From Pseudomonadota bacterium (GTDB lineage Bacteria; Desulfobacterota; Syntrophorhabdia; Syntrophorhabdales; Syntrophorhabdaceae): DNA of 37,760 nucleotides. The translations under genes were made by a program, and so were the position numbers. Positions 1 to 37,760 of the stretch are shown piece after piece (position 1 is the first letter of the stretch; each line of letters opens with the position of its first letter). Location: the NCBI GenBank assembly GCA_026388255.1, contig JAPLKC010000090.1:1-37760 (forward strand), in the 5' to 3' direction. The notes below the pieces were generated by a model. The model had not been told where the DNA came from and did not search any database. It saw only the letters and a list, made by a program, of their open reading frames with translations.

Positions 1-101
1 AACTCAATTGCATTTTCATTCTGCATGCTTCCCTGCCAGCGGCTGAATGGTGTTGAATAGTAGCCATTGTAGGGTATGTACGCCTTTGTAAAAGTTTTCA
101 T
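1..101 (-). CDS. Thiolase family protein, N-terminal fragment cut by window edge
   Basis: Reading the minus strand, an ATG at 101-99 follows an AGGAGG ribosome binding site (complement of 109-114) and stays open to base 1. The 33 visible residues begin MKTFTKAYIPYNGYYSTPFS and continue with RWQGS. This resembles the start of thiolase (acetyl-CoA acetyltransferase) proteins, where a 'tPFgRw.GsL' stretch follows the first strand. Thiolases cleave or form 3-ketoacyl-CoA. The gene lies 176 bases downstream of the crotonase gene on the same strand, so both probably act in beta-oxidation or a related CoA pathway. The catalytic cysteine and histidines would lie outside the window, so the assignment rests on the N-terminus and the neighbour only. 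Confidence 0.55.
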   Translation of the reverse strand, partial: MKTFTKAYIPYNGYYSTPFSRWQGSMQNENAIE

Positions 102-277
102 GTAACTACCTCCTGATTAATTGATTTGAACTGCGAGAGATTTGTAAAACATATGTTCCTCGAAGATTACACTGCCGATTACTCTACAAAACATGTACTT
201 ACTCCAGCAATAGAAACCATACCAGGGGGTAAGATAACAGTATTTTATGGCATGCAATCCTTATTTATTATACGTTC

Positions 278-1057
278 TTACTTGCCTTTAAAAACCGGTT
301 TCCTTTTTTCTGCAAAAGCCTGAAAGCCTTCTCTCCCGTCTTCAGAGACATATGTGATAATGAAGCAATCATTCTCGTAAGTGATTGCTGATTGGATATC
401 CATATTCATCCCTTTATCGATGGCATTTTTCAGAATACTCATTGCCACCCTCGGTTTTGAGGCAAGCTTTTTTGCCCAAGCCTTCGCCTCTTCCAAAACT
501 GCTTCTTTTGCCACAACCTTATTTACCAAACCGATACGGTATGCTTCTTCACCGCTTACCGTATCACCCATAAAGAGGAGTTCTTTTGTCTTTGCCACTC
601 CAACCAGCCTTGGCATTCTCTGTGTGCCGCCCGAACCCGGTATGATGCCGAGGTTTACCTCAGGACATCCTATACTTGCATCGCTTGCAGCAATCCTCAG
701 ATCGCAGGCAAGGGCAAGCTCGCATCCGCCTCCGAAGGCAAAACCAAAGAGTGCAGCGATTGTCGGTTTATGAATGTCGGCAACCTTATCCAAACATTTT
801 CTGGAGACCCTCGCAAACACGAAATAATCCGGTATGGATTTTCCGGCTACTTCTTTAACATCCAAGCCTGCTGCGAAGGCTTTTTCACCACTGCCGGTAA
901 GGATAATGGCTCCTATTGAGTCATCATTTTCAAGTTCGCAAAAGGCATTGTAAATATCTGTATATGCTTGAACATTCAAAGAGTTGACGGGCGGTCTGTT
1001 CAGCTTGACTATCGCAAACCCTTGTTCTTTCTCGATTAATAATGTCTCATATGCCAT
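278..1057 (-). CDS. Enoyl-CoA hydratase (crotonase family)
   Basis: The 259-residue product has the usual single-domain crotonase length. It would hydrate 2-enoyl-CoA to 3-hydroxyacyl-CoA in the cytoplasm. The oxyanion-hole segments are visible: AFAAGLDVKE near residues 60-69 and FGGGCELALACD near 108-119. GIIPGSGGTQR follows at about 137-147. The two glutamates that activate water in rat crotonase (E144 and E164) correspond here to E113 (GGGCE) and E133 (CPEVNLG), so a true hydratase is likely rather than an isomerase. The ATG at 1057 has AAGGAG (complement of 1063-1068) at good spacing. The next gene on the strand is a thiolase, which suggests a fatty- or aromatic-acid degradation operon. 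The exact substrate cannot be read from the sequence. Confidence 0.93.
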   Translation of the reverse strand: MAYETLLIEKEQGFAIVKLNRPPVNSLNVQAYTDIYNAFCELENDDSIGAIILTGSGEKAFAAGLDVKEVAGKSIPDYFVFARVSRKCLDKVADIHKPTIAALFGFAFGGGCELALACDLRIAASDASIGCPEVNLGIIPGSGGTQRMPRLVGVAKTKELLFMGDTVSGEEAYRIGLVNKVVAKEAVLEEAKAWAKKLASKPRVAMSILKNAIDKGMNMDIQSAITYENDCFIITYVSEDGREGFQAFAEKRKPVFKGK

Positions 1058-1261
1058 AGAGGTCTCCTTTAACTTTTTTTGTAATTATGCATTATGCCCT
1101 TTTTTCAACAGGGCAGCCTGTTTTGACCACATCCTTGCGATATGTGAGGTAATAAACATTTAGATTTTAAACTTACTCCCTCATCAATTTATTGTCAATA
1201 AATAATTCCAATGCAATTATATTGTTCCCAATTAAGCAACATTACTGTAAATTCCATATAG

Positions 1262-1295
1262 TCTATAGTTATTCAATAATTTGACTAACTATAGA
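1262..1295. repeat. 10-bp perfect inverted repeat, possible operator
   Basis: TCTATAGTTA (1262-1271) is exactly complementary to TAACTATAGA (1286-1295) across a 14-base spacer. The right arm begins at the last base of a TTGACT -35 candidate. A dimeric regulator bound here would cover the promoter. It could equally form a stem-loop. No regulator is identified. Confidence 0.5.
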
Positions 1296-1309
1296 TTGAT
1301 TAATATCAT
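1281..1309 (+). promoter_or_regulatory. Candidate sigma-70 promoter for xerC-hslVU
   Basis: TTGACT (1281-1286) and TATCAT (1304-1309) are separated by 17 bases, close to the sigma-70 consensus. This predicts a leader of about 170 bases before the xerC ATG at 1489. No other promoter of similar quality was seen on this strand before xerC. Confidence 0.4.
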
Positions 1310-1488
1310 ATTTTATTTGCCGGTTCAAGAAAAAACAAAATTAGGACGGCATCTCTTTTTATGTTACCTATAACTTTTTGTTCTTATCAATTGAAAGCAT
1401 TAAGACAACTGCGCGTCAAGGAAAGGCCAAAAGCCTGAAAGGGGAATTTACTTGATTATTTGTGAAAAAATTATAGAATAATAGGTTC

Positions 1489-2376
1489 ATGGATAAAAAT
1501 GTATTAAAAGCAGTTGCCAAAGAATTTTATAAATATTTAGACGTTGAGAAGGGTGTGTCATATAATACAAAAAGGGCATACAAGGGTGATATAGAGGATT
1601 TCATAGAGTTTGTTGAAAAGAGCCCTAACGATATAGTGGATCATCATGCTATACGGGCGTACATTGTGAATATATATAAAGCGTTGAAAAAGTCTTCGCT
1701 GTCGAGAAAGGTTTCGTCTATAAAGGTGTTTTTTAAGTTTATGAAGAAAAAAGGTTTTATAGATGAAAACACAGCGCTGGTTATCAAGAGCCCGAAAGTT
1801 GAGAAACATCTGCCCAAATTTTATACTATAGACGAAATATTTCACTTTCTTGACTATCTTCCTAAAGAGGGGCTGTTAAACATACGAAACCGGGCAATCT
1901 TTGAGCTTATGTATTCGTCAGGCATGCGAGCACAGGAAGCCCTGAGCGTGAACGTGGATGATCTGCACCTTGAGGGGATGTGGGTAAAAGTGAGGGGCAA
2001 AGGAGGAAAAGAGAGGATTCTGCCTTTTGGTGAAAAAGCAAAGAATGTTCTTGATGAATATTTGAACTTAATAAAAGGGGTAGGGAGATATTCAGCAACC
2101 GGCCCTCTTTTTATAAATATCCGTGGGGGCAGGTTGTCTTACAGGGGATTATTGAAGATTATGAAGAAACACCAGATCAAGGCGCACCTTTTTAAAAACC
2201 TTGCACTTCACGGAATTCGCCACTCCTTTGCTACGCACATGCTTGACAGTGGTGCAGATCTTCGGAGTATCCAGGAATTGCTTGGTCATTCAAAGCTTTC
2301 CACAACACAAAAGTATACCCATGTTTCTTTGGACAAATTGATGGAGATATACGACAAATCACATCCGAGAAGGTAA
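1489..2376 (+). CDS. xerC: Tyrosine recombinase XerC/XerD
   Basis: The 295-residue protein has the two-domain layout of Xer recombinases, which resolve chromosome dimers at dif during cell division. The N-terminal SAM-like core-binding domain spans about residues 1-100 and the catalytic domain follows. All catalytic residues are visible: R147 ([10 protein letters not shown]), K171 (RGKGGKER), H241 and R244 ([10 protein letters not shown]), H267 ([10 protein letters not shown]) and the nucleophile Y276 (QKYTHVS). The ATG at 1489 has only a weak ribosome binding site. The gene precedes hslV by 4 bases. The order recombinase-hslV-hslU is also known from Bacillus (codV-clpQ-clpY), which supports a housekeeping XerC rather than a phage integrase. 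No dif-like site was identified here. Confidence 0.92.
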
Positions 2377-2380
2377 AAAA

Positions 2381-2905
2381 ATGGAAGCCACAACAATTTT
2401 GTGTATCAGACATAAAGGGGAAGTTGCTATTGGCGGGGACGGACAGGTTACAATGAACACGACCGTTGTGAAGCACACTGCGAAGAAAGTAAGAAAACTA
2501 TACAAGGACAAATGCCTTTCAGGTTTTGCAGGTGCAACAGCTGATGCCTTTACACTTTTTGAGAGGTTTGAGAAAAAGCTTGAGCAGTACAATGGAAACA
2601 TCACAAGAGCTTCAGTAGAGCTTGCGAAAGACTGGAGAATGGACAGAGCATTAAGACAATTACAGGCGCTTATGATAGTTGCCGATGCCGAACATACCCT
2701 GATACTTTCAGGAAACGGCGATGTTGTTGAGCCGGACGATGGTGTGGCAGCTATAGGCTCAGGCGGTCCCTATGCCCAGGCAGCGGCAAAGGCCCTTATA
2801 AAATATACCGATTTATCAGCTTCCGATATTGTGAAAGAGTCCATGCTTATTGCCTCGGAGATATGTATTTATACGAATGATAGAATTGTTATAGAGGAGC
2901 TGTAG
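2381..2905 (+). CDS. hslV: ATP-dependent protease proteolytic subunit HslV
   Basis: The 174-residue protein is the proteasome-beta-like peptidase of the HslUV (ClpYQ) complex, a cytoplasmic double-ring protease that degrades regulatory and damaged proteins. The start [13 protein letters not shown] shows the expected Thr-Thr pair. Removal of three residues would expose the catalytic N-terminal threonine (T4). [24 protein letters not shown] and the [11 protein letters not shown] segment near residue 126 match the family. Length is normal. It starts 4 bases after xerC and its stop directly abuts the hslU ATG, so the three genes are very likely one transcript. Confidence 0.96.
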
Positions 2906-4240
2906 ATGGAGATATTGACCCCAAGGGAAATAATGGAAGAATTGAATCGGTATATCATAGGGCAGGAAAAAGCAAAAAAAGCTGTTTCCATAGCCCTCCG
3001 AAACAGGTGGAGAAGGCAGATGATCCCCAATGAACTCAGAGACGAGGTAGCTCCTAAAAACATTATCATGATAGGACCGACAGGTGTGGGGAAGACCGAA
3101 ATTGCAAGACGACTTGCAAAACTGGCAAGCGCCCCTTTTTTGAAAATAGAGGCGACAAAGTTTACCGAAGTAGGGTATGTGGGAAGAGATGTGGAGTCTA
3201 TGATTCGGGACTTAACCGAACTTTCTATAAATATGGTTAAAAAGGAAGAACAGGAACTGGTCAAAGAAAAGGCAGCAGGTATGGCTGAGGAGAGGATACT
3301 TGATATATTGCTGCCCACGGTAAAAAAGTCGCCCGATATACAGAACGGACAGGAACAGGAAGATGCATCGAGGGAAAAGATGAGGTCGCGCTTTCGTTCC
3401 GGTAAATTGAATGAAAAATTGGTTGAGATGGATGTGCCGGAGCGGGGGCTGCCTATGATTGAGATATTTTCTGCGTCGGGAATGGAAGAGATGGATATGC
3501 AGATACGGGATTTGTTCGGGAACATACTCCCGAAGAAGACGAAGAAAAGGAAGATAAGGGTAAAAGATGCATATGAGGTTCTTACACAGGAGGAATCAAA
3601 AAAACTTATTGATATGGATAAAGTTATAAAGGATGCAATTGAGAGGGTTGAACAGTCGGGTATTATATTCCTTGATGAGATTGATAAGATTGCAAGCCGT
3701 GACCACACACATGGTCCCGATGTGTCGCGGGAAGGTGTTCAAAGGGATATACTGCCTATTATTGAAGGCACTACGGTTACAACAAAGTATGGTATGGTCA
3801 AAACAGATCATATACTCTTCATTGCTGCTGGTGCGTTCCACATGTCGAAGCCTTCCGATCTTATTCCGGAGCTCCAGGGCAGGTTCCCTATCAGGGTTGG
3901 CCTTGACCCGCTTACAAAAGAGGATTTTTTCAGGATTATCACAGAACCGGACAATGCCCTTATCAAACAGTACCGTGCCCTTCTTGCAACAGAGGATATT
4001 GAACTTGAGTTTGAAAAAGAGGCTATCGAAGAGATTACGGACATAGCTCAGAAGATCAATGAGATGACGGAGAATATCGGGGCCCGGAGGCTTTATACGG
4101 TTATGGAGAAGCTGCTTGAAGATATATCCTATTCAGCGCCCGACATGAAGGAAAAGAAGATCGCTATTACAAAGCTATATGTTAGAGAGAAGCTTGGAGA
4201 ATTCCTGGAAAAAGAAGACTTAAGCAGATATATACTGTAA
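2906..4240 (+). CDS. hslU: ATP-dependent protease ATPase subunit HslU
   Basis: This 444-residue AAA+ unfoldase feeds substrates into the HslV chamber. Walker A is GPTGVGKT (57-64). The pore loop GYVGRD lies at 90-95. Walker B is IIFLDEID (253-260). An intermediate domain rich in charged residues spans roughly 110-230. The extreme C-terminus DLSRYIL is the tail that docks into HslV and activates it. The ATG follows the hslV stop with no gap, as expected for translational coupling. The gene ends 175 bases before argB, with no clear intrinsic terminator between them. Confidence 0.97.
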
Positions 4241-4277
4241 AAAGGTTTTGAATTTTCAGTGATGAATGTTGAGTTGA

Positions 4278-5258
<981 letters not shown>

Positions 5259-5259
5259 C

Positions 5260-6459
5260 ATGCAGGAAGAAGTAATTAACAAAGGCAGGCAGTACCTTGC
5301 CAATACCTATAACAGGTTTCCTATCGTTATAACAAAAGGTGAAGGTTGTTGGATATGGGATATGAATGGGAGAAGATATCTTGATTTTCTCTCAGGCATT
5401 GCGGTATGCAACCTGGGTCATGTGCATAAGGATGTATTGGAAGGACTTACCTTACAGGCAGGTAAGTTGTTTCACATATCGAACCTTTTTTTTATAGAGC
5501 CGCAGGTTAAGGCAGCAGAAATACTTGTTCAACACTCTTTTGGCGATAAAGTGTTTTTCTGCAACAGCGGCGCCGAGGCAAACGAGGCTGCAATAAAACT
5601 TGCAAGGAGGTACTCGTGGAAGAAATATGGAAAGGGAAGGCATGAGATTATTGCCATGGAAAATTCTTTTCACGGCAGGACATTGGGCGCCCTTTCGGCA
5701 ACTGGGCAGACAAAGTTCCATGAAGGGTTTGAACCGCTCCTTGAGGGCTTTTCCTATATCACCTTTAATGATATAAATGTGGCTAAGAGAGCGATAAATG
5801 AAAAGACCTGTGCCATTATCGTTGAAGTTATTCAGGCTGAGGGTGGTGTTTACCTGGGCGGACAAAAGTATATAAAGGCCTTAAGTGAGATCACAAAAGA
5901 AAAGGATGTACTCCTAATTGTTGATGAAGTGCAGACAGGAATAGGCAGGACAGGAAAGTTTTTTGCCTATGAACATTACGACATAGAGCCCGATATAATG
6001 ACTCTTGCAAAGGCTTTAGGAAATGGATTCCCGGTAGGTGCAATGGTTGCAAAAGATCCTGTTATGGAGGCTTTTGTGCCCGGGACACATGCGTCTACTT
6101 TCGGAGGAAATCCCCTTGCAGCATCTGCCGTTGTTGCAACGCTGAACACACTTGTATACGAAGGTGTTATAAAGAATTGTGAAAATGTGGGCAGGTATTT
6201 ACATAAGGGGCTTTTATCTTTAAAAAAAGCATATCCCTTTATTACTGATGTACGAGGGATAGGGTTGATCTGGGGTATTGAACTCTCAATAAACGGAGAT
6301 GAGGTATTGAAGGAATTCATGAAAGAAGGAGTCATGATAAACTGTACAAAGGGGAATATTTTGAGGCTGCTGCCGCCGTTGATTATCAGAAACGAAGAAG
6401 TGGATATTTTTCTGGAGATAGCAGACAGGATATTTGAAAAATGGTCGAAAAAAAACTAA
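5260..6459 (+). CDS. argD: Acetylornithine aminotransferase
   Basis: This 399-residue fold-type I PLP enzyme transfers an amino group from glutamate to N-acetylglutamate semialdehyde, giving N-acetylornithine. The PLP lysine is K251 in TLAKALGNGFPVGA. D222 in VDEVQTGIGRTG contacts the pyridine ring, and the CNSGAEANEAA phosphate-binding segment is at 101-111. The neighbouring argB and argF support ArgD over the closely related GABA or ornithine aminotransferases. The ribosome binding site (AGGAGG) lies inside the end of argB, consistent with coupled translation. Confidence 0.94.
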   Translation: MQEEVINKGRQYLANTYNRFPIVITKGEGCWIWDMNGRRYLDFLSGIAVCNLGHVHKDVLEGLTLQAGKLFHISNLFFIEPQVKAAEILVQHSFGDKVFFCNSGAEANEAAIKLARRYSWKKYGKGRHEIIAMENSFHGRTLGALSATGQTKFHEGFEPLLEGFSYITFNDINVAKRAINEKTCAIIVEVIQAEGGVYLGGQKYIKALSEITKEKDVLLIVDEVQTGIGRTGKFFAYEHYDIEPDIMTLAKALGNGFPVGAMVAKDPVMEAFVPGTHASTFGGNPLAASAVVATLNTLVYEGVIKNCENVGRYLHKGLLSLKKAYPFITDVRGIGLIWGIELSINGDEVLKEFMKEGVMINCTKGNILRLLPPLIIRNEEVDIFLEIADRIFEKWSKKN

Positions 6460-6472
6460 AGTTGTGAGTGGT

Positions 6473-7420
6473 ATGAACATGAGAATAAAACAGGAAAGTA
6501 AAGAGGTATTAAAAAGAGATTTTACAAAGCTGCTTGATATAAGCCGCGATGAGGCCCTGTACCTTATTGAGAGGACAGGTATGCTGAAGAAGCTGAAGAA
6601 AAATAGCATCGAACATAAACCGCTTAAAGATAAAGGCCTTGCCATGATATTTGAGAAGGTTTCTACCAGGACCAGGGTTTCATTTGAAGTCGGTATTCGT
6701 GAGCTTGGCGGTTATGCGATTGTTATGAATGCAAGTGAAACACAGTTGGGAAGGGGAGAGCCGGTAAAAGATACGGCAAGAGTCTTGAGCCGGTATATTG
6801 ACGCCATAATGATAAGGACATACTCGCAAAAGATTGTCGAGGAGCTTTCGCAATGGGCCGATGTCCCGGTGATCAACGGTCTTTCCGATATGTATCACCC
6901 TTGTCAGATACTTTCCGATCTTTATACCATTATCGAATATAAAGGGAGTTTGAATGATACGAAAATTGTATATATCGGCGATGGAAACAACGTAGCCAAT
7001 TCATGGATAGAAGCTTCCATCCTTTTCGGGTTGAACTTTTCTATAGCAACCCCGAAAGATTACCGGCCTGAAGAAAGCCTGCTTAGAAAGGCGAAAGAGA
7101 ACAAAAGATTTGTATATACCGATGACCCCTGTGAAGTAGTTAAAGATGCGGATGTAATCAACACCGATGTATGGGTGAGTATGGGACAGGAGAAGGAGAA
7201 GAAGGAAAGAAAAAAGGCTTTTGCACTATATAAGATTGATAACGAACTTTTGAAGAGGGCAAGGGAAGACGTGATTGTCATGCATTGCCTGCCTGTATAC
7301 AGGAATCAGGAGATTTCAGAGAGTGTATTTGAGAGGTTTCAGGGGACTATATTTACACAGGCAGAAAACAGACTGCATGTGCAGAAAGCACTATTGGAGT
7401 GGCTCATTCCCGGGCGCTGA
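6473..7420 (+). CDS. argF: Ornithine carbamoyltransferase
   Basis: The enzyme joins carbamoyl phosphate to ornithine to form citrulline. The carbamoyl-phosphate motif STRTR (EKVSTRTRVSFE), the HPCQ motif (MYHPCQILSDL), the ornithine loop DVWVSMGQE and the catalytic-cysteine motif HCLPVYR are all present. The SMG loop supports ornithine over N-acetylornithine as substrate. The start is uncertain. In-frame options are TTG 6434 (overlapping argD), GTG 6464, ATG 6473 and ATG 6479, none with a strong ribosome binding site. I chose 6473, which leaves a 13-base gap after argD. Codons from KRDFTKLLDIS onward match the usual family start. Confidence 0.93.
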   Translation: MNMRIKQESKEVLKRDFTKLLDISRDEALYLIERTGMLKKLKKNSIEHKPLKDKGLAMIFEKVSTRTRVSFEVGIRELGGYAIVMNASETQLGRGEPVKDTARVLSRYIDAIMIRTYSQKIVEELSQWADVPVINGLSDMYHPCQILSDLYTIIEYKGSLNDTKIVYIGDGNNVANSWIEASILFGLNFSIATPKDYRPEESLLRKAKENKRFVYTDDPCEVVKDADVINTDVWVSMGQEKEKKERKKAFALYKIDNELLKRAREDVIVMHCLPVYRNQEISESVFERFQGTIFTQAENRLHVQKALLEWLIPGR

Positions 7421-7429
7421 AAAAATATT

Positions 7430-7535
7430 ATTTTGAATTTTGAATTGTGGATTTTAAAGTAAAATCTTTTAAACCCTTAAATATTTTTAATGTGCTGTAT
7501 TTCAAAATTCAAAATCTAAAATTCACAATTGAATT
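7430..7535. repeat. Palindromic spacer element between argF and argG
   Basis: ATTTTGAATTTTGAA (7430-7444) is exactly complementary to TTCAAAATTCAAAAT (7501-7515). A second, imperfect pair (GAATTGTGGATTTT near 7442-7455, and AAAATTCACAATTG at 7518-7531) flanks it. The arms themselves consist of short repeated words. Transcribed, it could form a long hairpin between the argF stop and the argG ribosome binding site (GGAGGG, 7539-7544). It has no U-run and so does not look like a simple terminator. Confidence 0.6.
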
Positions 7536-7550
7536 ATTGGAGGGTAAAAA

Positions 7551-8750
7551 ATGGATAATATAAAAAAAGTAGTATTGGCCTATTCGGGTGGTCTTGATAC
7601 ATCAGTGATAGTAAAATGGTTGATTGAGCAATATGGATGCGAGGTTGTTGCATATGCAGCAGATGTGGGCCAGGAAGAGGAATTGCAGGGACTGGAAGAA
7701 AAGGCGTTGAAGACCGGTGCTTCGAAGATTTATATAGAGGATTTAAGGGAAGAGTTTGCAAGGGACTTTATATTCTTTGCAATAAAGGCAAATGCTGTAT
7801 ATGAAGGTAATTACCTGATGGGTACTTCTATCGCAAGACCGCTTATTGCAAAGAGGCACATTGAGATTGCACGGATGGAAAATGCTGATGCTGTATCGCA
7901 CGGTTCCACAGGCAAGGGAAATGATCAGGTGAGGTTTGAACTCACCTTCTATGCTCTTGAGCCGAATATCAAAATCATTGCTCCATGGAGAGAATGGAAT
8001 TTTAAGTCAAGAGGAGACCTGATTGACTATGCACAGAAGCATGGCATTGATATACCTGTCAGTAAAGAGAAACCTTACAGCATGGACCGGAATCTTATGC
8101 ATATCAGCTATGAAGGTGGTATTCTTGAGGATACATGGAATGAGCCTGATGAAAGTATGTTCCTTACTACGGTCTCTCCTGAGAGGGCGCCGGACAAACC
8201 GACTTATATAGAGATAATGTTTGAAAACGGTATACCGATAGGCGTGGATGGTCAGGTCATGACACCGTATAAGCTTATTGCCCATTTAAATAAGATTGGC
8301 GGAGCAAACGGGATCGGCAGAGTTGATATAGTGGAGAACAGGTTTGTCGGTATGAAATCAAGGGGTGTCTACGAGACGCCGGGATGCACAATTCTCCATG
8401 CTGCTCACAGGGGTATGGAAACTATTACTATGGACAGGGAAGTAATGCATATCAGAGACGGCCTGATACCAAAAATTGCTGAACTCATATATTATGGCTT
8501 CTGGTACTCCCCTGAAATGAATGCCATTAAGGCCTTTGTTGATGAAACACAGAAGGGGGTTGACGGTACGGTAAGACTAAGGCTCTACAAAGGCAACTGT
8601 AGCGTTGTGGGAAGGAAGTCGGAGAAGTCTCTCTATGCCCAGGATTTTGCCACATTTGATAAGGATTCTGTGTATGAGCAGCAGGACGCAGGAGGGTTTA
8701 TCAAGCTCAATGCTTTGAGGCTGCGCATCAGGGCATTGATGAAGAAGTAA
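7551..8750 (+). CDS. argG: Argininosuccinate synthase
   Basis: The 399-residue cytoplasmic enzyme condenses citrulline and aspartate with ATP to argininosuccinate. The N-type ATP pyrophosphatase PP-loop [10 protein letters not shown] lies at residues 10-19. The segment [14 protein letters not shown] and the later [14 protein letters not shown] region are characteristic of the family. Length is normal. The start at ATG 7551 has GGAGGG at 7539-7544. It continues the arginine set argB-argD-argF. The final step gene argH is not in the window. Confidence 0.97.
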
Positions 8751-8764
8751 TCAAGATAGTGAAT

Positions 8765-8893
8765 AGTCGTTAGTGAATAGCGAATAGTAAAAACCACTAA
8801 CGACTTCTGAGTAACTTAGCTCTATTTTAAAGTTACTCATTAACAAATCGCCCCGAAGGGGTGTGAAACGCTATTCGCTATTCACTAACGACT
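8765..8893. repeat. Long palindromic intergenic element between argG and leuS
   Basis: The 23 bases at 8765-8787 (beginning AGTCGTTAGTGAATAG) are the exact reverse complement of 8871-8893 (ending CACTAACGACT). Between them lie nested pairs: GAGTAACTT (8809-8817) with AAGTTACTC (8830-8838), and the tight hairpin CCCCGAAGGGG (8851-8861). An 11-base copy CACTAACGACT also occurs at 8795-8805. The arms are made of near-repeats of GTGAATAG/CGAATAG. This looks like a small non-coding palindromic element (REP- or MITE-like) that fills almost the whole 163-base spacer. Confidence 0.75.
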
Positions 8894-8913
8894 GATTTTG
8901 ACAGGGGTTCATA

Positions 8914-11388
8914 ATGGCAGACTATAAACCGCATACAATTGAAGAAAAGAGGCAGCAAATCTGGGAAGAGAGTAACCTATTTCACGTATACGAGGATCAG
9001 GATAAGGAAAAATATTATCTCCTTGAAATGTTCCCTTACCCGTCAGGGAAAATACATATGGGACATGTAAGGAATTATTCAATAGGAGATGTTATTGCCC
9101 GTTACAAGAGGATGAAGGGGTACAACGTGTTGCACCCTATGGGTTGGGATGCCTTCGGTATGCCTGCCGAAAATGCTGCCATTCAGCACAGTGTCCAACC
9201 GGCAGTATGGACACATGAAAATATAGCATATATGAGAAAACAGTTGAAAAGACTGGGATTCGGCTATGACTGGGCGAGAGAGATTGCAACCTGTGATGTT
9301 GAGTATTATAGATGGGAACAATGGATGTTCCTTAAGATGTATGAAAAAGGACTTGTTTATAGAAAAAGCTCGCCGGTGAACTATTGTGTGGAATGTCAGA
9401 CTGTGTTAGCTAACGAGCAGGTGGAAGGAGGTCTGTGCTGGAGATGCGGGGAAGCGGTTATTCAGAAAGAACTTACTCAGTGGTTTTTTGCGATTACAAA
9501 ATATGCCGACGAACTCATTGAATTTTGCGATAAACTTCCCGGCTGGCCGGAAAGAGTTCTCAGTATGCAGAAAAACTGGATAGGGAAGAGCTATGGTGTG
9601 GAAGTTGATTTTGAAATGGAAGACGGCACGCCTTTAAAGATTTTTACCACGAGACCTGATACACTTTACGGTGTGACCTTTATGGTCCTTGCTCCTGAGC
9701 ATCCTCTTTCTTCAAAATTTGCCCAGGGAACCCCCTATGAAAAGGAAGCTCTTGCCTTCATAGAAAAAACAAAAACGCAGGACAGGAGCTTCAGAACAGA
9801 ATCTGATGTTAAAAAAGAGGGTGTTTTTACCGGAAAATATGCCATAAACCCGTTGAATGGCAATAAGATACCTGTATATATAGGGAATTTTGTGTTAATG
9901 GAATATGGTACCGGCGCAATAATGTCGGTCCCTGCCCATGACCAGAGGGATTTTGAATTCGCCAAAACCTTTAACCTGCCCGTTATTGTTACAATAATGT
10001 CGCCGAGTGTATTACCCAACGGTGAAACAATGCATGAAGCCTATGAAGGCGACGGGGCGATGACAAACTCCGATATTTTTAATGGTATGAATAACAGAGA
10101 GGCCATCCCGAAAATCATAAGATATATTGAAGAGAAAAATATCGGCAAGGGGAAGATAAACTACCGCCTGAGAGATTGGGGTATTTCACGACAAAGGTAT
10201 TGGGGCACACCGATACCTATTATTTATTGTGACCAATGCGGAACTGTACCTGTTCGTTGCGAAGACTTGCCTGTAACTCTTCCGCTCAATCTCGAGATAA
10301 AGGTAGTGGGAAAATCACCTCTCGCTGATTGTGCTGAATTCTATGAAACGGAATGCCCGATATGCGGAGGAAAGGCGAGAAGAGAGACGGACACTATGGA
10401 CACCTTTGTTGAGTCTTCATGGTATTTTCTGAAATATGCATGCGCAGACTATAATGCAGGACCTCTAGATAGAAAAAGGGTGGATTACTGGATGCCTGTG
10501 GACCAGTATATCGGCGGCGTGGAACATGCAGTCCTTCATCTGCTCTATTCGAGATTTTTCAACAGAGTATTGAATGAACTCGGACTGGTAGGTGTCAGGG
10601 AGCCCTTTGAAAATCTCCTTACCCAGGGCATGGTTATAAAAGACGGGGCAAAGATGAGTAAATCAAAGGGAAACGTTGTTGACCCCGATTATTTAATTGA
10701 AAAGTATGGTGCTGATACGACGAGACTCTGCTGTCTCTTTGCCTCACCGCCTGAAAAAGACCTTGAGTGGAGCGATAAAGGGGTAGAGGGCTCCAGCAGA
10801 TTCCTCCATAGAGTATGGAGGCTTGTTGTGGATAGGCTGGATGAATTGAAAGGCATAGAAGCTGTCTTTGAATTGAAAACAGGCGGTGTTGACGCTGCAC
10901 AGCTCACTTTCAGGATTCATAAAACGATCAAAAAGGTGACAGAGGATATTGAGCGGTTTCATCTTAATACGGCAATTGCAAGTATTATGGAGCTTGTGAA
11001 CGCAATGCACAGATTTGTCGAAAAAGGAAGAAACAATGAGGAACTAAGACTTGTAAAGGGCGCTGTTGAAACCTTACTAACATTGCTTTTACCTTTTGTA
11101 CCTCATATTGCTGAAGAATTGTTGGAGATGTTAGGGAAAGATATACGTGTTACGGCAGATAATTGGCCTCAATACAAAAATGAATATACTATAGAAGATA
11201 AGGTTGTCATTGCCGTCCAGGTAAACGGGAAACTGAGGGATACCTGTGAGGTGGAAAGGGATATTGACGCCGATGCACTCAAAAGGGTTGTCCGTTCACT
11301 TGATAAGATAGCAAAGCAGATTGAGGGGAAGGAAATTAAAAAGATCATTGTTGTTCCAAATAAGCTTGTGAATGTGGTGTGTGAATAA
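8914..11388 (+). CDS. leuS: Leucyl-tRNA synthetase
   Basis: The 824-residue class I synthetase charges tRNA-Leu. The HIGH motif is HMGH (48-51) in PSGKIHMGHVRNYSIGD and the KMSKS motif is at 580-584. A zinc-finger-like pair of CxxC motifs (CVECQ and CWRCG) lies near residues 165-185, and a second pair (CDQCG, CPICGG) lies further in. The CP1 editing domain is present, with the TTRPDT stretch near 247-252. The C-terminal anticodon and extension domains end in VPNKLVNVVCE. The ATG at 8914 follows AGGGG. lptE follows, as in many proteobacteria including E. coli. Confidence 0.98.
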   Translation: MADYKPHTIEEKRQQIWEESNLFHVYEDQDKEKYYLLEMFPYPSGKIHMGHVRNYSIGDVIARYKRMKGYNVLHPMGWDAFGMPAENAAIQHSVQPAVWTHENIAYMRKQLKRLGFGYDWAREIATCDVEYYRWEQWMFLKMYEKGLVYRKSSPVNYCVECQTVLANEQVEGGLCWRCGEAVIQKELTQWFFAITKYADELIEFCDKLPGWPERVLSMQKNWIGKSYGVEVDFEMEDGTPLKIFTTRPDTLYGVTFMVLAPEHPLSSKFAQGTPYEKEALAFIEKTKTQDRSFRTESDVKKEGVFTGKYAINPLNGNKIPVYIGNFVLMEYGTGAIMSVPAHDQRDFEFAKTFNLPVIVTIMSPSVLPNGETMHEAYEGDGAMTNSDIFNGMNNREAIPKIIRYIEEKNIGKGKINYRLRDWGISRQRYWGTPIPIIYCDQCGTVPVRCEDLPVTLPLNLEIKVVGKSPLADCAEFYETECPICGGKARRETDTMDTFVESSWYFLKYACADYNAGPLDRKRVDYWMPVDQYIGGVEHAVLHLLYSRFFNRVLNELGLVGVREPFENLLTQGMVIKDGAKMSKSKGNVVDPDYLIEKYGADTTRLCCLFASPPEKDLEWSDKGVEGSSRFLHRVWRLVVDRLDELKGIEAVFELKTGGVDAAQLTFRIHKTIKKVTEDIERFHLNTAIASIMELVNAMHRFVEKGRNNEELRLVKGAVETLLTLLLPFVPHIAEELLEMLGKDIRVTADNWPQYKNEYTIEDKVVIAVQVNGKLRDTCEVERDIDADALKRVVRSLDKIAKQIEGKEIKKIIVVPNKLVNVVCE

Positions 11389-11417
11389 ATATAATAAAAA
11401 GTGGATGGTGGATAGTG

Positions 11418-11936
11418 ATGAAAATTGAAAAATCTTTTCCATGTAGAGCATATTTAATTTTATTTATTGTGTTAATGCTTTCTTGTTGTGGATATCAGAT
11501 GGTTAAGGAAAAGGGAATATTCGGAGGCGAAATATCGTCTATTTATATTCCGCTATTCAAGAATAAGACCTACGAGCCACATGCTTCCGGCTATGTTACC
11601 GATGCATTTGCAAAGGAGCTTGTTGCCACAGGCCTTTTCAAGTTGAATAAAGAAGGCTCTGACGGGTACATTCAAGGAAGTATAAATAAAATCAGGATAA
11701 TCCCTTCTGCTATGAATGCTCAAGGTATTGTTGTTGAGAAGAGTGTTGATATGACGGTTGATCTCTCTCTCTTCAATAAAACCGGTGCTTTTATTAAGAA
11801 ATGGACACTGTCGGAAACCGAGATATATAGTGTTAATGATGTAAGTAGCGAAGATTACAATAAAAGAGAAGCCTTGAGAAGGATGTCAGGAAGAATGGCA
11901 AGGAAATTCAGTTCAATTGCATTGATAGATTATTAA
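11418..11936 (+). CDS. lptE: LPS-assembly lipoprotein LptE
   Basis: The 172-residue product begins with a basic N-terminus and a hydrophobic signal ending in LMLSCCGYQ, a lipoprotein signal peptidase II site with the acylated cysteine at about residue 24 or 25. LptE sits in the outer membrane, plugs the LptD barrel and helps insert lipopolysaccharide. The GYQ after the cysteine, the IYIPLFKNKTYEP segment and the conserved A-F-A-KELVATGLF region fit the family, which is poorly conserved in sequence. Position directly after leuS supports the call. I use ATG 11418; a GTG lies 3 bases upstream. The stop codon directly abuts the stop of the convergent rpsT gene. Confidence 0.82.
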   Translation: MKIEKSFPCRAYLILFIVLMLSCCGYQMVKEKGIFGGEISSIYIPLFKNKTYEPHASGYVTDAFAKELVATGLFKLNKEGSDGYIQGSINKIRIIPSAMNAQGIVVEKSVDMTVDLSLFNKTGAFIKKWTLSETEIYSVNDVSSEDYNKREALRRMSGRMARKFSSIALIDY

Positions 11937-12212
11937 TTATCCTTTTGGCTGAGAAAGGCTGTTAATCTTTTTCGTAAGTCTTGATACCTTTCTTGAAGCA
12001 TTATTTTTATGTATAACGCCTTTTGATGTGGCTTTATTTATATAAGATATGGCAGATTTAAAAAGGTTGCCAAGATTTTCTACTGCTTTGTTTTCCATTG
12101 CAACCATAACTTTTTTAATATGTGTCTTCATTGTTGACTTAACATGAGAGTTCCTAAGCCTTTTTTCTTCAGACTGCCTGGCTCTTTTAATTGCTGATTT
12201 GTTCTTCTTCAA
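11937..12212 (-). CDS. rpsT: 30S ribosomal protein S20
   Basis: The 91-residue lysine- and serine-rich protein (KKNKSAIKRARQSEEKRLRN at the start, ASRKVSRLTKKIN near the end) is S20, a 16S rRNA-binding protein needed for early 30S assembly. The start codon is UUG (complement of 12210-12212) with a strong GGAGG ribosome binding site. The only nearby ATG is out of frame. E. coli rpsT also starts at UUG, and S20 there represses its own translation, so similar control is plausible here. The 3' end meets lptE tail to tail with no spacer and no visible terminator. Confidence 0.95.
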   Translation of the reverse strand: MKKNKSAIKRARQSEEKRLRNSHVKSTMKTHIKKVMVAMENKAVENLGNLFKSAISYINKATSKGVIHKNNASRKVSRLTKKINSLSQPKG

Positions 12213-12610
12213 AATCTACCTCCATTTAATTTTTACAATTACTTGAAAACCAGCGCTCGGGTGTCCAAGCCGCCCCCTCCACCGCCAAAGCACGACCCAC
12301 TATCGTGGGTACCCCGCCTCTCCTTCTATCTCATTGTGTGAGCTACTTGGAAAGTCTTCGTACAGCAAAGCATAGGAATCTTTTACCATTGATGCCTGCA
12401 GGAAGTCAAATGTAAAATAGGCTCACATTTGACAGTTTATGGATTATAGATCATAGTTAATATAATTTCAAAAAACCGTGAACCATCAACTGCGAACCAC
12501 TAACTTAATTTTAACCGAGGTCGCAAAAAAAGTAAGTCCATTCTCAAAAAATTGCAGGCACTATAAATTTTAATAAATTTAGAGCGGCAGGCTCGTTAAT
12601 TTAATAAACC
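12213..12610. other. Intergenic region upstream of rpsT with hairpins
   Basis: This stretch of nearly 400 bases has no credible gene. Relative to minus-strand rpsT it is upstream. Bases about 12250-12330 are clearly more GC-rich than their surroundings and contain the hairpin ACCCAC-TATC-GTGGGT (12295-12310), so part of it may be a structured rpsT leader. Further away, GTCAAATGT (12405-12413) pairs exactly with ACATTTGAC (12425-12433). Bases 12475-12514 contain the wordy text CGTGAACCATCAACTGCGAA, reminiscent of the palindromic spacer elements around argG. A weak stem GAGC/GCTC near 12583-12595 lies just past the stop of the next gene. Confidence 0.5.
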
Positions 12611-12895
12611 TTATTTTTTTCCGGCACTTCTCTTTGATGCTTTCAGTGGGTTGATCTTTTGCTCTTCTACTTTCTGTCCCTTTTTTACATGCGATGACAT
12701 AGGGCAGGAACCGTTTTGCCATTTTTGAGCCGGGTAAGGAAAGCTAATACAATATTTACCGGTTGCTAACTCCATCACTTTTGAACATCCCTCACAATTT
12801 TCAACGATTGCGTAGCATGTACCGCCATTATAGGAACATCCATTTTTTTTCATGAAAAGACACTCAAGACCTTGTTTTACTGTTTGGCATTGCAT
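12611..12895 (-). CDS. PxxKW family cysteine-rich protein
   Basis: The 94-residue protein has eight cysteines in its first two thirds, including CLFMKKNGCSYNGGTC, ENCEGCSKV and a later C-P pair. It also has the motif PAQKW, which gives the family its name, followed by GSCPMSSH. The family is a small uncharacterised group found, as I recall, mainly in deltaproteobacteria. The cysteine spacing suggests binding of a metal or Fe-S cluster, but that is inference. The tail is lysine-rich (SKRSAGKK). The ATG at 12895 has AGGAGG upstream. No signal peptide is visible, so it is probably cytoplasmic. It appears to be a single-gene unit. Confidence 0.8.
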   Translation of the reverse strand: MQCQTVKQGLECLFMKKNGCSYNGGTCYAIVENCEGCSKVMELATGKYCISFPYPAQKWQNGSCPMSSHVKKGQKVEEQKINPLKASKRSAGKK

Positions 12896-13172
12896 AACAG
12901 CATCACCTCCTTTTAATATTGAAAAAACGTGTAAATTAACTACATTTTAGCGCAATTGTCAATATCAAACTTGATTAACCAGCAATTCTCGGTAAGCTAT
13001 TTTTCAAGGTGTGAACAATCTTTCCTGCCCCTGCTCCCCTACTTACAAGGTTTAAACATTGCGAAAAATAAAAGGGAATTTTATCAACGATGATTACTGT
13101 ATGCACCCAGACCCCAAAAAGTCTGCGGAAGCCGATAGCTGACCGCTGAATTGATAGGAAATGCACAAAAAG

Positions 13173-13916
13173 TTATTGTGTGCCAAGACCTTCCAGCCAT
13201 TCCTTTATAACAAGCAGTACTTCAGTGCTAACAACAAGATTTAAATGTTTTACTCCATCCAATAGTTTTACCTGCCCTTTTGTATATTTAGAAACAACCG
13301 GCTCAAATTGCCCGGCAGAAAAGGCTTCATCTTCTGTACCGACGATAACTAACAAGGGTTGTTTTATGGCGCTAAGGTCTTTCTTATAGTTACGAGGTGC
13401 ATATGAAGTATTTAGTCTGTAAGAGTATGAAAGGGTTTCTGTCCCATCACGCACTTCTTTGGGCATGTTGAAGTCCATAACGTTCAGATAATTAAACAGG
13501 CGAATCCCAACATTATTGAGCATGATCAGCCCAATGATGCGCTTTGTATAAGGACGAGCCCACCCCCCGGAGTTGTGACGTACGGTAGGTGCATTGTATT
13601 GGAGATAGGGGGACAGAAGCAAATAGGCATGCCCGTATTTGCTGCCTGCAAAACGTACAGCCAGTCCTCCTACGGACGAGTGGCCACCCAAAATAAGCAT
13701 TGCCTTCGGGTTATCCTTTGGGATCATGGCAATAAAGTCTAATAGATCATCTTCCAACTGGCCAATATAGTCTACGTCGCCACGTCTTTCAGGAGAATGC
13801 CCATGTCCCCGTAAATCCGGGGTATAAACCTGCGATAATCCTTCAGAGCTGATAAACCCGGCTAAAGGCAGGAAATACCGGCTATGCCAGCCTGAGCCAT
13901 GTAACAGAATTGTCAC
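13173..13916 (-). CDS. Alpha/beta hydrolase, C-terminal part of an interrupted gene
   Basis: The open frame begins at a GTG (13916) and encodes 247 residues starting MTILLHGSGWHS. It covers most of an alpha/beta hydrolase: the oxyanion HGSGWHS, DLRGHGHSPERRG, the nucleophile elbow GGHSSVGG with serine near residue 80, the acid region VGTEDEAF and the catalytic histidine in GVKHLNL. This resembles serine esterases or lysophospholipase-like hydrolases; the substrate is unknown. The first beta strands are missing because the same frame upstream contains a TAA (13926-13928), with clearly homologous sequence before it. A protein started at the GTG would lack the N-terminal strands and a membrane anchor, so it is probably not functional. 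Confidence 0.75.
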   Translation of the reverse strand: MTILLHGSGWHSRYFLPLAGFISSEGLSQVYTPDLRGHGHSPERRGDVDYIGQLEDDLLDFIAMIPKDNPKAMLILGGHSSVGGLAVRFAGSKYGHAYLLLSPYLQYNAPTVRHNSGGWARPYTKRIIGLIMLNNVGIRLFNYLNVMDFNMPKEVRDGTETLSYSYRLNTSYAPRNYKKDLSAIKQPLLVIVGTEDEAFSAGQFEPVVSKYTKGQVKLLDGVKHLNLVVSTEVLLVIKEWLEGLGTQ

Positions 13917-14105
13917 CTCATTGGATTAAGCCGAATAATACCGGTAAGCTAATTGTTTGCCCTCTCTTGCAGTGAATGTTTTCAGTTGCGGCAGTTTTGT
14001 ATAGTCAATGTAAAACTCTTTGAAAGCCATACTGCCTTTGTCAGGAGTTGACTTTTCAGCCTTTCCACTTAAAATCAGCATAAAGGCAATTCCAAAATAT
14101 ATCAC
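13917..14105 (-). pseudogene. N-terminal remnant of the alpha/beta hydrolase, separated by an in-frame TAA
   Basis: Upstream of the hydrolase frame and in the same phase, the minus strand encodes a hydrophobic start (IYFGIAFMLILSG, a signal peptide or anchor). This is followed by FKEFYIDYTKLPQLKTFTAR and EGKQLAYRYYSA, then TAA (13928-13926), then SNEVTILLHGSGW. The 'FTAR-x-G-x-x-LAYRYY' part is the usual first strands of this hydrolase family. No frame change is needed, so a single nonsense change explains the break. The likely original start is the GTG at 14105 or the ATG inside the hydrophobic stretch. Confidence 0.7.
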
Positions 14106-14202
14106 TACGGACTTGAGTACAAAAATTGATATGTGTAAAAACCATTATTCATCATTTCTTATCAAATATTTGATTTATCCGACCTTACGTCCAGCAAGCT
14201 TC

Positions 14203-14985
14203 TCATGTTATCAGTTTAACAATGTCCTTATATGTCACGAACATAGTGAGAATAATAAACAATGTTATACCAATTAAATTGGCCATTTGATATATTTTTG
14301 GCGCCAGAGGTTTTTTTATAATGGATTCAACGAAGAGGAGGAACAACTGACCTCCATCCAGGGCCGGGAAGGGAAAAAGATTCATCACGCCAAGACTCAT
14401 GCTTAATGCCCCAGTGAAAAATAAGAGAGACAGTGCCCCTTTGGTTGCAGCTTTACCTGCCATGGCGGCTATGCCTACAGGTCCTGATAATCCTTCCATT
14501 GTACCGTTTCCGGAAAGGATGTTCAGAATAAAGAGGATGGTTCCCGATAGTATTTCATAAACAGTTTTAGTGCTTAGTAAAAGGGCATCTAAAAAAGAAA
14601 GGTTTTTGCCCATTATAAAAACAGGAATAAAAATGATACATGCAAAGGCGATATTACATAATGACCCTGCCGAAAAAATTAGTGTCCGACTCAAAAACGA
14701 GGTGTCCATCAATTCCTTGGCTTCATCATCGCCATCCTTTGAAAAACTTACAAATCCACCGAGAGGAAGTAGGCGCAAGGTAAATTCTGTTTCTTTGTGA
14801 CGGAAAAGCGTAATCAATCGTGGACTGAAAGGGAAGCCTACTGAAAACTCATAAACCTTGACCCCGGCTATCCTTGCAGCGATAAAATGACCGAATTCAT
14901 GAATAAGCACGACTGATGAAAATACGACGGCGAATGCGATGATTGAAACTATCAATGGTTTAAACCCCCATAATTTTTTATACAA
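14203..14985 (-). CDS. Site-2 protease family membrane metallopeptidase (M50), PDZ-less
   Basis: The 260-residue protein is an intramembrane zinc protease related to RseP/SpoIVFB. The zinc motif HEFGH is at 29-33 in the first membrane segment. The third ligand lies in NLFPFPALDGG (D210) in a later segment. Hydrophobic stretches at about 11-28, 102-124, 143-158, 186-203 and 236-255 suggest four to five membrane spans. RseP has about 450 residues and two PDZ domains; here only a short soluble segment (about 45-100) lies between the first spans and no PDZ domain is seen. The start appears to be a TTG at 14985, right after an in-frame stop and with no good ribosome binding site. The substrate is unknown. 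Confidence 0.82.
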   Translation of the reverse strand: MYKKLWGFKPLIVSIIAFAVVFSSVVLIHEFGHFIAARIAGVKVYEFSVGFPFSPRLITLFRHKETEFTLRLLPLGGFVSFSKDGDDEAKELMDTSFLSRTLIFSAGSLCNIAFACIIFIPVFIMGKNLSFLDALLLSTKTVYEILSGTILFILNILSGNGTMEGLSGPVGIAAMAGKAATKGALSLLFFTGALSMSLGVMNLFPFPALDGGQLFLLFVESIIKKPLAPKIYQMANLIGITLFIILTMFVTYKDIVKLIT

Positions 14986-15152
14986 CTATATATCAGAACA
15001 GGATTTTTTTACAATAGGATATTATCCCCTCTATATTGTAATTGAAAATCTCATATGTATCCGGACGAGATCAGTACACGATAGGTCAATCAAAAAAAAT
15101 GCCTATCAGTCCCGGCATTCTGGTAAGATATGGCAAGGAGGACAAATTAAGA

Positions 15153-16355
15153 ATGTTAGAACAAATTGGAGCATTTGAAAAGGTTCCTAAGCAGGATCTG
15201 CTGAACAGAATCGACGGTCTGAAAAGCCTTATGGCAGAAGCCAAGATGGGTTTTGCCCTGATTTGGGAGAATGTGGATAGATTCTATTTTACAGGTACCA
15301 TGCAAAAGGGCATTCTTGTCGTACCTGTAGACCGGGAGCCCTTGTTTTTCATTGAGCAAAGTGCGGAAAGGGCAAAGATGGAAACATCCCTTGACTTTAT
15401 GCATGTAAAGAATGATAAGGAAATCTGGGAGATACTTGGTAATAAGGGGTTTTTAAAGGGTACGGCAGGTTTGGAACTGGATGTGCTGCCGGTAGCTACT
15501 TTTGAAAGAATGAAGAGGGGAATTGGTTTTGGTCGTCATGCAGATGTGATGCCTCTTATCAGGGAACTGAGAATTGTAAAGAGCCCATTTGAGATTGAGC
15601 AGATAAAGATGTCCGGTAGGATGCTGTCCTATGTTTTCAAGTCGGCAAAAGATGTTGTCCGTGAAGGGGTTACTGAACTTGATATCGATGCTATGCTGGT
15701 TGCTGAAGGTAGGAAGCTCGGACATCAGGGATTCCTCCGGATGCGCGGGGTCAACCAGGAGATGATGACGCTTACAGCACAATCAGGATTTACCGGCGCA
15801 GTTGCTACATATGCAGATGTGCCCATTGCAGGAGCAGGGGTGACACCAGCTGTGCCGCAGGGCTCGTCATTTAAAAAGGTGGAGAGGGGAATCCCTGTCA
15901 CAATCGATTATGGCGGAGGGTATAACGGTTACATTACTGATGAAACAAGGACTTTTGTAGTAGGGAAACTTAAGGAACTTTTTAAGAAGCCTTACGAGAC
16001 TACCCGGGCAATAATAGAAGATACGGAAGCCTGGGGCAGGGAAGGGGTTGAATGCACCGAGATATTTTCACGGGCATATCGCCTGGTAAAAAAAGCACAC
16101 TTGCAGGATTATTTTATGGGGCATGGAGAAGGACAGGTTTCCTTTATCGGCCACGGCTTAGGTCTTGAAATCAATGAATTGCCTGTTATTACAGCAAGAC
16201 ATAGCCGTGTACTTAAAGAGGGGATGGTGTTTGCCTTTGAGCCAAAATTTATCATTCCAGGTGAGGGGGCAATAGGGGTAGAAGTTGATTTTATTGTCAG
16301 GCAGCATTGTTTTGAGCGGGTAACGGGAGATTCAATAGATATTGTTTACGTGTAG
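15153..16355 (+). CDS. M24 family metallopeptidase (Xaa-Pro aminopeptidase-like)
   Basis: The 400-residue protein has an N-terminal creatinase-type domain (about 1-140) and a C-terminal pita-bread catalytic domain. All five metal ligands are visible: D252 (TIDYGGG), D263 (ITDETRTF), H334 (GHGLGLEINE), E363 (AFEPKF) and E377 (GVEVDF). Family members cleave Xaa-Pro bonds, but some act on other amides, so the substrate is open. I start at ATG 15153, which has AAGGAGG at 15135-15141 and an 11-base spacing. The frame is open back to 15042, but that part does not resemble the family. It is divergent from the M50 gene and separated from the ATP synthase operon by 177 bases. Confidence 0.9.
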   Translation: MLEQIGAFEKVPKQDLLNRIDGLKSLMAEAKMGFALIWENVDRFYFTGTMQKGILVVPVDREPLFFIEQSAERAKMETSLDFMHVKNDKEIWEILGNKGFLKGTAGLELDVLPVATFERMKRGIGFGRHADVMPLIRELRIVKSPFEIEQIKMSGRMLSYVFKSAKDVVREGVTELDIDAMLVAEGRKLGHQGFLRMRGVNQEMMTLTAQSGFTGAVATYADVPIAGAGVTPAVPQGSSFKKVERGIPVTIDYGGGYNGYITDETRTFVVGKLKELFKKPYETTRAIIEDTEAWGREGVECTEIFSRAYRLVKKAHLQDYFMGHGEGQVSFIGHGLGLEINELPVITARHSRVLKEGMVFAFEPKFIIPGEGAIGVEVDFIVRQHCFERVTGDSIDIVYV

Positions 16356-16462
16356 GGTGAAAACACGTATGCAACTCAAGCGAAACCGTCAAGCTTAACG
16401 TTAAATTTTTAATTAACAATTGTTATTTATAAAAAAAGTCTTTTAGCCAATGCAAAAAAAAA

Positions 16463-16492
16463 TTGCAAAAAGGGGGGCTTTTATGATATTAA
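16463..16492 (+). promoter_or_regulatory. Candidate promoter of the ATP synthase operon
   Basis: TTGCAA (16463-16468) and TATTAA (16487-16492) are separated by 18 bases, upstream of the first operon gene at 16533. This would give a leader of about 30 bases that includes AAGAGG before the ATG. The spacer contains a G-run, and the match to consensus is moderate. Confidence 0.35.
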
Positions 16493-16532
16493 CCTAAGTG
16501 AAATAATTCTCTTGAATTATAAGAGGTAAAAA

Positions 16533-16961
16533 ATGATTGATTTTAATTATACGATACTTATTCAGTTTGCAAATTTGTTGATTTTGATGATACTTCTGAA
16601 TTTTTTGCTCTTCAAGCCCGTTATCAAGGCAATTAGCAGGAGAGAAGAGACAATCGGCTCACGCTTTGATAAGGCAAGTTCAATGAAGGAAATGGTCAAC
16701 ACACTGAAAAAGTCATATGAGGACAGCGTAAAGGAAAGGAAAAAACCGATTATTGAAGAGAAAGACACGGTCATTATCAAAGCGCATGCTGCTGCAACGC
16801 AGATTATCGAGAAAGCAAGGACGGATCTGACAGACGAGATTTCTAAGATACGGATCGATATGGAGAGCGAGAGCAAAAAGGTGCGTCAGGCACTAATAAT
16901 GGATGTGGAAAAACTGTCCGATGAAGTCGTGCAAAAGATATTAATAAGGAGTTTCTCATGA
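16533..16961 (+). CDS. ATP synthase F0 subunit b'
   Basis: The 142-residue protein has one N-terminal membrane segment (about residues 8-27, FANLLILMILLNFLLFKP) followed by a long charged helix. That is the layout of b-type peripheral stalk subunits. As the first of two adjacent b-like genes it is called b' by position, as seen in deltaproteobacteria, cyanobacteria and alphaproteobacteria. The b/b' pair forms the stator that holds the F1 head. Its TGA overlaps the next ATG by 4 bases (ATGA). The genes for subunits a and c are not adjacent and must lie elsewhere. Confidence 0.88.
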   Translation: MIDFNYTILIQFANLLILMILLNFLLFKPVIKAISRREETIGSRFDKASSMKEMVNTLKKSYEDSVKERKKPIIEEKDTVIIKAHAAATQIIEKARTDLTDEISKIRIDMESESKKVRQALIMDVEKLSDEVVQKILIRSFS

Positions 16962-17452
16962 CCGGTGGTTCTGAATCATGGCTGTCCTGGGTTTTTAAAT
17001 TTGTGAATTTTGCAATACTTGTAGGGGTCCTGATAAAATTTGCCGGTAAACCTTTTAAGGATTATTTTATAAACAGACATAATACAGTTAAAGATAAACT
17101 TGAAGAAGCAGAGAGGGTACTCAGGGAAGCCCAGGAAATGAAGGCAACTTATGAAAACAGGCTTGAATGTCTCAATGAGGAGATAGGGGAATTCAAGAAG
17201 GCAGTGCTTGAAGATGCTGAAAAAGAGAAAAAGAGAATACAGGATGAAGCCACGGCTTTTGCCTCCAAACTCAGGGAACAGGCAACACTTACATACACAC
17301 AGGAAGCAAAGGAAGTAAGTGACAGGATCAAGGAAGAAATAGTAAGACTTACGATGGAGCAGGCAGAAAAGCTTGTCAAGGAAAGACTTACAAAGGAAGA
17401 CCATAACAGAATGGTGGAAGAGTTTATCGAAAAAATGGGGAGCCTAAATTGA
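16958..17452 (+). CDS. atpF: ATP synthase F0 subunit b
   Basis: The 164-residue second b-type subunit has an N-terminal membrane span (about 10-29, WVFKFVNFAILVGVLIKF). An extended Glu/Lys-rich coiled coil runs to the end and contains the typical EAERVLREAQEMKATYENRL pattern. It dimerises with b' and binds delta at its C-terminus (VEEFIEKMGSL). It overlaps the b' gene by 4 bases, and its TGA overlaps the TTG start of atpH. The operon order b', b, delta, alpha, gamma, beta, epsilon is standard. Confidence 0.92.
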   Translation: MTGGSESWLSWVFKFVNFAILVGVLIKFAGKPFKDYFINRHNTVKDKLEEAERVLREAQEMKATYENRLECLNEEIGEFKKAVLEDAEKEKKRIQDEATAFASKLREQATLTYTQEAKEVSDRIKEEIVRLTMEQAEKLVKERLTKEDHNRMVEEFIEKMGSLN

Positions 17453-17991
17453 TAAGTCAATCAATTGCAAAAAGATATGCAAAAGGTTTATTTGCCGTTG
17501 GGGAAAAAAACGGCAAATACAGAGAATACCTGACAGCCATGGAGACCATACTTGAAGTTTTTAATAAGGAGCAGCAACTGGGAAAAACCCTGATGCTCCC
17601 GATTCTTGAAATGGAAAAGAGAAAAGGGCTTCTTGGAGACATCATGAAAGCCTGTGATGCGCCGCTTCCATTGGCAAATATGTTCAGTATGCTCCTTGAA
17701 AAGAACAGGATGGGGTATATTCACCTGATAAAAAACGTTTATAGTGAACTTGTGGATGAAAAGGAAGGGCGGATAAGAGGAACCCTTTATACGGCATACC
17801 CTCTTATTGACACAATGAAAAGCCGAATTGAAGCCGAATTGAAAAGGAAATTGCAAAAAGACGTGGTTCTTCAGATTATTGAAGACAGAACGCTAATAGG
17901 TGGGGTTAAGGTTAATGTAAAGGGAACTATCATAGACGGTAGCGTAAAACAACAGCTTGAAACGTTAAAGGAAAATATTTTGAAGGAGTAG
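17449..17991 (+). CDS. atpH: ATP synthase F1 subunit delta
   Basis: The 180-residue protein starts [14 protein letters not shown], the conserved OSCP/delta N-terminal helix that binds the alpha subunits. The C-terminal part ([20 protein letters not shown]) is the conserved signature that contacts the b stalk. The start codon appears to be TTG (17449-17451), overlapping the atpF stop as TTGA. GGGGAG at 17437-17442 lies 6 bases upstream, which supports this start. Confidence 0.94.
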
Positions 17992-17996
17992 GATAT

Positions 17997-19505
17997 ATGG
18001 AGATCAGGGCAGACGAGATAAGCAGGATTATAGAGCAGAAGATAATGGGTTTTGAAAGGGAATTAAATCTACAGGAGACGGGTGTAATCATTTCTGTCGG
18101 TGATGGTATTGCGAGGATTTATGGACTTCAGAACGCCATGGCAGGAGAGCTTCTTGAATTCCCGCAAGGCATAGCCGGTATGGTCTTGAATCTCGAAGAA
18201 GACAATATCGGCGCCGTTATTTTCGGCGAGGATTATAAAATTAAAGAAGGGGATCTGGCAAAAAGGACAGGCAGGATTGCCCAGGTTCCGGTTGGCGAAT
18301 CCCTTATAGGCAGAGTTGTTGATGGCCTCGGAAACCCGATTGATGGAAAAGGCCCTATCAAAGCAAAGGAGTTTAGAAATGTCGAGCAGATAGCTCCTGG
18401 GGTTGTAGTCAGGCAACCTGTCAAGGAGCCCATTCAGACAGGTATTAAGGCTATTGATGCAATGATACCGATTGGAAAGGGACAAAGAGAACTGATCATC
18501 GGCGACAGGGGGACAGGGAAAACTGTCGTTGCTATAGATACGATAATAAACCAGAAAGGAAATGACGTCTTTTGCATATATGTGGCCATAGGACAGAAGA
18601 GGTCCTCTGTTGCAAGGACGGTAGACCTCCTAACCAGTTATGGCGCAATGGAATATACAACGGTTATGGCTGCAACTGCAAGCGATCCGGCACCACTTCA
18701 GTATCTGGCGCCTTTTGCAGGCACTTCAATGGGCGAATATTTCAGAGATACAGGAAGACATGCACTTATCGTATATGATGATCTTTCAAAGCATGCTGTT
18801 GCATACAGGCAGATATCGCTTCTGCTGCGTCGTCCGCCGGCAAGGGAGGCATATCCGGGCGATATTTTTTATCTTCATTCAAGGCTGCTGGAGCGGGCGT
18901 CCAAGTGGGATGATGCACATGGGGGTGGTTCTTTGACAGCGCTTCCAATCATTGAAACCCAGGCAGGCGATGTCTCTGCATATATACCTACAAATGTTAT
19001 CTCCATTACGGATGGCCAGATATACCTTGAACCTGAACTTTTTTACGCAGGCGTCAGACCTGCCATAAATATTGGAATCTCGGTATCGAGGGTTGGCGGC
19101 AATGCCCAGATAAAAGCGATGAAACAGGTTGCGGGACGATTAAGGCTTGAACTTGCCCAGTACAGGGAGATGGCTGCCTTTGCCAAATTCGGGAGTGACC
19201 TTGATAAGGCTACTCAGGCCCTTCTTGCAAGAGGATCACGTCTGACAGAACTTTTAAAACAGGGGCAGTACGTACCGGTTCCTGTTGAGAAACAGATTAT
19301 ATTGATGTATGCCGGCGCGAACGGGTATATTGATGGATATCCTGAGAGCGAGCTAAAAAGATATGAACAGGAACTGTTCCGGTTTGTGGAAGAAAAACAT
19401 CCGGATCTAATTACGGAAATCAGGGAGAAGAAACAGATTGACACATCTGTTGAGGATAAGCTTAACAGCGTACTTGATCAGTTCAGAGATAAATTTACCT
19501 ATTAA
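17997..19505 (+). CDS. atpA: ATP synthase F1 subunit alpha
   Basis: The 502-residue alpha subunit carries the non-catalytic nucleotide sites of the F1 hexamer. The P-loop GDRGTGKT is at residues 169-176, the same position as in E. coli. The [11 protein letters not shown] beta-barrel start and the signature [14 protein letters not shown] near 350-365 are present. The ATG at 17997 follows AAGGAG at the end of atpH. Length is normal and no unusual residue was noticed. Confidence 0.98.
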
Positions 19506-19514
19506 GGACGTTTG

Positions 19515-20375
19515 ATGGCAACGCTAAGGGATATAAAAAGGAAGATTGGCAGTATAAACAGTACCCGGACGATTACGAGAACTATGAAGATGGTTTCTGC
19601 CTCGAAATTGAGAAGGGCACAGGAAGACCTGGAGAAAATACGGGCATATGCCTTAAAAATGGAAGAGTTGACTGCAAGGGTTATAACAAGGGTCCCGAAA
19701 GAGATCCATCCGCTCCTTGCCGAAAGGGAAGAGATAAAGAAGGTACTTGTTGTTTCTATGGCGTCAGACAAAGGTTTGTGCGGCGGTTTTAATATGAATA
19801 TCGGTTTGCAGGCAGAAACGTTTGTAATACAAAACAGGGATAAATATGAGCGTATAGGCATATATGTCTTTGGAAAAAAAGTTAAAGACTACCTCCAGAG
19901 AAGAAAGGCCGACATTGTAAAAGACTGGACTGATATTCGAAAAATTAACCAGGACTTTGCGCATACCATGGCCGATGATCTGATAAAGCTATATATGGAA
20001 GGTGAATTCGATAAGGTATATCTTGGACATAATCACTTCCACTCTGCGGCACAGCAGATCCCTGTATTTGAAGAGTTTCTTCCTTTAAAGACTTCCGGTA
20101 AACCGGAAGGTATCGATTATCTGTATGAACCGGAAAGGGACAAAATCATCGAAGCCCTCATCCCGAAATATATCAGTACAAAGATTTACTTTGCCCTTCT
20201 GGATTCCCAGACATCGGAACATGCTGCAAGAATGGCTGCCATGGAAAATGCTACAAGCAACTGTGGCGAGATGATAAATTATCTTACCCTTGTATATAAT
20301 AAACGAAGACAGGAAAGCATAACCAATGAGATGATGGACATTGTTGGCGGTGCCGAAGCTTTGAGAGGAACATAA
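19515..20375 (+). CDS. atpG: ATP synthase F1 subunit gamma
   Basis: The 286-residue gamma subunit forms the rotating central shaft. The N-terminal helix ATLRDIKRKIGSINSTRTIT and the C-terminal helix with NATSNCGEMINYLTL and YNKRRQESITNEMMDIVGGA are the two conserved ends that form the coiled-coil rotor. SDKGLCGGFN near residue 85 is also typical. I start at ATG 19515; a TTG lies 3 bases upstream in frame. AAGGA lies at 19504-19508. Confidence 0.97.
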   Translation: MATLRDIKRKIGSINSTRTITRTMKMVSASKLRRAQEDLEKIRAYALKMEELTARVITRVPKEIHPLLAEREEIKKVLVVSMASDKGLCGGFNMNIGLQAETFVIQNRDKYERIGIYVFGKKVKDYLQRRKADIVKDWTDIRKINQDFAHTMADDLIKLYMEGEFDKVYLGHNHFHSAAQQIPVFEEFLPLKTSGKPEGIDYLYEPERDKIIEALIPKYISTKIYFALLDSQTSEHAARMAAMENATSNCGEMINYLTLVYNKRRQESITNEMMDIVGGAEALRGT

Positions 20376-20390
20376 AAGGAGGAATTATAG

Positions 20391-21809
<1,419 letters not shown>

Positions 21810-21811
21810 TT

Positions 21812-22222
21812 GTGAGTATGCTTAATATTGAAATCGTAACCCCTGAGAAACTGCTTGTGCGCGAAGAAGTCGACATGGTGGAAGCAACTGGGGAACTTGG
21901 CGAGTTCGGCATTCTCCCCGGCCATATAAAATTTCTGACAACTATTGGTATCGGTGAAATCCGTTATATGAAAGCCGGCAAAACAAGACATATTGCAACG
22001 AGCGGAGGTTTCGGGGAAGTTATTGAAGATAAGGTTACTTTTCTCGTTGATACCGCAGAATTTGCAGAAGAAATAGATCTTGAGCGCGCAAAAAATGCAA
22101 AGGATCGTGCAGAGTCTGTCCTTAAAGATATATCTATAGATACAGCCGATGATTTTAAGGTACATGAAATGGCATTACAACGGGCAATATCAAGGATATC
22201 GGCAGCTTCAAAGAGAATTTAA
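21812..22222 (+). CDS. atpC: ATP synthase F1 subunit epsilon
   Basis: The 136-residue protein has the N-terminal beta sandwich (LNIEIVTPEKLLVREEVDMV, GEFGILPGHIKFLT) and the C-terminal two-helix hairpin that can inhibit ATP hydrolysis. GTG 21812 has GGGGGA at 21800-21805 with 6-base spacing, while ATG 21818 in the same frame is 12 bases away, so I prefer the GTG. The stop TAA shares its last base with the ATG of the next gene (TAATG). Confidence 0.94.
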   Translation: MSMLNIEIVTPEKLLVREEVDMVEATGELGEFGILPGHIKFLTTIGIGEIRYMKAGKTRHIATSGGFGEVIEDKVTFLVDTAEFAEEIDLERAKNAKDRAESVLKDISIDTADDFKVHEMALQRAISRISAASKRI

Positions 22223-22920
22223 TGATCTTTTCCGTAGAAGATAAGCTTTTCAGTATTTTTCCGGAGTTGAAAATCGGTGTTCTTGTCTGTGAAATAGAAA
22301 ATAAGCGGTACGGTGAAGACAGATTCGAAGCGATACTTGAGGACATAAGAACCAATTTTCCTTACAAAAATCCACAGGAACATCTTCATGTAAAAGTATG
22401 GAGGGATGCATTTAATAAACTTGGCATTTCCGCATCGAAATATTACAGCTCTATTGAATCACTTTTGAGAAGGATTTTAAAAGGCGGTCCCTTTCCGAGA
22501 ATAAGCCCAGTTGTTGACCTGTATAATGAAATCTCTTTGAAATATCTTGTCCCTATGGGAGGTCATGCCATTGTGCCGATAGAAGGCGATATTTCTCTTT
22601 GTTTTGCAGAAGGGAATGAGACCTTTATACCCATGGAGGGCGGTGAGCCCGAGATTGTGGGCAAAGGTGAAGTTGTTTATAAGGATGAGAAAGAGGTACT
22701 TACCAGAAGATGGGTGTGGAGACAATGTAACAAAGATAAAGTAACCGTTGATACAACATCTGTATTTATTCCCATAGATGTTATGGAAGGACTTTCCGAG
22801 GGACTATGCGGGAAGATCATGGATGATATGGAACATGGTCTATTGCAGAACGGCTACGGCAGGGTTGTGCACAAAGACATAATTACCAGAAACAGGCTTT
22901 ACACGCAATTCAGCATTTAA
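22222..22920 (+). CDS. B3/B4 tRNA-binding domain protein
   Basis: The 232-residue protein resembles the B3/B4 domain of the phenylalanyl-tRNA synthetase beta chain, found as a free-standing protein in many bacteria (COG3382-like). Features include WRDAFNKLGI near residues 54-63, the SSIESLLRRIL helix, PRISPVVDLYNEISLKY, PMGGHAIVPIEGDI and a late RRWVWRQCNKDKV segment. Free-standing members are often suggested to recognise or edit mischarged tRNA, but I know of no settled role. It is joined to atpC by a 1-base overlap, so it is probably translated from the ATP synthase transcript. Confidence 0.8.
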   Translation: MIFSVEDKLFSIFPELKIGVLVCEIENKRYGEDRFEAILEDIRTNFPYKNPQEHLHVKVWRDAFNKLGISASKYYSSIESLLRRILKGGPFPRISPVVDLYNEISLKYLVPMGGHAIVPIEGDISLCFAEGNETFIPMEGGEPEIVGKGEVVYKDEKEVLTRRWVWRQCNKDKVTVDTTSVFIPIDVMEGLSEGLCGKIMDDMEHGLLQNGYGRVVHKDIITRNRLYTQFSI

Positions 22921-22954
22921 TATGCAATGACAAAATCTTCTTAACGACTGAAAG

Positions 22955-23284
22955 TTATGTGCCAAAATGTTTTTGATATGTATTCTCAAGCACTTCTTCC
23001 AGTTCCCTACGAAAATCTTCATATTTTTTGAGAAATGCTTTACCGGAGGGAGTAATATGTGAACCGCCTCCTGACAAGCCGCCTACTTTTCGTTCAAGAA
23101 AGTCAAAACCGAGCTTTTCTTCAACAGAATTGATAATAAGCCATGCTTTTCGATAAGAGATCTTGAGATCAATGGCAGCCTGGTGTAGCGAACCGGCCTT
23201 TTCTATTTGTTTTAGAACTCTATATGGACCTTCTCCGAAGGCTTTTCCATCAGTATCCAGCCAGACTTTATAGGCAATTTTCAT
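22955..23284 (-). CDS. ModE/LysR-like winged helix-turn-helix protein
   Basis: The 109-residue protein matches the stand-alone N-terminal domain of the molybdate regulator ModE. GPYRVLKQIEKAGSLHQAA is the helix before the turn, LKISYRKAWLIINSVEEKLG is the recognition helix region, and the wing contains GGLSGGGSHITPSGKAFL. ModE also has C-terminal molybdate-binding (TOBE) domains, absent here, so this protein cannot sense molybdate in the usual way. Stand-alone versions are common in anaerobes, often near molybdenum or tungsten enzyme genes, but no such genes are in this window. It ends 34 bases from the convergent B3/B4 gene. Confidence 0.85.
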   Translation of the reverse strand: MKIAYKVWLDTDGKAFGEGPYRVLKQIEKAGSLHQAAIDLKISYRKAWLIINSVEEKLGFDFLERKVGGLSGGGSHITPSGKAFLKKYEDFRRELEEVLENTYQKHFGT

Positions 23285-23390
23285 GTATGCTCCTTAGACT
23301 ACCTGACACCGATGTAATAAAAAAATTCTGTACATCCTATGTTCTAATAATTCCTTGTCCAACTCGCACATATTATGAAGAAAAATATTA

Positions 23391-24026
23391 TTAACGGTTG
23401 TAACCATGTGTTACAGATTTATTAATTGCATTATATTCTGCTTCGTTAAGATAGCCGTCACCGTTTCTGTCGTATTTTTTAAAATCTTCAACGGTTAAAT
23501 TTGGTACAACAGCGCTTAGCTCGACAGGGGTGATCCTGCCATCATTGTTGTTATCCACATCCCTGAAATGCCTGCTATTTGTTCTTTCTTTGATCCTAAC
23601 AGGGTGTTCTTTATTGGTTTTAGTTGATGCATGTTTTTGCTTTGTGGATTCGGATATCGGTTTTGCTATTTCTTGTTGAAAAACGCTATATATACCGATA
23701 GCCTTTGTTATTCTTGCGCCGTCGCCTGTGTAGGATATTGCTATTTTATCGCCGACCCTTATTTGTTCAAGGTTCTTATAGCCCTTAAAAACCGGATTGA
23801 GCACATCAAAGGTTACAACTATCCCCTTGTTTCTAACGGTAATGGTTTTGCTAACCATATTTACATGAGAAACAGTACCAACGAAATCCCCCTTTGATCT
23901 TACCCTGATTATTACTTTTGATGGCTTGGAGTTTTTATCTGTGGTCGGTTTTTCCTGTGCAATTCCTGGGGTTATCATTGTACAAACAAAAAGAATAATA
24001 AAAACTATAAATATGATTTGCCTCAT
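23391..24026 (-). CDS. Secreted EF-hand protein with small beta domain
   Basis: The product (211 residues from ATG 24026) starts with a Sec-type signal peptide (MRQIIFIVFIILFVCTMIT, probable cleavage after GIAQ). A domain of about 75 residues (FVGTVSHVNMVSKTITVRNK to VGDKIAISYTGDGARIT) has the alternating pattern of a small beta barrel. After a Lys/Ser/Thr-rich linker come two canonical 12-residue EF loops, DNNNDGRITPVE (158-169) and DRNGDGYLNEAE (186-197). All calcium ligands are in place, so calcium binding outside the inner membrane is likely. A TTG start at 24053 with GGAG upstream is an alternative. Its partner is unknown; the IclR-type gene lies 25 bases upstream on the same strand. Confidence 0.75.
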   Translation of the reverse strand: MRQIIFIVFIILFVCTMITPGIAQEKPTTDKNSKPSKVIIRVRSKGDFVGTVSHVNMVSKTITVRNKGIVVTFDVLNPVFKGYKNLEQIRVGDKIAISYTGDGARITKAIGIYSVFQQEIAKPISESTKQKHASTKTNKEHPVRIKERTNSRHFRDVDNNNDGRITPVELSAVVPNLTVEDFKKYDRNGDGYLNEAEYNAINKSVTHGYNR

Positions 24027-24077
24027 ACCGCTCTTTTGTTCTGTTGTATTCAATATCTCTCCATATTATATCTTTTT

Positions 24078-24860
24078 TTACTCGACATGGCCGAGTTCCT
24101 TTGATATGAGCCTCGATGCTTTCATTAACTCTTGTATGATGTCTTCGATGGCGCCTTTTTTTATCTGGAACGCCGGTTGAGTAGCTCCGAGTGCAGCAAC
24201 AACATTTCCGTAGTAATCCCTGATTGGCACTCCGATACCAAGAAGCCCCTCTACAACTTCGTCCTTTTCTACATAATATCCGAGTTTCCTTGCTTCATTC
24301 AGCTTATGCATAATTTCATCCGTATCCGTTACAGTATATTCTGTTATTTTAGTTGGCGGATATTGCTGCAGAAGCCGTTTTATTTCCTCCTCATCCATAT
24401 GGGCAAGCAGTGTCATACCCAACATTCCGTAATAGGGAGGTCTTTTAAGGCCTGTACGTGCGCTGATCCGTATTATACTATTTGACTCGTTTTTATCGAT
24501 ATACAAAAGTTGGTCGTTCTTTATAACACCGAGGAGAATGATAGCCTTAAGGTTCTGTGAGAGAGAATCCATATAAGGGGCTGCAGCTTTCCTTATGGAC
24601 AGGGACTCATACACAATACCGCCCAATTCAAGGAATCTTAAACCCAGACTGTACTTTTCGTTTGCAAGATCATATTTAAAAAAACCGGCGTTCTCAAAGG
24701 TCTTCAGGATTCTGAATACTGTTGTTTTAGGAAAACCCGTCCTTTTTTTTATCTCGGTAAGTGTGAATGAATTTTCTTTATCAGTATAAAGGTTTAGTAT
24801 TGTTACGATTTTTTCTAGTACCTTTATGCTATACTGTTCTTTCATGGTATCATTTTTCAT
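24078..24860 (-). CDS. IclR family transcriptional regulator
   Basis: The 260-residue regulator has an N-terminal winged helix (about 10-70: SIKVLEKIVTILNLY, FTLTEIKKRTGFPKTTVFRI, LANEKYSLGLRFLELG). The C-terminal effector domain is GAF-like (RISARTGLKRPPYYGMLGMT, EVVEGLLGIGVPIRDYYGNV). IclR proteins often control aromatic, acetate or sugar-acid catabolism. No obvious target operon adjoins it; the closest same-strand gene is the EF-hand protein. ATG 24860 or ATG 24845 could be the start, neither with a strong ribosome binding site. Confidence 0.92.
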   Translation of the reverse strand: MKNDTMKEQYSIKVLEKIVTILNLYTDKENSFTLTEIKKRTGFPKTTVFRILKTFENAGFFKYDLANEKYSLGLRFLELGGIVYESLSIRKAAAPYMDSLSQNLKAIILLGVIKNDQLLYIDKNESNSIIRISARTGLKRPPYYGMLGMTLLAHMDEEEIKRLLQQYPPTKITEYTVTDTDEIMHKLNEARKLGYYVEKDEVVEGLLGIGVPIRDYYGNVVAALGATQPAFQIKKGAIEDIIQELMKASRLISKELGHVE

Positions 24861-25247
24861 TTACTATAAAATAGTGTGCTGTATTATTGATTGACAAAAC
24901 ATATATTGCTTATCCTCATGCAAAAGAAATTATGTGGATAGTTCAACCGCATCTAAATTGTGCACCCCCGAATTGACAGATATATGCATAGTGTGAAAGC
25001 CTGGTTTATTTATTAGCACAAACGGGTATACATGTAAATATCATTAATATGTGTTACTATATTATTATCTTTTGTTTTAACGGATATATAAGATTCACAG
25101 CAAGCACCATGACTTGCGGCGGCATTTACTAAGGAAAAGGAGAGAGCAGGTTTCTCTATAGCAAGCCTCGGATTTATTGAAAACGATGCAGGCGTTCTTG
25201 TAATAATTTTCTTGCAAAAAACATAAAATAAAAAACTTTACATTTGT
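24861..25247. other. Divergent intergenic region before the M23-bactofilin locus
   Basis: This 387-base stretch is very AT-rich and holds no credible gene. Apart from the minus-strand promoter candidate, I see a short hairpin GCAAG-CACCATGA-CTTGC (about 25100-25117) and an AGAGA/TCTCT pair around 25143-25158. A plus-strand promoter for the M23 gene is expected but no good match stands out. The 5' leader of the M23 gene may therefore be long. Confidence 0.4.
24868..24897 (-). promoter_or_regulatory. Candidate promoter of the IclR-type gene
   Basis: On the minus strand TTGTCA (complement of 24892-24897) and TATTTT (complement of 24868-24873) are 18 bases apart. RNA would start just upstream of the ATG at 24860. 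IclR proteins commonly bind near their own promoter, but no clear palindrome was found here. Confidence 0.3.
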
Positions 25248-26150
25248 ATGTATTTTATGATACTTAGGAAAAATATTTTTAAAATGGACGAAGAAGATTT
25301 TAATAGATTATCAATGAACAAGATCAAGCTTTTTTTGAGAAAAAGTTTTACCTCCATCACTATTATGGTAGTGCCACACTCAAAAATCAGGCCTTTAAGA
25401 ATCAAGGTGCCTGCAATCGCTTTGTTTTCGTGCCTTCTGCTTAGCATCATCGGTGCTGTTTATGTAGTATCCATAGGGGTTAATACCATAGAGTATTATG
25501 GGATGAGGAGAAAGCTTAATTATATTTCCTCGCAATTCAGTGAACTGAAAATCGTGATGTTTTCTCTCAAAAAGGCTGAGGCCGAGTTTTCAAAGCTTCT
25601 TTCTCTTAAATCCAAAAAAACCATTCTTGAAGAAGCGGACTTTGCAAATACCGGCGCCCTTAACATTGAGTTATTAAAAAAACAGGTTGATGAGACAATC
25701 CAATCTGTCTCAGAAATCAGAATATATATTGAGGAACAGAAAAATCTTTATCATGCAACTCCAACAGGATGGCCATTGAAGGGTACGATAAATTCAGGGT
25801 TTGGCCTTCGGGAACATCCTATTTACGGAAGAGATGCATCTCATTCAGGGATAGATATCGGTGCGTCCATCGGTACTCCGGTAAAAGCTACAGCAGACGG
25901 TATGGTAAGTTTTTCAAGCTGGCACAACGACAGCGGATATATAGTAGTGCTCGAACACGGACATGGCTTTACAACCGTTTATGCACACAACAAAGAAAAT
26001 CGTGTTAAGGTCGGTCAAAAGGTAAAACGGGGAGAAGTGGTTGGAGTTTCCGGCTCCACTGGCGCCACAACAGGTCCACACCTCCATTATGAGGTCTGGA
26101 AAAACAGAAGACCTATTAATCCAGCTTCGTTTTTAAAGGACATATCATGA
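25248..26150 (+). CDS. M23 family (LytM-type) membrane-anchored peptidase
   Basis: The 300-residue protein has a short cytoplasmic N-terminus, one membrane span (about 55-77), a helical periplasmic segment (about 85-165) and a C-terminal M23 domain. The active-site residues are complete: H199 and D203 (SHSGIDIG), H247 (VYAHN), and H278/H280 (GPHLHYE). Enzymes of this type cut peptide cross-links in peptidoglycan. Starts at 25248, 25257, 25284 or 25314 are possible; none has a strong ribosome binding site. The stop overlaps the first bactofilin ATG by 4 bases. Pairing of an M23 peptidase with a bactofilin is known (for example LmdC with BacA in stalked and budding bacteria), and the bactofilin localises the peptidase. 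Confidence 0.92.
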   Translation: MYFMILRKNIFKMDEEDFNRLSMNKIKLFLRKSFTSITIMVVPHSKIRPLRIKVPAIALFSCLLLSIIGAVYVVSIGVNTIEYYGMRRKLNYISSQFSELKIVMFSLKKAEAEFSKLLSLKSKKTILEEADFANTGALNIELLKKQVDETIQSVSEIRIYIEEQKNLYHATPTGWPLKGTINSGFGLREHPIYGRDASHSGIDIGASIGTPVKATADGMVSFSSWHNDSGYIVVLEHGHGFTTVYAHNKENRVKVGQKVKRGEVVGVSGSTGATTGPHLHYEVWKNRRPINPASFLKDIS

Positions 26151-26692
26151 TATTCAGAAAAAAAGAATCGTCGCTTGAAGTGATTATAGGAGCTGAATCC
26201 AGCATTAAAGGCGATCTTACCAGCAAAGGTATTGTCAGAATGGATGGGACAATCGAAGGAAGCATAAATGCGGACTGGTTGATAGTAGGCGAAACCGGTG
26301 CGATAAAGGGCGATGTCACTTTAAGAGGTATTGTGACAAATGGAAAAATAGAAGGAAACATAAAATCAAAAGAAACTGTAGAAATAAAATCCAAAGGCAT
26401 TGTAGAAGGGGATATTGATGCAGACTGGATAATGATAGGTGAGTCCGCGATGGTCAAAGGCGATGTTACTTTGAGAGCTATAATCATAAACGGAAATATA
26501 GAAGGAAACATACAATCAAAAGAAATAGTAAAGATAAAATCCAAAGGCATTGTAGAAGGGGATATTTATACACTAAAACTCGCAATATCTGAAGGCGCTA
26601 TTTTTGACGGCCGTTCTTGTATGCAAAATATCACAGACTCAGACAATAAGGATGTTTTGCCCTTTGAACGAAAGGCGAAGAAGTCTCTATAG
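26147..26692 (+). CDS. Bactofilin 1 (polymer-forming cytoskeletal protein, extended)
   Basis: The 181-residue protein starts with a short polar tail and then the bactofilin domain (DUF583), a right-handed beta helix recognised by repeated G-x-I-x-G-x-I turns such as KGDLTSKGIVRMDGTIEGSI. Typical bactofilins have 110-140 residues. This one is longer because a 50-residue block (DADW...IVEGD) occurs twice, about 74% identical by eye, which would add turns to the helix. It overlaps the M23 gene by 4 bases (ATGA), so the two are almost certainly co-translated. It is the most divergent of the four bactofilins here. Confidence 0.93.
   Translation: MIFRKKESSLEVIIGAESSIKGDLTSKGIVRMDGTIEGSINADWLIVGETGAIKGDVTLRGIVTNGKIEGNIKSKETVEIKSKGIVEGDIDADWIMIGESAMVKGDVTLRAIIINGNIEGNIQSKEIVKIKSKGIVEGDIYTLKLAISEGAIFDGRSCMQNITDSDNKDVLPFERKAKKSL
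26270..26569 (+). repeat. 150-bp in-frame tandem duplication inside bactofilin 1
   Basis: Bases 26270-26419 and 26420-26569 align at an exact 150-bp offset. GCGGACTGG (26270) matches GCAGACTGG (26420), GGCGATGTCAC matches GGCGATGTTAC, and CCAAAGGCATTGTAGAAGGG occurs identically at 26391-26410 and 26541-26560. Each unit encodes 50 residues of beta helix. The copies have diverged at scattered positions, so this is older than the array in bactofilin 2. Confidence 0.8.
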
Positions 26693-27037
26693 ATTAAAGG
26701 TTGTCTCATATATTAAAGTGTGTTTTATGAAAAATACCAATAGATTCAGTTCCTACAAAAATGGATATATCGGATATATGCGGCTTGAGTTACAGACTTG
26801 TTTATCAAAACATTCGGGATTCTTGTTTTTATTTGGCTTCTTTTATTGAAAAGACATAAATTATGGATAACACGATGATAGGTCTTTATTTCGCAACCTT
26901 CTATTTTGCAATACAAAATGTGCAACCCAATACTTTTGTGAATTTTTATGATAAGGTTAAGTTTAATAGCGATCAGGCTATATAGATTTTTTTGACACTG
27001 GTTTAGACCACAACAAACGGTTAAAAAGGAGGAAAAA
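26693..27037. other. Intergenic region between bactofilins 1 and 2
   Basis: The 345 bases are AT-rich with no credible gene. A short plus-strand frame (MKNTNRFSSYKNGYIGYMRL) lacks a ribosome binding site and family resemblance. GGATATAT occurs twice in tandem near 26763-26779. TATATA near 26979-26984 could be a -10 element for bactofilin 2, but its -35 is poor. The AAGGAGG of bactofilin 2 is at the right end. Confidence 0.4.
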
Positions 27038-27748
27038 ATGATAAACATTGCTCCTGGGGGCTCAGGTGACGGCGAAGAAAAGGTCACAACGGTAATTGCT
27101 GATGATTTAGAAATTCAGGGTACCATGAAATTCAAAAATTCTCTCATGATTAAAGGCATTCTCGAAGGAGAGATTATATCTGAGGGTTTGTTGATTGTTG
27201 GACCTACTGCAAAAGTTGCAGCCAAGATTACTACAAAGGACCTTATATCTCACGGTGAAATTCAAGGGGATGTTACTGCCAGCGATCGAGTTATGCTGAA
27301 AAGCACTTCATCCCATAATGGCAATATTACGACGCCATATATTGTGATAGAGAGCGGTTCTATCTTTAACGGATCCTGTATTATGAAGAGGGAAGAACCT
27401 GTTCAAATAGCGGATGTTGTTTTTACTGAGGCTATGGTTGAAAAAGAAACAGTATCCGAAGAAGAAATAACGGAAGAAACAGAAATGCAGATAACAGAGG
27501 AACAGATAACAGAGGAACAGATAACAGAGGAACAGATAACAGAGGAACAGATAACAGAGGAACAGATAACAGAGGAACAGATAACAGAGACTGTCTGGTC
27601 CACTACAGAGGAACAGATAACAGAGGAACAGATAACAGAGGAACAGATAACAGAGGAACAGATAACAGAGGAACAGATAACAGAGACTGTCTGGTCCACT
27701 GAGGACGAATATTCTGTGCCGAAACCACCCAAGGCGGAACTATTTTGA
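27038..27748 (+). CDS. Bactofilin 2 with long ITEEQ-repeat tail
   Basis: The 236-residue protein has a bactofilin domain at about 15-122 (VTTVIADDLEIQGTMKFKNS to NGSCIMKR), very similar to bactofilins 3 and 4. A 110-residue acidic C-terminal extension follows that the others lack. The tail holds six ITEEQ units (152-181), ITETVWST (182-189), TEEQ (190-193), four more ITEEQ units (194-213), a second ITETVWST (214-221) and a final EDEYSVPKPPKAELF. Such a Glu/Thr/Gln tail may be disordered or helical and could act as a spacer or docking arm; this is inference. The ATG has AAGGAGG upstream. No signal peptide or membrane span is present. Confidence 0.92.
   Translation: MINIAPGGSGDGEEKVTTVIADDLEIQGTMKFKNSLMIKGILEGEIISEGLLIVGPTAKVAAKITTKDLISHGEIQGDVTASDRVMLKSTSSHNGNITTPYIVIESGSIFNGSCIMKREEPVQIADVVFTEAMVEKETVSEEEITEETEMQITEEQITEEQITEEQITEEQITEEQITEEQITETVWSTTEEQITEEQITEEQITEEQITEEQITETVWSTEDEYSVPKPPKAELF
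27491..27700 (+). repeat. 15-bp coding minisatellite in two blocks
   Basis: The unit ATAACAGAGGAACAG is repeated six times without change (27491-27580). It is followed by a 24-base closing segment (27581-27604) containing ACTGTCTGGTCCACT. A truncated unit (27605-27616) and four perfect units (27617-27676) follow, then an identical copy of the 24-base segment (27677-27700). Perfect identity means recent expansion, and the 15-bp period always keeps the reading frame. Confidence 0.97.
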
Positions 27749-27833
27749 ATTTTGTAGTTCTTAAAACTTTTGTTATGTTTTTAAAAAAAACTAAGATAGA
27801 TTTTAATAATTTATCAAATCTAAGGAGGCAAAT

Positions 27834-28208
27834 ATGACCAACACAACTTCCAGCGTTTCTGACGTAGTTGAAAAAGATGTTACCACGATACTTGCTGATG
27901 ATTTAGAAGTTCAGGGTACAATAAAATTCAAAAGTTCTCTCATGATAAAAGGTGTTCTCGAAGGAGAGATCATATCGGAAGGGCTATTGATTGTTGGGTC
28001 TACTGCAAAAGTTAAAGCAACGATTACTACAAAAAACCTCATATCCTACGGTGAGATTCATGGGGATGTTACTGCGAGCGAGCAGGTTATACTGAAAAGC
28101 ACTGCAGTTCATAACGGTAATGTCACAACACGAAATATTGTGATTGAGAATGGTTCGGTTTTTAACGGTTCCTGTATGATGAAGGCCAGAGATATTAATC
28201 CTGTTTAA
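27834..28208 (+). CDS. Bactofilin 3
   Basis: This compact 124-residue bactofilin has a short N-terminal polar segment and then the beta-helix core (TTILADDLEVQGTIKFKSSL, LEGEIISEGLLIVGSTAKVK, HGDVTASEQVIL). It should polymerise into cytoplasmic or membrane-associated filaments without a nucleotide. About four of five residues are identical to bactofilin 4 and its core is also close to bactofilin 2. AAGGAGG lies before the ATG. The short charged C-terminus (KARDINPV) differs from its paralogues. Confidence 0.93.
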   Translation: MTNTTSSVSDVVEKDVTTILADDLEVQGTIKFKSSLMIKGVLEGEIISEGLLIVGSTAKVKATITTKNLISYGEIHGDVTASEQVILKSTAVHNGNVTTRNIVIENGSVFNGSCMMKARDINPV

Positions 28209-28430
28209 CGGGACTTTGCTTGGTTAGACACTTGTATGAGATACCATGGGAACATCAGCATAATATACAAAGGATTTCAGGGTTTTTAGAGAATGAAAAA
28301 GCATTTTCAGAATCCAATATGTTTTGTTTGGTATTGAGTAAATCAGGCAATGCTGAGATAATAATGAAGATGTGGATCACAACAATGACGTAAACTTGTT
28401 TCATAAATTTTAAAAAAAGGAGACTAAAAA

Positions 28431-28802
28431 ATGACAAACTCAGTTTCTAATACCTCTGATGTCGGCGAAGAAGGTGTTACCACGATACTTGCTGATGATT
28501 TAGAAATTCAGGGTACAATAAAATTCAAAAGTTCTCTCATGATAAAGGGTGTTCTCGAAGGAGAGATTGTATCGGAGGGGCTATTGATTGTTGGATCTAC
28601 TGCAAAAGTTAAAGCTACGATTACTACAAAAAACCTCATATCCCATGGTGAGATTCAGGGAGATGTTACTGCCAGCGAGCAGGCTATACTGAAAAGCACT
28701 GCAGTTCATAACGGCAACATTACAACACCAAATGTTGTAATTGAGAGCGGTTCGGTCTTTAACGGCTCTTGTATCATGAAGAGAGAGCCTGTAGGCGCTT
28801 AG
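28431..28802 (+). CDS. Bactofilin 4
   Basis: This 123-residue bactofilin is a close tandem paralogue of bactofilin 3. From VTTILADDLE to FNGSC it differs at only about ten positions. The differences cluster at the N-terminal 15 residues and the C-terminal tail (KREPVGA), the parts that usually decide localisation and partners. AAAGGAG precedes the ATG. A 222-base non-coding spacer separates it from bactofilin 3, so it may have its own promoter. Downstream is a weak stem GTAAAT-CGTT-ATTTAC (28902-28917) before the convergent rpoZ. Confidence 0.93.
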   Translation: MTNSVSNTSDVGEEGVTTILADDLEIQGTIKFKSSLMIKGVLEGEIVSEGLLIVGSTAKVKATITTKNLISHGEIQGDVTASEQAILKSTAVHNGNITTPNVVIESGSVFNGSCIMKREPVGA

Positions 28803-29046
28803 AGGTAATAAGAAAGAATAATACAGTGCATCAAGACCATATTTTGCTTTGTTTACAAAAAGGTGTTTATATTGCAATTTTGTATAATGAAGTGAAGGGA
28901 TGTAAATCGTTATTTACGTCTGAATTGTTTTTTCAGTTGATTCATGGGGTGTTGAGATTTGATATTGATACGCCCGGCCTTTTAGGATCTTTTGTCACAT
29001 TTTCAGGATTAATAGAAAATTAAACAGAAAAGGATTCATACAATCT

Positions 29047-29286
29047 TTATGGTGCGAAGTTGGACAACTGGTAAGGTACATCCTTATTATCCAGCAGTTC
29101 CTTTTTTCCGAAATAGACAAAATTATCAGCAATTTCCCTCAGCGCTGTTACAACCTCTCTATTACTTGATTTCACAAGGGGTTTTGAGCCTTTGGCCAGT
29201 TGTTTTGCCCTTTTAGCGGCCAAGTGTACAAGCTCGAAGCGGTTTTCAACTTTTTCCATGCAGTCTTCAACAGTTATCCTTGCCAT
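29047..29286 (-). CDS. rpoZ: RNA polymerase omega subunit
   Basis: The 79-residue protein starts [20 protein letters not shown] and contains [12 protein letters not shown] and the conserved [12 protein letters not shown] stretch. Omega helps fold and assemble the beta' subunit and, in proteobacteria, forms part of a ppGpp site through its N-terminal residues. The gene overlaps the end of gmk by 20 bases, and gmk-rpoZ is a widespread pair. It is the last gene of the minus-strand run. Confidence 0.95.
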
Positions 29287-29887
29287 TTTTCTTCCCCTTT
29301 ACGCTTTTAATGATGTGTCTAAACGCTGCGTATGCTTTCTCAAGATTGTCATTGATAATAGTATACTCGAAAAGGTATTTTTTATCAATCTCTTCCTCTA
29401 CCCTTTTCATGCGTATATCAATCTCTTGTTCTTTTCTGAAGGAGAGCCTCCTTATCAATTCATCTTTTGAAGGGGGTTCAACGAACACAAGGCAGGCATC
29501 CGGGTATTGTTTTTTTATGTTTAATGCACCTTTTACGTCAATATCGAGGAAAATATCCTTTCCTGTTTCCAGTATATCCAGAACCTCTTTTTTTGGCGTG
29601 CCATAAAAATGGCCGTGTATGTTCTCCCATTCGAGGAAACTTCTGCTTTCCGCCATATCCTTAAAAGTCTTTTCATCAATAAAATAGTAGTTCTTTCCGT
29701 TTACCTCACCCTTTCTTATCACCCGCGTTGTATAGGAGACTGAAAAAACAGCATTCCGGTCTTTCCTCAAGAATCTTTCAATGAGTGTGCTTTTCCCTAC
29801 CCCGGACGGCCCGGAAACGACAAATAGCCGTCCTTTTATTTTGTCTCTATGTCTACCGCCCTCAGTTGTGCCCTCATCATTCCACAT
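29267..29887 (-). CDS. gmk: Guanylate kinase
   Basis: The 206-residue enzyme phosphorylates GMP to GDP. The P-loop GPSGVGKS is at 26-33. The GMP-binding elements [21 protein letters not shown] and [15 protein letters not shown] are present, as is the D-I-D-V-KGAL motif. The start at ATG 29887 adds about 18 unusual residues before [12 protein letters not shown], but no other start codon with a ribosome binding site is available. It overlaps the yicC stop by 11 bases, so it is translationally coupled. Confidence 0.95.
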
Positions 29888-30746
29888 TCTGTGCCTGTTC
29901 CCTCATCTTTTCTATCTCTACCTTTATATGAACAACCCTTTCATTTATGTATAAATCGTTTGATTTGCTTCCGATAGTGTTTGTCTCTCTGACCATTTCC
30001 TGGATAATAAAATCAAGTTTTCTTCCGATAGCATCATCAGATTTCGGCGTGTTATTAAAGTTTTCAATATGCCCCTTCAGCCGGACAATCTCTTCAGAAA
30101 TATCGAGCCGCTCCATATAGATTGCCAGTTCCTGCAAAACCCTTATTTCATCTATGGAGGCCGTTTTTATGATCTCCATCATTCGTTCTTTTAATTTGTT
30201 TTCATGTGCTTTGATGATAAGGGGCCATCTTTTTTCTATTTCTTTGAGATTCTGTGTAATCTTTTTCAGCCTGCCAGTCAGATCTTTCTGTATTATCTTT
30301 CCTTCTTTAACTCTCTCCTCGTCAAGCTTTTTCATCAGGTTTTCGAAGGGTTTTGCAAGGATTTTTTCTGAAATATTGTTGTTTTCCTCGTATGTGATAA
30401 TATCTCTGAAGCTCAGAATGTTTTCTATTGTCAACTGGCCTTTTAAGCCGAAGTTTTTCTTCAATATACTTAGCACTTCAAGGTATTGTCTTACGGCATT
30501 TTCATTTACTTTAAGAGCATTTGACCCCCCGTTCGACTTTTCCCATTTTATCGTGATATCTACCTTGCCGCGCTTGATATAACGCTTTACAAGCTCCCGC
30601 AATTTTTGTTCACCGGCGTAATCTATCTTCGGGAGTTTCAGGCCTATTTCAAGATACCTGTTGTTCAGCGCCCGTGCCTCACAATTCAGTCTTCCTTCTT
30701 CAAATTCCATTTCAACCTTTGAAAACCCTGTCATGCTTTTGATCAT
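29877..30746 (-). CDS. yicC: YicC/YloC family endoribonuclease
   Basis: The 289-residue protein begins IKSMTGFSKVEMEFEEGRLN and ends with the conserved [24 protein letters not shown]. It also contains RGKVDITIKWEK and the late GRKLDFIIQEMVRETNTIGSKSN signature. YicC members are reported endoribonucleases that influence small-RNA turnover. Its place directly before gmk and rpoZ is conserved in many bacteria. It starts 96 bases after the DUF4416 gene stop; a promoter could lie there but none is clear. Confidence 0.93.
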   Translation of the reverse strand: MIKSMTGFSKVEMEFEEGRLNCEARALNNRYLEIGLKLPKIDYAGEQKLRELVKRYIKRGKVDITIKWEKSNGGSNALKVNENAVRQYLEVLSILKKNFGLKGQLTIENILSFRDIITYEENNNISEKILAKPFENLMKKLDEERVKEGKIIQKDLTGRLKKITQNLKEIEKRWPLIIKAHENKLKERMMEIIKTASIDEIRVLQELAIYMERLDISEEIVRLKGHIENFNNTPKSDDAIGRKLDFIIQEMVRETNTIGSKSNDLYINERVVHIKVEIEKMREQAQNVE

Positions 30747-30842
30747 TATCGTATCCTTATTTTAGTAGAATAATCCACGGTAGGTGTTTTGTAGTAAGAA
30801 ACAGTGTATTTGCCGTGAACTGCTCGGAGGATTGTGGATGAG

Positions 30843-31379
30843 TTACCCATCTTCACAGGTCCTTATTTTCTCCTTCAAAATGCTTCTCCATCCATTGAAA
30901 ATTGCAATAATCTCCTCACTGCCATAGTCCGGGTAGGTCCATTCAATAGGCCTGTATGTATTGTTATGGTATATAAGCGTTAGTTCCGCATATATGCCGC
31001 AATTGAGGTAAACCCTGTGGGCATAACCCTTTGTTGTGGCAAGGACGACATTTTCAAGAGAGATATACCCCGGGTCGATATTGACAGCCCTCTTTCCTTC
31101 TGATGAGAGAGATGCTTCTATGCTGTTTGTTTTAAGCTTTATACTCGGCAACTGTTCTCTCTGAAAAAGTGGTTCGAAGAGGAGAAAAATCCGTGATAGG
31201 TCGCTCCCCATCTCCTTTTCATAGTAACGTGTATAATAAAAAGACATAGAAGCCGTCTTGTCCAGTATATTTCCTATTGCCTCCCGGATGTCTCTTTCAG
31301 TGTTCTCCATGTGACAGTTATCCTTGAATATTATACTCGTAAAAAATTGAACGGACTTGGGATTGTTTACAATTCCCAT
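30843..31379 (-). CDS. DUF4416 family protein
   Basis: The 178-residue protein of unknown function has the family's conserved segments: YYTRYYEKEMGSDLSR, GKRAVNIDPGYISLENVVLA, TTKGYAHRVYLNCGIYAELT and WTYPDYGSEE. I associate the family with deltaproteobacteria and related anaerobes. No membrane span or signal is visible. Clusters of conserved Tyr, Asp and His suggest a binding or catalytic role, but this is inference. The ATG at 31379 overlaps the tlyA stop by 13 bases, so it is in the same operon as the rRNA methyltransferase. Confidence 0.8.
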   Translation of the reverse strand: MGIVNNPKSVQFFTSIIFKDNCHMENTERDIREAIGNILDKTASMSFYYTRYYEKEMGSDLSRIFLLFEPLFQREQLPSIKLKTNSIEASLSSEGKRAVNIDPGYISLENVVLATTKGYAHRVYLNCGIYAELTLIYHNNTYRPIEWTYPDYGSEEIIAIFNGWRSILKEKIRTCEDG

Positions 31380-32098
31380 GATATAAAATACTCCCGGTTT
31401 TTTTTCTCTTTTGCCCGCGGTGCTTCAATTTCACTCGTAGGCTTTAAGCCGAGCCCCATGCCGAATAATTTTATATCTTCAATTGCCCTCTTTATCTTTT
31501 CGACATCCTTTACAATACCACCCTTGCCTACCTCAAACCGTCCAACCTCAAATTGTGGTTTTACAAGGGAGACAACATGACCGTTATTACTCAACAGGGG
31601 AATTGTCACCGGCAGGATCATTTTCAACGAAATGAATGAGACATCGATTGTGATAATATCTACCTGCTCACCGATATCTTCAAATGTGAGATACCGGGCG
31701 TTGAGATTTTCTTTTACGATAACCCTTTTATCTGTTCTTAAGTGTTCATGAAGCTGGTGCGTTCCCACATCAACGGCGTAAACAATTGATGCGCCGTGCT
31801 GTAACAGACAATCTATAAATCCACCTGTTGATGAACCTATATCAATTACTTTTTTACCCTTTACATCTATAGAGAATGCTTCAATTGCCTTCTCAAGCTT
31901 TATGCCGCCATAGCTGACATAAGGTATGGGATTTTTTTTAACCTCTATGGGGGCATCGTCACCTATTTTTCTGTCCGGTCTTGTTATACGCTCATTCCCG
32001 GCATATACCTCTCCTGCCATGATAAGGATTTTTGCCTTTTCCCGTGACGGGGCAAGTCCTTTCTTTGCGAGGAGCACGTCTATCCTTTCTTTAACCAT
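31367..32098 (-). CDS. tlyA: TlyA family RNA 2'-O-methyltransferase
   Basis: The 243-residue protein has an N-terminal S4 RNA-binding domain (RIDVLLAKKGLAPSREKAK, AGEVYAGNERITRPD) and an FtsJ-type methyltransferase domain. That domain has SAM motif I DIGSSTGGF near residue 82 and the VKPQFEVG segment near 188. TlyA methylates ribose in 16S and 23S rRNA in mycobacteria and confers capreomycin sensitivity; the older name 'hemolysin A' is probably misleading. It overlaps dxs by 19 bases. dxs-tlyA adjacency is common. Confidence 0.93.
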   Translation of the reverse strand: MVKERIDVLLAKKGLAPSREKAKILIMAGEVYAGNERITRPDRKIGDDAPIEVKKNPIPYVSYGGIKLEKAIEAFSIDVKGKKVIDIGSSTGGFIDCLLQHGASIVYAVDVGTHQLHEHLRTDKRVIVKENLNARYLTFEDIGEQVDIITIDVSFISLKMILPVTIPLLSNNGHVVSLVKPQFEVGRFEVGKGGIVKDVEKIKRAIEDIKLFGMGLGLKPTSEIEAPRAKEKKNREYFISWEL

Positions 32099-33945
32099 TG
32101 ACGTATTACCTTCTTAATACCTTCCGTATCAAGACCAATCTTTCCTCTTAATGTCTTCTGTAGCCCATGGGGTACAAATATGTCCGGTATTCCCAGCATC
32201 TTCAAAGGTACGGCTATACCTTCTTCAGAGAGCACCTCCATTATGCCACTACCAAACCCGCCGATTAAAGCATTCTCTTCAACGGTTAATATACATTTTA
32301 CATGTGTTGCCGTCCCAATCAGCATTTCTCTGTCCATGGGTTTTATAAAGCGTCCGTTTATGACAGTAATGTGGATGCCTTCTTCTTCCAACTCTTGCGC
32401 TGCAATCAGAGAGGGGTATACAAGGTTGCCGCAGGCAATGATCGCAACGTCACTGCCCTCTTTTAATTTTTCCCAGGTACCGATAGGGATTTCGTGAAAG
32501 TTTTTATGAATTTCTGTGCCGTGTGCCTTACCTCTTGAGTACCGGATAGCTACCGGTTTGCCATACAGGTAAGCAGAATAGAGCATTTGCCGCAGTTCAT
32601 TGCCATCCTTAGGGCTCATAACTATTATGCCGGGAATGTGTCTGAAATAGGTAATGTCAAATGCCCCATGATGGGTTGGACCATCCTGTCCCACAATACC
32701 ACTTCTGTCAACGGCAAATATGACAGGAAGCCCCTGGAGACATACATCCATCATGATCTGGTCGTATGCCCGCTGGAGAAACGTAGAGTATATCGCCACG
32801 AATGGTTTAAGTCCTCCAAGTGCAAGGGCGGCTGCAAATGTAACGCCGTGCTGCTCAGCGATACCAATATCGTAAAATCTCTCAGGAAAAAGTCTTGAAA
32901 ATTTGTCGAGGCCCGTACCAAGCCCCATTGCTGCTGTGATGGCTACAATCTTTTCATCCTTTTCTGCAAGTTCTGTGATGGTGTCCCCGAAAATGTCCGT
33001 GTAGGTTTGGGAACCTTTATCTATAGGGGCGCCCGAATCTATCTCAAAGGTTGAGACGCCATGGAACCTTGCAGGATCGTCCTCTGCATGGGGGTAGCCT
33101 TTACCTTTTTTTGTAACCGTGTGAATGAGTATCGGGCCTTTAAGTTTTTTGATATTTTTCAGATTTTCCATAAGATGGTTCAGGTTATGGCCATCAACCG
33201 GCCCGAAGTATTGAAAGCCAAGCTCTTCAAATAACATACCGGGTGTTACAAAACCCTTTACCGCCTCTTCAATGTGCATTGCCGCCTTATATACCCTGTC
33301 GCCAACGGCCGGTATGTTTTTCAGCATCTTTTTAAGCTCTTCCCTTGTATTGTTTATAAATTCGCCGGTCATAATCCTGTTCAGATAAGATGATAAGGCG
33401 CCGATGTTCTTCGATATTGACATCTCGTTGTCGTTCAGTACCACAATGATATCGCTTTTTAAATCCCCGGCATGGTTCAACGCTTCAAAAGACATACCGC
33501 CTGTTAACGAACCGTCACCGATGACAGTAATAATCTTATATGACTGGTTCAATATTTTCCTTGCCTCAGCAAGACCGACAGCAACGGAAATGGAATTGCT
33601 TGCGTGCCCTGTGTTAAAAACATCATATTTGCTTTCCTGCTTACTCGGAAATCCGCATAATCCATCATCCTGCCTCAGTGTTCCAAATAGTTCTCTTCTG
33701 CCGGTTAAAATTTTATGTGCGTAGCACTGGTGCCCTACATCCCAGATGATCTTGTCTTCAGGCGTATTGAAGATGTAATGGAGGGCGACGGTGAGTTCGA
33801 CAACACCAAGGCTTGAAGAGAGATGCCCCCCTGTTTGCGAGACCGTATCTATGATGAGTTTCCGTATCTCTGCTGACAGCCGTATAAGCTCGGAAATGGT
33901 TAATTTCTTGAGATCTTCAGGGGAATTGATTTTTTCGAGAAACAT
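32080..33945 (-). CDS. dxs: 1-deoxy-D-xylulose-5-phosphate synthase
   Basis: The 621-residue thiamine-diphosphate enzyme condenses pyruvate and glyceraldehyde 3-phosphate, the first step of the MEP isoprenoid pathway. The ThDP motif GDGSLTGG is at 143-150, with NDNEMSIS following. DVGHQCYAHKILTGR lies at 69-83, and the pyrimidine-domain GIAEQHGVTFAAALA is in the second half. Length and domain order are normal. Its ATG shares one base with the ispA stop (TGATG), tying it to the prenyl transferase that uses pathway products. Confidence 0.97.
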   Translation of the reverse strand: MFLEKINSPEDLKKLTISELIRLSAEIRKLIIDTVSQTGGHLSSSLGVVELTVALHYIFNTPEDKIIWDVGHQCYAHKILTGRRELFGTLRQDDGLCGFPSKQESKYDVFNTGHASNSISVAVGLAEARKILNQSYKIITVIGDGSLTGGMSFEALNHAGDLKSDIIVVLNDNEMSISKNIGALSSYLNRIMTGEFINNTREELKKMLKNIPAVGDRVYKAAMHIEEAVKGFVTPGMLFEELGFQYFGPVDGHNLNHLMENLKNIKKLKGPILIHTVTKKGKGYPHAEDDPARFHGVSTFEIDSGAPIDKGSQTYTDIFGDTITELAEKDEKIVAITAAMGLGTGLDKFSRLFPERFYDIGIAEQHGVTFAAALALGGLKPFVAIYSTFLQRAYDQIMMDVCLQGLPVIFAVDRSGIVGQDGPTHHGAFDITYFRHIPGIIVMSPKDGNELRQMLYSAYLYGKPVAIRYSRGKAHGTEIHKNFHEIPIGTWEKLKEGSDVAIIACGNLVYPSLIAAQELEEEGIHITVINGRFIKPMDREMLIGTATHVKCILTVEENALIGGFGSGIMEVLSEEGIAVPLKMLGIPDIFVPHGLQKTLRGKIGLDTEGIKKVIRQWLKKG

Positions 33946-34829
33946 CAGGAAACCCTGTTACAGATATACCCTGCAAGGGCAGAGAGTATTTTTGAATTCT
34001 CTCCCAGAAATTCTATAGCCTCTATCGCTTCTTCAATAAGCTGTTCTACCTTTATTTTTGATGCCACTATGCCATAATGTTTTATAAAGGTCTGTTTGCC
34101 GGAGTCTTTTTTAAGTCTTTTCCCTACGATATCCTCATTGCCTTCTGCATCTAATATATCATCGGTAATCTGAAAGGCAAGACCTATGGATTCGGCATAT
34201 TTCGTAAATTTTTTTAGTTCTTTAACCTTTGCTCCTCCTGTTATTGCACCTGTTCGCACAGAAGCCCTGATAAGGGCTGTAGTTTTATGCATGTGAATGA
34301 AATTAAGGATATTCTTTGTCCCTTCCTTACCATCGTAGAGCACATCCATAACCTGGCCGCCAACCATACCGTTAGCACCGGCAGCCGAAGCAACCTCAAA
34401 GATAATTTGTTTCAGTATCTTTGGACTGATTCTGTAAGTATAATGGTTGTCGGTCATAATCCTGAAAGCTTCAGTCAGGAGACCATCGCCTGCCAGAATG
34501 GCGATTGCATCACCGAATACTTTATGACAGGTGGGTTTACCGCGTCTTATGTCATCATTGTCAATGCTTGGCAAGTCGTCATGAATAAGGGAGTATGTAT
34601 GTATCATCTCGATAGCGCAGGCAATGGGGAGCAAGTCATCGCTCGTTTTGCCGTTGGCTTCGCATGTGGCTATAGCAAGTATGGGTCTGATTCTTTTTCC
34701 ATTGGAGAACAGTGAGTACTCCATGGCGTCTCTAAGTGTGCCGGGCGTTGTCTGCAAGGATGAAAAGATGTCCTTCAAGACGTCATCTACAATAATCCTT
34801 TTATCGTGAAGAAATGTTCCCAGTTCCAC
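33945..34829 (-). CDS. ispA: Polyprenyl synthetase (farnesyl/geranylgeranyl diphosphate synthase)
   Basis: The 294-residue all-helical enzyme joins isopentenyl diphosphate to allylic diphosphates. The first aspartate-rich motif is DDLPSID (84-90), the bacterial DDxxxxD form, followed by NDDIRRGKPTCHK. The second is DDILD in QITDDILDAEGNEDIVGK. The product length (C15 or C20) cannot be fixed from the motifs. The order xseB-ispA-dxs is a classical bacterial operon. The gene directly abuts the xseB stop. Confidence 0.94.
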   Translation of the reverse strand: MELGTFLHDKRIIVDDVLKDIFSSLQTTPGTLRDAMEYSLFSNGKRIRPILAIATCEANGKTSDDLLPIACAIEMIHTYSLIHDDLPSIDNDDIRRGKPTCHKVFGDAIAILAGDGLLTEAFRIMTDNHYTYRISPKILKQIIFEVASAAGANGMVGGQVMDVLYDGKEGTKNILNFIHMHKTTALIRASVRTGAITGGAKVKELKKFTKYAESIGLAFQITDDILDAEGNEDIVGKRLKKDSGKQTFIKHYGIVASKIKVEQLIEEAIEAIEFLGENSKILSALAGYICNRVS

Positions 34830-35051
34830 TTAAATATCTTCCTGAAGGAATGGCTTCTTTCCTGTTGAGCCGTCTTCTTTTTTTATAAGAATTTCGACTT
34901 TCTTTTCAATCTCATCAAGTCTTTTTGAAAGGTCCTTTGTTAATGAAAGCCCTTCTTTAAAAAGTGTTAACGCCTCATCAAGAGAGATATTACCCTCATC
35001 AAGCGTTTTTACTATGCCTTCGAGTTTTTTCAGTCCTTCTTCAAATTTCAT
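34830..35051 (-). CDS. xseB: Exodeoxyribonuclease VII small subunit
   Basis: The 73-residue helical protein KFEEGLKKLEGIVKTLDEGN with SLDEALTLFKEGLSLTKDLS matches XseB, which binds several copies per XseA to form the single-strand DNA exonuclease. XseA is not in the window. The acidic-coil pattern and length are typical. It starts the isoprenoid part of the minus-strand run, 167 bases downstream of adk. Confidence 0.93.
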   Translation of the reverse strand: MKFEEGLKKLEGIVKTLDEGNISLDEALTLFKEGLSLTKDLSKRLDEIEKKVEILIKKEDGSTGKKPFLQEDI

Positions 35052-35115
35052 AAGCTTGAATGCCTATTATAAAATTTAAAACCGGGGTTTTGCAAGTATT
35101 TCCATTGTCGGGAAT

Positions 35116-35181
35116 AGCATTCAGGGGTCAGAATGTATTAAAATCTTTTTATATCGGATTCTCTGCTGACCCTTGAATGCT
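35116..35181. repeat. REP-like palindrome between adk and xseB
   Basis: AGCATTCAGGGGTCAG (35116-35131) pairs with CTGACCCTTGAATGCT (35166-35181), 15 of 16 bases complementary, around a 34-base AT-rich loop. GGGGTCAG-type ends are, as I recall, typical of REP-like elements mobilised by Y1 (REP-associated) transposases. There is no T-run on either side, so it is not a standard terminator. It fills much of the spacer. Confidence 0.65.
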
Positions 35182-35218
35182 GAAAAAAAGTTATTGTGCC
35201 GCCATCATATATCAGATT

Positions 35219-35860
35219 TTAATTGCTGTCTTTAATCTTTGCGACAATCTCCTCACTGCTAAGGGAACTTATAGATTTTAAAAGCCCTTCTTTCCTGTAA
35301 AAGTCTATAAGGGGTGTCGTTTTCTCATTGTATGTCTCAAGTCGTTTTGTGATGGCTTCTACTGTTTCGTCGGCACGTTGTACCGCAGGTGAGCCGCATT
35401 TCAGACAGGTGCCGTCCGGTGCAGGCGGCTTGCTTTTAATGTTGTATATTTCCTGACAATCAGGGTTTGAGCAGGTCCTGCGGGTAGTCAGCCTGTCGAG
35501 TATAACATCTTTCGGCACATCAAGATCAATCACTTTGTCAAGTTTCAGGTTAAGCTTCACAAGCAGGTTCTTTAACGCCTCGGCCTGAGGAATAGTTCTG
35601 GGAAAACCATCAAGGATAAAGCCTTTTTCACAATCAGGCTCCTTTAATCTTACCCCCATTATATCCATGATAAGCTCATCGGGGACAAGCTCGCCGCGCT
35701 CCATATACCCTTGAGCCTTCTTGCCAAGCTCGGACCCTGCCTTTACTGCATTTCTCAGGATGTCCCCTGTTGAGATCTGAACCGAACCATCATAATCTGT
35801 CAATAATTTTGCAACAGTACCCTTGCCGGCACCGGGTGCCCCCAATAAAACAATTTTCAT
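35219..35860 (-). CDS. adk: Adenylate kinase (zinc LID type)
   Basis: The 213-residue enzyme interconverts ATP + AMP and 2 ADP. The P-loop GAPGAGKGT is at 7-15. The NMP-binding TGDILRNAVKAGSELG is at 31-46, and DGFPRTIPQAEAL at 84-96. The long LID carries four cysteines at 130, 135, 152 and 155 (TCSNPDC and CLKCG), the structural zinc site also found in Gram-positive enzymes. The ATG at 35860 has AAAGGAGG upstream. A 34-residue lysine-rich gene precedes it by 33 bases on the same strand. Confidence 0.97.
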   Translation of the reverse strand: MKIVLLGAPGAGKGTVAKLLTDYDGSVQISTGDILRNAVKAGSELGKKAQGYMERGELVPDELIMDIMGVRLKEPDCEKGFILDGFPRTIPQAEALKNLLVKLNLKLDKVIDLDVPKDVILDRLTTRRTCSNPDCQEIYNIKSKPPAPDGTCLKCGSPAVQRADETVEAITKRLETYNEKTTPLIDFYRKEGLLKSISSLSSEEIVAKIKDSN

Positions 35861-35893
35861 TACACGTCCTCCTTTTATATTATGTCCAATATT

Positions 35894-35998
35894 CTATTTG
35901 TTTTTTGCCTTTTCCTGCTTTTCTTTTCTCTTTTCTTTCAAAGTCTTTTGTGGTGCCTTTTTTGTTTCATTTTTAGGTTTATCTTTTCCTGTTGCCAT
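35894..35998 (-). CDS. Small lysine-rich protein (34 residues), function unknown
   Basis: A minus-strand frame from ATG (complement of 35996-35998) to TAG (complement of 35894-35896) encodes a protein starting MATGKDKPKNETKKAPQKT and ending in KEKQEKAKNK. AGGAGG (complement of 36004-36009) sits 5 bases before the ATG, a near-ideal ribosome binding site. About 40% of residues are lysine, with no hydrophobic segment, so it is a basic, probably disordered, nucleic-acid- or ribosome-binding candidate. Similar 'GKDKPKKE..KKPKK' mini-proteins are, as I recall, found in many proteobacteria without known role. It lies just upstream of adk on the same strand. Confidence 0.65.
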   Translation of the reverse strand: MATGKDKPKNETKKAPQKTLKEKRKEKQEKAKNK

Positions 35999-36375
35999 AA
36001 AAACCTCCTGATTCGTAATTGAATAATTGAGTCTATCAAATAAAACAGAAAAAATCATTGATAAAAAAGGTCTGGAGTTCCCTGAGTTTTTGTCGGATGC
36101 AGCCGGAACGGGAATAAATCAATCTAAATCAACGAAAGCGATGAAAACACACGGCCTTTGTTTTTTTATCTCCAAGCATACAGTGGGATCGAGATTAACC
36201 CAATAAATATCAACACGCTTCATAATCAATGCCGTCTCCTGCGGTAACGTCCCACGCTGTCATGCCCTGGTTTAAAGCTTCGTCCTTCTCAACTGCCCGC
36301 ACACTGCGTTGTTTTTGCCCGAGGCACTGCCTTCATCATGCTTTTGAAGAAGGGAAGGAAAAGGAGATTGCAGAA
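35999..36375. other. Intergenic region upstream of the small lysine-rich gene
   Basis: The left two thirds are AT-rich and show no gene or strong hairpin; the promoter for the small gene and adk should lie here. From about 36230 the composition changes to GC-richer DNA like that of the CoA ligase genes. A plus-strand frame from 36229 has no ribosome binding site, and its first part is not recognised. The change in composition suggests a junction between native and acquired DNA. Confidence 0.4.
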
Positions 36376-36530
36376 ATGCTAACCACTCCAGAGATTCAGG
36401 AACTTCGGAAGAAGCTCTACCAGAAGGCCAAGCAGTATGCTGTAAAAGCCACTGGAAGAAGATGATTGGAAAGCCGTATTCGGGAAAACTGAACGTATGG
36501 TTTGATGAGGGGGAATTGGAAACCTATGAC
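36376..36530 (+). pseudogene. Probable group II intron / reverse transcriptase remnant
   Basis: The plus strand encodes MLTTPEIQELRKKLYQKAKQ, which resembles the N-terminus of group II intron reverse transcriptases ('TPEKIQELRRKLYLKAKQ' style). The frame then stops after a few residues without any catalytic core. Directly downstream, AGCCGTA (36472-36478) pairs through two G-U pairs with TATGGTT (36496-36502), followed by TGATGAGGGGG. This is the 'GAGCCGTATGCGG...CACGTACGGTT..GAGGGGG' pattern I know from bacterial group II introns. The two pieces with the middle deleted fit a decayed element. Family memory only, not a search. Confidence 0.45.
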
Positions 36531-36597
36531 CGCTATAGTCCTTAGTATATGCGTGCATCAAAAAGCCCAAAAGCGGCTCCAGCAAGGTGCCAGTTCT

Positions 36598-37275
36598 CTA
36601 CTCTACCATCATCCTTACCATGATCCTGGCGTCGCAGATCCGGACACCGTGAGAGGAGACGAATACAGGGTTTAGATCCATTTCCCGAACCTCGGGATGA
36701 TTTGTGATAAACGTTGAAATCCGGAAGAGAAAATTCTCAACTGCCGGGAGATCAATCGTTCCGCTTCGAGGGTTTCTGAGCGCCCCGAAACCCTTAAGTT
36801 CTTCCATCATATCCTTCGCATCAGAAGCTTCTATCGGGATCAATCTGAAAGAAACATCTTTCATTGCTTCCACAAAGACGCCTCCCAATCCGAACATCAG
36901 AACGGGGCCAAACTGCATATCCATAAGCATCCCGACGATCACTTCGAAGCCGTTTCCCTGTCTCTGCACGATAATCCCGTCGAGCCTCTTTTCCGGGTAG
37001 TCTGAGGTAAAGGTTTCAACGATTTCTCTGAATGCCTGTCTCACTTCAGCTTCATCCTTGAGCGACGACCGTATTCCCCCGGTCTCTGTCTTGTGAATCA
37101 CATCTGGCGATGAGAGCTTCAGCGTCACCGGAAGACCTATCTCCAATGCCTTGCTCGCGGCCTCATCCTCGTTCCTTGCCAGAAGGCTCTTGAGCACGGG
37201 GAACCCCTCCTTTTCAAGAAAGGTGAGAGCATCCACTCCAAGCAGCAATGATTCCACTTTTTTACCCCTTCCCAT
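36598..37275 (-). CDS. NDP-forming acyl-CoA synthetase, beta (ATP-grasp) subunit
   Basis: The 225-residue protein is the separate beta subunit of an ADP-forming acetate/acyl-CoA ligase, which can make ATP from acyl-CoA. GLPVTLKLSSPDVIHKTETG is the typical ATP-grasp nucleotide-binding start. FGPVLMFGLGGVFVEAMKDV and the late EMDLNPVFV motif complete the domain. Residues before about 20 are helical linker (FLEKEGFPVLKS). It starts inside the end of the alpha gene (14-base overlap, 37262-37275). Its DNA is GC-richer than most of the window. The 3' end lies 68 bases from the intron remnant. Confidence 0.88.
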   Translation of the reverse strand: MGRGKKVESLLLGVDALTFLEKEGFPVLKSLLARNEDEAASKALEIGLPVTLKLSSPDVIHKTETGGIRSSLKDEAEVRQAFREIVETFTSDYPEKRLDGIIVQRQGNGFEVIVGMLMDMQFGPVLMFGLGGVFVEAMKDVSFRLIPIEASDAKDMMEELKGFGALRNPRSGTIDLPAVENFLFRISTFITNHPEVREMDLNPVFVSSHGVRICDARIMVRMMVE

Positions 37276-37760
37276 TCAATAATAAGCTGAACTTCCACAG
37301 GTTAGCCATTGCCAGTACGGCCCGCTCAGGAGTTGGAAGAATCGCTACCCCTTTTTTCCGGTCGAGCGCCTTTATTGGCTCATCCCATATGCCTAACAGG
37401 CTTTTGAAAAGGGCCTACAGCCTTCATATATTCTTCCATCCCCTCCGCCAGCCTCAGATTGGCTGACGCATACATGGCAAGGAAAATAACGCCGTCCGTG
37501 TACTCGTCATCGAGCACTGCCTTCAGGATTTCAATGATATTCTTAGGGTTGTACCATGCAGGCCCCATATCCACCGGATTTGTGCGAATAGCGATTGGAG
37601 GCAAAAGGTCATTGATTCTCTGCTGTGTTACCTCTGAAAAGTGCGATAGCTTGAGCCCCGCAGGCTCCAGAGCATCGGAAGCAATCATCCCCGGACCCGC
37701 CTGACCGGAAAGCACAGCTATGCGAGTTCCTCCCGGTAAGCGGCATGAATCGAGGGTTTT
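37262..37760 (-). pseudogene. NDP-forming acyl-CoA synthetase, alpha subunit, frameshifted and cut by window edge
   Basis: From the right edge the minus strand reads GGTRIAVLSGQAGPGMIASD, then LPPIAIRTNPVDMGPAWYNP and DGVIFLAMYAS, clear C-terminal parts of the CoA-binding alpha subunit. The frame meets TGA at 37380-37382 after KPVRHMG. One base away in phase the homology resumes at once: DEPIKALDRKKGVAILPTPE, then RAVLAMANLWKFS, ending TAA at 37262-37264. Loss of one G from the GGG at the junction (giving ATG-GAT-GAG) would restore a continuous protein. It is therefore a recent frameshift or a sequencing error in a short homopolymer. The N-terminal CoA-binding domain lies outside the window. 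Confidence 0.8.

Follow-up and report, generated by a model that had tools for sequence, protein, structure and literature searches.

Among the described systems, the closest to the locus reported here are LmdC–BacA and, beside it, Csd1–CcmA of Helicobacter pylori. LmdC of Rhodospirillum and Hyphomonas features a cytoplasmic β-hairpin located before the transmembrane (TM) helix; this hairpin binds the bactofilin, and BacA requires it to recruit LmdC (PMC10945521). In Myxococcus, the bactofilins BacNOP co-assemble, and the long C-terminal tail of BacP binds the client PadC (PMC5703909). The window analysed here (the whole stretch of DNA, 37,760 bp) contains an M23 peptidase gene followed by four bactofilin genes, bac1 to bac4. 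M23 and bac1 form a pair of the known lmdC–bacA module type, in agreement with the remark in a preliminary description of this DNA that bactofilin–M23 pairs are already known. On balance, the locus as a whole is probably an LmdC–BacA type wall-shaping module extended by family-specific extra filament subunits.

Architecture of the M23–bactofilin locus

The Pfam search assigned Peptidase_M23 (PF01551) to the ORF at 25248–26150 with an E-value of 1e-34, and Bactofilin (PF04519) to the four following ORFs with E-values from 7e-25 to 2e-35 (Table 1). All five ORFs lie on the + strand. Bac1–4 scored 87–121 bits, all above the curated cut-off of 27.9. The last 4 bp of the M23 gene are also the first of bac1 (ATGA), an overlap suggestive of translational coupling. 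The Pfam matches and the overlap confirm what had been read from the sequence previously, namely a LytM-type membrane peptidase overlapping a bactofilin gene and followed by three more bactofilins. The M23 ORF is open from 25248; since the M23 proteins of all relatives have their first residue at the corresponding position (MNKIK.., length 276–289 aa), the start is most likely at 25314 rather than at 25248.

Table 1. Features of the M23–bactofilin locus (positions in the window).
Feature	Position	Strand	Description	Evidence
LmdC-type M23 peptidase, 278 aa	25314..26150	+	N-terminal helix, cytoplasmic β-hairpin (residues 14–33), TM/coiled-coil helix, LytM domain with HxxxD, H, HxH	Pfam PF01551, alignment, AlphaFold2
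bac1	26147..26692	+	MIFRKK membrane-targeting peptide and predicted nine-rung β-helix (three rungs duplicated)	Pfam, AlphaFold2, rung spacing
Spacer 5′ of bac2	26693..27037	+	Last ~140 bp conserved with two relatives, strong Shine–Dalgarno; possible separate promoter	DNA alignment
bac2	27038..27748	+	No membrane-targeting peptide; 121-aa acidic C-terminal tail, net −35, end PKPPKAELF	Pfam, tail composition
ITEEQ repeat array of bac2	27488..27700	+	15-bp unit, perfect 96-bp tandem duplication; this genome only, missing from relatives’ bac2 tails	TRF
bac3	27834..28208	+	Short bactofilin without membrane-targeting peptide; C-terminal MKARDINPV (family-wide M[KR]A[KR]DI[TN])	Pfam, C-terminal tail comparison
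bac4	28431..28802	+	Short, bac3 paralogue (core 91% aa), C-terminus MKREPVGA; orthologue in congener G001	Pfam, dS, site patterns

The genome (98% complete) was found by Pfam search to encode four bactofilins, all at the locus with M23, and no others; the search returned five bactofilin matches, as Bac1 was matched twice. Upstream of the array, the window contains ATP synthase genes, an IclR-type regulator and an EF-hand protein, and gmk and yicC are located downstream. A short RseP-like (site-2 protease) homologue, apparently lacking the PDZ region as judged by eye from the translation, was observed at 14203–14985. Two strong matches to MreB are present in the genome, so the M23–bactofilin module seems to be an accessory to the ordinary rod machinery.

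In an alignment of 14 M23 sequences, the zinc ligands of the HxxxD, YAH and HxH motifs are invariant (H177, D181, H225, H256 and H258). The cytoplasmic segment T-x-x-T-I-x-x-V-P-H is kept in the aligned sequences as well, with T13, T16, I17, V20, P21 and H22 being invariant. The AlphaFold2 model of M23, of moderate confidence and with uncertain details (mean pLDDT 69, about 72–81 at the hairpin and the TM start), comprises a short helix, a β-hairpin at residues 14–33 (strands 14–19 and 28–33), a long TM/coiled-coil helix from residue 34 and the LytM domain. The M23 N-terminus, singled out earlier as the place to look for bactofilin contacts, features a bactofilin-binding architecture in this predicted structure. 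By strong analogy with LmdC–BacA, M23 would bind Bac1 via the N-terminal hairpin.

The N-terminus of Bac1, MIFRKK, meets the M-F/hydrophobic-x-K/R-K membrane-targeting pattern and is close to the consensus MFSKKKK (PMC12448750), while Bac2–4 begin with MIN or MTN.. and lack the motif. The core of Bac1 contains a 49-residue duplication, with aa 42–90 appearing again at 92–140. When Bac1 was modelled alone with AlphaFold2, one continuous β-helix was obtained (pLDDT 93–97 over residues 11–150, mean 86.7), and the turn spacing of 16, 17, 15, 18, 17, 15, 18 and 17 residues in the predicted structure corresponds to nine rungs instead of the usual six. A Foldseek search with this model pointed to the Thermus bactofilin 6rib (E 4e-3, prob 1.00) and also to BacA 2n3d, with no match at E ≤ 0.001. 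The “duplicated core” of the preliminary description is, hence, a real duplication, but one of only half a core, about 49 aa or three rungs.

The same duplication with the same junction is present in contig JAPLKD010000271 (L039/L076), where the dS of M23 relative to the window is 0.83. Bac1 of the congener G001 and of all relatives other than L039/L076 is six-rung, and a search with a profile that detects only close relatives gave the nine-rung form in just 2 of the 395 genomes sampled across the phylum. An origin of the duplication in an assembly error was rejected, since the diverged L039/L076 locus has the same junction and unit-specific substitutions are common to both. Within each long Bac1, the 3′ parts of the two units have been homogenised to identity. 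Contig L039/L076 belongs to a Lake Pavin metagenome-assembled genome (MAG) with its own different, genus-typical M23–bac1 on another contig (L097, G007:C47), and a transposase-like gene is located upstream of the window-like locus. In view of the second M23–bac1 locus and the transposase-like gene, the window-like locus may owe its place in this MAG to misbinning or horizontal transfer; in either case, the sequence is natural and independent.

Conservation and divergence among relatives

The preliminary description had made its proposal dependent on the gene order recurring in related genomes. A comparison within the family and order revealed such conservation: at each of the 31 further loci where an M23 gene was identified, bac1 comes immediately after it. 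No fewer than 15 of the 31 also have at least two additional bactofilin genes on their contig. Several relatives (G002, G005, G010, G012, G014 and G025), and several genera, possess M23–bac1 without extra bactofilins, so the basic module can do without them, and some genomes of the family and order sample have no bactofilin at all. The four-bactofilin version was found only in the window and in G001, the one sampled congener. As the M23–bac1 order is kept while the extras vary, the module can be described as conserved, with a variable number of extra subunits. In g4, g8 and g11, all 13 complete arrays have the short form ahead of the acidic-tailed one, and the tailed form precedes the short one in the window, G001 and contig L039.

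The flanks of the array in G001 are the same as in the window (EF-hand and IclR genes upstream, gmk and yicC downstream). Across genera, the outer flanks differ (gmk–yicC, pyrR–pyrB, ligA, ATP synthase genes), and M23–bac1 stays paired. No conserved partner gene beside the array was found in the flanks of the loci compared. In g2 and g12 (L037, L043, L044 and L051), M23–bac1 is located directly upstream of ATP synthase genes; in the window, ATP synthase lies a few kb upstream of M23.

Bac2–4 belong to a class that forms one clade with a support of 100/100, separated by a long branch from the M23-linked class. Outside this family, no member of the Bac2–4 class was found at E ≤ 1e-30 (of 297 genomes from across the phylum, the 4 with matches belong to the family), and outside the lineage, a looser named scan turned up just two remote matches, with 31–37% identity. 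The named carriers are Syntrophorhabdus sp. bins and Deltaproteobacteria/Syntrophobacterales MAGs, which makes a Syntrophorhabdia-type bacterium the most likely source of the window. The M23-linked class of g1, g7 and g8 features a membrane-targeting-like N-terminus (MIFRKK, MFHKK, MFKK). In g4, M23-linked bactofilins have lost the leading Phe, and g4 and g8 members end in a basic-hydrophobic stretch, e.g., KKTLKRIFSFF. Such C-terminal ends (KKLFKAISIF, KKTLKRIFSFF) were observed in Bac1 of L077, L079 and L083–L086, and in some relatives the membrane anchor of Bac1 has possibly moved from the N- to the C-terminus.

An alignment of both classes indicates that the interface Phe matching F130 of Caulobacter BacA and F105 of Thermus is kept in all four bactofilins (F153 in Bac1). 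Mutation of F130 blocks BacA assembly in Caulobacter (PMC12448750). Since this residue, needed for BacA polymerisation, is kept, Bac2–4 are expected to form filaments.

The Bac2 tail in G001 and G007 is 70 aa long, acidic (−12 and −15) and non-repetitive, with the same end W[ST]..E.Y..PK.PK.ELF, and five g8 members end alike (EEPKPGELL, EGEPKHGDLF). Because these tails share the end without ITEEQ repeats, the acidic tail with its end motif is regarded as conserved, and the repeats as a recent local expansion by slippage. The long repeat tail noted earlier does exist, with 10 ITEEQ units and the perfect 96-bp duplication, but it is not special in itself, as the array is recent and confined to this genome, and the acidic tail of the relatives is about 70 aa long and non-repetitive. 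The repeat tail as an ancient specialised module was rejected, since ITEEQ arrays are missing from the bac2 tails of relatives.

Shared filament or separate scaffolds

In the proposed mechanism, Bac1 would be the membrane-anchored subunit, with MIFRKK tying the polymer to the inner membrane face. The Bac1 surface would hold the cytoplasmic β-hairpin of M23, so that cross-link cutting outside would be confined to filament sites. Bac2, Bac3 and Bac4 would most likely be built into that filament bundle too, facing the cytoplasm. By analogy with BacP–PadC of Myxococcus, the acidic tail of Bac2 with its end motif may serve as a docking arm for a client, and Bac3 and Bac4 may act as tail-less spacers setting the density of tails and anchors. 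A filament shared by Bac1 and Bac2–4 is suggested by linkage and by the precedents in Myxococcus, Bacillus and Rhodomicrobium, although the long core distance between the two classes counts against a mixed filament. A multi-component filament positioning wall cutting had been put forward in the preliminary description, and the scaffold features of that idea are present: all four bactofilins keep the polymerisation Phe, only Bac1 has the membrane peptide and the pair of acidic-tailed and short forms recurs. The mixed polymer itself is what we infer.

The main rival explanation, which we consider possible though rather unlikely, assumes two scaffolds. M23–Bac1 would shape the wall at the membrane, and Bac2–4 would assemble into cytoplasmic filaments of their own that serve a different purpose, such as chromosome or protein positioning, without a shared polymer. 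The lack of the membrane peptide in Bac2–4 and their deep separate clade are consistent with this, and so is the gap between bac1 and bac2. The gap is 345 bp long, and about 140 bp of it (window 26890–27037) are non-coding and conserved in two diverged relatives, according to the DNA alignment. The conserved block is possibly a promoter or leader of a separate bac2–4 unit; a scan of the spacer for sigma-70 promoters and terminators showed no excess over shuffles. With such a block before them, bac2–4 may be regulated and used separately, which counts against a shared scaffold. Moreover, the extra pair of G016 is about 3 kb away from M23–bac1, and lone genes of the Bac2–4 class occur at other sites in g4 genomes (L065, L066, L068 and L072). 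However, the extras are kept immediately 3′ of M23–bac1 in most array-bearing genera despite the changing outer neighbours, and in other organisms, the bactofilin paralogues that were tested co-assemble as a rule (PMC5703909; PMC10259793; PMC4627819).

An extension of the shared-filament reading concerns the nine-rung Bac1. It could co-polymerise with six-rung partners, and the mixed subunit length would then determine how far apart the membrane anchors, the docking sites for M23 and the acidic tails lie, making up a bactofilin ruler with a defined register. We put this forward as a speculation with a low probability of being correct. The nine-rung Bac1 is, in any case, a natural test of whether bactofilin filaments accept subunits of unequal length.

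The history of the bactofilin copies was assessed from substitution patterns. The dN values of about 0.02–0.06 for the orthologue pairs and the bac3/bac4 pair are low compared with dS (0.27–0.66), indicating that all bactofilin copies are maintained by purifying selection. Bac3 and Bac4, previously called near-identical, are paralogous short forms, but their identity is 81% aa overall and 91% in the core. A comparison of bac3/bac4 with the G001 counterparts revealed 13 sites of within-genome paralogue agreement, 6 of orthologue agreement and 2 crossed, and parts of the bac3/bac4 core have probably been exchanged between neighbours, i.e., by gene conversion. Conversion between bac2 and bac3 was unsupported (3 conversion-type versus 31 orthology-type sites). 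Short MTS-less bactofilins across genera (bac3/bac4 of the window and loci L036–L062) have a common C-terminal M[KR]A[KR]DI, yet a single clade is not recovered for their cores (p-AU about 1e-67, a value serving only as a guide, because the grouping was chosen with the sequences already known). This points either to homogenisation of the cores inside each lineage or to more than one origin of the short/tailed pair. Bac2–4 being unselected tandem duplicates, kept alike by gene conversion and only raising the filament-protein dose, would agree with the 13 species-specific versus 6 orthology-type sites, the core trees splitting the short forms despite matching C-termini and the recent expansion of the ITEEQ array, but it is improbable given that G001 has retained orthologues of bac2, bac3 and bac4 that differ in their C-termini (dS ~0.4–0.7, dN ~0.02–0.06) and that the short/acidic-tailed pairing recurs in several genera.

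Comparison with known systems

The locus resembles LmdC–BacA of Hyphomonas neptunium and Rhodospirillum rubrum (PMC10945521) in the overlapping genes, the bitopic M23 peptidase and MTS-bearing bactofilin, the hairpin before the TM helix and the LytM domain. In contrast to LmdC–BacA, three additional MTS-less bactofilins are present here, and the predicted Bac1 has nine rungs, not six. Similar to BacNOP of Myxococcus xanthus (PMC5703909), the locus features clustered paralogous bactofilins, one of which has a long C-terminal tail. In Myxococcus, the paralogues co-assemble and the client docks at the tail. BacNOP, as described in PMC5703909, have no adjoining M23, however, and serve ParA/ParB positioning. 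The Bac2 tail is acidic and repetitive, and is likened to the BacP tail as a long C-terminal extension. Paralogous bactofilins are also found in Caulobacter (BacA/BacB), Bacillus (BacE/BacF) and Rhodomicrobium (BacA/B/C), where they interact or co-polymerise (PMC4627819, PMC10259793); these sets have two or three members, and that of Rhodomicrobium has no co-transcribed LytM-type peptidase.

Each ingredient is known singly, both the bactofilin–M23 pair and the three-bactofilin heteropolymer with one long-tailed member. In the open-access literature, no description was found of their combination, of the MTS-less class specific to this family or of a nine-rung Bac1. The M23–bactofilin pair and the heteropolymer have been studied in different organisms and for different tasks, whereas here both occur in one conserved locus of an anaerobic lineage rich in uncultured members. 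The division of labour is visible in the sequence, with one anchored peptidase-linked subunit, one acidic-tailed subunit and one or two short ones, and such a clean division makes it testable whether filament composition tunes the sites of wall cutting.
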